Positions 1 through 64,000 of a stretch of 64,000 nt of DNA are shown one piece after another. The position numbers were made by a program, and so were the translations under genes. The first letter of the stretch is position 1. Each line of letters starts with the position of its first letter. The notes under the pieces are model-generated. The model saw only the letters and a program-made list of their open reading frames with translations, had not been told where the DNA came from and ran no database searches. This stretch comes from Candidatus Poribacteria bacterium (GTDB lineage: Bacteria > Poribacteria > WGA-4E > WGA-3G): contig OY282386.1 of the NCBI GenBank assembly GCA_958295945.1, forward strand, positions 1,937,371-2,001,370. The letters run 5' to 3'.

Positions 1-44
1 GAAGGTATATTTTGTTTTCATAGTGTGAAATATGACAGCAAGAT

Positions 45-1448
45 TTACTTAACTTGTGGATTAGGTTCTGTGCTAAATTTATTCTTTTCAATGACTGCCA
101 TTCGTGTTGGACCTAATGATTGCGTTCGTTCCCACTTTCCTTTTCTTGACATGATGACAAAATCATTTGTCTGGTTTGGAATATCGTGAGGAACAGCAAA
201 GCCGGGTGTGGATATGTCGCTCATGTCCCAGTTCATATATGAGAATGGTTCTCCAGAGTCCCATTCCCATCTGGTATCATCTTGATCATATTTTAAGCCT
301 ATCCAATACTCCATTCCTTCATAAACAAGAGTAAGCCATACCTGTTCTGATTCACTTGTGATAGAAACAAGATGTGCATCTTCTGCTTCTGCTTTAGCTA
401 CAGCATCATTTCTTGTGCCTTCACAACGAATTGCTTTGTATGCATGTCCATTTTCAGGATTGATAACCCATACGTCTGGGAAGTTAATAATGTTTTTAAA
501 TGGAATATATGCATTATTGATATGGAAAGTTTTTGTATCAGAAACGTCGGATGGATCACCGTTAAGTGTCAAAACTAAACCTTTATAAGGTATTCTATCT
601 TTTACAATAAACAATTCTGATAAAGTTGACAATCCCATATAGTCAAGTTTAATTGTATGTATTCCGTAATTGCGTACAGAGAGTTTAAAGTTACCGTTAG
701 TATCTGTCAAAAGTGTGAAATCTTCTACAGAACCATCTGTACCATCCATATCAAGTTGGAATATAGCCATTCTAACGGTTTTCTCAATGAGTAGTTGTCC
801 GTTCTTGAATTCTATTCTTCCGTGTATTCTCTGGTGTTTTCCATCTTCAGATTTCATAATCACTTCAACATTTGAGATGTCTGCACCAGGCTTTATGGTA
901 AATGTGACTCCCCCGGTATAAGGAGAGACTGGAAAGGAGTGTGGATAAAACTGGAACTCACCAAACTTTATTGCATGAATTTCAGGTAATGGTATAAATC
1001 TCCGTCTATCAGGAGTATTAAGGGATGCATCTTTTTCCATTCGCTCATTTGGAATAACCATTAGTTGAACGATTCCTGGAACAATTCCTGTAAAGACAAA
1101 GTTCCCTTCCTCATCCTTTACAGATGTTTGATATGGTGGATGTTCTCTTAACATTTGTTCATCTGGAGGTGGATTTTCCATATCGGGTCTATGTCTTGAA
1201 AATCCTTGTCTTAAGAAGGGATATAAGGAACTGTCATATAGTGGTTCCAAACCAGCATATTCGCGTAGTTTCACATAAAGAAGAATCACAGTTGAATCTT
1301 GAATTGGTTCTCCGTTTTCGTTGATGAGTCGTCCGGATAATGTTGGCGGCTTTTCTTCTGCTAAACTATTGAATGGAATTACAATGAGCAACATACTCAG
1401 AGATATAAGGATTGATATGGTCTCTTGTGTGTTCTTCAAATGCATCAT
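45..1448 (-). CDS. Secreted carboxypeptidase-regulatory-like / C-type-lectin-like protein (copy 1)
   Basis: The 467-residue product starts with a signal peptide (a hydrophobic stretch ending near residue 30), so it is exported. Residues about 35-150 look like a carboxypeptidase regulatory-like beta-sandwich (LSGRLINENGEPIQDS, then later NFVFTGIVPG). Residues about 330-460 look like a C-type lectin fold, with YWIGLKYD followed by WEWDSGEPFSYMNW. That lectin part has only one cysteine (IRCEG), so the classical disulfides are missing and calcium or sugar binding is uncertain. The start at 1448 has a GGGAG Shine-Dalgarno about 9 bases upstream. It is a paralog of the next upstream gene, 36 bases away, and the two are probably co-transcribed. 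A surface or periplasmic binding role is inferred only. Confidence 0.75.
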   Translation of the reverse strand: MMHLKNTQETISILISLSMLLIVIPFNSLAEEKPPTLSGRLINENGEPIQDSTVILLYVKLREYAGLEPLYDSSLYPFLRQGFSRHRPDMENPPPDEQMLREHPPYQTSVKDEEGNFVFTGIVPGIVQLMVIPNERMEKDASLNTPDRRRFIPLPEIHAIKFGEFQFYPHSFPVSPYTGGVTFTIKPGADISNVEVIMKSEDGKHQRIHGRIEFKNGQLLIEKTVRMAIFQLDMDGTDGSVEDFTLLTDTNGNFKLSVRNYGIHTIKLDYMGLSTLSELFIVKDRIPYKGLVLTLNGDPSDVSDTKTFHINNAYIPFKNIINFPDVWVINPENGHAYKAIRCEGTRNDAVAKAEAEDAHLVSITSESEQVWLTLVYEGMEYWIGLKYDQDDTRWEWDSGEPFSYMNWDMSDISTPGFAVPHDIPNQTNDFVIMSRKGKWERTQSLGPTRMAVIEKNKFSTEPNPQVK

Positions 1449-1484
1449 GACGAATATCTCCCTGTGGGATGGATCTGACTATAA

Positions 1485-2705
1485 CTATTCGTTTTCTTCA
1501 GTTGGATCTAAATTCTTCTTGTCTTTCTCAATGATTGCCATTCTGACAGCAGATTGGAATGGACTCTTATGCTCAATTGCGATCCACTTTTTTGCGTAGA
1601 AGTCTAATGCAACTCCTGTTCTACTCTCGTCTTCTGCTTTGTTTGGTTGCTGTCCTTTTCTCCAATTTGTGTACGTCAACGGTTGACCATTGTCCCATTG
1701 CCATTGTGCATCATTTTTTGGGATACTTAGACCAATCCAGAAAAATGTTCTGTGCTTGAATAGACCTTCTAACCATTTTTGTTCTGCTTCGTCATTTATA
1801 GCTACAAGATATGCGTTTTCACTTGCTGCTTGGTCTCTGGCATCTTGTAAGTTGACACATTGAATTCTCTTATATGCATTACCGGTAGCTGGATTTACTA
1901 TCCATACAGAATCTCGTTTGATAGTTTTTGACGTGCTTTTTAATTTAAAGACGAGGTCGTCGTACCTTTGACCTTCCTCAAGGATAATTGGTTCTGATGC
2001 AGCAGTAAAGCCTTGATATGTCATTTGTACGACATAGGTAGCAGGACTTCCCCTATAATATACAACAAAATAACCTTCGTTGTCTGTCTCAAAATCGCGT
2101 GTCATACGACTGCCGCCTCTACTTTCTCCACCATTGAATCTTTGAACCCGTTCTAAATTTATTGTTATACTTATCTCTTCCCTTATTAGTGGTGTTCCAT
2201 CTTTGTACAGAACACGTCCACGGATTCGCATGCGTGGTTCTTTGACGTGGACAATCACATTCTCAAGGTGTTCCCCCTGTTCAACAGCAAACGTTAATTT
2301 CCCAAACCACGTTGGCATGGCTTGTCGAAAGGCAATAGAGTAAAAAGTCAGGTCACCGATTTCTATAGACTGAATTTCAAGATCGGAACCGTGTTCAGGA
2401 AATATGACAAGCTGTGAAGAAACAGGATCAATGTTTTTGAATGAAAAACTCCCATCACTACCAGTCACGACTCTTGGCCATATAAGGAAATGTGTACGTT
2501 GTTTTAATTCTACATGTTCACCGATTTGGACTGGCTTTATAGCAATATGGATATCGGGTACAGGTTGTCCATGTTCATTTACTACGCGTCCAGAGAATTT
2601 TGTGGTGGAGTTTTGTGCGTTTGATTGTAATGTAAAACTGAGAACAGATACCAATGTTGCTAAAATTATAGTAATTAGGATAATTCTTCTATTTGAACGG
2701 TTCAT
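1485..2705 (-). CDS. Secreted carboxypeptidase-regulatory-like / C-type-lectin-like protein (copy 2)
   Basis: This 406-residue protein has the same architecture as its downstream neighbour. It has a signal peptide (residues about 1-30, ending SNAQN), a regulatory-like beta-sandwich (FSGRVVNEHGQPVPDI), a second sandwich-like part (RIRGRVLYKDGTPL), and a C-terminal lectin-like domain from about residue 270 (FFWIGLSIPK, then WQWDNGQPLTYTNW). The lectin domain again has a single cysteine (IQCVN). The shared motif V-W-I-V-N-P-x-x-G-x-A-Y-K at the domain start marks the two genes as a tandem duplication. The upstream Shine-Dalgarno is weak. Function unknown; cell-surface or periplasmic adhesion is one possibility. 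Confidence 0.75.
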   Translation of the reverse strand: MNRSNRRIILITIILATLVSVLSFTLQSNAQNSTTKFSGRVVNEHGQPVPDIHIAIKPVQIGEHVELKQRTHFLIWPRVVTGSDGSFSFKNIDPVSSQLVIFPEHGSDLEIQSIEIGDLTFYSIAFRQAMPTWFGKLTFAVEQGEHLENVIVHVKEPRMRIRGRVLYKDGTPLIREEISITINLERVQRFNGGESRGGSRMTRDFETDNEGYFVVYYRGSPATYVVQMTYQGFTAASEPIILEEGQRYDDLVFKLKSTSKTIKRDSVWIVNPATGNAYKRIQCVNLQDARDQAASENAYLVAINDEAEQKWLEGLFKHRTFFWIGLSIPKNDAQWQWDNGQPLTYTNWRKGQQPNKAEDESRTGVALDFYAKKWIAIEHKSPFQSAVRMAIIEKDKKNLDPTEENE

Positions 2706-2781
2706 AATTCTATCGCTTATTATTCAGGTTATGATGATGTTACTATGTGAACAGAGAATTATTGTATGAAGAAGTATCAAT

Positions 2782-3180
2782 TCATAAAAATACCGAAGGG
2801 TTAACATGAAAACGGTTCGCTAAAGCATGGATCTGTTTAATTGTTAAATCTCTTTTCTCCTTCAGGATTTCCAATACGGTATCTTGTGTACCCAACTCAT
2901 GTAAGTCTGAGGCATCACATTGATGTTCTTCCATTAAGTATTTCAACATATCAATTCCACTACAATCAGGAATTGGATGATGTTTTTCTTCATAGGCATG
3001 TATCAGTGTTCCAAGTATATCAAGAAGTTCATATAATGGATGTTTTTCATTGGTACCTACTTCATCAATCAATGCATTTAGTGTTTGGACAGCATTATCA
3101 TATTCGTTTTCATTACGAATTGAAATTAGTGGCTGTACAACATTCCAATGTGTCTGTAATTCTTTTATAATGAAACTCAT
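2782..3180 (-). CDS. higA: HigA-type antitoxin (HTH)
   Basis: The product (132 residues from the preferred start) has a helical N-terminal part and a C-terminal XRE-like helix-turn-helix (TVLEILKEKRDLTIKQIHALANRFHVNPSVFL), as in HigA-family antitoxins. The ATG at 3180 is preferred over the in-frame ATG at 3189. An AAGGAGG Shine-Dalgarno lies about 9 bases before 3180 but directly abuts 3189. The start overlaps the toxin stop as ATGA, so translation is coupled. The family normally neutralises the HigB RNase and represses the operon. The toxin-before-antitoxin order is the usual one for HigBA. Confidence 0.88.
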   Translation of the reverse strand: MSFIIKELQTHWNVVQPLISIRNENEYDNAVQTLNALIDEVGTNEKHPLYELLDILGTLIHAYEEKHHPIPDCSGIDMLKYLMEEHQCDASDLHELGTQDTVLEILKEKRDLTIKQIHALANRFHVNPSVFL

Positions 3181-3464
3181 TTCTTCCATCCTCCTTGGTC
3201 GTATTCTTTATGTGTCAAAACACGACGAACATATACTTTTCCCCTATTGAAATGTATTGAAGCAATTAGTCGATACTTGTTACCACCAATGTTAAACACT
3301 ATAAGATCATCTACCATATCCGCGCTAGGAAAGACTTCGCGTAATTCTGAGAAACTGTTGTAAGAGTTATGTTTCAATAGTTTAAACCAACGCATAAGCG
3401 AAATTTGACTATCAGCATGTTTTTCCCAGAATACGCGTAGTGCCTTTTTACTGATTACGTGCAT
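3177..3464 (-). CDS. higB: HigB-type mRNA interferase toxin
   Basis: The 95-residue product matches the HigB toxin family (PF09907 type) over its full length. It opens HVISKKALRVFWEKHADSQ, continues with VFNIGGNKYRLIASIHF, and ends YVRRVLTHKEYDQGGWKK. These toxins cut mRNA on the ribosome and are held in check by HigA. The gene is intact and overlaps higA by 4 bases. Its start lies 8 bases after the end of the sulfatase-like gene, so it may also be reached by transcription from that gene. The pair most likely acts as a stabilisation or phage-response module; that role is inferred. Confidence 0.9.
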   Translation of the reverse strand: MHVISKKALRVFWEKHADSQISLMRWFKLLKHNSYNSFSELREVFPSADMVDDLIVFNIGGNKYRLIASIHFNRGKVYVRRVLTHKEYDQGGWKK

Positions 3465-3472
3465 ATTTCAAA

Positions 3473-4861
3473 CTATTCTTCAGCGAACTGCGGTCTGCCG
3501 AGGGCATCTGTTCTACCTTGACGTCTGTATTGCGGTAGATTTCCACCTGCATCTGCTAAGAGCCGCTCATGTGCAAGGGCAATTCGGTCTGCCCCTTTAT
3601 CTGTTATATCGTTCTGGCAAGTCGGATCCGCTTCAAGGTCAAATAAGCGTGTGCCACTGTTGAGATCAACACTTGAAAAATACCAACTTTTCTTGTCTTT
3701 ATACCAGACAGAGTTAACATAACGGCAGGTAAGATATTCACGTGAAGTGAATCCGCTTTTTCCTTCAACAAGAGGTAATAGACTTTGTCCTTGAATTTCA
3801 CCTGCAGGTTCAACTTGACTTGCATCCATGACAGTAGCAGGAACATCAAGTGTATAGACGAATTCATCACATGTTGTACCAGCATTCACACCAGAAGGAT
3901 GTCGGACTAATAGTGGTATGTCCATTGTGCCCGGATACATGAAGTTTGCGGGTTTTCCTGTTGCCTTATCAGGATTCTCTGCAAAGTTTGTGCCGTGATC
4001 ACTCAGGAACATAATCAATGTGTTGTCACTCAATCCGAGTCGGTCAATAGTGTCAACTAATCTACCAAACCATGTATCCACAAGCGTTACCAAACCTGCA
4101 TAGTTCGCCTTAACACTCGGCAACCTTTCTTCAAGTTCTTCATCTTTGAGAGAACCGTAAGGTAGGTTTAGACAAATCGGCTCGCGATCCTCTCTGCTAC
4201 CGTATAGATCGTAATAGTGTATGGGTGCTTCCCATGTTTCATGGGGTGTAAAACCGTCTATGTAGAGATAGAAAGGCGTATTGTTATGATTATGTTCTAC
4301 GAATTCAATGCCTGCGCGGAACAATCTTGCTGTTGGCCAGTTTTCCTCTTCACGTTCAGGTTGCACATTGACAATGTGTGAACGGACACGGTTTGGATTC
4401 CCTCTGTATCTCGCCACCTGTTTTGGATCCGCATGGGCACCCCCTCTGAATCTATCCTCTGCTTGTCCTCTGACATATTGCCACTGTTGGAATCCTCTCG
4501 TAAAGTTCATTCCCGGCACGAAATAGTGTGGAACATCAGCGAAGAAACCTGTGTGGTATCCGTTTCGTACAAGTGACTCAGCGATTGCAGGTTCATCTGA
4601 TGACATCGGCTGCCACCCTGGTGTGTAAACATTATCCCAAGGAACTGGGTTGTAAGAACTAATTGGATAGACTCGCCTACCTGTATGTAGCGTGCGTCGA
4701 GTTGGGATTGTTGGTAAAATTTCAGGGTGTGCATTGGTAAATGTAACACCTTGTTCTGCAAACCGTGCTAAATTCGGCGTTTTCACCCAATCGTTACCGT
4801 AAGGACTCAGATATGCTGTCCGAAGTGTATCAGAGACAACAACGACAATGTTCAAACTCAT
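3473..4861 (-). CDS. Arylsulfatase-superfamily enzyme with Thr at the FGly position
   Basis: This 462-residue protein belongs to the alkaline phosphatase/sulfatase superfamily. It has an N-terminal metal-site strand NIVVVVSDTLR (D11), the signature TIPTRRTLHTGRR at residues 51-63, and a C-terminal metal site IMFLSDHGTNFAE. No signal peptide is visible, so it is probably cytoplasmic. In true sulfatases the signature begins with Cys or Ser (C-x-P-x-R), which becomes formylglycine. Here that residue is Thr51 (codon aca). The enzyme may use Thr as a direct nucleophile, as phosphodiesterases of the superfamily do, or may be inactive as a sulfatase. The start has a GGAGG 6 bases upstream. It leads the higBA genes on the same strand. 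Confidence 0.88.
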   Translation of the reverse strand: MSLNIVVVVSDTLRTAYLSPYGNDWVKTPNLARFAEQGVTFTNAHPEILPTIPTRRTLHTGRRVYPISSYNPVPWDNVYTPGWQPMSSDEPAIAESLVRNGYHTGFFADVPHYFVPGMNFTRGFQQWQYVRGQAEDRFRGGAHADPKQVARYRGNPNRVRSHIVNVQPEREEENWPTARLFRAGIEFVEHNHNNTPFYLYIDGFTPHETWEAPIHYYDLYGSREDREPICLNLPYGSLKDEELEERLPSVKANYAGLVTLVDTWFGRLVDTIDRLGLSDNTLIMFLSDHGTNFAENPDKATGKPANFMYPGTMDIPLLVRHPSGVNAGTTCDEFVYTLDVPATVMDASQVEPAGEIQGQSLLPLVEGKSGFTSREYLTCRYVNSVWYKDKKSWYFSSVDLNSGTRLFDLEADPTCQNDITDKGADRIALAHERLLADAGGNLPQYRRQGRTDALGRPQFAEE

Positions 4862-4920
4862 ATATTTCCTCCAAAGAGATTTATATAAACAAATAATATT
4901 CTTATCAATTTAATTCAATA

Positions 4921-5220
4921 TTAGACAGTATAATCAAAAACGAGTACATCCTCAACCATTGGACGAATATGCTCTCCTGCGACTTGACGGTGAAAGGGAT
5001 GAGGTAGATATGCATCCCGTGCTGCCTCATCTGTAAATCTGACGATAAACCCGTAGGAATAATCTTGGCTTTTTCCTTCGGGACTGTTGTTCGTGCCAGC
5101 AGTGATGGATTCAATTCCGGGGATTTCATCTTTCATTTTCATCAATGCATCGGGTAAAGCATCCAATTGTGCTGGGGTGATATCCGACTTTAACTTTAGT
5201 AGGACGATGTGTTCAACCAT
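4921..5220 (-). CDS. Dabb (stress-responsive dimeric alpha/beta barrel) protein
   Basis: The 99-residue product from the ATG at 5220 (MVEHIVLLKLKSDITPAQLD) fits the Dabb family: the opening V-x-H-I-V-L-x-K strand, the middle GFIVRFTDEAARDAYLPHP, and the closing HIRPMVEDVLVFDYTV. The start at 5220 is chosen because a GGAG lies about 10 bases upstream and the family begins exactly there. Further upstream in-frame codons add non-family sequence. Dabb proteins are small ferredoxin-like dimers of varied, often unknown, function. It lies 59 bases upstream of the sulfatase-like gene on the same strand. Confidence 0.85.
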   Translation of the reverse strand: MVEHIVLLKLKSDITPAQLDALPDALMKMKDEIPGIESITAGTNNSPEGKSQDYSYGFIVRFTDEAARDAYLPHPFHRQVAGEHIRPMVEDVLVFDYTV

Positions 5221-5383
5221 AAATAGTGTCTCCAATTGCATGTTTGTTGTTAGTTTTGGGTGGAATAAAATTCGTGAGATGATATATAATAATAGTATTA
5301 CACAAGTTTTGTTTTTTCTCAAGAGTTTTCTTTTGCAATCTCACCCAACTATACGTAACTATAGATTCCTCACATAAATTTGG

Positions 5384-5403
5384 ACAGGACTTACGCATTT
5401 TTA
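5384..5403 (+). repeat. Left terminal inverted repeat of the IS
   Basis: This 20-base end (ACAGGACTTACGCATTTTTA) matches the reverse complement of 6456-6475 at 19 positions. The TTGG immediately to its left is repeated on the far side of the element. Confidence 0.9.
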
Positions 5404-5427
5404 TAAAATGGTGTCCAATATTCTATT

Positions 5428-6468
5428 ATGACTACATGGACACAATCTAAAAAGAAGGTAAACCTATTTTCCGATTATTGTCAATTTTTGTTATCAAGTT
5501 TTACGAACTGGACGCAAACGTACTTTGGTGATCAGTCTGAGAAATGGAGCCATGATCAACTCAATCGTTTTTTGAGAAATGAGAACATTCCATCAAGCGA
5601 ACTCTGGCAGTCTGTCCAGGATGACATTGAGTTTGATGATCAAGGGCACATTGCTTTTGATGATGTTGTGCTACCTAAACCGCATGCGAAAAAGATTGAA
5701 GCTCTCCGTCCTCAGTGGAGTGGTAGCGACAAAAAAGTCGTTGATGGCATCGGTATTGTAACGTGTCTCTATGTCAACCCAAAGACGCAAGAGTATTGGA
5801 TCATTGATTATCGCATTTACGACAAAGACCATGATGGAAAAACCAAAATAGACCATTTATTAGACATGCTGCAAAACGCGGTCTTCAAAAAACAACTCCC
5901 GTTTCGGACGGTGCTAATGGATAGTTGGTATGCATCCATGCAAGTCATGAAAGCGATTGAAAAACTTTCTAAGATTTATTATGTGCCACTGAAACGCAAT
6001 CGTCTTGTAAACGATACGGACGGCGTTGAACCACACCAACAAGTCCAAAAGTTATCTTGGACACAGACAGAAACGCAACACGGAAAGCACGTGCACATCA
6101 AGAAGTTTCCAAAAGGGCATCAAGTGAAGTTGTTCCGGTTAGTCTCCTCTAACGGACGCACGGAATATATTGCGACAAACGATTTATCTCAATCGGATGC
6201 GGATGCGACACGCCAAGAATGTCGCGTGCGTTGGAAGATTGAACAACTTCATCGTGAGATCAAACAAGTCACCGGTATTGGTAAATGTCAATGCCGCAAG
6301 TTGCGTGCCCAAAGAAATCATATTGCTTGTTGTTTTCAAGTATGGGTCTGTTTGAAACGTGTTGCGCGCAAACATGGTAAAACAATTTATGAACTAAAAC
6401 AAAGTTTATTGGATGATTATATGCGATTTCAACTCTCTAATCCTTCAATAATTTTTAAAAATGCGTAA
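5428..6468 (+). CDS. DDE transposase, IS4/IS701-like
   Basis: The 346-residue protein has an early acidic motif (AFDDVVLPKPHAKK), a second acidic block with the aspartate in RTVLMDSWYAS, and a C-terminal glutamate motif (WKIEQLHREIKQVTGIGKCQCR). This is the DDE layout of IS4- and IS701-type transposases, with an R/E/K pattern like the IS4 YREK signature. The frame is intact, so the element may still be mobile. The gene fills almost the whole element, and its TAA at 6466-6468 is within the right inverted repeat. Family assignment between IS4 and IS701 is uncertain; the 4-bp duplication favours IS701. Confidence 0.88.
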   Translation: MTTWTQSKKKVNLFSDYCQFLLSSFTNWTQTYFGDQSEKWSHDQLNRFLRNENIPSSELWQSVQDDIEFDDQGHIAFDDVVLPKPHAKKIEALRPQWSGSDKKVVDGIGIVTCLYVNPKTQEYWIIDYRIYDKDHDGKTKIDHLLDMLQNAVFKKQLPFRTVLMDSWYASMQVMKAIEKLSKIYYVPLKRNRLVNDTDGVEPHQQVQKLSWTQTETQHGKHVHIKKFPKGHQVKLFRLVSSNGRTEYIATNDLSQSDADATRQECRVRWKIEQLHREIKQVTGIGKCQCRKLRAQRNHIACCFQVWVCLKRVARKHGKTIYELKQSLLDDYMRFQLSNPSIIFKNA

Positions 6469-6475
6469 GTTCTGT
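6456..6475 (-). repeat. Right terminal inverted repeat of the IS
   Basis: This end mirrors 5384-5403 with one mismatch. It contains the transposase stop codon and also an ATG (6461) that is in frame with the following WD40 gene. Confidence 0.9.
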
Positions 6476-6487
6476 TTGGAGAGACAA

Positions 6488-8506
6488 ATGAAACAAATAA
6501 AAGCCTATATATTGATAATATTCCTAATTTTCATAACAAATACATCAATAATTGCACAGGATGCCACCGAAGCAGGTTTGCCTGAAGGCGCAATTGCACG
6601 TCTTGGTAAAGGACGTATTTCAGTGATGCGTTTTTCTCCAAATGGAAAACATCTCGCTGTAGGAACTTCAGTCGGTGTCTGGCTATATGATATCAACACT
6701 GGTAGTGCCAAAGCATTGTTTAGATCTGAAGCGAGAACAGTAGACCTGAAGGTTTACAACAAACCGTTAGCAAAAGAATGGACTGCTGATTCCGTCTCTT
6801 ACATCGGATGCCTTGCATTTTCACATGACAGCAAGATTCTTGCAGTGTCTGAATCAGATAACTTTGTAACTCAATTATGGGATGTTGACTCTGGTAAAGA
6901 ATTATCAATGCTTCCTGCAACTTATAAGTATGATAAAGCTTATGCAATAGCATTTTCAGAGGACGACAAAACACTCATTACACCACACTATTTTGGAGAA
7001 ATAATCCATTGGGATGTTGCAACGGGAGAGATAACCAAAGTCTTGAAAACCTATGATAATCATTCATACGAAAATATTGAGATATCTCAAGATGGCACGA
7101 CTTATGTAAGTGGTGATTTTAAGGATGGTGAGTTGCGATTATGGGATGCTACAAGTGGGAATCTACTCACAGATTTTGATGCAAAAGCACAGAAAGGAGT
7201 TTATAGACTCGCATTTTCTCCTGATTTGAAAACGGTTGCAAGTGCACATGATGATAGCACCGTCCGATTATGGAATATATCAGAAGGTTCTGAATCTGCT
7301 ACATTTATAGGTCATACAGAAAGAATAAACACAATTGCTTATTCACCTGATGGAAAACTACTTGTAAGTGGTAGTGAGGATGAAACCATTAAATTCTGGG
7401 ATTTATCTAAGAAAAGTTTATTGGATACTCTTCCTGGACGTTTTGATGGTGTAAATGCTCTAACATTTTCACCTGATGGTCATATACTTGCAAGTGGGTG
7501 TTCAGATGGTTCTATTCGGTTTTGGGATGTCAGGACAAGAAAAGAAAAGGCAATCTTTGCAACAGGACATACAGTTGGAATCAAGTCAGTAGCGTTCACT
7601 GAGGATAACACAAAGATTGCGGCTGCGACAGATAACGGTTCTGTACAAATATGGGATTTAGAAACAAAAAAACTGTATCCATCTCCATCAGTTCAGTCTT
7701 ATGACAAAACGATGGCATTGGCTTTATCACATGATGCAACGATGTATGCAAGTCGAGGATCAGAGTCTACTGTTCGTTCTAATGAAGGTGGTGTTAGTAC
7801 ATCTTGGAGACCATATAGCGATATTAATGTTTGGGTATTACCCACAGGTGACAAACTGGTCACGCTCCAGCAGGAAGCGGGATCACTTGCATTCTTACCA
7901 GATAATAGTATTCTTGCATCAGGGACGAGGAAGGAACTAAGATTTATAAATACAGAGACTTGGGAAGCAAAGTGGAATTTACAAATTAGAAATACGTTTG
8001 ATGGGAAACTAATGTTTTCACCAAATGGGAAGATGTTTGCCCCGTATGGAACGTTCAGAAAAACACGAATCTGGGATATGTCCACTGAACAGGAGATTAC
8101 ACCTGATGGTATTAAAGATGGAAACGCCTTAGCATTCTCTCCAGATAACAAATTGATGGCAAGTAGCAACAATGAAGGCATTGTATTATGGGATATATCA
8201 CCAGAGGGAATTCACAGACATAAAACTCACATTGATGCACACTGGGGGTTAGGTGAAGTTCTTCTGTTTTCTCCAGATAGTCAAGTACTTCTACATGCAA
8301 CATCAAAAGAGAAAGATATCATACAACTTTGGGAAGTGGAGACTGGCAATGACTTAGGTTCATTACCCGGACACACATGGAAGATCTATTCTCTTGTTTT
8401 TTCACATGATGGAAAGACACTTGCAAGTGGTGCTGGTGATGGCACAGTGCTTCTGTGGGACTGGGAAAAAGTACTATCAAAGGCACAACAAGTAAATGGA
8501 GATTAA
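6488..8506 (+). CDS. Secreted WD40 beta-propeller protein, first of four
   Basis: From the ATG at 6488 the product is 672 residues. It has a signal peptide (MKQIKAYILIIFLIFITNTS, ending near IIAQ) followed by about 14 WD40-like blades, seen as repeated FSPDGKxLASG...VRLWD units such as LAFSPDLKTVASAHDDSTV and KLLVSGSEDETIKFWDLS. The frame also opens at 6461 inside the IS end. The 6488 start is preferred because GGAGAG lies 5 bases upstream and it gives a clean signal peptide. Two seven-bladed propellers are the likely fold, exported to the periplasm or surface. It leads a four-gene operon, with the next gene 3 bases downstream. The IS has removed or replaced its native upstream region. Confidence 0.87.
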   Translation: MKQIKAYILIIFLIFITNTSIIAQDATEAGLPEGAIARLGKGRISVMRFSPNGKHLAVGTSVGVWLYDINTGSAKALFRSEARTVDLKVYNKPLAKEWTADSVSYIGCLAFSHDSKILAVSESDNFVTQLWDVDSGKELSMLPATYKYDKAYAIAFSEDDKTLITPHYFGEIIHWDVATGEITKVLKTYDNHSYENIEISQDGTTYVSGDFKDGELRLWDATSGNLLTDFDAKAQKGVYRLAFSPDLKTVASAHDDSTVRLWNISEGSESATFIGHTERINTIAYSPDGKLLVSGSEDETIKFWDLSKKSLLDTLPGRFDGVNALTFSPDGHILASGCSDGSIRFWDVRTRKEKAIFATGHTVGIKSVAFTEDNTKIAAATDNGSVQIWDLETKKLYPSPSVQSYDKTMALALSHDATMYASRGSESTVRSNEGGVSTSWRPYSDINVWVLPTGDKLVTLQQEAGSLAFLPDNSILASGTRKELRFINTETWEAKWNLQIRNTFDGKLMFSPNGKMFAPYGTFRKTRIWDMSTEQEITPDGIKDGNALAFSPDNKLMASSNNEGIVLWDISPEGIHRHKTHIDAHWGLGEVLLFSPDSQVLLHATSKEKDIIQLWEVETGNDLGSLPGHTWKIYSLVFSHDGKTLASGAGDGTVLLWDWEKVLSKAQQVNGD

Positions 8507-8509
8507 TAA

Positions 8510-10534
8510 ATGAAAAGAAATTACTTTTATCTCTTATTTTCGTTTCTCCTAATTGCGTTTACTACAAACATTAATGCACAAGTCAACACATCTATAGAAT
8601 TACCTGAAGGTGCAATTGCAAGGTTGGGTAAAGGGGGTATAAACGCAATGCAGTTTTCACCTGATGGGACACAACTTGCTATCGGAACATCAATCGGTGT
8701 GTGGTTATATGATGTTGAAGATGGTAATGGTAAAGTACTTCCATTAGAGTCAGTAAGATATATCAATGCACTTGTATATTCTTCCAATGGAAAAATTCTT
8801 GCTGTCCATGTTGCATTAGACAAATTCATCCTATTATGGAATTTAGAAACTCTCACCAAGCTGTCAGTTCTAAAAATACCTGAGAATTACAGTCCTGCAG
8901 AAATTGTTTTCTCCGAAGATAATAAAAATCTCATCGGTTTGAATATGAATGGAATGATTGCATGGAACATTGGGACTGGCGTTAGTAGTATAAAAGAAAT
9001 TAAGGATCGTAATTGGTCTGTCTTAGCATTAGAAAAGTATGGAAGAACTTTTGTCATCGGTGATATGAGAAATGGGAAAATTCGTCAATGGAATCCAGAT
9101 ACAGAGAGTTTGGGATTAGTTTATAGAGAAAAACAACAATCAGGTTTTGAAAGGTTTCTATCAGAACTGTTTGGGCGTAGACAAGATGATATTAAGGGTA
9201 TGTATTTAAATGTAATTGCATTATCACCTGATGGTAAAACAGTCGCAAGTGCACATGGTGATAACAAAATCAGATTATGGAATACTTCTACTGGAGTTCA
9301 ACGTATTGATCTTAAGGGACATACTCAGCTGATTAATGTAATTATCTTTTCCAAAGACAGCACTATGCTTGCAAGTGGAGGAGAGGATAGTAATATAATG
9401 TTGTGGGATGTACACAAAGGTCGTAAGCGCGGAACTTTAACTGGACATCAAGGCAATATCAAAACGCTTGCCTTCTCACCTACTGATAATAATATACTGG
9501 CAAGTGGAGGTGCTGATGGAACTGTGCGATTATGGAACATTAAAAAGCGGAAAGAACAGTCTGTTATTGTAACGGGTCATCCGGAGTCTGTTGAAGCAAT
9601 CGCATTTAATTCTGATAACACCACGATATATAGTGCTATATCAAATGGAACGATCCAGAGTTGGAATGTCCAGACTGGTGAAGAGAAATATTCACCTATA
9701 GTTGTACAAAAAAATATGTTCTATGATTTTGACTTTTCAAAAGATGCATCGCTTTTTGCCAGTCACGGGGCGGATAGTACTGTTTATTGGGATGGGTATT
9801 ACTCAGTAATAGAATGGGGTAATGATAAGAAAACTAAACTACTAAGTCTTCCTACCGGTGATGTACTTGCGACATTTCCACAATATGCGTTGGCAGTAAC
9901 AGTATCACCTGATAATACTATTCTCGCAGCAGATACAAGATTGAAAGGTGTCCAATTATGGAATATAAAAACGAAAAAAAAGATGTTCGGTTGGATCGTA
10001 GCAAATTCGGTTTCAAGAAAGTTAGTGTTCTCAAACGATTCAAAACTACTTGCCGCCTATGGTTATGGAATCCCTACACAAGTGTGGAATGTAAGAACGA
10101 AACGCGAAATCACGCCTTCTGAGATCAAAGAAGCAAGTGTCATAGCATTTTCACCTGATAAGTCCAAGATTGCTCTGAAACATTCTGATGGTATTGACAT
10201 GTGGATGATAACCACTAAGAAATTGCAGAAATCTGAAACAATATCTAAAAAAGATTACCCAATAAATGATGGATTAATTATCTTCTGTATAGATGGAAAA
10301 TATCTTCTTGGACGAACAAGAATTGGTCCCCAATCTGGTATAAGAGTGTGGGATATACACAATAAGAGAGAAATTGGAACATTCCTTTCTGGACATACAA
10401 GTGTTATTGAAACACTTACATTTTCACATGACGGTAAGATTTTGGCAAGTGGAAGTTTAGATGGGACAATCCTACTGTGGGATTGGGAGACGCTTATTTC
10501 AGATATAATTCCTTCAGAGGTAATAAACAAATGA
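8510..10534 (+). CDS. Secreted WD40 beta-propeller protein, second of four
   Basis: This 674-residue paralog has a signal peptide (MKRNYFYLLFSFLLIAFTTN, ending INAQ), then the family opening LPEGAIARLGKGGINAMQFS and WD blades throughout, for example KTVASAHGDNKIRLWNTS, TMLASGGEDSNIMLWDV and the final KILASGSLDGTILLWDWE. It starts 3 bases after the previous stop and ends by overlapping the next start as ATGA, so the operon is tightly coupled. The opening motif and the closing SxDGTILLWDWE blade are shared by the family. This suggests closure of a double propeller between the N- and C-terminal strands. Binding partner unknown. Confidence 0.87.
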   Translation: MKRNYFYLLFSFLLIAFTTNINAQVNTSIELPEGAIARLGKGGINAMQFSPDGTQLAIGTSIGVWLYDVEDGNGKVLPLESVRYINALVYSSNGKILAVHVALDKFILLWNLETLTKLSVLKIPENYSPAEIVFSEDNKNLIGLNMNGMIAWNIGTGVSSIKEIKDRNWSVLALEKYGRTFVIGDMRNGKIRQWNPDTESLGLVYREKQQSGFERFLSELFGRRQDDIKGMYLNVIALSPDGKTVASAHGDNKIRLWNTSTGVQRIDLKGHTQLINVIIFSKDSTMLASGGEDSNIMLWDVHKGRKRGTLTGHQGNIKTLAFSPTDNNILASGGADGTVRLWNIKKRKEQSVIVTGHPESVEAIAFNSDNTTIYSAISNGTIQSWNVQTGEEKYSPIVVQKNMFYDFDFSKDASLFASHGADSTVYWDGYYSVIEWGNDKKTKLLSLPTGDVLATFPQYALAVTVSPDNTILAADTRLKGVQLWNIKTKKKMFGWIVANSVSRKLVFSNDSKLLAAYGYGIPTQVWNVRTKREITPSEIKEASVIAFSPDKSKIALKHSDGIDMWMITTKKLQKSETISKKDYPINDGLIIFCIDGKYLLGRTRIGPQSGIRVWDIHNKREIGTFLSGHTSVIETLTFSHDGKILASGSLDGTILLWDWETLISDIIPSEVINK

Positions 10535-12543
10535 AGATGAAATACATTTTAACCATATCACTAATTTTTACTTCAATAATCCTTATAAGTTTCGCGCAAG
10601 AAGACACACCTTCTGAAATGTCTGAATATGCAGTCGCAAGGTTTGGAAAGGGCAGTGGTATAAATACCATCCTCTTTTCACCAGATGGCAAGCATCTTGC
10701 CGTAGCAACAGATATCGGTGTGTGGATGTATGATGTTTCAAATGGAAAAGGTGAGTTATTACATACAAACGAAACTGATAATATTACAGCAATTGCTTTT
10801 TCTTCTGATGGGAAAAAACTTGTATGTGGAGATCGAAAAAATCAAGCCATTCAATTTTGGGATTTAACAGTTGAAAATAATAGACCATATCTCACATTAT
10901 ACGACAGGTTTGTTCAGGTAGTTGATTTAGTTTTCTCAAAGCACGAAAAGAACCTTTTTAGTCTTAGTCCCCACGGTTATCTTACAAAATGGGACCTTGA
11001 AACAAATAAAGAAATCTCAGCAATTCAATTCAGTGGAAATCAGTCAATAGCAGCATTAGGAAATGATGGAAAGATATTTGTACATAGAGATTTAAATGAT
11101 GATTCAAATTTCAGGATATGGGATGTCAATGATGAGATATTTAGTGGAACATTTGAAGATGATTATATTCCTAAGACAATAAATGGATTTCAAGAGGACA
11201 CTGATACCCAAGTCGGTATTGTAGAATTAGGTATTTCTCCAGATAACAACTATATAGTAAGTGCGCATGCGGATAATATCATTCGAGTATGGGATACTGA
11301 CACCAAAACACTACGATACAGACTGATAGGACATACAGCGTCAATTAATACCGTGGCATTTTCACCTGACAATAAGATACTTGCAACTGGAAGTGATGAC
11401 AAAAAAATAAGGCTTTGGGATCTTGAGAATGGAACTCTGTCCGAAACACTTACTGGACACACAAGTGATATAAATACAATCGATTTCTCGCCTACTGACT
11501 TAGATTTGCTTGCAAGCGGAAGTTCAGATGGTACTATACGTTTTTGGGATACACAAACTGGTGAAGAACTGCAAATCTTTGCTAAAGGTTATATAGATTC
11601 TATCTATGATTTAGCATTCAGTAAGGATAATAAAGTACTTAGCAGTGTAACAAGACAAGGTGCATTGCAGCTATTGGACATAAATACTGGAAAAACATTA
11701 CCAACACCTAATTTGGAGAGTTTAGATATAAGATCTGCATTATCTTTATCACATGACGCTACCTTTCTTGCATACATTGGTGCAGTAACAAACAACATTT
11801 CAAATGGACAGAAAATGGACTTAGGTAATAATCAAAGGAAAGGAATAAATTTGTGGGTACTTCCTTTAGGTGAACATTTCAACACTATTCCACAATGGAC
11901 TTTAGTATTTGCATTTTCACCTGACAACAGTATGATTGCAGTTTCTGATCCCTTTTCTGGCGTTAAAATATTGGATATTGTGACACTAACAGAATTATTT
12001 AGTAATAATAAAGAATTTTCTTATCCGACAGGCGTGAAGTTTTCCCCTAATGGAAAACTGCTTGTTATTGACGCTGTATTTTCAGATACTGAGATTTGGG
12101 ATATAGCTACACAACGAAACATCTCGCCGCCAAATATACAGGAAGTCAATGTTGTATCGTTTTCTCCAGATAGTAGTATGCTTGCACTCAAACATTCTGA
12201 TCATATTGACATATTTCAAATAAAATCTACAGGTTTGGAAAATCATAAGAGATTTACACCAAATGGTAGTCTGGGTCTTTCTCATATTTTGGTTTTTTCT
12301 CCCGATGGAAAGATGTTGCTTGATGTAATTGGGACGGGTAAAGGTGCTAACATACAAATATGGGATTTGGAATCAGGTAATCTATCAGGTACATTGATTG
12401 GACATTTGAAAGCAATCTCAAAACTTCTTTTCTCACATGACAGCAAAATGCTCGCAAGTGGAAGTTTAGATGGGACAATCCTACTGTGGGATTGGGAGAG
12501 AATCTTACAAAATATAACGAAAAATAAGGAGAATACAAGATGA
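10531..12543 (+). CDS. Secreted WD40 beta-propeller protein, third of four
   Basis: The 670-residue product from the ATG at 10531 has a signal peptide (MKMKYILTISLIFTSIILIS, ending near FAQE). It then has the family opening YAVARFGKGSGINTILFSPD and many WD blades, such as KILATGSDDKKIRLWDLE and MLASGSLDGTILLWDWER at the end. The frame extends upstream to 10477, but 10531 overlaps the preceding stop as ATGA and has an AGAGG about 10 bases upstream. It ends in another ATGA overlap with the fourth gene. Exported scaffold or binding protein by inference. Confidence 0.87.
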   Translation: MKMKYILTISLIFTSIILISFAQEDTPSEMSEYAVARFGKGSGINTILFSPDGKHLAVATDIGVWMYDVSNGKGELLHTNETDNITAIAFSSDGKKLVCGDRKNQAIQFWDLTVENNRPYLTLYDRFVQVVDLVFSKHEKNLFSLSPHGYLTKWDLETNKEISAIQFSGNQSIAALGNDGKIFVHRDLNDDSNFRIWDVNDEIFSGTFEDDYIPKTINGFQEDTDTQVGIVELGISPDNNYIVSAHADNIIRVWDTDTKTLRYRLIGHTASINTVAFSPDNKILATGSDDKKIRLWDLENGTLSETLTGHTSDINTIDFSPTDLDLLASGSSDGTIRFWDTQTGEELQIFAKGYIDSIYDLAFSKDNKVLSSVTRQGALQLLDINTGKTLPTPNLESLDIRSALSLSHDATFLAYIGAVTNNISNGQKMDLGNNQRKGINLWVLPLGEHFNTIPQWTLVFAFSPDNSMIAVSDPFSGVKILDIVTLTELFSNNKEFSYPTGVKFSPNGKLLVIDAVFSDTEIWDIATQRNISPPNIQEVNVVSFSPDSSMLALKHSDHIDIFQIKSTGLENHKRFTPNGSLGLSHILVFSPDGKMLLDVIGTGKGANIQIWDLESGNLSGTLIGHLKAISKLLFSHDSKMLASGSLDGTILLWDWERILQNITKNKENTR

Positions 12544-14885
12544 AAATAACACACATCATCCTGATCTATCTCATATTTATAGTCCTTATCGCGTCCAGCT
12601 TCGCTCAAGAAGACGCACAGGTTGATTTACCTGAAAATGCGATTTCATTTCTTGGTAAAGGTGGGATTAATATAATAAAGTTTTCTCCGGATGGAACACG
12701 ACTCGCGATTGGAACATCTATTGGTGTGTGGATGGACAATGTCCAAGACGAAATTGGTAGTGCTTTACCGGTTGGAAATATCAGATATTTCAATACACTT
12801 GCGTTTTCTACCGATGGTAAGATTCTCGCTGCGGGTGGAATCATCAATCTTGGTATACAGATTTGGGATACAGAAACTGGTAATAAAATTTCAACCATCA
12901 AGTTACCAGACAGATTTCATAGAATATCAGACCTAACTTTTGCAGAGGAGAATAAGACTCTTATAGGTCTTGGTGCGAATCGTAATATTATCAGATGGGA
13001 TGTAAATTCAGGAAAGGAAATCTCACAGAAGGCGGTATATTTTGATAGACCCGTACATGCATTTTCTCCAGACGGTACTTCCTTCGTTAGTGGTCACAAG
13101 GAGAAATGTGAGATTCGATTATGGATTACTGAATCTGGTTTATATGGCAATTTATTTCAAGAGAAAACCGATCTGGCAACAGTGGCTCCACTTCCATCTT
13201 ACGCAGTGGAAAAGCCTGAGTTGAGAAATGTTATCGGTGGTGTTCAAGCAATTGCATATTCACCTGATAAGAAGACGATTGCAAGTGCACATAACAACAA
13301 CTGTATCCGTATATGGGATATAACAACGAAATTAGAACGATATACACTTCAAGGACATACTGAAAGAATAAACACGGTTGCTTACTCTTATGATAGTAAA
13401 ATGGTAGCAAGTGGGAGTTTTGACAACTCAATTCATATATGGGATGTAGAAAAAGGAAAATTGAAAAATGTACTGATTGCACATAAGAATGCTATCAAGG
13501 CATTAGCATTTTCACCAGCGGAAAATGAACTATTTGCAAGTGGGAGTGAAGATGGAACAGTGCGGTTATGGGATGTGAATACCGGTCAACTACGTTCTAT
13601 ATTTGCAACCGGTTTTACTGCATCTGTTAAAGCCTTGGCATTTACCAAAGACAACTCCATGCTGCTAAGTGCTACAGAGAACGGTACAATTCAGATGTGG
13701 GATGTGAATAAAGGTAAAGAACTACCTTTTCCTTCAAATTCACAGTATGATTACACTCAGGGGGCTGTCCTTTCACAGGATGCAACGCTGTTCGCGGGTC
13801 GTGGTGCTGAGACTTTCGTTGAATCTGATGGTTTTGGAGTCTCAAAGAGCATAACGCCGCAAAAAGAAACTCGTTTGTGGAAATTACCTACAATGACAGA
13901 ACTATTCTCAATACCACACAGAACAAGTGCTCTCTGTATATCTCACGACAACAAATTGATTGCAATTGGTAATGAGAATGAAACGGAATTGTTCAACATC
14001 GGATCTAAGGAAGAACTTCATCGTTTTGATGGACCGCATTTTTTTGATAGTAATGCAATTTCCTTTTCTCCAGATAACACTATCCTTGCAACGGGTGGAG
14101 AATTAGGAGAAGTCATTCTATGGGATGTAAAGACGGGTGAAAAACTTGATACACTCAATGACCCATTCGTTGGAGATGCTAGATCTATTGTATTTTCACG
14201 GGATGGATCAGTCCTTGTAGCCAAATATTCTGGACGCATCCGTATTTGGGATATGCATACAAGAAAGCAACTGTATTCAACTCTTGTAGAAAAAGTTATG
14301 GTGGTTGACATATTAGCATTATCTCCAGATGGACAGATATTGCTTACTGCAAAATGGCCTCATGAATTTGGTAGTCAGATACAACTATGGGATGTAAAAG
14401 CTGAAAGTAAACTGATTAATCTTGACGGTCATTCCGAACAGATTGAATCTATGGTGTTTTCTCATGATGGTAAGGTGCTTGCTACAGGGGGTAAGGCAGG
14501 TTCAATACTTTTATGGGATTGGCATCAAATTCTTGACAAAATTGGCAGAGAAAACATAGGTATAATTACAAGTAAAGAATCGAAAACTGGCAATGCTAAA
14601 CCAAAATATAGCAGTAAAACAGAAGAAGTTCAAGCAATTATGAAATGGTTGGAAGATAAGGAATATAAATTGCAAAATATGGGTGACAAATGCAAAATTA
14701 CTCAAGGTAGTTCAAGAGTCATGATAATAGGGACTAAAGGTGGAGCAATGATATTGCAAGACATTAAATTTGAGTTTTCCCGTGATGGCATCTTACGAAT
14801 AACCGTCAAAGACATTGGCACTGCAGAATTTGATTTTGATGACAAAGGTGAGTTAAAAGTTATGCAATCAGATGAACCAAAATGA
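12540..14885 (+). CDS. Secreted WD40 protein with an extra C-terminal domain, fourth of four
   Basis: This 781-residue protein has a signal peptide (MKITHIILIYLIFIVLIASS, ending FAQ) and the same double-propeller repeats as its three upstream paralogs, with blades such as MVASGSFDNSIHIWDVEKG. It is longer because about 110 residues follow the final blade (SILLWDWHQIL). These start with a polar linker rich in Lys and Ser, then a small alpha/beta-looking segment (VQAIMKWLEDKEYKLQNMG, VMIIGTKGGAMILQDIKFEF). I do not recognise this tail. It starts by ATGA overlap and ends 18 bases from the convergent nagA gene. Confidence 0.87.
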   Translation: MKITHIILIYLIFIVLIASSFAQEDAQVDLPENAISFLGKGGINIIKFSPDGTRLAIGTSIGVWMDNVQDEIGSALPVGNIRYFNTLAFSTDGKILAAGGIINLGIQIWDTETGNKISTIKLPDRFHRISDLTFAEENKTLIGLGANRNIIRWDVNSGKEISQKAVYFDRPVHAFSPDGTSFVSGHKEKCEIRLWITESGLYGNLFQEKTDLATVAPLPSYAVEKPELRNVIGGVQAIAYSPDKKTIASAHNNNCIRIWDITTKLERYTLQGHTERINTVAYSYDSKMVASGSFDNSIHIWDVEKGKLKNVLIAHKNAIKALAFSPAENELFASGSEDGTVRLWDVNTGQLRSIFATGFTASVKALAFTKDNSMLLSATENGTIQMWDVNKGKELPFPSNSQYDYTQGAVLSQDATLFAGRGAETFVESDGFGVSKSITPQKETRLWKLPTMTELFSIPHRTSALCISHDNKLIAIGNENETELFNIGSKEELHRFDGPHFFDSNAISFSPDNTILATGGELGEVILWDVKTGEKLDTLNDPFVGDARSIVFSRDGSVLVAKYSGRIRIWDMHTRKQLYSTLVEKVMVVDILALSPDGQILLTAKWPHEFGSQIQLWDVKAESKLINLDGHSEQIESMVFSHDGKVLATGGKAGSILLWDWHQILDKIGRENIGIITSKESKTGNAKPKYSSKTEEVQAIMKWLEDKEYKLQNMGDKCKITQGSSRVMIIGTKGGAMILQDIKFEFSRDGILRITVKDIGTAEFDFDDKGELKVMQSDEPK

Positions 14886-14903
14886 CCAATTTGACATCAA
14901 CTT

Positions 14904-16043
14904 TTATATATTGTTGAATTCGACTTGTCCGTTCATTACTGTCATTTTCAAATCCATTTTATTTTTGTCAGAATTCCATTCAAATAGAATAAAATCATCA
15001 CCTATTTTACTTTGATCTATATCTACACCTAGTAATTTTAGTGGTTGTAAAGTTGCTAAAGAAATCGCTTCTGACAATGATATTCCTGCTATTCTTACAG
15101 CGTTTTCTATGCCAATTGCTAACTCAATAGCAGAACCCGCGAGGTATTCAGTTCCCAATAAATGAATTTTCCGATCAGCAGTTAATTTGACAGCTTGACC
15201 AGCAAACTTATACTGTCCAGACGGCATCCTTGCTAAAGCTGTAGCATCACTAATCAGAATGCATCGCTCAAGTGTTTTCGCACGTATCATTGACTTGACG
15301 ACAGAAGGCGGAAGGTGGTATCCATCAACGATAAGACTTGCCCATAGTTCATCTGCCCCGAGTTGCTCCCAAATATAGTTCGGATGTCGTTGTATCCTTG
15401 AATGTGCACCGTTCCCAAGATGTGTGGAGAGTTTCGCACCTGCACTGATTGCATCTCGGATCTGATCTGGCGAGGCTTCTGTGTGACCTATTGAGACAAC
15501 GATGTCATCTGCAACCAATTTCTCAATAAACGGTAATGCACCTGTTTTCTCTGGTGCAAGTGTTACAATACGTATTGTTCCTTCTGCTATCTCTTGAAAT
15601 CTACAAAATTCATCCAAATTCGGTTTTCTTACATGTTGTAGTGGATGTGCACCTCTCGGACCATCCTCTGCAGAGATATAAGGACCTTCAAGATGTATAC
15701 CAAGGATTGCATTTGCAGTTGCTGAATCCGATTGACATGCTTCCACAATTGCTGTGATTGAATTGCTTATGTCCTCAAACGATGCTGTTACAATTGTGGG
15801 ACATAAAAAACCAGTTCCTACACGCCATAGTGAACGAACCATCTCAATCACATCAGATGCAGTTACAGTTGAGACGTTCAGGTCATATCCAGCAAAACCG
15901 TTGACCTGTATGTCCACAAGAGCAGGGGCAATCCACATCTCACTATCAGTTGACTCTATATCTCTAATTGAATGAATGCAACAGTCTTCAACTGTTATTT
16001 CAATTGGTTTATGATCAAAGATTTTGTATGCATTAATTTTCAT
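14904..16043 (-). CDS. nagA: N-acetylglucosamine-6-phosphate deacetylase
   Basis: The 379-residue amidohydrolase converts N-acetylglucosamine-6-phosphate to glucosamine-6-phosphate plus acetate in the cytoplasm. The first-strand motif is VDIQVNGFAG, with Q and N in place of the usual His-x-His, as in the single-metal E. coli type. Likely metal ligands are E119 (HLEGPY), H187 (SIGHTEAS) and H208 (STHLGNGAH). The catalytic aspartate is D266 (LISDATAL). Length is normal for the family. The Shine-Dalgarno is weak. It is convergent with the WD40 operon and has no other amino-sugar gene beside it here. Confidence 0.9.
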   Translation of the reverse strand: MKINAYKIFDHKPIEITVEDCCIHSIRDIESTDSEMWIAPALVDIQVNGFAGYDLNVSTVTASDVIEMVRSLWRVGTGFLCPTIVTASFEDISNSITAIVEACQSDSATANAILGIHLEGPYISAEDGPRGAHPLQHVRKPNLDEFCRFQEIAEGTIRIVTLAPEKTGALPFIEKLVADDIVVSIGHTEASPDQIRDAISAGAKLSTHLGNGAHSRIQRHPNYIWEQLGADELWASLIVDGYHLPPSVVKSMIRAKTLERCILISDATALARMPSGQYKFAGQAVKLTADRKIHLLGTEYLAGSAIELAIGIENAVRIAGISLSEAISLATLQPLKLLGVDIDQSKIGDDFILFEWNSDKNKMDLKMTVMNGQVEFNNI

Positions 16044-16232
16044 TTTTTACAGTTTACTCTCTTGTATTTTTCCGATAAGACAATAGTAAAATGATACGGA
16101 AAAAACTGATTGGTTGCAACAAAAATGTATTGCTTTTTTCATTGAAATGAGGTAATGTATAGAATATTAGTACGGTTCTCGTTCTACATTTTTGTTAGAC
16201 ACTCTACAACATTACTAAAAGTGGAGGCATCA

Positions 16233-17015
16233 ATGGAATACTTAAATTACGGCAAAACCGGTTTGGAAATCTCACGCCTATGTTACGGTGCTGGTCGTCT
16301 ACAGGATACTTGCAAGACTATTGAAGCAGGTGCTAAAATGATGTTGAAAGCACTTGACGAAGGTGTTACTTTCTGGGATACAGCCGAAGGTTATGGCACA
16401 CAACCTCACCTCGGTGAAGCAGTACGACAAATTAACAGAGACGAAATCGTAATTCAGACGAAAACGGCTGTGAAGGAACATGACAGCGCAGCAGCCAGTA
16501 TTGACAAAGCATTAAAGGAATTGCAATCAGATTATATTGATGTGATGTTGCTACATGCCATCTCATCACCTGATGATTTATTGAACCGTGAACGTGAAGG
16601 TGCATTTGACGCTTTTCGTGAAGCAAAAGCAGCAGGAAAAGTTCGTATTATCGGCTGTTCAACACATGTGTACACAGGTCCTGTCATGGATGCAGTTATA
16701 GATCATCCTGAAATTGATGTCATCCTTACTACTGCCAATAAAGAGGGTAGGATGTTAGAAGGTGGCACATTGGATAAGCATTTGGAATACATTGAACGTG
16801 CATACAATCTCGGAAAAGGTATTAGTATTATGAAGGTAGTCGTGGCAGGTGATATTCCAGAAGAAGACATGCCTGATTGGATTGAATGGGGATTCAACCT
16901 TGATACAGCACATGCAATTAATCTTGGCATGACAAAAGAAAGCCATATTAATCTTGATGTTGGTATTGCACGAGCAAGTGCTCGGAAACGCCTCATTCAA
17001 AGTAAAGCTGCATAA
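16233..17015 (+). CDS. Aldo/keto reductase
   Basis: From the ATG at 16233 (GGAGG 5 bases upstream) the product is 260 residues. It opens MEYLNYGKTGLEISRLCYGA, a typical aldo/keto reductase start. The catalytic tetrad is visible as D49, Y54 (WDTAEGYG), K77 (VIQTKTAV) and H108 (VMLLHAI). It is shorter than most family members (about 310-330), so the C-terminal lid is reduced. The frame extends upstream to 16155 but that part lacks family similarity. The gene is followed 27 bases later by a zinc dehydrogenase, suggesting a joint pathway for sugar or polyol oxidation-reduction. Substrate not determined. Confidence 0.88.
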   Translation: MEYLNYGKTGLEISRLCYGAGRLQDTCKTIEAGAKMMLKALDEGVTFWDTAEGYGTQPHLGEAVRQINRDEIVIQTKTAVKEHDSAAASIDKALKELQSDYIDVMLLHAISSPDDLLNREREGAFDAFREAKAAGKVRIIGCSTHVYTGPVMDAVIDHPEIDVILTTANKEGRMLEGGTLDKHLEYIERAYNLGKGISIMKVVVAGDIPEEDMPDWIEWGFNLDTAHAINLGMTKESHINLDVGIARASARKRLIQSKAA

Positions 17016-17042
17016 GACACACATTCCAAGAGATCTGTTCAA

Positions 17043-18116
17043 ATGTCAAATACAATGCATGCTGTTGTCTGTCATGCGCCTCTGGACTATAGACTTGAGG
17101 AAGTGCCAACACCTAACGCTGATCCTGGTGAAGTTGTCATCAAAGTTGATGCATGTGGTGTATGTGCAAGTGATATAAAGTGTTACACTGGTGCCCCACT
17201 ATTCTGGGGTGATGAACATAGGAAACCTTATGTTGAAACTCCTGTCATTGCAGGACATGAATTCATCGGTGAAGTTGTCCAACTTGGGGACGGTGCTGCA
17301 GAGAAACACGGTCTGAAACTTGGAGATACAGCAATTGCGGAACAGATCGTTCCGTGCTGCGATTGTCGTTATTGCAGAACCGGGAAGTATTGGCTTTGTC
17401 AAGTTCACAACATTTTCGGTTTCCAGCCTGTTGTCAACGGTGGTATGGCTGAATTTATGAAGTTTCCTGCGCAATCCCTCGTTCACAAAGTACCATCGGA
17501 TATGACGAAAACAGATGCAGCAATGATTGAACCACTTGCTTGTTCTATACATGCAGTACAGCGTGGGAACATTGAACTCGGTGATGTTGTCGTTGTTGCT
17601 GGTGCAGGGACACTCGGATTGGGGATGATAGGTGCAGCAAAGTTGAAAAACCCAGGTATTCTGATTGCAATTGATCTGATTCCTACACGATTAGAAGTCG
17701 CCAAGAAATTAGGAGCAAATATAACCTTAAACCCGACTGAAACTGATGTTGTGCAAGAAGTGCTTGACTTGACTGAAGGTTACGGTTGTGATGTCTATAT
17801 TGAAGCAACCGGACATCCAATGGCTGTTGAACAAGGTTTACTCATGATACGAAAAGCAGGTACATTCGTTGAATTTAGTGTGATGCGCGAACCCGTAACT
17901 GTGGATTGGACAATTATCGGTGATACAAAAGAGTTGAATATACACGGATCGCATTTAGGTCCATATACCTATCCACTTGCTATTGACTATATTTATAGTG
18001 GGAAAATAGATGTGAGTCAGATTGTTACGCATCAATTTGCGTTAGAGGATTTCAAGATTGCTTTTGAAATGGTACAGATAGGGAAAGATTCTATAAAGGT
18101 GCAGTTAACACCATAG
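17043..18116 (+). CDS. Zinc-dependent medium-chain alcohol dehydrogenase-like protein
   Basis: The 357-residue protein is an MDR-family dehydrogenase. Catalytic zinc ligands are likely C41 (CGVCASD), H72 and E73 (AGHEFIGE). The structural zinc site is C105, C108, C111 and C119 (CCDCRYCRTGKYWLC). The nucleotide-binding fold follows (VVVAGAGTLGLGMIGAAK), and the Asp-containing IAIDLIPTR suggests NAD rather than NADP. It resembles polyol and threonine dehydrogenases. It follows an aldo/keto reductase by 27 bases and is probably in the same operon. Substrate unknown; a sugar alcohol is plausible. Confidence 0.88.
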   Translation: MSNTMHAVVCHAPLDYRLEEVPTPNADPGEVVIKVDACGVCASDIKCYTGAPLFWGDEHRKPYVETPVIAGHEFIGEVVQLGDGAAEKHGLKLGDTAIAEQIVPCCDCRYCRTGKYWLCQVHNIFGFQPVVNGGMAEFMKFPAQSLVHKVPSDMTKTDAAMIEPLACSIHAVQRGNIELGDVVVVAGAGTLGLGMIGAAKLKNPGILIAIDLIPTRLEVAKKLGANITLNPTETDVVQEVLDLTEGYGCDVYIEATGHPMAVEQGLLMIRKAGTFVEFSVMREPVTVDWTIIGDTKELNIHGSHLGPYTYPLAIDYIYSGKIDVSQIVTHQFALEDFKIAFEMVQIGKDSIKVQLTP

Positions 18117-18227
18117 GAAGATTTGCTGCTTACAAGATTGCATTATATGGCATCGCAGCGGAGAAAGTGGTCTACTATCTAGTTGAACTATGTTGTACTA
18201 ACTGAGTTTTGAAAAACTTGTAAGATT

Positions 18228-19112
18228 ATGCTATTAGATGTCAAAAAAACAAAGGAATCCCGTCTTTCACTGCTGGAAAGAGACACACCAGATGCATTTC
18301 AACAACTTTTAAAGGAATATTGGACATGGCATTATAGCGACTCACATGATGAGGCAATTAGATTGTTGCTCAGCATAGATTTAGGTTGGGAAAATGTTCC
18401 ACAACTCACAACGCCTCCAATCGGTGAGATAATATCTCCGTTGGGACATGCCCTCTCCCATACTGATACTGCAGTTCGGGATGCTGCACTACAGGTTTTA
18501 GATGCTAATGTATTGATACCGACAGGAACTGCCTTGATTGGTGAAGAGTGTGAATCAATAGAAATTGAGGCATTTCAGATTGGGGTTTATCCTGTTACCA
18601 ACGCCCAATATTTAAGGTTTATCCAGGAAACTGGATATAATCCACCAAAGGATTGGTTGGAAAGACAGAAACTAACTTACGATATATATGGTCAAAAAGG
18701 GGATCATCCTGTTGTATGGGTGAGTTGTGAGGATGCAGAAGAATATGCAAAATATGTCAGTGGAAGATTACCATCTTTTCCAGAATGGCAATACGTAGTC
18801 CGTGGCAATGACGATAGACTGTTCCCCTGGGGATACGAAATTGACCATCCCCGATGCAATACAGTTGAACTCGGTGCCGATGCCACTACACCCGTAGGTG
18901 CATTCAAAGATGGAATCAGTCCTTTTGGTTGCTATGATATGGTTGGGAATGTTTGGGAATGGACAAACACTCCGTATGATGACCAACAGAACTTCCGTGT
19001 CGCATGTGGTGGTGCATGGTATTATAGCCACGACTATAGCACTTGTATTAGTTATGATTTTTTCAGTGAAAACTATGTTGAGTTTGTAATAGGTTTTCGT
19101 ATCGCTTGCTAA
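18228..19112 (+). CDS. FGE-sulfatase/SUMF1-like domain protein
   Basis: The 294-residue protein has an alpha-helical N-terminal part (about residues 1-100) that I do not recognise. An SUMF1/FGE-like domain follows: IGVYPVTNAQYLRFIQETGY, LPSFPEWQYVVRG, YDMVGNVWEWTNTPYD and the ending GGAWYYSHDY...GFRIAC. In formylglycine-generating enzymes two active cysteines follow GGSW with fixed spacing. Here that region reads GGAWYYSHDYSTC, so the first is missing and the second is shifted. It is therefore more likely another member of the wider EgtB/PvdO-like family than a true sulfatase activator. It lies 111 bases after the dehydrogenase. Confidence 0.78.
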   Translation: MLLDVKKTKESRLSLLERDTPDAFQQLLKEYWTWHYSDSHDEAIRLLLSIDLGWENVPQLTTPPIGEIISPLGHALSHTDTAVRDAALQVLDANVLIPTGTALIGEECESIEIEAFQIGVYPVTNAQYLRFIQETGYNPPKDWLERQKLTYDIYGQKGDHPVVWVSCEDAEEYAKYVSGRLPSFPEWQYVVRGNDDRLFPWGYEIDHPRCNTVELGADATTPVGAFKDGISPFGCYDMVGNVWEWTNTPYDDQQNFRVACGGAWYYSHDYSTCISYDFFSENYVEFVIGFRIAC

Positions 19113-19222
19113 ATATAGGACATTGAGCGATTTATTTTAGTCCAAAAAAGATGTTACTTTGGTAGAATATAGGTGTTAACGTATTAAAATTCATTCGCTT
19201 AGTGAGTTAATGGGGTAATTGC

Positions 19223-19822
19223 ATGGAAGATAGAAAAATTGAAAAAAAACATAAAGAAAGCACCACTAACTCAAAGTTGACACCCGATGATTCCACAATT
19301 TCTTCAGATACATTACAGAATAGATTTATACAACGCGGGCGATTGGATATACACCTTCAGGAAATAGTTGCTAAACATTTGCAGCAGGGAGCAGACGCAT
19401 TAAACGCACGGGACTTTGCAAAGGCGATCAATGAATTTCTCACAGTAATTCAACATAACAAGGAATCAGCGGAAGCACATTTCCATCTCGGATTGGCTTA
19501 TTTTATGTTAGAAGACTACGAAAAAGCAATTGATGCCTATAAAATGGCAATTATATGTGAACCAATGGAACTGGATGTGTATATCAATCTGGCTTCAACT
19601 TATCGGATATTGAAACGGTATGATCAAGCAATTGAAGTTTATGAACGTGCTATTCGGTTAATACCCAACAGACCAGAATTACATTCAGAACTCGGGGCAG
19701 TTTATTCACTTCAAGGTAAACGAAATGAGGCAGTGAATGCGTTTAAGACTGCGATGCGACTCAAGTTAAAATCTACAAGTGAGAATCTGTCCGAAGGAAC
19801 TAGAGTCGCTGAAGAAGAATAG
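19223..19822 (+). CDS. TPR-repeat protein
   Basis: The 199-residue product has a charged, disordered-looking N-terminus (about residues 1-50). At least three tetratricopeptide repeats follow, for example SAEAHFHLGLAYFMLEDYEK, LDVYINLASTYRILKRYDQA and PELHSELGAVYSLQGKRNEA. No signal peptide or membrane segment is visible. TPR arrays mediate protein-protein contacts. It lies 56 bases upstream of an ECF sigma factor gene on the same strand. It may be part of that regulatory unit. Confidence 0.85.
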   Translation: MEDRKIEKKHKESTTNSKLTPDDSTISSDTLQNRFIQRGRLDIHLQEIVAKHLQQGADALNARDFAKAINEFLTVIQHNKESAEAHFHLGLAYFMLEDYEKAIDAYKMAIICEPMELDVYINLASTYRILKRYDQAIEVYERAIRLIPNRPELHSELGAVYSLQGKRNEAVNAFKTAMRLKLKSTSENLSEGTRVAEEE

Positions 19823-19878
19823 AATGTGTTACATATAATTTGTTATCTCAACTTAATATAAAGAATCTGGTGGTCATC

Positions 19879-20478
19879 ATGATAGTTTCAGACGAAAAAT
19901 TGATGTTAGAATGCAGTAAAGGGGATATGAGTGCATTTGAGCTGCTTGTCAGAAGGTATCAGGATGCACTTGTCAACTATATCAATTTTACGATAAATGA
20001 CTATCATCGTGCTGAGGATTTAACACAAGAGACGTTTCTTCGAGTTTTCAAGAGTGCAAATCGTTATGAACCTAAATCTACCTTCAAAAGTTGGTTATAT
20101 ACAATTGCTACCAATCTGGCAAAGAACGAATTACGAAATCGGAGACGCAGAAAAACATACTTTCTGGAAGATATGGTTGCTGAAAATGAAGATGTCTACC
20201 ATTCAGAATATATGATTGACACAAGATTTCAACCTGATATACTCTATGAGAAGAAGGAACAACAACAACTAATAAAGAAAACCTTGAATAAACTACCAGA
20301 AAATCAACGTTTAGCACTTACATTAGTAACATATCAAGAGTTAACCTATGAAGAGATTTCAGAAATCTTACAATGTTCTGTAGGAGCAGTGAAATCGTTA
20401 ATTCACCGGGCACGCCAAAATATGAAAGGACTTCTATTAAAGGCTGGAATTGGAGATAGTACCAATGTCAAAAGTTAA
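19879..20478 (+). CDS. ECF-type RNA polymerase sigma factor
   Basis: The 199-residue protein has sigma region 2 (LLVRRYQDALVNYINFTIND, then HRAEDLTQETFLRVFKSA) and region 4 (LTYEEISEILQCSVGAVKSL followed by IHRARQNMK). The ATG at 19879 is chosen because family similarity starts there and GGTGG lies upstream. The same frame also opens at a TTG at 19840. It overlaps the following anti-sigma gene by 14 bases, the usual arrangement for such pairs. Target promoters are unknown. The downstream vWA protein could be part of its regulon or signalling chain. Confidence 0.92.
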   Translation: MIVSDEKLMLECSKGDMSAFELLVRRYQDALVNYINFTINDYHRAEDLTQETFLRVFKSANRYEPKSTFKSWLYTIATNLAKNELRNRRRRKTYFLEDMVAENEDVYHSEYMIDTRFQPDILYEKKEQQQLIKKTLNKLPENQRLALTLVTYQELTYEEISEILQCSVGAVKSLIHRARQNMKGLLLKAGIGDSTNVKS

Positions 20479-20989
20479 AATAAACGAATGCAATAATATC
20501 CAAGCACAACTGTCTGCCTATTATGATAGAGAATTACCGGCGTGGAAATATCACATTATTCGCTGGCATTTAAAGCGATGTTCAGAATGTAACGCAAACT
20601 ATGCGGAACTACAGCGAACACAAACATTTCTGAATAATGTTGAACCGGTAAAAGCTACAGAAAGTCTGTTAACAAGTGTCATGTCAAGTGTAAATTCATT
20701 GAATGCGGTTCATAAAGAAAGACGGTCACTTGTCAACCGTCTCAGTTCATTTGTTGAAAGATTCCAAGGATGGATGAGAGGGAATATTCGCACTTACAAT
20801 TCATATTATATTCTGGGGTTTTTTGTAGGCGTATTCATGATGATTGGTGTTACTCTCTACTCACCACAGATTGACAAAATCAACTTACTATCACAAAATA
20901 ATGACAAGTCAATAAACAAACAAGAAAGACTGGTTGCATTTGAGGTAATATTGCAACCGGAACCAAAACGCACATTAAAAATACGATGA
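20465..20989 (+). CDS. Anti-sigma factor with zinc-binding ZAS motif and one membrane helix
   Basis: The 174-residue product has a ZAS-type motif, H35-x3-C39-x2-C42 (WHLKRCSEC), close to its N-terminus. This marks zinc-binding anti-sigma domains that hold ECF sigma factors at the membrane. A single membrane helix follows near the middle (YYILGFFVGVFMMIGVTLYS), with a short outer segment beyond it. The start at 20465 lies inside the sigma gene, so the two are translationally coupled. The signal that releases the sigma factor is not evident. Confidence 0.88.
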   Translation: MSKVKINECNNIQAQLSAYYDRELPAWKYHIIRWHLKRCSECNANYAELQRTQTFLNNVEPVKATESLLTSVMSSVNSLNAVHKERRSLVNRLSSFVERFQGWMRGNIRTYNSYYILGFFVGVFMMIGVTLYSPQIDKINLLSQNNDKSINKQERLVAFEVILQPEPKRTLKIR

Positions 20990-21001
20990 TGGGGTGGAAT
21001 A

Positions 21002-22783
21002 ATGAAATATTTTACCAAACGGCACATAAAGACATTCACACACAAAGCATTATTAGTCTCAATGATTCTTCATATCATTCTAATCATGACATTCTTTTAT
21101 TTTACGGTTAATGAGCAAGCATTACTAACATTTAAAGACAGTCTTGATGTAAGCATAACAACAGTACCGAAACAACCTTTAACAAAAATGAAAGCACCAA
21201 AGCTGCAACAAAGAAAGACGACTGTATATGACGCAGCCAAATTACCTCAGTCACAAATAGAAGCAATCACACCCGAAATTACTGTTAAACATAGACTTGA
21301 TAATTCAACACATATTATAACCGAACAACCCCGTCTTGAAGATACTAAGACTGCGCCAGATATTGATGTAAATGTTAGTACTGCACTCAATGAACTCCGA
21401 CAAGTTGAAGGAGGATTGTCAACAGTAGAATCAGCTCAATCCACCTTTGGAAATTCTCTCGGTTCAAAACGGACTGGTGAATTTGGAATTCAACGAACAC
21501 CTACCCGTTCAACTCTTGACATTGCTGGTCAGATAGGTAGCGGTGGTGATGAACCTACTGATATAGGAGATCTATATGAAACCAATCCAGAATTAACAAA
21601 AGTAACATTCAGTAGTGTAATGAAAACACTTGGTGAGGAAATCGCTGAATCAAGTGATGGCGGTCCTATTGATGTCGTTTTTGTCATTGATGCCAGTGGA
21701 AGTATGGGAGATAATATCAACGCTGTCGCAAGTCATTTGTCAGAAATGATAGATGTCTACAAATCTTCGGATATTGATTACCAATTGGGTTTAACAAAAT
21801 TCAATACAAAAGCAGGTGGTATAAAAGTAAATAACATAGAAGTCATGCAATTGACCAATAATCTAAATGAATACAAACGCAATATTAATGCAATTATTGT
21901 TGGTAAAGACGAAAATGCATTAGATGCAATTGAAAAGACTGTACTCAACATAAAGTATCGTCCTACATCACAAAAACATATCATTCTGGTTACAGATGAG
22001 CCACTTTCAAGTATTGAAGGAAAAACACTACGCAGTACTGTCGATTTGTGTCGCGAATTTGGTATCTTTGTTAACGTACTTGGACTCCATGATGATAAAC
22101 ACCAATTGCTTGCTGTAAGAACTGACGGAAGATGGCACGCCATCCCTGAAAACCCAAAGAGTACCCAACTATCACGACAATATACTCCAACCACTGAAAA
22201 AGGAAAATTACAATACCTAAGGAATGCAAAATGGACAGACCTGCAAAAGATTGGAAAGTTAGTATTGAGAAAAGCAGAGAATTCTCCTGTTGATATTGTT
22301 TTGTATATTGATGGAAGCAATAGTATGGAAGACAAAGCTTCAGCATTCCTAACGCAAATGGAGTTATGGTTTCGAGATTGGGATAATGCCCTCATAGACT
22401 ATCAGGTAGGTGTCGTCAGATTTAGGATGCGTGGTTCTGTGAATATGGTCAATGTCTATAATCCGCCTCAAACACTTGAGCAAACACGTAAAATCATTGA
22501 ACTGCCTTATAAACTCAATGAAGACCTTTTGCAGGCAATTAATGAAGGAATGAGAAAGATCAAACTACGTCCAGAAGCACAGACTTATTTAATCATAGTT
22601 ACTGACGAACCACTTGCCAGGAAAATGTCTTTTGACGGTGTGATTCAATATTTAGCAGAGAAACATGTGATAGTCAGTGTTGTCGGAACATTAGATGATT
22701 TTTTACAACAAGTCACAGTAAAGACTGGTGGTGAATGGGTCGCGATACCAAATGGATTCTTGATTAACCAGTCATATCATTAA
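21002..22783 (+). CDS. Membrane-anchored protein with two vWA domains
   Basis: The 593-residue protein has an N-terminal membrane helix (residues about 15-35, LLVSMILHIILIMTFFYF), then a polar linker of about 180 residues. Two von Willebrand factor A domains follow, with MIDAS motifs DASGSM (D230) and DGSNSM (D437). Each vWA domain has a matching later element (IILVTDEPL and LIIVTDEPL). The layout of short cytoplasmic tail, helix and long extracytoplasmic part recalls TonB-like proteins, but no TonB domain is seen. It lies 12 bases after the anti-sigma gene, so it is likely co-transcribed. Metal-dependent adhesion or complex assembly is inferred. Confidence 0.85.
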   Translation: MKYFTKRHIKTFTHKALLVSMILHIILIMTFFYFTVNEQALLTFKDSLDVSITTVPKQPLTKMKAPKLQQRKTTVYDAAKLPQSQIEAITPEITVKHRLDNSTHIITEQPRLEDTKTAPDIDVNVSTALNELRQVEGGLSTVESAQSTFGNSLGSKRTGEFGIQRTPTRSTLDIAGQIGSGGDEPTDIGDLYETNPELTKVTFSSVMKTLGEEIAESSDGGPIDVVFVIDASGSMGDNINAVASHLSEMIDVYKSSDIDYQLGLTKFNTKAGGIKVNNIEVMQLTNNLNEYKRNINAIIVGKDENALDAIEKTVLNIKYRPTSQKHIILVTDEPLSSIEGKTLRSTVDLCREFGIFVNVLGLHDDKHQLLAVRTDGRWHAIPENPKSTQLSRQYTPTTEKGKLQYLRNAKWTDLQKIGKLVLRKAENSPVDIVLYIDGSNSMEDKASAFLTQMELWFRDWDNALIDYQVGVVRFRMRGSVNMVNVYNPPQTLEQTRKIIELPYKLNEDLLQAINEGMRKIKLRPEAQTYLIIVTDEPLARKMSFDGVIQYLAEKHVIVSVVGTLDDFLQQVTVKTGGEWVAIPNGFLINQSYH

Positions 22784-22801
22784 GTCTAAAAATCAATGGT
22801 A

Positions 22802-22827
22802 AGACATTAGGTTCCGTTCTAATGTCT
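22802..22827 (+). terminator. Perfect 9-bp hairpin after the vWA gene, possible terminator
   Basis: The arms AGACATTAG (22802-22810) and CTAATGTCT (22819-22827) pair perfectly around an 8-base loop, about 20 bases after the vWA stop. There is no clear T-tract, so intrinsic termination is uncertain. Confidence 0.4.
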
Positions 22828-22925
22828 AATTCCATAGTGTATTCAGTGGATTACATGACCAATCAGTTGATTATCTACAAGCTTAATCTTACCGTGATGG
22901 ACAATTATGAGGTATTACAATACAA

Positions 22926-23540
22926 GTGAAAATTGCTGTCCTCGTTTCTGGCAGTGGAACAAATCTGCAGACCTTAATCAACCAATTACATGAAGACACA
23001 ACCAGCGGAATAGAAATCGCTGTGGTTATTAGTGATCGCAGTAAAGCCTATGCACTCACTCGAGCAAAACATGCAGATATCCCAACACAAATTGTTAAAG
23101 CACAGGATTACAACAATCGCATAGATTTTGATGCTGAAATTTCAAGACATATTGACAACTATGCTATTGACCTCATTGTGCTTGCAGGTTTTATGAAATT
23201 GTTTCAACCCCCATTTGTCCGAAAATATCGTAATAGAATAATCAACGTTCACCCAAGTCTGCTTCCCGCATTCCCTGGTGCAAATGCAGTGTCGGATACA
23301 TTAGCTTATGGAGTAAAATATACTGGTGTTACTGTGCATTTCGTTGATGAAGATATTGATACTGGTCCAATTATTGCACAGAAGACAGTTCCTGTATTTG
23401 ATACGGATGACGAAGAAAGTTTGCATAACCGAATTCAGATTGAAGAGCATAAACTTTTTCCTGAAGTGATAAGATGGTACGCTCAAGACACTCTTAAAGT
23501 TGAAGGACGAAGGGTCATAAAAGTTTCACCTGATATATAA
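22926..23540 (+). CDS. purN: Phosphoribosylglycinamide formyltransferase
   Basis: The 204-residue enzyme transfers a formyl group from 10-formyl-tetrahydrofolate to GAR in purine synthesis. It begins at a GTG (22926) and shows the family opening KIAVLVSGSGTNLQTLI. The folate/active-site segment is INVHPSLLPAFPG with the catalytic Asn-x-His, and a later Asp sits in VDEDIDTGPIIAQ. The family ending IQIEEHKLFPEVIRWY is present. Full length and intact. No other purine gene is adjacent in this window. Confidence 0.93.
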   Translation: MKIAVLVSGSGTNLQTLINQLHEDTTSGIEIAVVISDRSKAYALTRAKHADIPTQIVKAQDYNNRIDFDAEISRHIDNYAIDLIVLAGFMKLFQPPFVRKYRNRIINVHPSLLPAFPGANAVSDTLAYGVKYTGVTVHFVDEDIDTGPIIAQKTVPVFDTDDEESLHNRIQIEEHKLFPEVIRWYAQDTLKVEGRRVIKVSPDI

Positions 23541-23588
23541 CACATAGATGTTTATAGATTCTGACCTACAATTATATTCCAACCCAAA

Positions 23589-24542
23589 ATGAATAGAATA
23601 CTCGCAATCTCAACAAAATGGAATGCCTTGAAAACACCGGATGGTGCTGCACTTATTGATGAATTAAGAGACCTTGGTTTTGATAATATTGCATTAAGTA
23701 GGCATCTCACGCCTGAACAACTTGAGCAAATTAAACCTTCGTTCCGTGAAATCGGACATTCGCCACCCAGTTGCATCCAGAATTTTTGCCCTATTCTCCC
23801 AGGTACTTCACAAGAAGATGCTGATGACGATATTATACATCTCTCCAGTCTTAATAGCGATGAACGGAAAGAAGCAGTTCGTAGAAGTATTCAAACCATG
23901 GAACTTGCAATTGAAATGGAAACTCCAATTGTAATTATACAATTGGGTAAAGTAGATACTTATGATCGTTCCGATTTAATGAGGGACCTTTACGAATATG
24001 GTGAACGTGAATTTGAGGCATTTAGCAATAAGGTTACTGAAGCAACTGAATGGCGTAAACGAAAAGAAACAAAACATCATGATGCAGTTATGCGAAGTCT
24101 CGACGAACTGAATGAGCACGCTTTGAAGATGGAATTATCTATTGCAATAGAGAATCCACCACATTACTTTCAAATTCCAAATTATGATGAAGTTGGTTTG
24201 TTATTCAATGAATTTTACGGCAGTCCTATGCGATATTGGCACAATGTTGGACATGCAGTTTTTCAAGAAAAACTTGGACTATGTTGGTCACATGAATGGT
24301 CTGAAGCCTATGGAGATCATTTGATAGGAGTTTCATTACACGACCTCAAAGACCTTGAGATGTACCATCCACCTGGATCAGGGGACATTGAATGGGATGA
24401 AATTATTCCGCACATTAAATCAGATGTCTTGAAGGTAATAGATATAAAGTATGGGGATGAAGAGGAAGTAAATCAAGCACGTGAATTGTGCGAATCTTTT
24501 GAAGAGACTCAGGAAGAAGACACCCAATCTTATACTGGTTAA
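23589..24542 (+). CDS. Xylose-isomerase-like TIM-barrel protein
   Basis: The 317-residue product resembles the sugar phosphate isomerase/epimerase (AP endonuclease 2-like) family. It has a beta/alpha pattern beginning ILAISTKWNALKTPDG, a central strand with IQLGKVD, and later metal-type motifs: a Glu in LSIAIENPPHY, a His in RYWHNVGHA, and HDLKD near the end. No signal peptide. The C-terminus is acidic (EETQEEDTQS). It follows purN by 48 bases. The substrate cannot be named; carbohydrate metabolism is the usual setting for this family. Confidence 0.75.
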   Translation: MNRILAISTKWNALKTPDGAALIDELRDLGFDNIALSRHLTPEQLEQIKPSFREIGHSPPSCIQNFCPILPGTSQEDADDDIIHLSSLNSDERKEAVRRSIQTMELAIEMETPIVIIQLGKVDTYDRSDLMRDLYEYGEREFEAFSNKVTEATEWRKRKETKHHDAVMRSLDELNEHALKMELSIAIENPPHYFQIPNYDEVGLLFNEFYGSPMRYWHNVGHAVFQEKLGLCWSHEWSEAYGDHLIGVSLHDLKDLEMYHPPGSGDIEWDEIIPHIKSDVLKVIDIKYGDEEEVNQARELCESFEETQEEDTQSYTG

Positions 24543-24639
24543 TACGGTACAATATGGGTTTGTCCTGCGAGTTATACTCTATTAGAGATCTATTTTAGAA
24601 TTCTAATGTTGAAATGGCACAAAAGACAATCTAAATCTG

Positions 24640-24668
24640 TTGACAAATTTCAAAGAAATTGGCATAAT
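24640..24668 (+). promoter_or_regulatory. Sigma-70-type promoter for the LamG genes
   Basis: TTGACA (24640-24645) and CATAAT (24663-24668) are separated by 17 bases, close to the housekeeping consensus. The predicted start near 24675 leaves an untranslated leader of about 78 bases before the first LamG gene, which has GGAGG 7 bases before its ATG. Confidence 0.7.
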
Positions 24669-24752
24669 GTCCCAGAGAATATTAGAAGATTATCATCAAT
24701 CGAATTGACTAAAATTAAAGCATAGTCAAACTATATCAACGGAGGTTGTATA

Positions 24753-25598
24753 ATGAACCTTATACTTAAAAATAAGATCTGCATCATACCTTCATACATA
24801 TTCTATTGTATTACTGTATTGGCAATGTCCTTTATATTTTGTGTAGATGTTGAGGCACAAAGGGATGAAGGAACCGTAGCAGGAATCTGGACATTTGACG
24901 ATGGTACTGCGAAAGATAGTTCAAATCAGAATCATAATGGTATTCTTGTTGGTAAACCGGAATCAGTGAAAGGCATTGTAAATGATGCATTGAGATTCAA
25001 TGGAGAAGGGGATGGCATCAATATTCTGGATTCACCCAGAATCAATACTGGTGGTCCTTTTCCTAAGAGAACCGTGGCTGCATTCTTCAACTGCGATGAT
25101 GTTAACAAAGGACAAAAGCAGATTATATTTGAAGAAGGAGGAAGAACACGGGGATTAGTTATCTATGTGTTTGATGGCAAAATCTATGGTGGTGCTTGGA
25201 ACCGTGCAGAATATAATTGGCAAGGTGAGTGGTTGTCCACTGATATTAAATCAAGAACATGGTATCATGTTGCTGTTGTAATTAGAGATGCTGCTGGTAA
25301 GGTGGAAAAAGACAAATTTGAATTGTGGGTAGATGGTAAACTTATAGACACAGCAGATGGCGGACAGCTTCATGCACATGGAGACAATAATGGAATCGAT
25401 TATGTTCATCAAAATGCTTTCTACCACGATGATGGTGGTGAAGGCACGCTCATTGATTGGTTTGGCGGAATGATTGATGAAGTTATTGTATACAGTTCAT
25501 CATTTACTAAAGCAGACATCAATGAATTAGCACAGGCGTTAGATGTTGTCCCACAAGGAAAACTGGCAACAATGTGGGGAAAACTTAAATCAAGATAA
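24753..25598 (+). CDS. Secreted LamG-domain protein (copy 1)
   Basis: The 281-residue protein has a signal peptide (residues about 1-35, ending VEAQ). One concanavalin-like LamG/LamG-like jelly-roll domain spans most of the rest: GIWTFDDGTAKDSSNQNHNG, RTWYHVAVVI, LWVDGKLIDTA and GGMIDEVIVYSSS. The last residues, VPQGKLATMWGKLKSR, match the tail of the next gene. The domain is a carbohydrate- or protein-binding beta-sandwich. A GGAGG lies 7 bases before the ATG, and a strong promoter is upstream. Likely periplasmic or cell-surface; ligand unknown. Confidence 0.85.
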   Translation: MNLILKNKICIIPSYIFYCITVLAMSFIFCVDVEAQRDEGTVAGIWTFDDGTAKDSSNQNHNGILVGKPESVKGIVNDALRFNGEGDGINILDSPRINTGGPFPKRTVAAFFNCDDVNKGQKQIIFEEGGRTRGLVIYVFDGKIYGGAWNRAEYNWQGEWLSTDIKSRTWYHVAVVIRDAAGKVEKDKFELWVDGKLIDTADGGQLHAHGDNNGIDYVHQNAFYHDDGGEGTLIDWFGGMIDEVIVYSSSFTKADINELAQALDVVPQGKLATMWGKLKSR

Positions 25599-25640
25599 AT
25601 TTGATATACCATAAACTTATTTTAAAAGGAGTATACTATA

Positions 25641-26471
25641 ATGACAAAGTTTGTCTCAATTTTGACAATTCTACTTGTATTGATAGCAATATCAGCATTT
25701 GCTGCAAGAGACGAAGCAACTGCAAGAGCTATTTGGACTTTTGATGACGGTGATGCAGCAGATTCCTCTGAACATGGTGTGAACGGAACATTAACTGGAG
25801 AACCTGAAGTTGTTGATGGAATTGTTGGTAAAGCATTAATGTTTGATGGTGTTGACGATGGTGTAAAACTTCCAGATTCAGAAGGTTTGAACACTGGCGG
25901 ACCTTTCATGAACCGCACAATCGCAGCATTCTTCAAGTGTACTGACGTAAATGTTACTGATCAAAAACAAACAATTATTGAAGAAGGGGGACGTACCCGT
26001 GGTTTTGTAATCAATGTTTTTGATGGAGATGTATATGTTGGTGCATGGAATCGTGCTGAATACCAATGGGCAGGAGCATGGCCCTCAGCAGAAGTTGAGT
26101 CTGATAGATGGTATCATGTTGCCCTAGTACTACGTGATACAATCAATGAAGTACAGGACAATAAGTTTGAGATGTGGCTTGATGGTGAAATGATCGCAAG
26201 TGAACCAGGTGGGCAACTTTTCGCACATGGTGATGATACAGGTATTGCGCATACAAATGCAAATGCTGTTTTCCATGATGACGACGGTGGTGGCACCAAC
26301 ATCCATTACTTTGGTGGTATAATTGATGAAGTAATCGTCTATAATTCGGCATTTGATGCAGATGATTTTGCTGAATATGCAGATATTATCAAAGAAGCTA
26401 CAAGTGTTGAACCGCAAGAAAAATTTACAACGACATGGGGTGCTCTTAAGTCGCAACGTATTTCTCAGTAA
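25641..26471 (+). CDS. Secreted LamG-domain protein (copy 2)
   Basis: This 276-residue paralog follows 42 bases after the first and has its own AAAGGAG Shine-Dalgarno. It has a shorter signal peptide (KFVSILTILLVLIAISAFAA) and the same LamG fold: IWTFDDGDAADSSEHG, RWYHVALVLRD, MWLDGEMIASE and GGIIDEVIVYNSA. It ends VEPQEKFTTTWGALKSQ, clearly related to the other copy's tail. Similarity covers the whole mature protein, so this is a tandem duplication. The operon ends in a strong hairpin at 26517. Confidence 0.85.
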   Translation: MTKFVSILTILLVLIAISAFAARDEATARAIWTFDDGDAADSSEHGVNGTLTGEPEVVDGIVGKALMFDGVDDGVKLPDSEGLNTGGPFMNRTIAAFFKCTDVNVTDQKQTIIEEGGRTRGFVINVFDGDVYVGAWNRAEYQWAGAWPSAEVESDRWYHVALVLRDTINEVQDNKFEMWLDGEMIASEPGGQLFAHGDDTGIAHTNANAVFHDDDGGGTNIHYFGGIIDEVIVYNSAFDADDFAEYADIIKEATSVEPQEKFTTTWGALKSQRISQ

Positions 26472-26516
26472 TTATCACTTAGACATTGAGAAACTTAACC
26501 TAATTTAGTATCATAG

Positions 26517-26552
26517 AAAGCACGGTAGTTTTTTGGCTGCCGTGCTTTTATT
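26517..26552 (+). terminator. Rho-independent terminator after the LamG genes
   Basis: The arms AAAGCACGGTAG (26517-26528) and CTGCCGTGCTTT (26537-26548) form a 12-bp stem with one G-T pair and an 8-base loop, followed by a short T-rich stretch. It lies 46 bases after the second LamG stop and separates that operon from clpB. Confidence 0.88.
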
Positions 26553-26680
26553 TGTAGAAATCATGTATAATAACAATGTCAATTTGGCACAATAACGGAC
26601 ATAAATGTCTAATACAAATCAGGTTTTTACATCAACTGTCATCTAATAATGTCAATTTTTCCAGTTTTAGTAAATATGAT

Positions 26681-26695
26681 TGGCACAGTTTTTGC
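26681..26695 (+). promoter_or_regulatory. Sigma-54 (-24/-12) promoter in front of clpB
   Basis: TGGCAC (26681-26686), five bases, then TTGC (26692-26695) match the sigma-54 consensus exactly, with ten bases between the invariant GG and GC. Transcription would start near 26707, about 28 bases before the clpB ATG. The site is intergenic and in the correct orientation. Sigma-54 promoters need an enhancer-binding activator; none is encoded in the window. Confidence 0.72.
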
Positions 26696-26734
26696 TTGAT
26701 TGTCTCTAAATATGATGTGTTCATGGAGAGAAAA

Positions 26735-29320
26735 ATGAGATTAGACAAATTTACAATAAAAGCACAAGAAGCATTACAATCGGCACAAACTTTAGCAAGT
26801 GATGAGCAGAATCCTGAACTCAGTGTTGAACACTTGTTACTTGTCCTGATTAAACAGACAGATGGTATAGTTACACCGATATTGCAAAAATTAGGTGTAG
26901 ATATTCAAGGAATAACTGCGTCACTACTGCAAATAATCCAGAAATCACCGAAAGTGCAAGGTGTAAGTACAGACATTCATATCTCATCGGCACTTCAGTC
27001 AGTACTTGAGATGGCACAAAAAGAAGCTACTACTTTGAAGGATGAATATGTAAGTACTGAACATCTACTGATTTCTTGTGCAGAAACAAAGCAGAGCGAT
27101 GTTGGTAAAATACTAAGTGATACAGGTGCAACAAAAGAGCAAATACTTAAGGTTCTTGTTGATATTCGTGGCACGCAACGAATAACAGATCAGAATCCAG
27201 AGGATAAGTATCAAGCACTGACACGATTTGGCAGAGAACTGACACAAGATGCACTGTCAGGAAAACTTGACCCAGTCATCGGACGGGATGATGAAATTCG
27301 AAGGGTTATGCAAGTTTTGTCAAGACGAAGGAAGAATAATCCTGTACTTATAGGAGAACCGGGTGTTGGGAAAACTGCGATTGTTGAGGGATTAGCACAA
27401 CGAATTGCAGATGGTGATGTACCAGAAAGTCTGCGTCATAAGCGACTCATTGCACTTGATATTGGTGCACTCATCGCAGGAAGCAAATATCGTGGTGAAT
27501 TTGAGGATAGACTCAAGGCTGTACTCGCTGATGTGGAACAGGCGGCAGGTGAAGTCGTACTGTTTATTGATGAGCTACATACCATTGTTGGAGCAGGGGC
27601 GGCAGAAGGAGCAGTGGATGCATCTAATATGCTCAAACCTGCTTTAGCACGCGGTGAATTACGGTGTATAGGAGCGACTACGCTTGATGAATACCGAAAG
27701 CATATTGAAAAAGATGCTGCACTTGAGAGACGTTTCCAACCTGTTCAAGTCCACGAACCTTCAGTGGAAGATACGATTGCCATTCTGCGTGGATTGAAGG
27801 AACGATATGAAACACACCACGGTGTTCAGATTCAGGACAATGCAATTGTTGCAGCTGCAACTTTGTCAAAACGTTATATCTCAGACCGTTTCCTTCCTGA
27901 TAAAGCAGTTGACCTGGTTGACGAAGCTGCATCACGCTTAAGAATTGAGATAGACAGTGTGCCAGAGGTGATTGATGAAGTTGAACGACGTATCATCCAA
28001 CTTCAGATTGAACAGCAAGCTTTGGAAAAAGAGGATGATGACACTTCAAAACAACGATTAGAAAAGTTAAATCTTGAACTTGCTGAGTCAAAAGAAAAGG
28101 TCAATGCACTTAAGGCTGGATGGCAGAACGAAAAATCAGATCTGGAACAGATACGTGAGTTGATGGAACAGATGGAGTCCCTTCGTATTGAATCAGAACA
28201 AGCTAAGCGTGCTGGTAATCTTGCCACTGCTTCAGAGATTGAATACGGCAAAATACCTGAACTTGAAGCACGACTCAATTCTCTGAGACAAGAATTAGAT
28301 GCGAATGGAAATGGTACACACTTGCTTAAGGAGCGGGTAAGTGCGGAGGATATAGCGGAGATTGTCGCAAAATGGACAGGTATTCCAGTCTATAGGTTGA
28401 TGGAAGGTGAGACACAGAAATTACTACACATGGAGAAAAGGTTACGGGAACAAGTGATAGGTCAAGATGAACCTGTTTCGGCAGTCTCCAATGCAATTCG
28501 ACGATCACGAGTGGGTCTTGGAGATCCGGATCGTCCGCTTGGTTCATTTCTTTTTATGGGACCTACGGGAGTTGGGAAGACACATCTTGCAAAATCGTTA
28601 GCTGAGTTTCTATTTGATGATGTCAATGCCTTGATTCGTATAGACATGAGTGAATATATGGAGAAGCATACTGTATCAAGACTCATTGGTGCACCCCCTG
28701 GTTATGTTGGATACGATGAGGGTGGACAATTGACTGAAGCAGTTAGACGGAATCCATATTGTGTTATCCTTCTTGATGAAGTTGAGAAAGCACATCCTGA
28801 AGTCTTTAATGTGCTTCTTCAGATGCTGGATGATGGCCGAATGACTGATGGACAGGGACGTACAGTCGACTTCAAGAATTCGGTTGTCATTATGACATCA
28901 AACATCGGAAGTCAATGGATTAGCGATGCACACCTGACGAAAGAAGAAATTAGAAGTAAAGTGATGGATGCTTTGCAGACACATTTTCCACCTGAATTCC
29001 TTAATCGTGTTGATGACTTGATTATCTTTGATCGTCTTGGTCTTGAAGAATTGAAAGAGATTGTGTCATTGGAACTTTCTAAACTCAGTGTTCGATTTGC
29101 TGAAAAGGATATGACACTCACTCTCACAGATTCAGCGAGAACAGAATTGGTAAATCGTGGTTTTGATTCTGTCTATGGTGCCAGACCACTTCGTCGCACA
29201 ATTCAGCGCGATATTCTGAACCCACTGGCTATTGATATGCTTGAAGGCAAGTTTCATGATGGAGATACAATTGTTGTGGATTACACTGATGATGAGTTTG
29301 TTTGCAAGAATAGAAAATAG
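26735..29320 (+). CDS. clpB: ATP-dependent disaggregase ClpB
   Basis: From the ATG at 26735 (GGAGAG about 4 bases upstream) the product is 861 residues, the usual ClpB length. It has an N-terminal Clp repeat domain ([20 protein letters not shown]), and a first AAA+ module with GEPGVGKT near residues 207-214. A long coiled-coil middle domain spans about residues 405-530 and distinguishes ClpB from ClpA. The second AAA+ module has GPTGVGKT near 609-616. The protein threads aggregated proteins through its hexameric pore together with DnaK. An upstream in-frame extension exists to 26576 but is not family sequence and precedes the predicted promoter. No dnaK-type gene is nearby. Confidence 0.95.
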
Positions 29321-29338
29321 GTGACGCATAAAATAAAT

Positions 29339-29375
29339 AGACACATTCAGCATTTCTGATGTCCTGAATGTGTCT
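29339..29375. terminator. Perfect 12-bp hairpin, bidirectional terminator
   Basis: The arms AGACACATTCAG (29339-29350) and CTGAATGTGTCT (29364-29375) pair perfectly. The hairpin lies between the convergent clpB and UGSC selenoprotein genes, with T-rich sequence downstream on both strands (GTAGTTTT on plus, CTATTTATTTT on minus). It probably ends both transcripts. Confidence 0.8.
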
Positions 29376-29391
29376 GTAGTTTTCAAGAATT

Positions 29392-29919
29392 CTAATACGT
29401 CAACCGATCTACTATCATATCAACAATTCCATCAGCACGATTCCGAATTTGTTCCTTTGTAAGACTTTGAATGGGATGTTCAACGGTGAGCGGTTCTAAG
29501 TCATTATAGCCAAGTACACGTGCCTGAACTTTCCCCGCAGAGAAGAATACTTCTGTACATATTGCTACGCTTGGGATTCCGCGTTCCTCTAATACACTAC
29601 CATCGTGCATACTGCACGAAATGCAGGACCCTCAGTCAGCAAGACCTTCAACAACGAAATCGACTTGTTCCGCAAGTTCAACAAGTAGTTCTGTTGGGGC
29701 AGGTCGGGAAAATGTGGGTTTTTTAACACGGACAACTTCTGTGATTTCAAAACGTTCACGTATTAATTCCTCAACACGGTTAAGGAATATATCGCTTCCG
29801 TTTTTTGTTATGTCAAGTAATCCCATTACTTTTCCATCAAGATTCTTAATGCGGGGTGCGAGGAATTTCTCGGTCGCATCGCCTTGAGAAGTGGGATTTA
29901 ACAAGGTATAATTTGCCAT
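29392..29919 (-). CDS. UGSC-family selenoprotein (in-frame UGA = Sec96)
   Basis: Two reading-frame pieces are joined by one in-frame UGA (29632-29634, minus strand). Read as selenocysteine, it gives a 175-residue protein with ...VVEGLAD-U-GSCISCSMHDGS..., the hallmark U-G-S-C motif of the UGSC family, with Sec at 96 and Cys at 99 and 102. The downstream part continues the same domain (IPSVAICTEVFFSAGKVQAR), so this is recoding, not truncation. A perfect hairpin sits 12 bases after the UGA. The ATG at 29919 has GGAGG 7 bases upstream; a TTG at 29925 is less likely. The family's reaction is unknown; a redox role is inferred from the Sec/Cys site. It follows a TPR gene by 18 bases. Confidence 0.92.
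29603..29619 (-). promoter_or_regulatory. Bacterial SECIS-like hairpin
   Basis: On the mRNA strand TCGTGCA-GTA-TGCACGA forms a perfect 7-bp stem. The loop begins with G about 20 bases after the UGA codon. Both the spacing and a G at the start of the apical loop fit the known bacterial SECIS rules for SelB binding. The element lies within the coding region, as it must in bacteria. Confidence 0.7.
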
Positions 29920-29937
29920 AGTCAATCCTCCCCAACT

Positions 29938-30264
29938 TTATTCATTATTTGCTTGCATTTGAATTTGCTGCGATTTTGCCATTGCATCTTCAGCTTCCTG
30001 AATCATGCCTTTGCGTTGGAAACAGATGGATAAACTTGTATAGGCGAGTGGATCATTCGGGTTGATTTCAATTGCTTTTTGCACTGCTTCAATGGCTTCA
30101 TCGTATTTGCTGAGTCTCTCATAGGCATGTCCTAAACCGAGATAACCTTCAATGTAGTCAGGATATGTCTCAATGAGTTCTTCAAATGCTTTGACAGCTG
30201 CGTCAAGGTCATTATCTGCGAATTGTGTTAAAGCAATATCGTATAGTTCTTCTTTTGTTTGCAT
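29938..30264 (-). CDS. Small TPR-repeat protein
   Basis: The 108-residue protein consists of about three tetratricopeptide repeats: KEELYDIALTQFADNDLDAA, IEGYLGLGHAYERLSKYDEA and PLAYTSLSICFQRKGMIQEA. No signal peptide. It lies directly upstream of the UGSC selenoprotein gene on the same strand (18 bases), so the two probably share a transcript. It may serve as a partner or chaperone for that protein; that is inference from position only. Confidence 0.85.
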   Translation of the reverse strand: MQTKEELYDIALTQFADNDLDAAVKAFEELIETYPDYIEGYLGLGHAYERLSKYDEAIEAVQKAIEINPNDPLAYTSLSICFQRKGMIQEAEDAMAKSQQIQMQANNE

Positions 30265-30463
30265 ATTCTCTTCCTAACAGATTTTGAATTGATTATAATG
30301 AAATGTAGTATGAATGTCAATTATATTTGTGTACTGAGATTTGATTTTTCGTATATTTCTTTGCATGGCAATCTAAAAGAATATTACAATAATCTCTTGG
30401 ACACATTTAAAGTCATAGAACTCAGGTTAGAACCCTCCAACAATGGTAAATATAAGCATTTCT
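30265..30463. other. Intergenic, 199 bp, no gene seen
   Basis: The region separates the TPR gene and ATPase copy A, both on the minus strand. It is AT-rich. A plus-strand open frame crosses it (30259-30486) but has no family features or Shine-Dalgarno, so I do not call it. Confidence 0.5.
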
Positions 30464-32050
30464 TCAAGTATGCTTTTGTTGCATAACAGGTATTACATAA
30501 CTTCTAATGTCAAATCCTTCTACAGTGCTGTTTTCGGTAATATGTACTGGATTCGTGCGGTGATCGAAAACTACATAATATCCTTCATTTGCACATTCAG
30601 ATTTGAGATATGATACGAGTTGGCGTTTGCCTTTTTGGAAACTTACTTCACCCCTCCACACTTTGGTTTCAACGACATATTTTCTTCTATTATGTGTAAT
30701 TAATATATCCATTCTACCGCGACCGGTTTGTACCTCAATGTGCATGAATCCACCCACTAATAGAACGAATTGCTCAAGATATGCAAGGAGTAGATGCCGA
30801 CCAACTGATTCTTGAGGTGTATCTGGTACTTGCAAGACACGAAATCCGACACGCGCAATAAAATCTCGGAAGTTATCAAGCAATTCATGCATGTTTATAT
30901 TTCCGTTCTCAGATAGGTAATCCCGAAATCCATCTTGGGTGTCCTCTGGAAGATATTCCTGTTCTAATCCATTTATAGTCGGTTTGAATGTTTGTATAAT
31001 ACAATAGAAATATATTGAATTTGCGATTTCACACATGTCATCTTTGCCCTGCTTTATTACCCCAAAAGTCGCAAGTTCGCTGATTTGGTCATCACGTAGG
31101 TTGAAAGGTAAACCATCATCAAATGCAGTAATTCTCATGAGGAGACTTTCAAAACGGGGATTTCTGCGGATGTTTGTTATCAGATGGTCAATGTTCGTAT
31201 TCCGTTCATGTAGTAGCTTATTATGTGCTTGCGTAAAATGATCCATTGTGATTGGTTTTGTTTTTGGTATTTCCAATTCATCTGTCAATATTTGTGCTAA
31301 TCGGTTGACAAGAAAAGGCTGCCCCGCGCTCTGCTTATGGACAGCTTCTATTACTTCTGATTCAAATGCCTGTCCAACTTCTTCTGTGTATTGTTCAAGC
31401 AACTCGCGCACTTGTCCAAGTGTGAAATTAGGCAGGAAAAATTCGTCTTGCACATTGAATGGAGAGATTGAGCGGTCATAGTTGAGTTGCACAATGTTTT
31501 TTACACCGACTATCCCAACGCTGTGTGGACATCTCGGTTCATCAGAAAGATAGGTGTGTCTTAGTGCATACAAAAAATCACTTACGGCATTCGTAGGTAT
31601 GCCATCAAACTCATCAATAATGATGACGATTTTCCTATTTCGCAATAGCCTTGAAAGTTGTTGAAAAAAAGTAATCATTGAAAAAGAGTCAGATAGTTGT
31701 GTATTCTCAAGCAATAATGTCAGATCTGAGGAAGGAACTATTTCGCACTTTTCAAATATTTCTTTTAACTCTCTGCAGAACATTTGATAGAGTCTCTGAT
31801 AGAAAATATCCTCAGAAATATCGCGCATCACTTGAAAATCTAATCTAATTGTCAAATAGGAGGGATTTTGAGTCGTGAGTTTATCAAGTGCCCATCGAAA
31901 AAAGGTGGTCTTACCCGTCTGTCGTGGCGCAAAGATGACGATATATCTGCCATCTTTGATACGTGTGATGAAATCATCAAGTTCCGTAGCACGACTGACG
32001 ACATAGTGCTTTTCTGGATAAACTGGTCCTTGTGTTCCAAATCGTCTCAT
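30464..32050 (-). CDS. AAA-like ATPase with C-terminal PD-(D/E)xK-like domain (copy A)
   Basis: The 528-residue protein has a Walker A motif FAPRQTGKTTFF (about residues 40-51) and Walker B IIIDEFDGIP. It also has an SVGIVGVKNIVQL segment typical of AAA-like domains (PF14516/AAA_14 type). A winged-helix-like middle follows, and a C-terminal nuclease-like motif pair GRMDILITH...YVVETKVWRG (D...ExK) near 430-455. No signal peptide. It is a paralog of the gene at 32280-33881. Residues 4-52 and about 183-500 are almost identical to that copy, but residues 53-180 are very different. Proteins of this type are widespread, often multi-copy, and of unknown role; a defence or mobile-element link is possible. 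Confidence 0.85.
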   Translation of the reverse strand: MRRFGTQGPVYPEKHYVVSRATELDDFITRIKDGRYIVIFAPRQTGKTTFFRWALDKLTTQNPSYLTIRLDFQVMRDISEDIFYQRLYQMFCRELKEIFEKCEIVPSSDLTLLLENTQLSDSFSMITFFQQLSRLLRNRKIVIIIDEFDGIPTNAVSDFLYALRHTYLSDEPRCPHSVGIVGVKNIVQLNYDRSISPFNVQDEFFLPNFTLGQVRELLEQYTEEVGQAFESEVIEAVHKQSAGQPFLVNRLAQILTDELEIPKTKPITMDHFTQAHNKLLHERNTNIDHLITNIRRNPRFESLLMRITAFDDGLPFNLRDDQISELATFGVIKQGKDDMCEIANSIYFYCIIQTFKPTINGLEQEYLPEDTQDGFRDYLSENGNINMHELLDNFRDFIARVGFRVLQVPDTPQESVGRHLLLAYLEQFVLLVGGFMHIEVQTGRGRMDILITHNRRKYVVETKVWRGEVSFQKGKRQLVSYLKSECANEGYYVVFDHRTNPVHITENSTVEGFDIRSYVIPVMQQKHT

Positions 32051-32145
32051 TTTGTTTTTTCCAACATATTAGTGCTACGGAAAATTAGTTAATTGACAGT
32101 TTCCAACATAAAGTGAAGGGGTGTTTAAATCATATACCTCAATGA

Positions 32146-32283
32146 TCAATAATCAAGCACCTCTACCTCTTGAATATGTTCAAGTGCAAACACCCGAATA
32201 TCTTGCCGCAATTCACAGAACCCTTCAACACACAATGTCCAAATGGACAGAACATTAAATTCCCGATTGTGGCGAATCTTCAT
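32146..32283 (-). CDS. 45-residue WYL-domain C-terminal fragment
   Basis: A short frame encodes MKIRHNREFNVLSIWTLCVE and continues GFCELRQDIRVFALEHIQEV to EVLDY. Its last 31 residues match the C-terminus of the zinc-finger/HNH/WYL protein at 33977-34738, but the first 14 differ from the corresponding part. Its ATG overlaps the stop of ATPase copy B as ATGA, so it could be translated by coupling. It is most simply the remnant of a second WYL gene left by the tandem duplication. A small functional peptide cannot be excluded. Confidence 0.6.
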   Translation of the reverse strand: MKIRHNREFNVLSIWTLCVEGFCELRQDIRVFALEHIQEVEVLDY

Positions 32284-33881
32284 GAATGCTTTTTTTGAAT
32301 TACAGGTATTACATAGCTTCTTATCTCGTCCCCTTCTATTGTGTCGGTCTCAGTAATTTGCTCAGGATTTGTGCGGTGATCGAAAACTACATAATATCCT
32401 TCATTTGCACCTTCAGATTTGAGATATGATGCAAGCTGCCGTTTGCCTTTTTGAAAACTAACTTCACCCCGCCACACTTTGGTTTCAACAACATATTTTC
32501 TTTTATTATGTGTGATTAATATATCCATTCTACCTCGACCAGTTTGTACCTCAATATGCATGAATCCACCGACTAATAGAACAATTTGTTCAAGATATGC
32601 AAGGAGTAGATGGCGGCCAACTGATTCTTGAGGTGTATCTGGTACTTGCAAGACACGAAATCCGACACGCGCAATAAAATCGCGGAAGTTATCAAGCAAT
32701 TCATGCATGTTTATATTTCCGTTCTCAGATAGGTAATCCCGAAATCCATCTTGGGTGTCCTCCGGGAGATATTCCTGTTCTAATCCATTTATAGTCGGTT
32801 TAAATGTTTGTAGAATACAATAGAAATATATTGGATTTGCGATTTCACACATGCCATCTTTGCCCTGCTTTATTACCCCATAAGTCGCAAGTTCGCTGAT
32901 TTGGTCATCACGCAGGTTGAAAGGTAAACCATCATCAAATGCAGTAATTCTCATGAGGAGACTTTCAAAACGGGGATTTCTGCGGATGTTTGTTATCAGA
33001 TGGTCAATGTTCGTATTCCGTTCATGTAGTAACTTATTATGTACTTGCGTAAAATGATCCATTGTGATTGGTTTTGTTTTTGGTATTTCCAATTCATCTG
33101 TCAATATTTGTGCTAATCGGTTGACAAGAAAAGGCTGCCCCGCGCTCTGCTTATGGACAGCTTCTATTACTTCTAATTCAAATGCTTGTCCAACTTCTGC
33201 TGTGTATTGTTCAAGCAACTCGTGCACTTGTCCAAGTGTGAAATTAGGCAGGAAAAATTCGTCTTGCACATTGAATGGTGAGATGGATCGGTCATAGTTG
33301 AGCTGCACGATGTTTTTTACTCCGACAATCCCAACGCTGTAGGGACATCTATCTGTTGGATTAGAAAGATAAATCCGACGGAGTGAATGTAGAAATGCTT
33401 TTACTGCTTCTTTTGGAATGCCATCAAACTCGTCAATAATCAGAATAACTCTTTTTACATTATATTCATTATTTAGATATTCTCCCAATTTCCCAAAGAA
33501 TCTTCGTAATGTTAGGTTGTCGGTTATAGTTGTATCATCCATAAATAGACGAAATGAATCTGTGGTTAAAACATCTCTTTTACCCAGAACTGATTCAACT
33601 TCATCACATATATCATAATAGAGATTTTCGTAGAAAACAGATAAGGAACAGTCTTTATATTCTTCAAAATTCAAGGATATTGGAAAATGAGTTGGTTCAC
33701 TGTCAGCTATTTCTTCAAGTGCGTTGCGAAAAAATGTCGTCTTTCCGGTCTGCCGTGGTGCAAAAATGACGATATATCTGCCATCTTTGATACGTGTAAT
33801 GAAATCATCAAGTTCCGTAGCACGACTGACGACATAGTGCTTTTCTGGATAAACTGGTCCTTGTGTTCCAAAATGTTTCAT
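32280..33881 (-). CDS. AAA-like ATPase with C-terminal PD-(D/E)xK-like domain (copy B)
   Basis: The 533-residue paralog of copy A keeps the same Walker A (FAPRQTGKTTFF), Walker B (LIIDEFDGIP) and C-terminal D...ExK pair (GRMDILITH, YVVETKVWRG). The region between Walker A and just after Walker B (residues about 53-185) has its own sequence, for example FEEYKDCSLSVFYENLYYDI in place of FQVMRDISEDIFYQRLYQMF. Outside that segment only scattered substitutions occur, apart from a diverged last 20 residues. The gene lies 95 bases after the HNH/WYL gene and its stop overlaps a small WYL fragment. Confidence 0.85.
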   Translation of the reverse strand: MKHFGTQGPVYPEKHYVVSRATELDDFITRIKDGRYIVIFAPRQTGKTTFFRNALEEIADSEPTHFPISLNFEEYKDCSLSVFYENLYYDICDEVESVLGKRDVLTTDSFRLFMDDTTITDNLTLRRFFGKLGEYLNNEYNVKRVILIIDEFDGIPKEAVKAFLHSLRRIYLSNPTDRCPYSVGIVGVKNIVQLNYDRSISPFNVQDEFFLPNFTLGQVHELLEQYTAEVGQAFELEVIEAVHKQSAGQPFLVNRLAQILTDELEIPKTKPITMDHFTQVHNKLLHERNTNIDHLITNIRRNPRFESLLMRITAFDDGLPFNLRDDQISELATYGVIKQGKDGMCEIANPIYFYCILQTFKPTINGLEQEYLPEDTQDGFRDYLSENGNINMHELLDNFRDFIARVGFRVLQVPDTPQESVGRHLLLAYLEQIVLLVGGFMHIEVQTGRGRMDILITHNKRKYVVETKVWRGEVSFQKGKRQLASYLKSEGANEGYYVVFDHRTNPEQITETDTIEGDEIRSYVIPVIQKKHS

Positions 33882-34072
33882 TTTATTTCTCCCAACCTAT
33901 AAATCCCACGGTCCATTGGAAAATTGACAGTTTCCAACATAAAGTGAAGGGGTGTTTAAATCATATACCTCAATGATCAATAGTCAAGCACCTCTACCTC
34001 TTGCATACGTTCAAGTGCAAACACCCGAATATCTTGCCGCAATTCACAGAACCCTTCAACACACAATGTTTT
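32280..34072 (-). repeat. Tandem duplication unit, copy B
   Basis: This unit comprises ATPase copy B, the upstream spacer and the 3' end of the intact HNH/WYL gene. It aligns with 30464-32238. The homology into the WYL gene ends near 34072 (and 32238 in copy A), immediately before the two WYL sequences diverge. Confidence 0.85.
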
Positions 34073-34738
34073 GCCAGATTCACGATTGTTTGGAATGTTT
34101 AGGAAGCGTTCCGGAATAACCACGCGCGTCATACACGATTTCGCTTTCGGTTTTTTATACGCAAACCGGATCCTTTGATTATTGTCTATAGCATCTTGGA
34201 TTTCCTTGAAGTACTCGGTGAACTCTGACTGATCCGGATCCAACGTAAAACTGCTAAAAATGTCTCCTTTACCGTATGTGTTCTCATGACAAGTCTTACA
34301 GATCAATTCAAGATTCTGTAGTTCATTTGTACCTTCTTCACACAAGGGAATCTCATGTATCAGATAAACATGTTGTTCTTTCTCACAATATGAACAGATT
34401 GAACCGTTGCGTTGGATAAGGTATTGCCTACGTTCATTCCAATCCGGAGGCCAGCTTGGTAAAAAATCATAAATCGTGAATAATATACCTTTTAGTTTTT
34501 GCAATTCAGATGATAATGTTTTTATCTCATCTTCTGATACCACTTCTTCATCTGTAACTTCTGTTTGCACAAAGAGTGACAAGATCAGTTGTTGATTCTG
34601 TTTTCTTAATACAGATTCAATCTCATCTTCGCGGATTTGTAACTTGATTAGACAGGAGGTATGTAGAAAATCACCGTTGGAAAGTGCAATGTCATATTCA
34701 TAATCAGTAAATTGCTTGCAGACGTAACAGTAAGGCAT
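33977..34738 (-). CDS. Zinc-finger / HNH nuclease-like / WYL-domain protein
   Basis: From the ATG at 34738 (GAGG about 9 bases upstream) the product is 253 residues. An N-terminal treble-clef-like finger has C4, C7, H26 and C29. An HNH-type module with two Cys pairs follows (ICSYCEKEQHVYLIHEIPLC, then LELICKTCHEN). The C-terminus has a WYL-like fold (IRFAYKKPKA, TRVVIPERFLNI, DIRVFALERMQEVEVLDY). WYL domains sense nucleic-acid-type ligands and control defence genes in other bacteria. The frame extends upstream to 34912 (58 more residues) without family support. It sits upstream of ATPase copy B and probably in one operon with it. Confidence 0.72.
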   Translation of the reverse strand: MPYCYVCKQFTDYEYDIALSNGDFLHTSCLIKLQIREDEIESVLRKQNQQLILSLFVQTEVTDEEVVSEDEIKTLSSELQKLKGILFTIYDFLPSWPPDWNERRQYLIQRNGSICSYCEKEQHVYLIHEIPLCEEGTNELQNLELICKTCHENTYGKGDIFSSFTLDPDQSEFTEYFKEIQDAIDNNQRIRFAYKKPKAKSCMTRVVIPERFLNIPNNRESGKTLCVEGFCELRQDIRVFALERMQEVEVLDY

Positions 34739-35002
34739 TTTTAATTCCTCGTGTTCAGTTCTTGAAGATTTAGCGTATAAAGATGCTTCATTGATTAGGA
34801 TACCATAGTCGTTTCCGCTTGTCAAGGAGTAGACTGATTCCGGGCATGTAAAGTTTTTGGCAAAATAACACCATAACCATTGAATTGCGGGTTTCTGTGC
34901 CCACAATTTCAAAAGACCAAACGCGTATTTTAACGGATACAGAAATCTGATTTATCAAACTCACGTTAATAGTATGTTCTTAATTAGAAATTGCAGAACA
35001 AG

Positions 35003-36457
35003 TCAATCCAACGGGAACAGAGGTCTACGAACATTCTGATATGAAAAATGCAACGGATTCACTGCAGTCAATCCTGGTGTATCCACTTCAATAATCTTCC
35101 CCGCTATCGGTTCATACGCAGCACGATATGCTATGGCAGCTTTAACAACAATCATCTGCATCTCAATTGGATTGATACCCAGGCTCAACAACTGCTGTAG
35201 ACTAAATGGGGTTTGTCGTTTACTTGTGAGAACAATTAGTGAGTCATTTACTTGGATTACTGCAGTTAACCCTTGATTGTGATATTTCTGTCCGCCGTGA
35301 CGTGGTTGTGTCTCTATAAAATGTCCATCGTGAAGTAAGCGAACTATTCCTTGTATTGATACTGGTTCACCATGTAGGTTGTCAGTCTTTCCGCCAACGT
35401 TAAGAGATACTTCATTACCAACACCTGTGTGTACACAAGTTTCAACACTTTCTGGATCACACAGCACGACAACATATCCAGATGCTTTTTGTCGAATCAA
35501 CTCATTAAGAATGAATGTGCTATCACCCGGTGAACCCCCTCCTATGTTGTCACCCATTTCAACAAGTATCACAGGATGTTTTTGACTTTGTATTGCTTGT
35601 TGAACTGCTTCAGAAGCATCAGGCAGATTCAATGATAGTTGGTCTCGGATTTTCCACAACATATCAGATAGCCGATTAACCTCAGTCTGTGCAAGTTGTG
35701 GTTCATCGTCAGTTACAACTATGAAGGAAGGTCCTATTTCGGACACATCTGCATACGGATATCCTGCTGCAACACTTGCTACCAGAATGTTTGTATTGTT
35801 TTCCAATTGCTCTGCATTATTGATGATAGTTGACATCGGTTCTGCACTTGTGTTTTGATATAATATGTTAAGAATCATCGGTGGTTTGGCAAGTGCTTGG
35901 GTTGGCAAGACATTTTCTTTTAGGATTCGCACCAATAATTCTCCTGCTTGGATGCCGCGTTCTCTTTGGTCAATGTGCGGATTAGTCTTGTATATTACGA
36001 GAGCAGTTGAGTTGTCAACCATCTGTTGTGATACATTTGCATGGTGGTCTAGGGTGACAACGACGGGTAACGACTCACCAAATGTCTCTCTCAATCGATG
36101 TAACACTTCACCGTCACCATCTGGATAACTTTCAACTACCATGGCACCGTGTAAAGCCAACAATATCCCATCAATGTCTTCTATTGATTTTAGTTCTTGA
36201 ATTAAGAGAGCTGTTAGTTTTTCAAAGGCTTCATCGGTTACTGGTCCGGCTGGCGTGGCAGCAGCCATTACCGTAGGAAATGCAATTACATCTTGCTTCT
36301 CTGTGCATTGTATAAAACCACCTATCTCGTGGTGTGTGTCTTTCCATGCAGAGATGATTTCGACTCCAATTGTCTGGGAAAATGCACTTATGTCTGTGAG
36401 TTTTCTGCTGAATGTATTCGATTCATGCATTATTCCACCGAAAGCAATTTTATACAT
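35003..36457 (-). CDS. M81-family (MlrC-like) metallopeptidase
   Basis: The 484-residue protein opens YKIAFGGIMHESNTFS, as in MlrC/M81 proteins, and carries LLALHGAMVVE and VVTLDHHANVS with likely zinc ligands. A later region contains VEMGDNIGGGSPGDST, another family signature. MlrC is known from microcystin breakdown, but the family is much wider and the natural substrate here is unknown. No signal peptide, so it is probably cytoplasmic. It stands alone, followed downstream on its strand by the HNH/WYL gene after 91 bases. Confidence 0.88.
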   Translation of the reverse strand: MYKIAFGGIMHESNTFSRKLTDISAFSQTIGVEIISAWKDTHHEIGGFIQCTEKQDVIAFPTVMAAATPAGPVTDEAFEKLTALLIQELKSIEDIDGILLALHGAMVVESYPDGDGEVLHRLRETFGESLPVVVTLDHHANVSQQMVDNSTALVIYKTNPHIDQRERGIQAGELLVRILKENVLPTQALAKPPMILNILYQNTSAEPMSTIINNAEQLENNTNILVASVAAGYPYADVSEIGPSFIVVTDDEPQLAQTEVNRLSDMLWKIRDQLSLNLPDASEAVQQAIQSQKHPVILVEMGDNIGGGSPGDSTFILNELIRQKASGYVVVLCDPESVETCVHTGVGNEVSLNVGGKTDNLHGEPVSIQGIVRLLHDGHFIETQPRHGGQKYHNQGLTAVIQVNDSLIVLTSKRQTPFSLQQLLSLGINPIEMQMIVVKAAIAYRAAYEPIAGKIIEVDTPGLTAVNPLHFSYQNVRRPLFPLD

Positions 36458-36715
36458 GCCTGATCCTTTAAGTTGAGATAATTGAAAAGATTGTACTCAT
36501 TTAACATCTTATGCTTGCGAACTACATGTTGATATTGAATTCACATGTATTGGATTCAACAGATAAACAGATCATCGCTATGGGAATAGAGAGGGTGTGT
36601 ACAGACGCGTTCAATAAACAAATCGTTCCTACGGAACTAAAATATCGGACAATCCTAATAACAATACGGATTGAGAGAGATTCATAATAGTGTGGATATC
36701 TTCTTAAGTTGACAC

Positions 36716-36754
36716 CCGGAGAATGCCATAAACGCATTCATACCGTTGATTTAT
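36716..36754 (+). repeat. Fragment of dispersed palindromic repeat
   Basis: GAATGCCATAAACGCATTCA followed by TACCGTTGATTT closely matches 60127-60159 inside the second MITE-like repeat. Only one arm is present here, so it is a partial copy. Confidence 0.7.
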
Positions 36755-36830
36755 GGTTTTCGTTCTTCAACCCAACCTATGATCTCTTTCACTTCTTCTA
36801 TACAGATCTCACGTGGAATTTAAAAATGTC

Positions 36831-36860
36831 TTGACGATGACAACATAAATAGTGTATCAT
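36831..36860 (+). promoter_or_regulatory. Sigma-70-like promoter for the HD-selD-pyrE run
   Basis: TTGACG (36831-36836) and TATCAT (36855-36860) are separated by 18 bases. The predicted start near 36867 lies about 78 bases before the HD-domain gene. Confidence 0.55.
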
Positions 36861-36944
36861 TTAACACAGAATTTTACTTGTAATTATTGAATCTGAACTG
36901 TCAAACCGACAATTATCAATCTTAATAGAGTAACGAAAAAACGT

Positions 36945-37553
36945 ATGCATGACAATGGCGTCCGAAAGAACCGTGTTGAAGAAGCTTTAGAGATTGCTGC
37001 ACAGGCTCACCACGGGCAATTTCGTAAAGGCACAGTAACGCCTTATATATCTCACCCGTATGCTGTTTGTCTGATATTGATGAATGAAGGATGTTCGGAA
37101 GAAGTTGTTATTGCAGGTCTTCTACACGATACAGTTGAAGATACTGACATGACTTTGGATTGTATACAAGAGAGATTTGGACCAACTGTCGCTGAGATAG
37201 TTGATGGCTGTTCGGAAGATAAATCCTTACGATGGCGTGAGCGAAAATCAGAACGAATTGAAGCCTTGAAGACTGCAAGTCCTGAAATTTGCCTTGTAAC
37301 TTGTGCGGATAAAATTCACAATCTACGTACAGTGATTTCTGAATATGAGGAGATAGGAGACACTGTATGGGAACGTTTTCATGGAGGTGTTGAAGCGCAA
37401 TCTTGGTATTATCAAAGCGTTTTAGACAGTTTAAACACCCAGATAGAATCGGATAGTAGTGAAAGCAATAACAGAGATATACAAAAACAATTCCAATCAC
37501 TTTTTGAACAATTGCAACATGCATTAGTTTATCTTTTTGATGGAGAAGCATAA
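36945..37553 (+). CDS. Small HD-domain hydrolase, SpoT/MESH1-like
   Basis: The 202-residue protein has the ppGpp-hydrolase type of HD domain: AQAHHGQFRKG, ISHPYAV (H37), LLHDTVEDT (H61, D62 and the ED pair) and CADKIHNL (D122). There is no synthetase domain, TGS or ACT region, so it resembles small alarmone hydrolases. Such enzymes remove the 3' diphosphate from (p)ppGpp, but other nucleotides are possible. It starts 78 bases after a promoter and is followed 74 bases later by selD. Confidence 0.85.
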   Translation: MHDNGVRKNRVEEALEIAAQAHHGQFRKGTVTPYISHPYAVCLILMNEGCSEEVVIAGLLHDTVEDTDMTLDCIQERFGPTVAEIVDGCSEDKSLRWRERKSERIEALKTASPEICLVTCADKIHNLRTVISEYEEIGDTVWERFHGGVEAQSWYYQSVLDSLNTQIESDSSESNNRDIQKQFQSLFEQLQHALVYLFDGEA

Positions 37554-37627
37554 AAACATACCAAGAGAAATTTGATTGAACACGAATAAACAATACAATT
37601 TAATTCACATTATTGGATAATTAAATA

Positions 37628-38674
37628 ATGACCAAGAAAAAGGTCCGACTCACAGCGACTGTCAAATGCGCAGGCTGAGCATCAAAACTTGCTCCGGGTG
37701 AGTTATCACAAATCTTAGACAGCCTTCCAAAATCCACAGACCCGAATCTGCTTGTAGGGACAGAGACATCTGATGACGCTGGAATTTATCGTATATCAGA
37801 TGACATTGCACTTGTTAATACTGTAGACTATTTCACGCCCATCGTGGATGACCCTTATACTTTTGGTGCAATCGCAGCGACTAACTCACTCAGCGATGTT
37901 TATAGCATGGGTGGTGTGCCGAAAACCGCGTTGAACATCACCTGTTGGCCCAAAGATGACCTTGATCTATCAATTTTGGGTGATATTGTCAGAGGCGGTG
38001 CAGATAAAGCAGCTGAATCGGGAGCAGCACTTCTTGGTGGACATACAGTGGATTCACCCGAACTCATGTATGGTCTATCGGTAACAGGTATCGTGCATCC
38101 AGATAAATATGTTAAAAACTATGGGGCACGTCCCGGTGATGTGCTTATCCTATCAAAGAATCTCGGTATTGGTATTCTCACAACAGGATTGAAATTCGAT
38201 AAGATTAGTGATGAAATACTACCGCAGGTTGTTGAGTCTATGACACGTCTCAATGCAACTGCCTCGAAGGTGATGTTGAAATATGGTGCCACTGCTTGTA
38301 CAGATGTAACTGGTTATGGTCTGTTAGGACATGCATCAGAAATGGCAGAAGGCAACCATGTTCGTCTGCAGATAGACAGCAGTTCTGTTCCATTCTTTGA
38401 GGATGCACCACCTCTTGTTGTAAAGAATACTTATACTCAGGCATATCTTGCTAATACAAAGTTCCTTTCAGATAAGGTAACTTTCAGGACATCCGTATCA
38501 GAAGAGATGCGACATATTCTAATGGAAGCTGAAACTTCAGGTGGTTTGTTATTTGCTCTACCTGCTGAAAATGCAGATGCAGCTGTCAATGAACTTCGTG
38601 GAGTAGATTGTCCAGAAGCAGCTGTAATCGGTAAAGTTGTTGATGCAGATGGAGCACATATAGAAGTTCATTAG
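37628..38674 (+). CDS. selD: Selenide, water dikinase, a selenoprotein (in-frame UGA = Sec17)
   Basis: SelD makes selenophosphate from selenide and ATP, the donor for selenocysteine and selenouridine. The true start is the ATG at 37628. An in-frame UGA at 37676-37678 falls in TVKCAG-U-ASKLAPGE, exactly where SelD enzymes have their catalytic Cys or Sec, followed by the essential Lys (K20). Read through, the product is 348 residues, the normal length. The downstream part has the nucleotide-binding signatures (SDDAGIYRISDDIALVNTVD, DVYSMGGVPKTALNI, TDVTGYGLLGHASEMAEG). A start after the UGA, such as 37844, would lose the active site. pyrE follows after 26 bases. Confidence 0.96.
37691..37703 (+). 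promoter_or_regulatory. Possible SECIS hairpin in selD
   Basis: GCTC-CGGGT-GAGT can form a short 4-bp stem with one G-T pair, starting 12 bases after the UGA, with G at the second loop position. This fits the spacing rule for a bacterial SECIS but the stem is short, so the call is weak. Confidence 0.35.
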
Positions 38675-38700
38675 TATGTCAATTTGAACGGTAATCGTAT

Positions 38701-39222
38701 ATGACAAAGACTGAGTTAGCAAAGCAGATACGTGCAGTATCTTATCTTACAGGTGAATTCACTTTACGTTCTGGACTAGTTAGCAACTTTTATTGGGATA
38801 AATATCGGTTTGAAAGTAACCCGATTCTATTGGCTGCAATAGCCAAAGAGATGGTAAAATTGCTACCAAAGGAATTTGATGGATTGGCAGGATTGGAATT
38901 AGGGGGAATCCCATTGGTTACTGCAATTTCCTTACAAACAGGTAGTTCTTGTTTTTATGTTCGTAAAGAAGCAAAACCTTATGGAACATGTAATCTTATA
39001 GAAGGAGGTGTGAAAGAGAAAAGCACACTGGTTGTTATTGAAGATGTAATCACCACTGCGGGACAGGTATGTAGATCCATAGAACAGATCCGTGAAGAGG
39101 GACACACGGTGGAGCATGTGGTGGCAGTTATTGACCGGCAAGCAGGGGGAGAGGAGAAAATAAGTGCATACGGTTGCACTTTGGCATCCGTGTTTACACT
39201 TGCCGAATTAGAAGTAGTTTAA
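38701..39222 (+). CDS. pyrE: Orotate phosphoribosyltransferase
   Basis: The 173-residue enzyme joins orotate and PRPP to give OMP in pyrimidine synthesis. It shows the type I phosphoribosyltransferase PRPP loop VVIEDVITTAGQVCRSIEQI. Also present are the early FTLRSGLVSNFYWDKYRFES and the LAGLELGGIPLVTAIS segment. Length is at the short end of the family. It follows selD by 26 bases, and translation probably depends on the same transcript. Confidence 0.92.
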   Translation: MTKTELAKQIRAVSYLTGEFTLRSGLVSNFYWDKYRFESNPILLAAIAKEMVKLLPKEFDGLAGLELGGIPLVTAISLQTGSSCFYVRKEAKPYGTCNLIEGGVKEKSTLVVIEDVITTAGQVCRSIEQIREEGHTVEHVVAVIDRQAGGEEKISAYGCTLASVFTLAELEVV

Positions 39223-39391
39223 ACATCTATGGTATAATAATTGAACACATAATATACAAATCTGTTCAACTCTAAACTATCAATAACTTGTGCTGCTACA
39301 TAAGTCGTAAACGAACACATTTCTAAAATACAACTTAAATGATAAAGCACAAGCAACCGTAATAGAATACGAGAAATGTAAAGATATTAAA

Positions 39392-40186
39392 ATGAAAATA
39401 TTATTTATTGGAGATATTGTCGGCAATCCGGGGAGAAAAGCAGTAACTGAATATTTGAAACAAGTAAATAAACCGCCTGAAAACACTTATGATTTCATTG
39501 TTGTTAATGCGGAGAATGCTGCAGGGGGCAAAGGTTTAACTTTTGATATCGTTGACCAGTTATTAGCCTCAGGGGTCTCTGCGATAACGACAGGCAACCA
39601 TGTTTGGGCACAGAAAGAGATATTAGATTTCATTGACACAACACCTCAACTAATTCGTCCTGCAAATTATCCTTCAGATGTCCCTGGTCGCGGTTTCACA
39701 ATAGTAGAATCTGCAGATGGAAATGCAAAACTTGGCGTAATCAATCTCGCTGGTCAAATTTTCATGAATAGGTATACCAATCCGTTTCATGAACTGAATT
39801 CAATTCTACCAGAGATAAAGGCTGTAACACCTAATGTGCTTTTGGATTTTCATGCTGAAGCAACATCTGAAAAGATTGCAATGGGATGGCATGCAGATGG
39901 AAAGGTGAGTGCAGTAATTGGAACACACACCCATGTTCAAACAGCAGATGAACGAGTTTTACCTCAAGGAACTGCTTACATCAGTGATGTAGGCATGACT
40001 GGACCACACGACTCGGTTATTGGTAGTCGTAAAGAACAGGTATTAGAAACTTTTCTGACATTGATGCCTGCGCGTTTTGGTGTTGCAAAAGAAAATGTCA
40101 GGTTAAATGCAGTTAATATTGAATTGAATGATGAAACTGGTTTAGCTGAAAACATAATGCGAATACAATTTCAGCTGCGAAACTAA
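39392..40186 (+). CDS. ymdB: YmdB-family metallophosphoesterase
   Basis: The 264-residue protein opens MKILFIGDIVGNPGRKAV and continues VVNAENAAGGKGL, ITTGNHVWAQKEI and IGTHTHVQTADERVLPQGTA. These are the metal-binding blocks of the YmdB (TIGR00282) family. Members hydrolyse cyclic nucleotides in vitro and affect biofilm and sporulation choices in Bacillus. Full length and intact. It stands 169 bases after pyrE and 194 bases before xseA. Confidence 0.92.
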   Translation: MKILFIGDIVGNPGRKAVTEYLKQVNKPPENTYDFIVVNAENAAGGKGLTFDIVDQLLASGVSAITTGNHVWAQKEILDFIDTTPQLIRPANYPSDVPGRGFTIVESADGNAKLGVINLAGQIFMNRYTNPFHELNSILPEIKAVTPNVLLDFHAEATSEKIAMGWHADGKVSAVIGTHTHVQTADERVLPQGTAYISDVGMTGPHDSVIGSRKEQVLETFLTLMPARFGVAKENVRLNAVNIELNDETGLAENIMRIQFQLRN

Positions 40187-40380
40187 TTCACGTGTTGATT
40201 ATCGCACAATACCGATTGAATGAGTGATATAAACCATTATGAAAAATAGAGTTTTATTATGAAATTATAGGTTCACACTGAAGTGTAGTTTGTAAGCAAC
40301 GTAATGAATTGAGCGACTACATACAGTCTAATTCATAATAGAAATTTTATTTTTTTGGAAATGGTATTTGAAAGAGTCTT

Positions 40381-41601
40381 ATGCCATTAGATATTCCAAT
40401 ACCCCGCACTATTTTTAGTGTATCTCAAATCACAAGAACTATCTCACGCACTATTGAGCAACAGCCGCAACTTCAGAATGTGTGGGTGAAGGGTCAGATA
40501 TCAAACCTTGGAACACCGGCATCGGGACATATCTATTTTACACTTAAAGATGAGAAAAGTGCCATCCGGAGCGTTGTTTTCCGGAGTAGTGCTGCTCGTA
40601 TGAAGTATATGCCTAGTGATGGCGAAGAAGTTCTGGTTCATGGTAAAATCAATATCTATGCAGCAAGTAGTGAATATCAAATCATTGTAGATAAAATTGA
40701 ACCTATGGGAATAGGTGCCTTACAACGTGCTTATGAGGAATTAAAAAAGAGATTGGCTGATGAAGGTTTATTTGATATACATCATAAGAAACCTTTGCCT
40801 GTGTTTCCTATGAAAATAGGGGTAATTACATCAGAAACAGGTGCAGCAATCCAAGATATTTTACAACAACTTCAGAAACGATTTCCACTATCTGAACTTC
40901 TCCTCCATCCAACGCTCGTTCAGGGGGAAGATGCTGCTGCCCAGATTGTAAATGCAATAAAGGTGATGAATAATAGATCTGACATTGATGTTCTGATAGT
41001 TGGAAGAGGAGGCGGTTCAATGGAAGATCTATGGTCATTTAATGAAGAAATTGTAGCACGAGCGATATTTGCATCAAATATCCCTATTATTTCTGCTGTA
41101 GGACATGAGACAGATTTCACTATTGCTGATATGGTGGCAGACCATCGATCTCCAACGCCATCTGCAGCTGTAGAGCATATTGTTCCAGATCAGCAAGAAA
41201 TTATATCACGGTTGAATGGACATAAAGAACGTTTAAGAAACCTTGTGTTACACAGACTTGAAAATCGACGTGATGAACTTAGAATATTAGAAGAAGGTCT
41301 TTCCCCTGCTAAAAGAAAAGATGCAATTAACGAGTTGTATCAATCTATTGACAACCTTGAAGCTACATTTCACAAATCTCTAAGTGAAAAAATTGATACA
41401 AAGAATGACCTGCTACAAGCATTTGCAGATCGTTTAAATGGATTAAGTCCTTTGGCAACACTAAAACGCGGGTATAGTATCATCAGATCATCCACAGGAG
41501 AAATCATCACATCTAACAAACAGACAAATGTTGGTGAGAGTCTTGATTTAACACTCTCTGATGGAAGTCTTGTATGTACCGTTGATGAACGAGTCAATTA
41601 A
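40381..41601 (+). CDS. xseA: Exodeoxyribonuclease VII large subunit
   Basis: The 406-residue product has the N-terminal OB fold (SQITRTISRTIEQQPQLQNV, then WVKGQISNLGTPASGHIYF). The catalytic region holds IGVITSETGAAIQDILQQL, VLIVGRGGGSMEDLWSFNEE and SAVGHETDFTIADMVADHRS. A C-terminal coiled-coil part ends with ATLKRGYSIIRS. With XseB it degrades single-stranded DNA to acid-soluble oligonucleotides. It precedes xseB by 199 bases. Confidence 0.95.
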   Translation: MPLDIPIPRTIFSVSQITRTISRTIEQQPQLQNVWVKGQISNLGTPASGHIYFTLKDEKSAIRSVVFRSSAARMKYMPSDGEEVLVHGKINIYAASSEYQIIVDKIEPMGIGALQRAYEELKKRLADEGLFDIHHKKPLPVFPMKIGVITSETGAAIQDILQQLQKRFPLSELLLHPTLVQGEDAAAQIVNAIKVMNNRSDIDVLIVGRGGGSMEDLWSFNEEIVARAIFASNIPIISAVGHETDFTIADMVADHRSPTPSAAVEHIVPDQQEIISRLNGHKERLRNLVLHRLENRRDELRILEEGLSPAKRKDAINELYQSIDNLEATFHKSLSEKIDTKNDLLQAFADRLNGLSPLATLKRGYSIIRSSTGEIITSNKQTNVGESLDLTLSDGSLVCTVDERVN

Positions 41602-41800
41602 ATGTGCATTCATCTCCATCAATCATTGTATATTCCTATTGTGACAGTATTTTACATTCGCAAGTTCATAGACCATTTCGTATAAGTGGGACTTGAAAAG
41701 TACTCCTACAAACGAATATAGTGTTAATGTCGCAGTGATGAATGTGTTTCATATATTTAAATTCTATTTATTTTGATTTTGATTTGAAGGGAGATATCGT

Positions 41801-42052
41801 TTGACTTTTGAAAAGAAACTTGACAGGTTAAAAGAGATTGTAGAAGAATTAGAATCTCCAGAAACTTTGGAATTGGACACTTCTTTATCACTTTTTGAGG
41901 AGGGAGTTGGAATAGTTCGTTCTTGTCGGAAACTCCTTGAAGAAGCCGAAGTCCAAGTTCAAATCATATCGCAAGATGAGAACAGCGTGAATGATGGGGA
42001 ATCGTTATCGGAAAATGAAAACGGAGTATTTGATGGTTTTGAAGAAAATTAA
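41801..42052 (+). CDS. xseB: Exodeoxyribonuclease VII small subunit
   Basis: The 83-residue protein begins with TTG (41801), preceded by GAAGGGAG, and reads TFEKKLDRLKEIVEELESPE followed by LDTSLSLFEEGVGIVRSCRK. This is the standard two-helix XseB fold. The acidic C-terminal tail is longer than usual. It overlaps the start of dxs by 20 bases, a pairing of xseB with isoprenoid genes seen in many bacteria. Confidence 0.92.
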   Translation: MTFEKKLDRLKEIVEELESPETLELDTSLSLFEEGVGIVRSCRKLLEEAEVQVQIISQDENSVNDGESLSENENGVFDGFEEN

Positions 42053-43892
42053 TGACCCATCCGATCTAAAGAATCTAAATATAACTGAACTCCAAACACT
42101 TGCCGATGAGATGCGGACACACATGTTGACTGTTCTTTCCGAACATCCTGGACATTTTGCTCCAAACTTTGGCACAGTGGAACTTGCCATTGCAGTCCAC
42201 ACTGTTTTTGATACACCTCGAGATAAAGTAATCTGGGATATTGGACACCAAGCCTATCCACATAAACTCTTAACAGGCCGATTAGATGCATTTGAAACTA
42301 TACGCCAAACTGATGGAATCAGTGGATTTCTAAGTCGGGAAGAAAGTAAGTATGATGTATTTGGAGGAGGTCATTCCAGTACATCTATTTCTGCTGCTTT
42401 AGGTATCGCTACTGCACGCGATGTCAACAACGATGATTTCAAAGTTTTAGCCATAATTGGGGATGGCGGTCTGACAGGTGGAATTGCACTTGAGGGTTTG
42501 AATGCTGCTGGCGACTTCAAGAAGGATATGCTTGTCATCCTCAACGATAACCAAATGTCAATATCTCCAACAATAGGAGCAATCTCAAAACATTTTCATA
42601 AATTGATTAGTTCACGGGGTTACAATCGACTTCGATCAGGTGCAAAAGAATTGGTGAATTTTATATCATCTGATGCAAAAGCTCTCGCGCAGAAAATTGA
42701 AGCTTCGCTTAAACCAGGTACACTCTTTGAAGAATTTGGATTCCGATATTTCGGTCCTCTTGATGGTAATGATTTAGAAACACTTATTCCAGTTTTAACC
42801 GGTATTCGAGAGTTATCCGGTCCGATTTTAGTGCATGTCGTTACCAAAAAAGGTCTCGGATATAAACCTGCTGAAGAGGACCCAGTAGGGTTTTATAGTG
42901 TAAGTGGTCAGTTTGATTTAAAAACTGGTAAGTCGTTACGACCATCATCAGCAATTCCAAAGTACACCGATGTATTTAGTCGTACTCTTATTGAAGAAGC
43001 GAAACAAGATTCTCGGATAATTGGTGTAACAGCTGCCATGCCGGGTGGTACTGGTTTGGACAAATTTGCAGATGTCTTTCCTGACAGATGCTTTGATGTT
43101 GGTCTGGCTGAACAGTGTGCTGTCACCTTTGCTGCTGGACTTGCTACGGAAGGTCTGAAACCGGTAGTTGCAATCTATTCAACCTTCCTCCAAAGAGGTT
43201 ATGACCAAATACTCCATGATGTGTGCATTCAGAATTTACCAGTGATCTTCGCGCTTGACCGTGCTGGACTTGTTGGTGCTGATGGTCCAACACACCACGG
43301 AGTTTTTGATATTGCCTTCCTCCGCTCCATACCAAACATTGTTTCTATGGCACCAAAAGATGAAAATGAATTACAAAGGATGCTAAAGACCGCATTGAAC
43401 CACGATGATGGTCCAATTGCACTGCGTTATCCTCGGGGAATTGGGATAGGTGTTAAGTTAGATGCAGAACCTAAGGCACTTCCTATTGGGAAGGCAAAAA
43501 TCTGTCGTGAAGGAGATGACCTGTTAATATTGGCAATAGGTAATCGAGTCCACCCAGCACTTGAGGCTGCAAAAACTCTTAGTGAAACCGGAATTGAATC
43601 TACTGTTGTAAATACTCGGTTTATCAAGCCACTGGATGCAGAGTTAATTTTAGACTTAGCTAAACAGATTGGCAAAGTCATCACTGTAGAAGATGGTGTT
43701 TTAATGGGTGGATTCGGGAGTGCTGTGCTTGAAACACTGGCAGATGCAGGGATAATGGATGTTCGTGTTACCACTCTCGGTGTAACGGATCGATTTGTTG
43801 AACATGGTGACGTGACTACTTTGTATGACCGTTATGGCTATGATACACAAGCGATCATTCGTACAGGAATTACTTTAGCAGTTGGATCCTGA
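42033..43892 (+). CDS. dxs: 1-deoxy-D-xylulose-5-phosphate synthase
   Basis: The 619-residue thiamine diphosphate enzyme condenses pyruvate and glyceraldehyde-3-phosphate at the start of the MEP isoprenoid pathway. The start at 42033 is chosen because GGAG lies about 10 bases upstream and it gives family length. The frame itself opens at 41991. Visible motifs are WDIGHQAYPHKLLTGR, GGGHSSTSISAALG, the cofactor loop GDGGLTGG, and in the C-terminal half FDVGLAEQCAVTFAAGLA and DRAGLVGADGPTHHGVFD. The MEP pathway is presumably the organism's route to isoprenoids. Confidence 0.95.
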   Translation: MVLKKINDPSDLKNLNITELQTLADEMRTHMLTVLSEHPGHFAPNFGTVELAIAVHTVFDTPRDKVIWDIGHQAYPHKLLTGRLDAFETIRQTDGISGFLSREESKYDVFGGGHSSTSISAALGIATARDVNNDDFKVLAIIGDGGLTGGIALEGLNAAGDFKKDMLVILNDNQMSISPTIGAISKHFHKLISSRGYNRLRSGAKELVNFISSDAKALAQKIEASLKPGTLFEEFGFRYFGPLDGNDLETLIPVLTGIRELSGPILVHVVTKKGLGYKPAEEDPVGFYSVSGQFDLKTGKSLRPSSAIPKYTDVFSRTLIEEAKQDSRIIGVTAAMPGGTGLDKFADVFPDRCFDVGLAEQCAVTFAAGLATEGLKPVVAIYSTFLQRGYDQILHDVCIQNLPVIFALDRAGLVGADGPTHHGVFDIAFLRSIPNIVSMAPKDENELQRMLKTALNHDDGPIALRYPRGIGIGVKLDAEPKALPIGKAKICREGDDLLILAIGNRVHPALEAAKTLSETGIESTVVNTRFIKPLDAELILDLAKQIGKVITVEDGVLMGGFGSAVLETLADAGIMDVRVTTLGVTDRFVEHGDVTTLYDRYGYDTQAIIRTGITLAVGS

Positions 43893-43955
43893 GGCAACCG
43901 ATGCCTATTCTCTCCTGTTAATATGTAGGTCTCTGCACAAAATCATACAAGATAA

Positions 43956-44774
43956 ATGATGGAAAGGTTAGATATAATACTTGTTAAGCGAGGATTAGTT
44001 GAGACTCGTCTACAAGCAAAACGTTTGATTTTGGCTGGTGCGGTTAGAGTCAACAACAATTCTCAACTCAAACCTGGACAACGAATACCGTCTGATGCAA
44101 AAATCGTTGTAGAAAGACCTCCAAAATATGTCAGTCGCGGTGGATTGAAACTTGAAAAGGCAATAAATTGCTTTGAAATTCCCATCCAAAGCAGAGTCGT
44201 ATTAGACGTTGGAGCATCAACGGGAGGTTTTACCGATTGCCTGCTTCAACATGGTGCAGATTTTGTATATGCTGTTGATGTTGGATATGGTCAACTTGCA
44301 TGGAAATTACGCCAAGATCCACGTGTTCAAGTAATTGATAAGACAAATATCCGCTACATTGACAATCTCATTTTTTCGCATCCTATTGACATCGCCGTAA
44401 TTGACGTTTCTTTCATCTCCTTACAAAAAGTTCTACCCGTAATACTTGATAAGTTAGATGTAGCTGAGGTTATAGCACTTATAAAGCCTCAGTTTGAGGC
44501 TGGTCGTACTCACGTCAAGAAAGGAGGAATTGTTGATAATCCACATATACATAGGTATATACTGAATGAGCTAATCAACTTTATCCAGAATGACTTGTCA
44601 ACAATTACAACGGGTTTGACGTTTTCACCTATACACCGAGACATAGGAAATATTGAATACCTGCTCTGGTTACAAAAGATACCGAATACAGAATCAGGTT
44701 CTCATTCAATAGATTCAAAAATTATAGATGATGTAGTAAAATCAGCACATAGAGCATTTAATGGAAAAGAATAA
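43956..44774 (+). CDS. tlyA: TlyA-family RNA 2'-O-methyltransferase
   Basis: The 272-residue protein has an N-terminal S4 RNA-binding domain (MERLDIILVKRGLVETRLQA). An FtsJ-like methyltransferase follows with the SAM motif VVLDVGASTGGFTDCLLQHG and later IDVSFISLQKVLP. TlyA proteins methylate ribosomal RNA, with hemolysin named as an older annotation. An ATG at 43959 is an equally good start. It lies between dxs and the TamB-like gene, with 18 bases to the latter. Confidence 0.93.
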   Translation: MMERLDIILVKRGLVETRLQAKRLILAGAVRVNNNSQLKPGQRIPSDAKIVVERPPKYVSRGGLKLEKAINCFEIPIQSRVVLDVGASTGGFTDCLLQHGADFVYAVDVGYGQLAWKLRQDPRVQVIDKTNIRYIDNLIFSHPIDIAVIDVSFISLQKVLPVILDKLDVAEVIALIKPQFEAGRTHVKKGGIVDNPHIHRYILNELINFIQNDLSTITTGLTFSPIHRDIGNIEYLLWLQKIPNTESGSHSIDSKIIDDVVKSAHRAFNGKE

Positions 44775-44792
44775 AGAATAAAAAATAAAACG

Positions 44793-47700
44793 ATGACTCG
44801 CAGAAAGATACTATTCATATCAATTCCAGTATTCCTACTACTGTGTGGCATATTTGGATATCTTTTTATTAGTTCAGAATATTTTCTTAATAATTTCATT
44901 AAAGAGCGACTGTTACAAGCATTACAAGAACAAATCAATGATGACTATGAAGTCATAATTGATAAATTAAGTGGAAATGTTCTGACAGGTGTGGAAATTA
45001 CAGAGTTATCAATCAAAGAGAGACAATCAGACTTGCCTCCAATTCTGTCAACAGAAAAAGTAGTCTTCAAATATCACATTTTCCCTTTATTGAGACGTAA
45101 TCTTCTTGTGTCAGAGTTGGTGATTGAATCACCGATTTTAAATGCGGTACGCAATTCTGATGGAAATTTGAACCTAACACAGATGTTGCAAAAAACTACA
45201 TCAGAAGCTAAATCAGATTCAAATCGTGATTTTGCATTTTCGGTTGCACATATAACTTTAGAGAGAGGTTCTATCCTTTACTCTGATTCACAGCAAAATA
45301 TAAAACTGAACTTACCGGATATTACCTTCAATTTGGATGGTTCACTTGAAAAGTGGGATCATACTGGCAATTTTTCTATTGGAAAAGGGAATGTCAAGAT
45401 AAATGAATCTGAGATTACGATTGAACAATTAGAGAATATGAAGTTTGCCATATCAATGCAAAGTGGTAAATTGTCTAATAGATTGATGCTCAAAATAGGA
45501 AATTCATTGATAAATGTAAATGATTTTCAAGGCAGTTGGGAGAAAGAACACTGGAGAACAGAAGTTGAATTGAATATTGATACTGAAGATGTGCAAAGAT
45601 TCATTCAAAGTAATCTGGAACTTTCTGGAATAGTTTCTATGAACCTTAATTTAAACGGAACAAAATCAACGATGAATGGAAATATCTTATGCAAATCTGA
45701 CAAGATAGCAATCAATCAGATACCCTCCTCAGGAGGCAATCCTTCAGCTTTATTTGATAGACAAATTGGCCTATCAAATATAACAGTTGATACAAGTATT
45801 AATATTGAAGATGAACCTACTGTAATTTTCAATGCGTTACAAGCAACAATTGCCGATGGAACACTAGCTGGAGAAGGAAAAATAACATTTGACAAGAGTG
45901 TTAAAGGAAACCTATTTGATAGAATTCAACATTATTTAAGAGAACGAATAGTTTATGAAAGCAATTGGACAATATCAGACATACAACTTCCTACATTGAT
46001 TTCTTCGCTGGTTGAAGTACCAGAGGACATGCCAAAAATCGATTCAGGAACTGTTTCTGGATTAGGAGATTTCAACGCTAATAGTGAAGGATACCTGCAT
46101 ATTGATGGTGAATTAGATCTCTTTGACACAAGTATCATTGTTCGTGATAAAGGACAAGATAAATCTTTCTCACTTGAAGATTCCTCTCTGGATTGTGAGA
46201 TAGTGTCAGATAAAAGTAAAGAATCAATCATCACCGCAAATGGAAATATAGATAATACTTCCTTGGAGATTAGTGGTTCATTAGATAAAATTGATGTAAA
46301 GCTTACGGATATTGACTTTGGGAAATTGTGTAAGATATTTAAATCTGTGCCATTTTCAGGTTTCGGCAATATTTCTGCTACAATAAATAAGGATGGTACT
46401 GCGAAAGGATATGTTGAGATTCCAAATGCTTTCTATGGCGATCTAAACAGTTTACTTGGTCGTTTAACCGGCAATCTAAGATATGTAGATAGAGTATTGT
46501 ATTTTGATGACGCACGCTTGACGAAAGATAGCGAAAACGGAGAGACGAATGTCACTATAAAAGGCAACATTGAATTAGAGGGAAAATTGCCATCAAACTT
46601 TACAATCAATACAAATTCGCTTGTTTTAGATAATGACTATAACAGGGTCTTTTTTCAACAAGAGTATCCCATCACAGGCAACATCACAGGTGAACTCAAT
46701 TTGTTCGGTTCATTGATTGAAGATTTAGATGGGAAAGGCACATTTACAGTGGATTCTGGGAATGCGTGGGGTATCAATTTAGATACAGCAACTTTTCCGC
46801 TGGAAATTGACGACTACTCACTTACAATACCGAGTTTTGAGATCAATGCACAAGGGCAACAGGTAGTCCTCAATGCGCACGTGACCAATGATGGTGAGTT
46901 TGACTTTAGTTTAAAGAATAAAAAAGACAATCCAATCCAATTAGTAAAACTGGCACTTGCAGCGGATACGCCTGATTTTCCACTTGATGGAAAAATGGAT
47001 ATCAACATAACCTCATATCTGAAAAAGAATGAAAATGTTGTATTTCAAGTAGATTTTCACTTCACTGAACTATTCTTTGAAACTAATCCGCTCGGAGATG
47101 CTGTCCTTCAAGGCATTCTAATAGAGACAAATGAAACAACTGGTGAACCTGATTACTTCAGTTTTACGGGGGAAGCATTTGAAGGAACAAGTAGCATAAA
47201 TGGTAAAATTTTTATTACACAGGATAGTCCATACCAGTTTACTATGCATAGTGAAGGAATACAGGTATCACCTATTCTCCGTATCCTGGATCGGCGACTT
47301 GAAGCTATTACCGGCACTGCAGTTGCGACTACATCAGTAGAAGGGACTATTACAGATTTAGTAGAACCATCAAAAAAACGACTATTTCCATACGATGTCA
47401 ACATATTGATTGACCGTTCAAAACTTCAATACAATTCTGTAGACTTTTACAACCCAAAACCTATTCAACTGAACTTAGAGAATGATATTCTTACATTTCA
47501 AGAGAGTTCTCTGATAATCAGTGGTGAACAAACTTCATTTATTGAACTGTCCGGAACTTTTGATACAAAGAATGAAATAATAGACATTACAGCACACTCA
47601 GAAGATGAAACATCTCTCAAACCCTTTGGTGTTGCGTTTAACCAACCTATTGATGGTAAGGTTTCCTATGAATTAAAGGCAGAAGGACCATTAAGCGAAC

Positions 47701-50700
47701 CAAACATTGAGCTAAAATGGAAATTACCAACATTGATTGTAAATACTAATGTGGGGGATGTTAATATACATTATGCTGATGGGGCATTGAAATATCAAAA
47801 TGGATCAGTCGTCATTGAACCTTTCTCAATGGAATTAATGGATAATAAGGTGTTGGTTAAGGGAGACATGACTATCAACAAGGATGAATTTACTGATTCC
47901 ATTCTGGCTTTTGATATTAATAGTGCAAGTTTTGATATAGAGAAATTGTATGACTTATTAAAGAATAGCATATCACCTGAGATGGCAAAACAACTCAGTC
48001 TGGACAATGAATCTTCAATCTTTGGAACGCTTGGGGTCTCTGTTCTCTTGGAAGGAAATATCGGTGAACCAATAGTCAAAATACTATCACATTCAAAGAA
48101 CAACAAACCGATTTTGTTCGGTAGATTTGCTGATCCAATAGCCATTGATGAACTCAGTGCAGAAATATCAATAAGTAAGCAGTCGTTCCAAATACAAGAT
48201 GCAGTCTTACAAGGTAAGATGGGAAATGGGGTATTTCATATAACCGGAGAATCACATCATTCAACTGTCAATCCCGATGATATGAATTTCAATTTGAGTA
48301 TGTCTGTTAATAAGTTGGATTTACAGGATTTTGCAACTCTTTTTCTACAAAATAGGACATTTCAAAATGCTTTGGTAAGTGGTTCTGTGAAATGTTCTGG
48401 AACAGGTATTAAACCTCATCAGATTTCAGTTGTTGGCAAGATAGATGAACTCAATTTTCTATTTCAGAACTACAAAATCAAGAATAAATCATCTTTTGAT
48501 ATAAGTCTAATTCGGAGTAAAATTGATTCTTTAATGCCATTGAAATTTACATCACCCGAAATTGACACCGATGTTGACATAAGAATGGGTGGTTTACTTT
48601 CTAAACCTATTCTGTCTATTATTTGGCAAGGGAACATCAGTTATCTTACAAACAACGGAATAGACTCACCGTTCCAATGGATAGGTAGTGTAGATTACAA
48701 CGATAACTTGATTGAACTAAGTTCTAAACTGGGTAATAATGGGGATAATTTGGATCTAAAGGGTACGATTCCTTTCAACCTGTCAATCTTAGAGAATGAT
48801 TTCCTTGCCAGATTTACTGAAAAACCAATTGATGTTAGTCTTTTTGGAGATGAACTTCCTCTGAACTTAATTCCAGGACTTGACAAAATCTTTACACAAG
48901 CAGACGGTAGAGCAGATATTAGCTTAGAACTTCAAGGGACGATATCAAAACCACATTTAAAAGGAACAGTTTCTATTGAAGCACCAAATCTTGAAATAAT
49001 AGATTTTCCTCAGACACTTGAGAATGTCAGCATTCAGTTCCATGCCCAGAAAGATTTTATTGAGTTAACAAAGTTTCAATTTGATATTGAAGATGGATCA
49101 GTTTTTCTTCAACAAAACCAAAGAAGTAAATTGACACTAGATGGAATTACACCGAAAACTCTTGAACTTTATGACTTAACATTAAACAAATATCCATTCA
49201 CTTCATTACTACAACAGAAGCTACCAGAAAATCTTGTCAACGACATTGAAGGGACAATATCTGCAACATTGATAAATATCAGCATACCGCTTTATAGTTT
49301 TTTTGAAGTATCAGACAAGAACCCTATTCCGACATTAACTGATTCAATTACTATAGAATCAGTTACACAGAATGCGGTCGCCGATCTTGCAATAGACAAT
49401 TTTTCATTAGGTTTTACGTTATTAGATCAAAATTACAGATTCGAGAATCCGGAAGCAATTCCTATTTCGCTTACTTCAGGCGAATTTAAAGTGCGAGAAT
49501 TAAAACTCGAGAATACATTTGATTCAGATACAGAAAATAAACAAAATCCTTTATCCTTCAGTAGTTATGGTAAGTGGAATATACAAAGTGAAATTTTGCT
49601 GAATATGAAACTTTCAAATTATGACCTGTCTTCACTTAATAGTCTATTTTCGGAGATCAATCTTGATACTTATCAACTCAATGGATTTATTTCTACAGAT
49701 ATCAACATAACAGGCACTTACGCTGATCCAGAAATAACGGTAGTATTTGATGGCGAAATGATAACACTCAATAATGCGAATATAGACGAATTCACTGGTG
49801 AACTTACATATAGTTCTATCGACAAAGAATGGTCAATTCCTAAGTCCAATCCAATCCGACTTAGTGCTGGAAAAAATCTACTTACATGTTCAGGTGAAGT
49901 TCCATATTATCTATCCTTCTCAAATTTCAAATCCGAAGCACTAAATGAACCGATGGAAATATTGATTGCTATGAAAATGGAAGAGATAGGGATTTTGTCC
50001 GTCATTGCTCCAGAAATAGAATCAGCAAATGGTGTAGCATCAATTTCTGCAACACTTCAGGGGACACCGAATTCACCACGCCTCAATGGGACTGGTGATT
50101 TTAACTTGGTATCGCTTTTGTTAGAAGATTCGCCAATTTATTTCAATGATACTCGTGGTGATTTTGAATTCTCAGAAGCCGAGCTTACGATATTAGCTAT
50201 TGATGGTCAACTGAATGAAGGTGATTTTGTTGCATTTGGAAATATTGGTACAGATTGGTTTAATGTCCAATCTATAGATCTAAATGTAAGTATGGATAAC
50301 TGCATTATTGCAGAACCTGGACAATATGAAGTAAATGTCAGTACAGACGCAAACGATCTACGTTTGACTGGAAATTTAGACAGCGATTTTCAGAGAAATC
50401 TAATTCTATCTGGTGATCTTATTATTCATTCAGGGAAATATGAACAGAATTGGGAAAACGTCCGAGATTGGTTCAGTGGAGCCACAGTTAGTGGTGTAGA
50501 ACTCACTTTTGGCAATACATTACTTGATAACCTACAGTTAGATTTAGGAATTGATATTCCCGAAGATTTTCACTTCCTATCCTCTCTTGGCGGCACTACT
50601 GATATTGAAATCACCTGCAACGGGCGAATCACAGGTCTGATACAAGAACCTATATTCACAGGAGATGTTACGATACTTGATGGAAAGATCAGCATTGTAA

Positions 50701-51158
50701 CACAGGAATTTGACATCGTTGAGGGTTCAAGAATTACAAATCAAGACGATACTGCATTCAATCCACAGTTAGATATTATACTAAAAATAAAAAATCCTAT
50801 ACGCGGTGTTTTACTTGAAGATGGTAGTACTGCTGACCTTATGGTAACTGCAACAGTTACTGGTGTATTGGAAAATGGTGACATTGACAAAGCGAGGTTA
50901 AGTTTTCAAGCAGATCCCATTAATTCATCTTCAACAGCAGTTTTTTCAGATGCATTTCTTTTGTCTCTATTGCTTCCAGGCAGTTCAATCTCACGTTCAT
51001 TTGGCGGAATAACTTTTACTATCTCATCTGGATTTGATCCTAATGAACGACACATTATTGCTGAATACCCCTTACCAAGAAACATGTCTATCAAAGTTGA
51101 AGGAGATGAAAGGGGTGACTTTGGTGTTGATATTCAACTGCTGGAACGTAGATTCTAA
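44793..51158 (+). CDS. tamB: TamB-like translocation and assembly module protein
   Basis: This very long protein (2121 residues) has an N-terminal membrane anchor (ILFISIPVFLLLCGIFGYLF). An extended series of AsmA-like beta-rich repeats follows, with many G-x-x-D/N-L-x-G-x-G-x turns such as ISGSLDKIDVKLTDIDFGKL. The conserved C-terminal DUF490/TamB part spans about residues 1750-2121 and includes LILSGDLIIHSGKYEQNWEN and the ending VDIQLLERRF. TamB proteins span the periplasm as a hydrophobic groove, now linked to lipid transport and outer-membrane protein assembly. It is much longer than E. coli TamB (about 1260). The following gene encodes its likely Omp85 partner. Confidence 0.9.
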   Translation: MTRRKILFISIPVFLLLCGIFGYLFISSEYFLNNFIKERLLQALQEQINDDYEVIIDKLSGNVLTGVEITELSIKERQSDLPPILSTEKVVFKYHIFPLLRRNLLVSELVIESPILNAVRNSDGNLNLTQMLQKTTSEAKSDSNRDFAFSVAHITLERGSILYSDSQQNIKLNLPDITFNLDGSLEKWDHTGNFSIGKGNVKINESEITIEQLENMKFAISMQSGKLSNRLMLKIGNSLINVNDFQGSWEKEHWRTEVELNIDTEDVQRFIQSNLELSGIVSMNLNLNGTKSTMNGNILCKSDKIAINQIPSSGGNPSALFDRQIGLSNITVDTSINIEDEPTVIFNALQATIADGTLAGEGKITFDKSVKGNLFDRIQHYLRERIVYESNWTISDIQLPTLISSLVEVPEDMPKIDSGTVSGLGDFNANSEGYLHIDGELDLFDTSIIVRDKGQDKSFSLEDSSLDCEIVSDKSKESIITANGNIDNTSLEISGSLDKIDVKLTDIDFGKLCKIFKSVPFSGFGNISATINKDGTAKGYVEIPNAFYGDLNSLLGRLTGNLRYVDRVLYFDDARLTKDSENGETNVTIKGNIELEGKLPSNFTINTNSLVLDNDYNRVFFQQEYPITGNITGELNLFGSLIEDLDGKGTFTVDSGNAWGINLDTATFPLEIDDYSLTIPSFEINAQGQQVVLNAHVTNDGEFDFSLKNKKDNPIQLVKLALAADTPDFPLDGKMDINITSYLKKNENVVFQVDFHFTELFFETNPLGDAVLQGILIETNETTGEPDYFSFTGEAFEGTSSINGKIFITQDSPYQFTMHSEGIQVSPILRILDRRLEAITGTAVATTSVEGTITDLVEPSKKRLFPYDVNILIDRSKLQYNSVDFYNPKPIQLNLENDILTFQESSLIISGEQTSFIELSGTFDTKNEIIDITAHSEDETSLKPFGVAFNQPIDGKVSYELKAEGPLSEPNIELKWKLPTLIVNTNVGDVNIHYADGALKYQNGSVVIEPFSMELMDNKVLVKGDMTINKDEFTDSILAFDINSASFDIEKLYDLLKNSISPEMAKQLSLDNESSIFGTLGVSVLLEGNIGEPIVKILSHSKNNKPILFGRFADPIAIDELSAEISISKQSFQIQDAVLQGKMGNGVFHITGESHHSTVNPDDMNFNLSMSVNKLDLQDFATLFLQNRTFQNALVSGSVKCSGTGIKPHQISVVGKIDELNFLFQNYKIKNKSSFDISLIRSKIDSLMPLKFTSPEIDTDVDIRMGGLLSKPILSIIWQGNISYLTNNGIDSPFQWIGSVDYNDNLIELSSKLGNNGDNLDLKGTIPFNLSILENDFLARFTEKPIDVSLFGDELPLNLIPGLDKIFTQADGRADISLELQGTISKPHLKGTVSIEAPNLEIIDFPQTLENVSIQFHAQKDFIELTKFQFDIEDGSVFLQQNQRSKLTLDGITPKTLELYDLTLNKYPFTSLLQQKLPENLVNDIEGTISATLINISIPLYSFFEVSDKNPIPTLTDSITIESVTQNAVADLAIDNFSLGFTLLDQNYRFENPEAIPISLTSGEFKVRELKLENTFDSDTENKQNPLSFSSYGKWNIQSEILLNMKLSNYDLSSLNSLFSEINLDTYQLNGFISTDINITGTYADPEITVVFDGEMITLNNANIDEFTGELTYSSIDKEWSIPKSNPIRLSAGKNLLTCSGEVPYYLSFSNFKSEALNEPMEILIAMKMEEIGILSVIAPEIESANGVASISATLQGTPNSPRLNGTGDFNLVSLLLEDSPIYFNDTRGDFEFSEAELTILAIDGQLNEGDFVAFGNIGTDWFNVQSIDLNVSMDNCIIAEPGQYEVNVSTDANDLRLTGNLDSDFQRNLILSGDLIIHSGKYEQNWENVRDWFSGATVSGVELTFGNTLLDNLQLDLGIDIPEDFHFLSSLGGTTDIEITCNGRITGLIQEPIFTGDVTILDGKISIVTQEFDIVEGSRITNQDDTAFNPQLDIILKIKNPIRGVLLEDGSTADLMVTATVTGVLENGDIDKARLSFQADPINSSSTAVFSDAFLLSLLLPGSSISRSFGGITFTISSGFDPNERHIIAEYPLPRNMSIKVEGDERGDFGVDIQLLERRF

Positions 51159-51221
51159 TAAGGTATGAATACTGGTTTATATTGTTTGCAAAAATATATA
51201 TGATTCTTTGGAACAACTCAA

Positions 51222-54116
51222 ATGCACCGTATTTTTTTTATCATTCTCCTCAGTCCTATTCTCATTCCACTTATATCTTCTGCATCAATAGAAAATTCTA
51301 ACTCAAAACCTACCACCCAAGAAAGTATATCACAAGAAACTATTGTTAAAATTGAATATATTGTTGACAACAAACCTGTAACTGACATTGACCAGATTAG
51401 TAAACTGGAAGAATTGACTCAGATAACGGTTGGATCACAATTCTCACGACATTCAATTCAACAAAGTGTGATTTCTCTCTATGCTATACAAGAATACTCT
51501 CAAATAGATGTGTATACAGTTGGCAGTATACAAGAGAAAACACTCATTTTTAAGATAGAAACAGTTATGGAAATCAAGGAGGTAAGGATCACGGGAGTTG
51601 CTTCAGAGAGATTAAATCGTTCAATACGAAATGTGTTGAGGCTAAAACAAGGTGATATGTTTTTCCGTGGTGTAGCAGAAAGCGATTTGAAATCAATCAA
51701 ACGAGTGAGTGAAAATTACGGTTATTTTAGAATGTCGGTGGAAATAATTACAGATACAACCACGGGCAGTTTAACATATCAGATTGTCTTGGGTAATCCA
51801 ACATATATTACAAAATTCCAAATTCAAGGAAATTCTGCGATATTTACCGAACACATCAAAGAGGCGTGTAATACACAAGTCGGCAAAATCTATATGAAAT
51901 CTACGATTAATGAAGATTTTACAGCAATCCGTTCGCTTTATAGAAAGAGATATTATCCAGACATAAAGATAAAACCTATCTTTGACTATCAGAATGGGGT
52001 ATTAACATACGAAATCCAAGAAGGGAAACAATTACTGCTTGATTTCGTTGATAAAAATGGAAAACCAATCCTTCAAGAGTCTTTCATTCGTAATTTGATT
52101 ACAAATCTAAAACTCAATAGAGAAGAATCAGAAAGGAATGAACTTAGGAGAAAGATTGAACGGTACATCAACAATCAGTCTCGATGGGTAGGAGTTGTCC
52201 AAACACATTATCAACAAAAGGGTTATTATGGAACTGAAGTAACAACCGAAACTCTGACCAACTCACCTCTTCATGTCGAATTCACTATCACACCTGGTAG
52301 CAGATATACTGTTAAATCGGTAGAATTCGTCAACAATGAAGCATTCACAAGAGAGGAATTACTTCGTGAAATGAAAACCACACCCGCCAATTTTCTTTCA
52401 AAATATATTAGGAAACGATATTTTTCTGAATTAACTCTTGAAGAAGATAAAAACCGATTGGAGATATTATACGAAAAATCAGGATATCCTAATGTAAAAA
52501 TAACACCTACATTTGAAGTGCATGAATCAGAAGGCAGTAGAGATGGAGATGTTTCTATCAAATTAGGTATAATTGAACCCTACAAGCAAGTAATTTACAG
52601 ATGTTCGTTCTTAGGAAATAACGTCCTTGACAATAAGGTATTAGATAGAGCGTTACCAACTAATTTTCCACAACCTAATGCCAGTCTTGTTAAAAAGAAC
52701 TATGAAAATGCAATTCTTAAGGAATATCACGATAGAGGGTATATGGATGCTGATGTTACCAAAACTCAGTTTTTTCATAGATTTGACAGACCTATACAGA
52801 ATAAGGAGCGTCTTTCTGTATATGAATATGGCATTTTGCAGTTGACTATTTCCGAAGGAGATAAGATTGAATTTGGACAATTCATATTTGATGAAGATTT
52901 GAGTGTTTATCCAAGCATTCTCACCCGTGAAGTGTCACATCTAACCGGTACGCTGTTCACACCGGACAAACTGAATCAGGCAAGACAGAATATATATAAT
53001 ACCCGTATTTTTGAACCCGGTATTACATATAGAAGAAGTATACCTATAGATACAGCAGAACAAGATAATAATTCGGAAGATAGTCAAGTATCAAATCTCT
53101 CACCGAACCATACAGTTGTGAATGATGTAACGTTTTTTCTTCAGGAAAGAAAGCCTGGGGCTTATGGTGCGAGTGTCGGGGTAAGTTCTTCAGATGGACC
53201 GCGTGGTACAATTTCACTAAGTCATCTAAACGTATTTAGACGTAATATAAGATTCCAACTTCGTGGTAGGTGGGGGTTCCGTGCATATCTCTATGATACG
53301 ACTCTTACTGAACCCTGGCTGATTGGAAGGACAAGTGGTAGCATTCAGATTTTAGGAAGAAAATTAGAAGAGGATGATGGTGTGCGGGCACTGCAAAGTA
53401 GTTTTAGTCTCAGTCGAAAGTTACCTGCTGCGCATCGTCTAAATTTAGATTACAGTTTTCGTTTCTTAAAGGATACTTCTCTTGCAGCAACCGATCCAGA
53501 ATTGTCAACGACTGTTAGTAGTGTCCGTTTTCTTTGGAGACAAGATACTCAGTTCCCATCATTGAATCCTGTATCTGGTATGTTAAACGAGGTAACATTG
53601 GAATATGCAGGAGGTATATTGGGGGGTAGAAGTAGCTTTATTAAGACGGTGGCTGAATCTATATACCATCAACAACTGAATGATTCAGGATATGTGTTAT
53701 CCTCCTCACTGCGACTTGGACTTACAACAGGATTACAAAGAAATAGAGAGTCTGAATTAATCTCGTTTGAACGATTTTGGGCAGGTGGATCTACAACTGT
53801 ACGGGGATATGAAGAGAGAGGACTTGGACCGGAAGATACTACAGGAAAACATAGAGGAAACGTCCTATTTATATTCAACACAGAATTGCGTTTTACAATC
53901 TTAGACCCCTTTCAAGGCATTCTCTTTCTGGATTCTGGTAATGTATGGGGGGCATTTGATGAAATTGACTATTCATGGATGCCAACGTCTGTCGGTGTAG
54001 GTTTACGATTGAACTTAGGACCTCTCATTGGTGGAGTAGATTATGCTGTGCCGCTTATCACAGTGCCTGGGGTTCCTACAAATACCCTCTATTTTCGTAT
54101 TGGTAGTACATTTTAA
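51222..54116 (+). CDS. Omp85-family outer membrane protein (BamA/TamA-like)
   Basis: The 964-residue protein has a signal peptide (MHRIFFIILLSPILIPLISS). About five POTRA-like units follow over residues 40-600 (repeating G-x-x-Y/F-...-V-x-x-G patterns such as GSRYTVKSVEFVNNEAF and GNPTYITKFQIQGNSA). A C-terminal beta-barrel ends in aromatic-Phe (YFRIGSTF), as needed for outer-membrane insertion. The barrel has the conserved RGYEERGLGPED loop. It follows the TamB-like gene by 63 bases, so TamA is the more likely role; BamA cannot be excluded. Confidence 0.9.
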   Translation: MHRIFFIILLSPILIPLISSASIENSNSKPTTQESISQETIVKIEYIVDNKPVTDIDQISKLEELTQITVGSQFSRHSIQQSVISLYAIQEYSQIDVYTVGSIQEKTLIFKIETVMEIKEVRITGVASERLNRSIRNVLRLKQGDMFFRGVAESDLKSIKRVSENYGYFRMSVEIITDTTTGSLTYQIVLGNPTYITKFQIQGNSAIFTEHIKEACNTQVGKIYMKSTINEDFTAIRSLYRKRYYPDIKIKPIFDYQNGVLTYEIQEGKQLLLDFVDKNGKPILQESFIRNLITNLKLNREESERNELRRKIERYINNQSRWVGVVQTHYQQKGYYGTEVTTETLTNSPLHVEFTITPGSRYTVKSVEFVNNEAFTREELLREMKTTPANFLSKYIRKRYFSELTLEEDKNRLEILYEKSGYPNVKITPTFEVHESEGSRDGDVSIKLGIIEPYKQVIYRCSFLGNNVLDNKVLDRALPTNFPQPNASLVKKNYENAILKEYHDRGYMDADVTKTQFFHRFDRPIQNKERLSVYEYGILQLTISEGDKIEFGQFIFDEDLSVYPSILTREVSHLTGTLFTPDKLNQARQNIYNTRIFEPGITYRRSIPIDTAEQDNNSEDSQVSNLSPNHTVVNDVTFFLQERKPGAYGASVGVSSSDGPRGTISLSHLNVFRRNIRFQLRGRWGFRAYLYDTTLTEPWLIGRTSGSIQILGRKLEEDDGVRALQSSFSLSRKLPAAHRLNLDYSFRFLKDTSLAATDPELSTTVSSVRFLWRQDTQFPSLNPVSGMLNEVTLEYAGGILGGRSSFIKTVAESIYHQQLNDSGYVLSSSLRLGLTTGLQRNRESELISFERFWAGGSTTVRGYEERGLGPEDTTGKHRGNVLFIFNTELRFTILDPFQGILFLDSGNVWGAFDEIDYSWMPTSVGVGLRLNLGPLIGGVDYAVPLITVPGVPTNTLYFRIGSTF

Positions 54117-54126
54117 TTGTAATCGG

Positions 54127-55062
54127 TTATTCAGAAGGGTCATAAGGTCTTCCCAAAGCGAGTGGGGCATCTGCGCGCCCAACAAATCCCGCTAATACAG
54201 TTAGACAGAGGATAAAGGGTAACATTTTGAACCATTGGTATTGTATTCCCAACCCAAATGCCTGCAAAAGTGCATCCATTGCATATCCCAACCCAAATAG
54301 CAGCGCAGCACCACACGCTTTAACAGGATGCCATTTTCCAAAAATGACAATTGCCAGAGCCACAAAACCGCGTCCAGATGTCATTCCTGGGAGGAAATAA
54401 GGCACATCTGCAAGAGATAAATAGCCGCCGCCAATGCCAGCCATAGTGCCGGCAAACAGCAAACATGTCGTCCGAATAAGCAATACGTTGGATCCGACAG
54501 TAGATATTGCTTTAGGATGTTCCCCGCAAGCACGTACTTTCAATCCGTAATGTGTATGATAAAGAAAGAAATAGACACAAGGTACAAGTAGAAAGGCTAT
54601 GTAGACAATGATATTATGAGAAAAGAGCATGCCTCCAATTAAAGGAATATTTTCAAGAACAGGAATCTTGATATTTTCAAAATCGTGAACACCCGTTTGA
54701 CTACCAATGCCTCCTAACAGTCGATCATATAGCACCTCAGTCAATCCTAATGCTAATAATGTGATTGCGGTACCTATTACAATTTGATCTCCTCGAAGTT
54801 TAATTGCAAAATATGAGAATATCGCTGCAGTGATAAAACCACTGAAACCTGCAATCAGAATTCCAATCCACGGTGCCAAAAAAGGTATGCCAGATGTATA
54901 ATATGACCCTAACAACCCAAAAAGTGCACCAAAAAGCATCATTCCTTCTATGCCGATATTAATCACACCTGCACGTTGAGATACTACCTCCCCCAATGCA
55001 GCAAGCAATAGAGGAGTTGATGCGTATATTGTAGCAACGATTATATTTTCAAATATCTCCAA
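54127..55062 (-). CDS. ABC transporter permease, nucleoside/BMP type (second permease)
   Basis: The 311-residue integral membrane protein has about eight to ten hydrophobic helices and the family loop with SQRAGVINIGIEGMMLFGAL near the N-terminus, then VRACGEHPKAISTVGSNVLL. This matches the BmpC/NupQ/YufQ permease of nucleoside-type importers in the ribose-like subfamily. It is the last gene of a four-gene operon on the minus strand, 51 bases after the other permease. It ends 10 bases from the convergent Omp85 gene. Confidence 0.88.
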   Translation of the reverse strand: MEIFENIIVATIYASTPLLLAALGEVVSQRAGVINIGIEGMMLFGALFGLLGSYYTSGIPFLAPWIGILIAGFSGFITAAIFSYFAIKLRGDQIVIGTAITLLALGLTEVLYDRLLGGIGSQTGVHDFENIKIPVLENIPLIGGMLFSHNIIVYIAFLLVPCVYFFLYHTHYGLKVRACGEHPKAISTVGSNVLLIRTTCLLFAGTMAGIGGGYLSLADVPYFLPGMTSGRGFVALAIVIFGKWHPVKACGAALLFGLGYAMDALLQAFGLGIQYQWFKMLPFILCLTVLAGFVGRADAPLALGRPYDPSE

Positions 55063-55113
55063 AATGATCCTTTATATGAGTATCTAATTCAATCCTTTGC
55101 AGTGACAACACTT

Positions 55114-56163
55114 TTACTTTTCTACTTGTTTCTGGAGAAGACTTATAGAACCAAAACCGATTGCAAAGAGTAGAATAATTGCTTGCATCATCCAAGTAAC
55201 TTGTCTTGAAATGCCGACCTCAGATTCCATTGCAAATGAACCTTCTGCAAGAGCACCGAAGAATAGTGCAGAAACAATCGTTAGTAGAGGATGTAACCTT
55301 GCCAATAATGCAACAGCAATTGCGGTGTAGCCATATCCGGGTGAAAAGTTATGTGTGAGTCGCGGTGCAAGTGCCATAAGTTCAATTGCACCACCAAGTG
55401 CTGCAAAGGCTCCACTAATGCAAAAGACGCGTATCGTATTTTGTGGAATGGAAATTCCGGCTGCTTCAGCAGCTGCGGCTCCCTCACCGACCGCACGTAG
55501 TTGGTATCCATAAGTAGTCCGGAATAGTACATAAGTTAAGACCGCTGCTAAAATAACTGCAATAATTATCCCAAAATGGATTCTATATGTTCCGATAATA
55601 TCAGGTAAACGAGCCCACAGAACTATCGGGTCACTTTGTGGTCCGGTTTTTGAAGTTTCCTGAAGCGGACCACCATCTATCATCTGACTAACAAAGTAAA
55701 TTGCGATGTAGTTCAACATGATGGTACTGATAACTTCGTTGACACCGCGTGTAATCTTGAGAATGGCAGGTACTATACCCCATATACTGCCTGCAATTAT
55801 TGCTAAGAGAAAACAGAGTGGAATTGCTATCCAAGAAGTATTTGGTAGGACAACTGCCAACTTTGTTCCAACAAATGATGCTGCTAAAGCCCCCATTAGA
55901 AACTGACCTTCAGCACCAATATTCCAAATCCCGCACCGAAACGCAATTGCTACAGAAAGACCTGTCATGAGATAGGGTGTTCCCTTTATCAATGTTTCAC
56001 TTATACCACTGAAAGAACCCAGAGTGAGAACTGCAGCTGCAAGGTATGCCTCAATTGGATTATACCCACACAGGAGCATTACAATCCCATTTGCTATGAA
56101 TGCTCCTAATAGTATTAGTAATGGAGATAGGATCCACTGCGTGAAGCGTGGATGTTTTTCCAT
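55114..56163 (-). CDS. ABC transporter permease, nucleoside/BMP type (first permease)
   Basis: From the ATG at 56163 the product is 349 residues, opening MEKHPRFTQWILSPLLILLG. It has the family segment FRCGIWNIGAEGQFLMGALA and the conserved LRAVGEGAAAAEAAGISI loop, as in NupP/YufP. The frame is open further upstream to 56286, but that overlaps the ATPase gene by 77 bases. The Shine-Dalgarno for 56163 is weak, so the start is uncertain. It pairs with the 311-residue permease to form the membrane channel. Confidence 0.87.
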   Translation of the reverse strand: MEKHPRFTQWILSPLLILLGAFIANGIVMLLCGYNPIEAYLAAAVLTLGSFSGISETLIKGTPYLMTGLSVAIAFRCGIWNIGAEGQFLMGALAASFVGTKLAVVLPNTSWIAIPLCFLLAIIAGSIWGIVPAILKITRGVNEVISTIMLNYIAIYFVSQMIDGGPLQETSKTGPQSDPIVLWARLPDIIGTYRIHFGIIIAVILAAVLTYVLFRTTYGYQLRAVGEGAAAAEAAGISIPQNTIRVFCISGAFAALGGAIELMALAPRLTHNFSPGYGYTAIAVALLARLHPLLTIVSALFFGALAEGSFAMESEVGISRQVTWMMQAIILLFAIGFGSISLLQKQVEK

Positions 56164-56209
56164 ATAGATCAAGCAAACGGATTTTATGTCTTGATAGTAG
56201 GTAAGTAGA

Positions 56210-57778
56210 TTAGGCAACGGTATGCGACTCTCCTGACATAAATAGTCCCAAAGTTTCAATGTCGTCACGATAGTTAGTAGCATCAATTAACTTACCCTTT
56301 GACATTACATAAAGCCTATCACTTAGCTGCAACACTTCATCCAATTCCGTTGAAATCAAAAGGACTGACTTTTTCAATGTTCGTTGTGCGAGTAAATTTA
56401 GATGCACATATTGTGCTGCACTAATATCCAATCCTCGTGTTGGATTAACAGCGATCAGCAACTCAGGTTGTGGAGATATTTCTCTTGCGAGGACGATTTT
56501 CTGTTGGTTTCCACCTGAAAGGGTTGATGCTGCCGCATCTGCAATGGGTGGACGTATATTGTATGCATCAATTAAACTTAACGAATACTCATACTTCAGT
56601 CTCTGGTCAATTATACCCCACTTTGAGATTTCATCAATTTGTGAAGTATTTAACATAAGGTTCTCTGCTATAGAGAAAGTAGTAATCACACCAGTTGAGC
56701 GTCTATCTTCCGGGATATAACCGACACCACATTGTCGGATGTGCTTTGTTCCAATTGGTTTTCTACCTAAGATCTCAATTTGTCCTGTAACTGATGCACG
56801 TAGCCCCATAATTGCTTCAGCTAATTCGCGTTGACCATTTCCATCAACTCCTGCTATACCAACAATTTCTCCTCTATATGTGTTCAATGTTATATTGGAA
56901 ACGGCTATTTCATCACGATTTCCTTTTACTTTCAGATCTGATATATGAAGCACAAGATCAGTTGTTGCTTCTGTTGCTTTTCTTTCAATTTCAGATAACT
57001 CTTCTCCAATCATTTCTTTAGCAAGTTCTCGTGCGGAGAGGTCACCTGTTTTTCCCTGATATACTTTCTTGCCTCTTCTCAAGACCGTGATTCTATCACT
57101 GACCGCCAACACCTCTTTCATTTTGTGACTAATGAATATGATAGAACGATTGTCTGCTTGTAGCAATCGAAGTATAGAAAAGAAACTGGTTACCTCTTGT
57201 GGACTAAGAACAGCAGTGGGTTCATCAAGGATCAGTATTCTCGCATCTACTGCAAGTGCCTTGAGTATCTCAACACGCTGTTTTAATCCGACTGATAACG
57301 TGCTGATAAGTGCATTCGGATCTACATCTAAGTTAAACTGGCGAGACAGTGCGTTTGTAATCTGTATGGCTTCGTCTTTTCTGTAACGGAATTTGCTAAG
57401 ACTTGGTATTTTCGCATCGGTTTTAACTGATGTTGAAAGTTCTCGTGAACTAAATTGGGAAACAGTTAATGCGATATTCTCTGCTACCGTAAGGTTCTCA
57501 ATCAACATAAAGTGTTGATGTACCATGCCGATACCGTGTTCAATGGCATCTTTTGGAGATTTTAAGCGTATCGGTGTACCTGAGATGGAGATACTACCGC
57601 TTGTAGGTCGGTATAGTCCGTAGATGAGATTCATTAGTGTTGATTTCCCAGCACCGTTCTCACCTAATATCGCATGGATTTCACTTGACTGTAATTCGAA
57701 ATTGATATTGTCAACTGCAACAAGGTCACCGAACTTTTTCGTGACATTTTGTAGTTGAAGTATATTATCTGTTTCCAT
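56210..57778 (-). CDS. ABC transporter ATP-binding protein, nucleoside/sugar type
   Basis: The 522-residue protein has two ABC cassettes. The first has Walker A GENGAGKS (AILGENGAGKSTLM), signature LSVGLKQRVEILKALAVDAR and Walker B ILILDEPTAVLS. The second has a modified Walker A (AGVDGNGQRELAEAIMG), LSGGNQQKIVLAREIS and LLIAVNPTRGLD. A degenerate second Walker A is normal in this ribose/nucleoside family. The start is directly after the DUF6807 stop (TAAATG), so translation is coupled. It energises the two downstream permeases. No BMP-type binding lipoprotein gene lies in the window. Confidence 0.9.
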   Translation of the reverse strand: METDNILQLQNVTKKFGDLVAVDNINFELQSSEIHAILGENGAGKSTLMNLIYGLYRPTSGSISISGTPIRLKSPKDAIEHGIGMVHQHFMLIENLTVAENIALTVSQFSSRELSTSVKTDAKIPSLSKFRYRKDEAIQITNALSRQFNLDVDPNALISTLSVGLKQRVEILKALAVDARILILDEPTAVLSPQEVTSFFSILRLLQADNRSIIFISHKMKEVLAVSDRITVLRRGKKVYQGKTGDLSARELAKEMIGEELSEIERKATEATTDLVLHISDLKVKGNRDEIAVSNITLNTYRGEIVGIAGVDGNGQRELAEAIMGLRASVTGQIEILGRKPIGTKHIRQCGVGYIPEDRRSTGVITTFSIAENLMLNTSQIDEISKWGIIDQRLKYEYSLSLIDAYNIRPPIADAAASTLSGGNQQKIVLAREISPQPELLIAVNPTRGLDISAAQYVHLNLLAQRTLKKSVLLISTELDEVLQLSDRLYVMSKGKLIDATNYRDDIETLGLFMSGESHTVA

Positions 57779-58630
57779 TTATATCGCACACCATTTTTCA
57801 ACTCTATCTGCTGTCAATTCACCATCGTAAGCAACAAATCGTAGTCCAATTTCCCAAGAGTCTTGAGAGTTAGTTCGCACTGCACCTGTCTGTGTAGGAT
57901 TATATAGAGCCATCCCATAATCACGAATAAACCAAGGTCCTCGCACTTCTTCATCAAGTATTGTCATAAAGACACCTAAATTACCGTGTCCGTGAAGCGT
58001 ATTTTGATAGGCGACATAATCAGATGCATTGTCGTCTATTACCTCAACTTTGCCTCTCCGGTCATTATCACCGATGACCACACCACCCATCACTGGTAAA
58101 AGTCTCGGTTCAACGCGCATACCGATACTACCATATTTTGTTTGTGGATATTCAACATCTCCGTAGGTGGCTACTTTTTCGCTTGTCATATCGCAAACTG
58201 TACCGTCCGCAATAGCATAAAGATTGACCGTACGTATTTCATCTATCAACGGTTCTTCGTTTGCATCACGCCAAACAATGTTTTGTATAAATTTAACACC
58301 ATGCTGATGAGGCGTCATGACAATAGCTTTTTGTGTTTCCATGCGTCCCAATTTCTCAAAGAGTCTGTCTGTAAAGGAACGTCGTGGGGGTGCTCCCCAA
58401 AACCACGCTTCACGATCCCCTACCTTGACGGGAGCTTGTCCGACAAATATGCCGTTATGAAAGGGATGGTCAAAAGCAAATTCCTGAATGACTGTGTGTC
58501 CTGAAGGCGTATAAAATGGAAAGACGAATGGGCGGTAAAAGTTTGTACCGATCCCACCTAAACACCGACCTGTATTGGTTTCAACAACTAAATGTGTTCT
58601 TGCATTGATAGTTACATCGTAATTGCTCAT
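57779..58630 (-). CDS. DUF6807 (PmoA-like) family protein
   Basis: The 283-residue protein has the DUF6807-type motif EFAFDHPFHNGIFVGQAPVK, then REAWFWGAPPRR and later GPWFIRDYGMALYNPTQT. The fold is a beta-sandwich-like carbohydrate-associated domain. No signal peptide. It starts after an AGGTGA Shine-Dalgarno and leads the ABC importer operon with no gap. A link to metabolism of the imported nucleoside or sugar is inferred from coupling only. The family is named PmoA-like but is not a methane oxygenase. Confidence 0.85.
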   Translation of the reverse strand: MSNYDVTINARTHLVVETNTGRCLGGIGTNFYRPFVFPFYTPSGHTVIQEFAFDHPFHNGIFVGQAPVKVGDREAWFWGAPPRRSFTDRLFEKLGRMETQKAIVMTPHQHGVKFIQNIVWRDANEEPLIDEIRTVNLYAIADGTVCDMTSEKVATYGDVEYPQTKYGSIGMRVEPRLLPVMGGVVIGDNDRRGKVEVIDDNASDYVAYQNTLHGHGNLGVFMTILDEEVRGPWFIRDYGMALYNPTQTGAVRTNSQDSWEIGLRFVAYDGELTADRVEKWCAI

Positions 58631-58781
58631 ACGTTCACCTAAATTATGTTTAGAAATTGATCTGGATATGTTTCTACATAAGTACTATTAACAAAGCATA
58701 ATTGCAGATAGTATCTTCGTAGGATAACTCAATAAAGTATATGGTATCAATATTGAGATGTCAACGTCAATTTGGAATTAG

Positions 58782-58952
58782 GTGTGTAAAGTTTTTGTCA
58801 CCGTAGGCATCAATTCAAGTGAAAAACCTGTAACCTATTGTAGGGCGGGGTCTCTGTGCCCCGCCATTCCTTGTCCTGTAAGGCAACGGTCGGGCACAGA
58901 GACCCGCCCCTACAATTCATGGTAAGAAGTTAGTGATAAAATCTTTACACAC
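58782..58952. repeat. MITE-like repeat, copy 1 (171 bp)
   Basis: The terminal inverted repeats GTGTGTAAAG...GTCAC and its partner ending CTTTACACAC enclose an inner palindrome (GGGGTCTCTGTGCCC paired with GGGCACAGAGACCC). No transposase is encoded. A related copy lies at 59976. The right end contributes the stop codon of the gene at 58945-59694. Confidence 0.85.
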
Positions 58953-59694
58953 TCAGTTCTTTAGAGATGTTGTCCTCGTTTTGTAGTTCTTCAAGCAGAT
59001 AGCAGTTGAGGAATTCTTGGCGTGTTTGGTTGAAGAACTGCAGCCATTTTTGTGGGTAATCTTTGTGTGTGATGTTATACTTCCTGAGTTGCTGATAGAG
59101 TTTTCCTTTGATAGCGCGTTTGTGTTTTTCAATTTCCTGATAATATTGCTCTAAGTTCTGATTCTGTTGCACGGGAGCGGGTTTGGGTATATCAGCATAG
59201 AATTCTTTATTGAATGCGTCGACGATGGCTGAAATGGTCATGAATCTTGCCAAACATTTAACAGCGAATTCACTATGTCTTTCTTCAAATATCATTGTAA
59301 TTTTCCTCCACAACGACGTACAATTGACGTACAATAGTATGTACAACTGTACGTTGTTTAAGTTGTTGATAACATTGTCTACATAAGGGTTAAGAAAGGT
59401 TTTTTCAAAAATAAAATTTTTTTTTAATTGTACGTCATCCATATTCAGTTTCGGTGTGTAAGAAATCGGAGATGTAAACCTTCCCCGCATAATCTGGTAT
59501 GATAATTCAATAGTTAAGAGTATCATTTCCAAAATGTCATGAGGTGCACTTAATTGCGCGTCTATGACCGATTTTGTTTCTGATCTGTCAGAATTTTGAA
59601 ATGTCACTCTATGGATTGACGTGAACATTTGCTGGACATTTGCTGTGACATGTTTAACCTGATCTGTATACATATTTGGTAACCTACATTTCAA
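58945..59694 (-). CDS. Hypothetical protein between two MITE-like repeats
   Basis: The 249-residue product is not recognised. It is rich in Asn, Gln and aromatic residues, and has a long helical C-terminal half (YYQEIEKHKRAIKGKLYQQL). It also has a YADIPKPAPVQQNQN linker and no signal peptide or membrane segment. The stop codon lies inside the terminal repeat of MITE copy 1, so the natural C-terminus may have been longer. The gene is enclosed by two same-orientation MITE-like copies and may have moved with them. Confidence 0.55.
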   Translation of the reverse strand: MKCRLPNMYTDQVKHVTANVQQMFTSIHRVTFQNSDRSETKSVIDAQLSAPHDILEMILLTIELSYQIMRGRFTSPISYTPKLNMDDVQLKKNFIFEKTFLNPYVDNVINNLNNVQLYILLYVNCTSLWRKITMIFEERHSEFAVKCLARFMTISAIVDAFNKEFYADIPKPAPVQQNQNLEQYYQEIEKHKRAIKGKLYQQLRKYNITHKDYPQKWLQFFNQTRQEFLNCYLLEELQNEDNISKELSV

Positions 59695-59975
59695 AACTGT
59701 TTATGTGACACATATTATAACGTAGGTAACTAACATAAGTCAAGTAAAAAAGCAATATATTTGGCATATTTTCATTCTTTTGTGTATTTTCTTAGAACAA
59801 TTGTATATATTTCTCTGAATGTTGCATTTTTGAGCATTTGGTTATCCTGAATTGACGTGTTTTCGTTGTTTCAGAATTACGGATTGTCTTAGATTGCGCG
59901 GATTACACGGATGGGAGTTTGGAAAGGTACGTTCCTATCCAAAAGATTCAATTTATAGTAAAACTTACAATGAGG

Positions 59976-60207
59976 GTGTGTATAGTTTTTGTCACCGTAG
60001 ACATCAATTCAAGTGAAAAACCTGTAATCTATTGTAGGGCCAAATCAAGTAATCAAGAAATCAACGGTATGAACGCCTGTAGGCGTTCCTTGTCCTGGAA
60101 GGCAACGGGCGGGCACAGAGACCCGGGGAATGCCATAAGCACATTCATACCGTTGATTTGGCCCCTACAATTCATGGTGAGAAGTTAGTGACAAAAACTT
60201 TACGCAC
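59976..60207. repeat. MITE-like repeat, copy 2, with nested palindrome (232 bp)
   Basis: The ends GTGTGTATAG and CTTTACGCAC match those of copy 1, and the inner GGGCACAGAGACCC region is shared. Copy 2 is longer because two extra blocks around this core carry an additional palindrome (see 60058-60159). Confidence 0.85.
60058..60159. repeat. Nested palindromic element in MITE copy 2
   Basis: AAATCAACGGTATGAA (60058-60073) and TTCATACCGTTGATTT (60144-60159) form a perfect 16-base inverted repeat. A smaller hairpin AACGCCTGTAGGCGTT lies at 60072-60087. A partial copy of one arm is at 36716-36754. Confidence 0.8.
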
Positions 60208-60226
60208 CCCCATTTTCTCATCCATC

Positions 60227-60255
60227 TTGCTTAATACGGTAGTCTGTGGTATAAT
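60227..60255 (+). promoter_or_regulatory. Sigma-70 promoter for the DUF2007-like gene
   Basis: TTGCTT (60227-60232) and TATAAT (60250-60255) are separated by 17 bases. The -10 is a perfect match. The predicted start lies about 30 bases before the ATG at 60292. Confidence 0.65.
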
Positions 60256-60291
60256 GATTGAAATAACACAAGTAATGAGGAGGAAAAGACT

Positions 60292-60639
60292 ATGCCGTAT
60301 TGTCCAGAATGCAACACAGAATATAAAGAGACTGTAATGCACTGTTCTGAATGTGATGTAGATCTTCTTCCTGGCTTAGTTCCATCGCAAGGACGAGGCT
60401 CTGTTGATTGGTATGTGGTTCACTCTGTACCGAATGAAGTTTCCGGATATATCCTCAAGAGTGTGTTAGAGGATGAAGGCATTGAAGTTTTTTTACGTTC
60501 AAATGAAATACCTGCATACGGTGGCCTTAAAGGAACTTTAGTAAAATCCGAATGGGGTGAAATTCTCGTTCCTACCTATAGTGTTCAACGAGCTTTGGAG
60601 TGTATCAAAGCATATATCGACTCATTAAATCAAAATTAG
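60292..60639 (+). CDS. Zinc-ribbon / DUF2007-like protein
   Basis: The 115-residue protein has an N-terminal zinc ribbon with two CxxC pairs (YCPECNTEY and HCSECDVDLLP). A DUF2007-like ferredoxin fold follows (WYVVHSVPNEVSGYILKSVL, IEVFLRSNEIPAYGG, ILVPTYSVQRALECI). DUF2007 proteins are suspected signal-transduction modules. A strong GAGGAGG precedes the ATG. It leads a short plus-strand group with a small gene and an SLBB export protein. Confidence 0.85.
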   Translation: MPYCPECNTEYKETVMHCSECDVDLLPGLVPSQGRGSVDWYVVHSVPNEVSGYILKSVLEDEGIEVFLRSNEIPAYGGLKGTLVKSEWGEILVPTYSVQRALECIKAYIDSLNQN

Positions 60640-60690
60640 TCTATGTAGGTAGGCTGCTATGAAGCAAAGCAAATCTACCTTTTTAGAAGA

Positions 60691-60861
60691 ATGAAGACTC
60701 CAATTGATACAAGCGGAAAAGTATTTGTTCATGGATACAGACGAAGCAATGGAACTCAGGTTAAATCGTATTGGCGAAAACTCCCGGGAAGACAGGTGGG
60801 TGCGCGTAGACATAACACTCGTAAAAATGGACAAATACCACTTTTTGAAGATCAGTTGTAA
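60691..60861 (+). CDS. Small 56-residue protein with YRRSNGTxVKSYWR motif
   Basis: Translation from the ATG at 60691 gives MKTPIDTSGKVFVHGYRRSN followed by GTQVKSYWRKLPGRQVGARR and ending PLFEDQL. The VHGYRRSNGTQVKSYWR stretch resembles short basic motifs seen in many small bacterial and phage proteins. The product is basic and lacks a signal peptide. The Shine-Dalgarno is poor. It lies 51 bases after the DUF2007-like gene. It was overlooked by length-limited gene finding. Function unknown. Confidence 0.55.
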   Translation: MKTPIDTSGKVFVHGYRRSNGTQVKSYWRKLPGRQVGARRHNTRKNGQIPLFEDQL

Positions 60862-60905
60862 CGGTATATAGATAGACCGCCGGATTAAATGAACCTTACC
60901 TGACT

Positions 60906-62066
60906 ATGATTAAACATTACTTTACTTCAATTATTTTACTGATTTTATTTAGTTGTATATCCATCTATGGAGATGTGTACCGTATTCGGCAAGGTGATAA
61001 CCTCCAGATAGCAGTGATTGGACAGCCAGAATATGGTCAATCTGTGCAGGTCAGAGAAGATGGAAGAATTAGTTACTTTGGTGGAGATATACAGGTATCA
61101 GGAAAAACAACTGAAGAAACAAAAGAGTTAATCAGTGCTTTTTTATTGGAAGAGGAACTAATTAAAAACCCAATAATCATGGTTTCTCTTGTCTCGCAAG
61201 AAAATGGTGTATTTGTTGGTGGAGCAGTCAAGACACCAGGACGTTACATCATTTCGCCAGAGTCGGATATAGATATAAATCGCGCAATTGCTCTTGCAGG
61301 TGGCATGACTGAAAATGCTGACACAACACTTGTTCAACTTATAAGATTTAAGAGTCGTAGAGACAAAAATACTGAATCAGAACAAACGCAAGATATATCA
61401 ATATTCGTAGAGACTTATGATCTCTCAACAAATCAACCTATCAAAGATATCCGTGTCAATTCCAATGACTTGGTGTTTGTTTCACAACTAAGCGTGATTG
61501 ATGTCCAAGGTGAAGTAAATGCTCCAGGGAAGATATTTATACACAATAAAATAGGCGTAGATAATGCATTAGCAAGAGTTGGTGGTTTTACTGAAGAAGC
61601 AGATAGAAATAGTGTGGTCAAAGTAAGTAAAGATGGAACTTTATCGGAGTTGAGCGTTGGTGAAAACTTTTGGAAATCATCTGAAAATGACACTGAAGTC
61701 ACATTTCTATCCGATGGAGATGTATTATTTATACCCAATGCATTCAAAGTAGAACCCATTTATGTAAATGGTTACGTGCAAACACCGGGGGCACATAGAG
61801 TCCGTGGACCTATGACAATCCAAAAAGCCATTGCAATTGCTGGTGGTTTTGAAAATGAAGCAAATAGAGAAAAGGTACATATACATCGTAGTGATGGGAC
61901 TACCATAGTTCATGTTATTGAACCTGGTATTGACAATGTCTTGATTTATCCTGGAGACATTTTAGAGGTAGAAAAAAAATTTGCAATTAACTGGGTATTG
62001 ATCAGCACTGTCTCAACAACAGTTATCGGAGTAACATATTTTATTATCAACCTTGCACAAAGGTAA
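60906..62066 (+). CDS. SLBB-domain polysaccharide export protein
   Basis: The 386-residue protein has a signal-like N-terminus (MIKHYFTSIILLILFSCISI), which may be a lipoprotein signal, though the residue before Ser-Cys is atypical. It then has the polysaccharide export domain (YRIRQGDNLQIAVIGQPEYG), and three SLBB-type repeats with V-x-G-x-V-x-x-P-G patterns (VFVGGAVKTPGRY, VDVQGEVNAPGKI, IYVNGYVQTPGAH). A membrane segment ends the protein (WVLISTVSTTVIGVTYFIIN). It resembles Wza/BexD-like exporters. No glycosyltransferases are adjacent. It converges with the downstream gene, 41 bases apart. Confidence 0.87.
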   Translation: MIKHYFTSIILLILFSCISIYGDVYRIRQGDNLQIAVIGQPEYGQSVQVREDGRISYFGGDIQVSGKTTEETKELISAFLLEEELIKNPIIMVSLVSQENGVFVGGAVKTPGRYIISPESDIDINRAIALAGGMTENADTTLVQLIRFKSRRDKNTESEQTQDISIFVETYDLSTNQPIKDIRVNSNDLVFVSQLSVIDVQGEVNAPGKIFIHNKIGVDNALARVGGFTEEADRNSVVKVSKDGTLSELSVGENFWKSSENDTEVTFLSDGDVLFIPNAFKVEPIYVNGYVQTPGAHRVRGPMTIQKAIAIAGGFENEANREKVHIHRSDGTTIVHVIEPGIDNVLIYPGDILEVEKKFAINWVLISTVSTTVIGVTYFIINLAQR

Positions 62067-62107
62067 TATCAAAAGTGGAAACGTCTGTGTTCAGCAGTCT
62101 TGAAAAT

Positions 62108-63940
62108 TTAGTAAACTAATAACAGTTTGCTTTGAAATGGTTTAAATGTCCGATTAACATAAGTATTTCCGTTTGCAAACCACATATCTATTGGTATGAT
62201 TTTCCCTGTAGCAAACTCTATTTCTTGAACTTTCTCAATCCTGCCTATTATTTCAACCAGCGTATCGTATGATTCATTCTCTGTGTTGTGTAAACAAAAG
62301 GATAGATGGTTTTCGGACATTCTATGATGTATCTTCACTGTTTCAAGTCGTTGGTTCTCATTGCCATAATATACATTGATAGCAGGAGTGATCCACTTTT
62401 GTAGCAGTTTTCTAAGTTCAATTTCTCTCTCATTTTCTAGACCATCTAAGATAGTTGTTCGTCTTCCATAGACAAGACGTTCCAGCAAATAAGGTTCCAG
62501 TCCTATTTTGCCATTCAATAGATAGGGAACAGGAGCATTTACTATAAGTTTTCCTTTTGATTTTGTGAACGATGTCAAACATTGGATTGTGTTTTCATGA
62601 AGGGACAGGCAACTCGGAAGCAAAACCAAGTCGTAAACATTGCCATTGAGATTAATCACGGCATCTTTCTTATCAATTTGAGCATCAAATAGGTGTTGTT
62701 CAGCGACAATATCAAAATCATATCCCATATTCCATACTATTTGACATAACCAACCCCACGCTTTCGTAATGGAATTCCACTGCTTCTCTTCAGGTTTCAT
62801 CCAAAGACTCTGTGTCGGTGACAACATGAGTAATTTTCGTTTGGGAAACCCGTTTTGCAATACCTCAATTTGTTGATTAGAAACTAATTCATCATTTTTT
62901 ATTTTATTTTTATGAGTAATCCATGTATTGAATCCCTGAACAACGTCATTGTTAAACTGAATTAATGAAAGTTTGTCATGGCGCATTATTCCAACATGTT
63001 TTGAATGACTACACACTGATTTAGAGACAACAAATTGACGTGCCGTATCAGATTCTGATCTTACAATAATAGGACAATCAATTTGTTGTAAAAGGGTTCT
63101 CAGTTCGTATTGAAGGGATCGCGCACTTTCCTGTATAGTCATTGCAAGTCTGAGTTTGTGCTCATGACAGAATTTACGAAGTCCGGTAATGAAACTTCGC
63201 ACAAATTGGGACGTCAATTCCTGCCAGAACACGCTCCTAATGACAGGTGAATTGTATTTTTCGTAAAAAAGAAATGGTAGGAAACTTGATCTGGTGTTTT
63301 GCGTTCTACTATCTATATCCTTGAAGTTTTCATCACGAATATAATCCAAGAGAGTATTACTCCAAGGTATTGATGTTGCATCCGAGTCAAAAACAGACAA
63401 GAATTGGGGTGGTTCAATAGCAAATCCAATGATTGTTTTAGATCCATAAGCCTCAAGATATCTGGTTAGATAATGTTTAATGAATGCATTTGTCCCTGAT
63501 TCACTCAATAAGTCGTGTCCATTATCATCGGATTGATATAGGTAAAGAATTGTCCTTCCAATTAAGCGTTCAGCAACTGCGATATCTCCTGCAATACAAT
63601 TTTGGATGTATTCTGTGATGTTGTAATATAATGTTTCTGAACCTGGTTGTGCGACCAGAAAAAACTGATAAAATGTAGAATGGTTATCTTCCGAATTGTT
63701 TCCAAACAATAAATGTCGTAAGTATAGTTGTATGGTTTGAGCTTTTTCAGATGTCTTGAAATTTAATTCTAATATAGTCAATCGGTACCGTGTTTTTAAA
63801 TCAGTAGAATCCAACTTAATCCATGTCTGCTTTCCTAACCGAGATAGGTTTTTTAGCTCAGTTTGATGTGCTGCAGACGTATTGAAATTTGGATAATTTA
63901 GTAAATGGCTGTGAAAAGGTAAGAAGAAATCGTTGTTCAT
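62108..63940 (-). CDS. Putative glycoside hydrolase (GH106/GH42-like)
   Basis: The 610-residue protein has no clear signal peptide. The middle part holds a barrel-like region (TIIGFAIEPPQFLSVF) and LMLSPTQSLWMKPEEKQWNS. A GATase-like domain follows (YDLVLLPSCLSLHENTIQCL, KGKLIVNAPVPYLLNG). The overall layout recalls alpha-L-rhamnosidases of GH106 and beta-galactosidase-type proteins with a GATase-like domain. I cannot identify catalytic acids with certainty. It ends in a beta-rich tail. Confidence is high that it is a gene, but only moderate for the activity. Confidence 0.6.
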   Translation of the reverse strand: MNNDFFLPFHSHLLNYPNFNTSAAHQTELKNLSRLGKQTWIKLDSTDLKTRYRLTILELNFKTSEKAQTIQLYLRHLLFGNNSEDNHSTFYQFFLVAQPGSETLYYNITEYIQNCIAGDIAVAERLIGRTILYLYQSDDNGHDLLSESGTNAFIKHYLTRYLEAYGSKTIIGFAIEPPQFLSVFDSDATSIPWSNTLLDYIRDENFKDIDSRTQNTRSSFLPFLFYEKYNSPVIRSVFWQELTSQFVRSFITGLRKFCHEHKLRLAMTIQESARSLQYELRTLLQQIDCPIIVRSESDTARQFVVSKSVCSHSKHVGIMRHDKLSLIQFNNDVVQGFNTWITHKNKIKNDELVSNQQIEVLQNGFPKRKLLMLSPTQSLWMKPEEKQWNSITKAWGWLCQIVWNMGYDFDIVAEQHLFDAQIDKKDAVINLNGNVYDLVLLPSCLSLHENTIQCLTSFTKSKGKLIVNAPVPYLLNGKIGLEPYLLERLVYGRRTTILDGLENEREIELRKLLQKWITPAINVYYGNENQRLETVKIHHRMSENHLSFCLHNTENESYDTLVEIIGRIEKVQEIEFATGKIIPIDMWFANGNTYVNRTFKPFQSKLLLVY

Positions 63941-64000
63941 ACTATCAATGTTCCAAATTGTGGCTTGAAGTGTAGGGATTGAGTTTCAATATTGTTGCAT

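Follow-up and report, generated by a model that had tools for sequence, protein, structure and literature searches.

The UGSC-containing protein is a major selenoprotein family of the Global Ocean Sampling (GOS) data, where it was considered likely to be thioredoxin-like (PMC2398784). A 2026 review (PMC13188914) includes the family without a function, in agreement with the preliminary description of the locus studied here, which had called the enzymatic role of the family undescribed. Glycine and D-proline reductases, whose subunits GrdB and PrdB form the other point of comparison, carry out reductive cleavage via a selenium-carbon bond (PMC10298544). The genes selA and selB are enriched in sponge symbionts (PMC5649159).

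We analyzed a 64,000-nucleotide stretch of DNA from a sponge-associated Candidatus Poribacteria bacterium (the window), in which translation of both readings places a UGSC gene on the minus strand (Table 1); the preliminary description had given no strand. A plus-strand reading of the same interval was rejected because it is full of stops. When TGA is translated as selenocysteine (Sec), the gene forms one open frame from an ATG at 29917-29919 to a TAG at 29392-29394, and the frame resumes after the UGA as GSCISC, as had been proposed. The product has 175 residues from this ATG, or 177 from an upstream TTG, and the purine-rich sequence GGGGAGG lies just 5' of the ATG. Its UGSC motif occupies residues 96-99 and agrees with the [UC]GSC pattern that defines membership. 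The proposed family assignment also held against curated cut-offs: PF24696 (UGSC) matches residues 8-176 on both sides of the UGA (E 9.4e-50; 169.5 bits against a cut-off of 25), and NF041046 scores 158.5 bits against 125. Matches to both models across the protein indicate that family conservation continues past the UGA. The likeness to the family extends over the whole length, the UGSC motif and a SECIS-type hairpin, with nothing of substance different. Judged by sequence, the gene is thus a Sec-containing Poribacteria member of a family already known in 2008 or earlier.

Table 1. Positions, in window coordinates, of the UGSC gene, its predicted decoding elements and associated genes.
Feature	Position	Strand	Basis
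UGSC-family selenoprotein gene	29392..29919	-	PF24696 and NF041046 matches; UGA shared by about 60 orthologs
In-frame UGA, predicted Sec codon (residue 96 from the ATG, first of UGSC)	29632..29634	-	kept in all full-length Poribacteria homologs; Cys in homologs
Cys99 codon, last UGSC residue	29623..29625	-	invariant with residue 96 in wide alignment A6
Predicted bacterial SECIS stem-loop (7 bp, GUA loop, 19 nt from UGA to loop)	29603..29619	-	bSECIS model, frozen synonymous codons, covariation
Small TPR protein, directly upstream of the UGSC gene	29938..30264	-	neighbor in 47 of 62 UGSC loci examined
selD (selenophosphate synthetase), in-frame UGA at residue 17	37628..38674	+	Sec machinery of this genome

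The small TPR gene is probably cotranscribed with the UGSC gene. Elsewhere in the window, two neighboring genes (30464-32050 and 32280-33881) encode closely similar AAA-type ATPases of about 530 residues each and apparently arose by a recent tandem duplication. At 20450-22783, a 179-residue open reading frame (ORF) ends with TGA at 20989, and 12 bases on, without a change of frame, comes an ORF of 593 residues; these are probably two genes.

An AlphaFold model of the UGSC protein, built from 17 sequences with Cys in place of Sec, reached a mean pLDDT of 91.3. Its strands (E) and helices (H) run in the order E31-36, H42-56, E61-66, H76-83, E88-94, H97-112, E117-122, H123-135 and E144-146, a predicted fold that is Rossmann-like, with strands and helices alternating. 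The model sets Sec96 after the third strand, where helix 97-112 begins. The 50 best PDB matches of the model include a range of Rossmann-like and flavodoxin-like proteins besides others, with no thioredoxin fold among them; together with the alternating order, this argues against the older suggestion of a thioredoxin-like fold, which is therefore not supported here. In the wide alignment A6, only P9, Sec/Cys96, Cys99 and F125 are invariant, and Cys99 is a candidate resolving cysteine. The third cysteine of the longer motif UxxCxxC is conserved only in Poribacteria and some others, with W in many members.

Comparison with the glycine and proline reductase subunits gave faint similarity at the Sec site. 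Among 15 diverse UGSC members searched against NCBIfam, matches were obtained to GrdB (9), GrdF (5), PrdB (3) and GrdH (2), with a best E value of 0.0044, and the GrdB match in the window protein spans the Sec site. All scores against GrdB/PrdB (PF07355 type) lie below every family cut-off, the best being 16 bits against 602 for TIGR01917. Alignment with hhalign to a PrdB-like selenoprotein of Poribacteria placed Sec on Sec over 84 columns (E 0.02), at a probability of only 2.4%. Pfam cannot reveal a GrdB likeness, since the GRDB matches it gives here end at Sec. A PDB search returned no solved GrdB/PrdB relative, and by sequence no convincing relatives of the UGSC protein, the PrdB-like protein or the partner protein described below.

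With GrdB (TIGR01917) and the sarcosine and betaine reductase subunits, the UGSC protein has in common UxxCxxC at the Sec site and weak in-register profile similarity. GrdB differs in being more than twice as long and in belonging to anaerobes, and, unlike in GrdB systems, no counterpart of GrdA, GrdC or GrdE was seen adjoining UGSC genes. PrdB (TIGR04483) and a short PF07355 selenoprotein (C1:2034701) resemble the UGSC protein in being likewise short and in the UxxC motif, besides the 84 aligned columns. This PF07355/PrdB-like selenoprotein belongs to a separate family, and its gene, the second selenoprotein gene noted, lies in the same genome (locus L156, 3432-4190; about C1:2034430-2035190) and carries a UPLC motif. 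It occurs in most Poribacteria, and Pfam matches it only up to the Sec position. Kinship of the UGSC family with GrdB and PrdB is, from these sequence comparisons, plausible but unproven.

A second protein, an unannotated partner of about 340 residues, accompanies the UGSC protein. Its gene adjoins plasmid-borne Cys forms in haloarchaea, Arthrobacter, Embleya, Roseovarius and others; the Sec forms of Acidovorax and Paracoccus likewise lie beside a partner gene. The partner matched no Pfam family and no NCBIfam model at E values up to 1, PrdA and GrdE included; it had no similarity to the PrdB-like profile, and no evidence was found for a pyruvoyl group in it. UGSC sampling outside Poribacteria consisted mostly of plasmids. 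There, each of the 15 plasmid records that matched UGSC also contained the partner, as a neighboring or fused gene in the records that were read. Conversely, 9 of the 24 plasmid records with the partner had no tblastn match to UGSC; among these, records from Variovorax SRS16, Sporomusa, Vibrio and Neorhizobium (the last read in one of five records) hold a divergent UGSC domain, adjacent or fused. The Vibrio domain scores 24.9 against the cut-off of 25, and in the Haladaptatus partner record no UGSC domain was seen. A search of IMG/VR found no viral carriers of either protein.

In Poribacteria, the partner is present in 62 of 83 genomes. Both genes occur in 60 of these 83, UGSC alone in 1, the partner alone in 2 and neither in 20 (Fisher 6e-16, uncorrected for kinship), so that the pair co-occurs in 60 of the 63 genomes having either gene. 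The two genes are adjacent in two genomes (G024 and G026), fused in the Poribacteria relative G005 and unlinked on the chromosome in most. In the genome studied here, the partner lies at C1:1361338, about 606 kb from the UGSC gene; this copy (L163, 6276-7238) is missing a stretch before the C-terminal end compared with plasmid forms. Poribacteria partner gene neighborhoods vary, with a phyH-type gene downstream in some genomes.

Fusions of UGSC and partner also occur in Variovorax boronicumulans, Sporomusa and Vibrio, and the fused gene of G005 likewise carries the UGA. The GOS report notes one fusion of UGSC with a domain named Unknown_1 (PMC2398784), which has at least one conserved Cys, like the partner family; Unknown_1 is probably the partner. 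The Sporomusa and Vibrio fusions (L198, 5317-7041; L201, 5368-7053) have lost both redox residues (DMGTS), so the UGSC fold may have a nonredox use and these proteins are possibly a nonredox offshoot. Genes for aconitase X and DUF126 proteins lie nearby. The patterns of adjacency, fusion and co-occurrence suggest that the UGSC protein and the partner very probably constitute a two-component module.

Several of these loci also connect the pair with thioredoxin. The gene order in Arthrobacter is trxB-trxA-partner-CGSC, Roseovarius has CGSC followed by trxB, trxB is nearby in Variovorax SRS16, and TrxB-like proteins are encoded beside UGSC or the partner in V. boronicumulans and Haloterrigena. 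Thioredoxin or thioredoxin reductase genes near many Cys forms are a feature shared with GrdB systems. In three further loci (L128-L130), the partner gene lies upstream of UGSC, in two of them (L129 and L130) overlapping it by four bases, and encodes an additional domain at the N terminus; this domain contains CPTC and VPT motifs and matches thioredoxin in Pfam only below the cut-off. Structure prediction for this thioredoxin-partner fusion gave a pLDDT of 39, from three sequences only. Other neighbors of Cys forms include CoA transferases, TRAP/TTT transport proteins, CoA ester lyase-type enzymes and amidohydrolases, which point to small-molecule catabolism in the Cys-form hosts and suggest that the UGSC substrate is a small organic acid or amine.

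Taken together, the best overall explanation is that the Sec-containing UGSC protein and its partner form a module acting as a thioredoxin-dependent reductase, to which we assign a probability of about 0.6. The invariance of Sec/Cys96 and Cys99, with the fold, the partner and the thioredoxin link, suggests a selenol nucleophile and a resolving cysteine. Sec96, at the N terminus of a helix in a Rossmann-like domain, would attack the substrate, which the partner would bind or activate; Cys99 would resolve the selenium intermediate as a selenenylsulfide; and thioredoxin, fed from NADPH via thioredoxin reductase, would re-reduce the Sec96-Cys99 pair. That such a thioredoxin-dependent reductase would use chemistry of the GrdB/PrdB type is a tentative proposal, at slightly less than even odds. 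A shade more tentative is the fuller proposal: the pair would represent a class of thioredoxin-dependent reductase not described before, standing alone but distantly related to the Sec domain of glycine/proline reductases, and would reductively cleave a small molecule in the aerobic bacteria and haloarchaea through which it has spread, where most members are Cys forms.

Two other functions were weighed against the thioredoxin-dependent reductase. The 2008 GOS suggestion would make the UGSC protein a thiol oxidoreductase of thioredoxin fold, such as a general disulfide reductase or peroxidase, and both the UxxC motif and the nearby thioredoxin genes are in keeping with it. We consider it unlikely, given a confident model that puts Sec behind the third strand of a different fold and has no thioredoxin among its best 50 PDB matches, and a Pfam scan of the protein that yielded no thioredoxin family; further, a dedicated partner and catabolic neighborhoods fit a substrate-specific enzyme better. 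Less likely again is that a redox-active selenoprotein and its partner bind or detoxify a metal or electrophile rather than reduce a metabolite. Sec and the two cysteines of UxxCxxC could conceivably bind soft metals, but the third cysteine has the limited conservation described above, and the annotated neighbors that were read include no metal-resistance genes.

On comparative evidence, the UGA is almost certainly read as Sec with the help of the SECIS hairpin. The preliminary description had noted a perfect 7-bp hairpin with a GTA loop 3' of the UGA; the hairpin (TCGTGCA-GTA-TGCACGA) is there, one base further on than the 12 to 28 bases given, at bases 13-29 after the UGA and thus behind a 12-nt spacer. 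Allowing up to 2 mismatches, its pattern was found a single time in the window, against 0.04 occurrences expected. The expectation that it would resemble a bacterial SECIS is borne out by the published bSECIS model (PMC13188914), which calls for a loop of 3-9 nt with G in its first two positions, a stem of 4-16 bp, 16-37 nt from UGA to loop and a minimum free energy of at most -7.5; with its GUA loop, 7 bp, 19 nt and -12.8 kcal/mol, the hairpin agrees with every constraint. An Rfam scan assigned the hairpin to neither a SECIS nor any other family. By folding energy alone it does not stand out (z -1.6), and the case for a SECIS rests on conservation and covariation. In 59 aligned homologs the hairpin codons are almost unchanged, with a normalized synonymous entropy of 0.03 compared with 0.70 in 79 other conserved codons, and none of 100,000 random draws was as low. 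Pairing in the helix reaches 96% across a wider set, Acidovorax and Paracoccus plasmids included, and the pair at columns 21-27 covaries there (C-G, G-C, U-A).

Conservation of the UGA itself and the Sec machinery point the same way. UGSC genes were found in 63 of 85 Poribacteria genomes searched, and all full-length matches in these 63 have exactly one in-frame TGA; Poribacteria thus keep the Sec form almost throughout. Homologs from haloarchaea, Arthrobacter, Embleya and Roseovarius have Cys at the position of residue 96. Homologs ending naturally at the UGA, or a genome lacking selA, selB and selC, had been named beforehand as evidence that would tell against Sec. None of the former was found among the full-length Poribacteria matches (about 60), and the genome encodes selA, selB with the tRNA-Sec gene directly beside it, and selD. 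Under a table-11 reading, selD would start at 37844 and lose its first 72 residues.

An ordinary stop, whether from a truncated gene, a pseudogene or a sequencing error, would account for the halt of the standard reading at the UGA and sits easily with the unexceptional fold energy of the hairpin. Such a stop is nevertheless highly improbable, and in sequence terms already refuted by the comparative data: the UGA is common to independent genomes and phyla, the sequence encoded beyond it is conserved at the protein level but varies at synonymous sites, the hairpin excepted, and the Sec machinery is complete. Decoding as another residue, by near-cognate suppression or an altered code, has no specific support and is the least probable reading of all, since UGA terminates 9 of the 41 large ORFs in the window and is otherwise a normal stop in the genome (local recoding and not a variant code, which was rejected), homologs have Cys at that position, and a SECIS and tRNA-Sec are present.

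Sec decoding of the UGA bears on annotation, and gene callers that take UGA as a stop lose the second half of the UGSC protein. Standard gene calling had been predicted to break such genes, and this is seen in plasmid homologs with an in-frame UGA. In Acidovorax sp. T1 plasmid p2-T1 (L136, 6947-7473), which is typed as conjugative IncP, the annotation is truncated at the UGA; in Paracoccus plasmids pFER4 and pBEN (L141/L197), the gene is split into two hypothetical proteins in the former and not listed in the latter. In Paracoccus, selB lies about 4.5 kb from UGSC.

What is new here is the Rossmann-like model, the weak GrdB/PrdB likeness at the Sec site, and a dedicated partner often beside thioredoxin or thioredoxin reductase genes. 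UGSC ranks with the selenoprotein families most abundant in aquatic metagenomes and has been without a function since it was first reported. The partner, the thioredoxin link, the corrected fold and the possible kinship with glycine and proline reductases now provide a testable proposal for what the UGSC protein may do.
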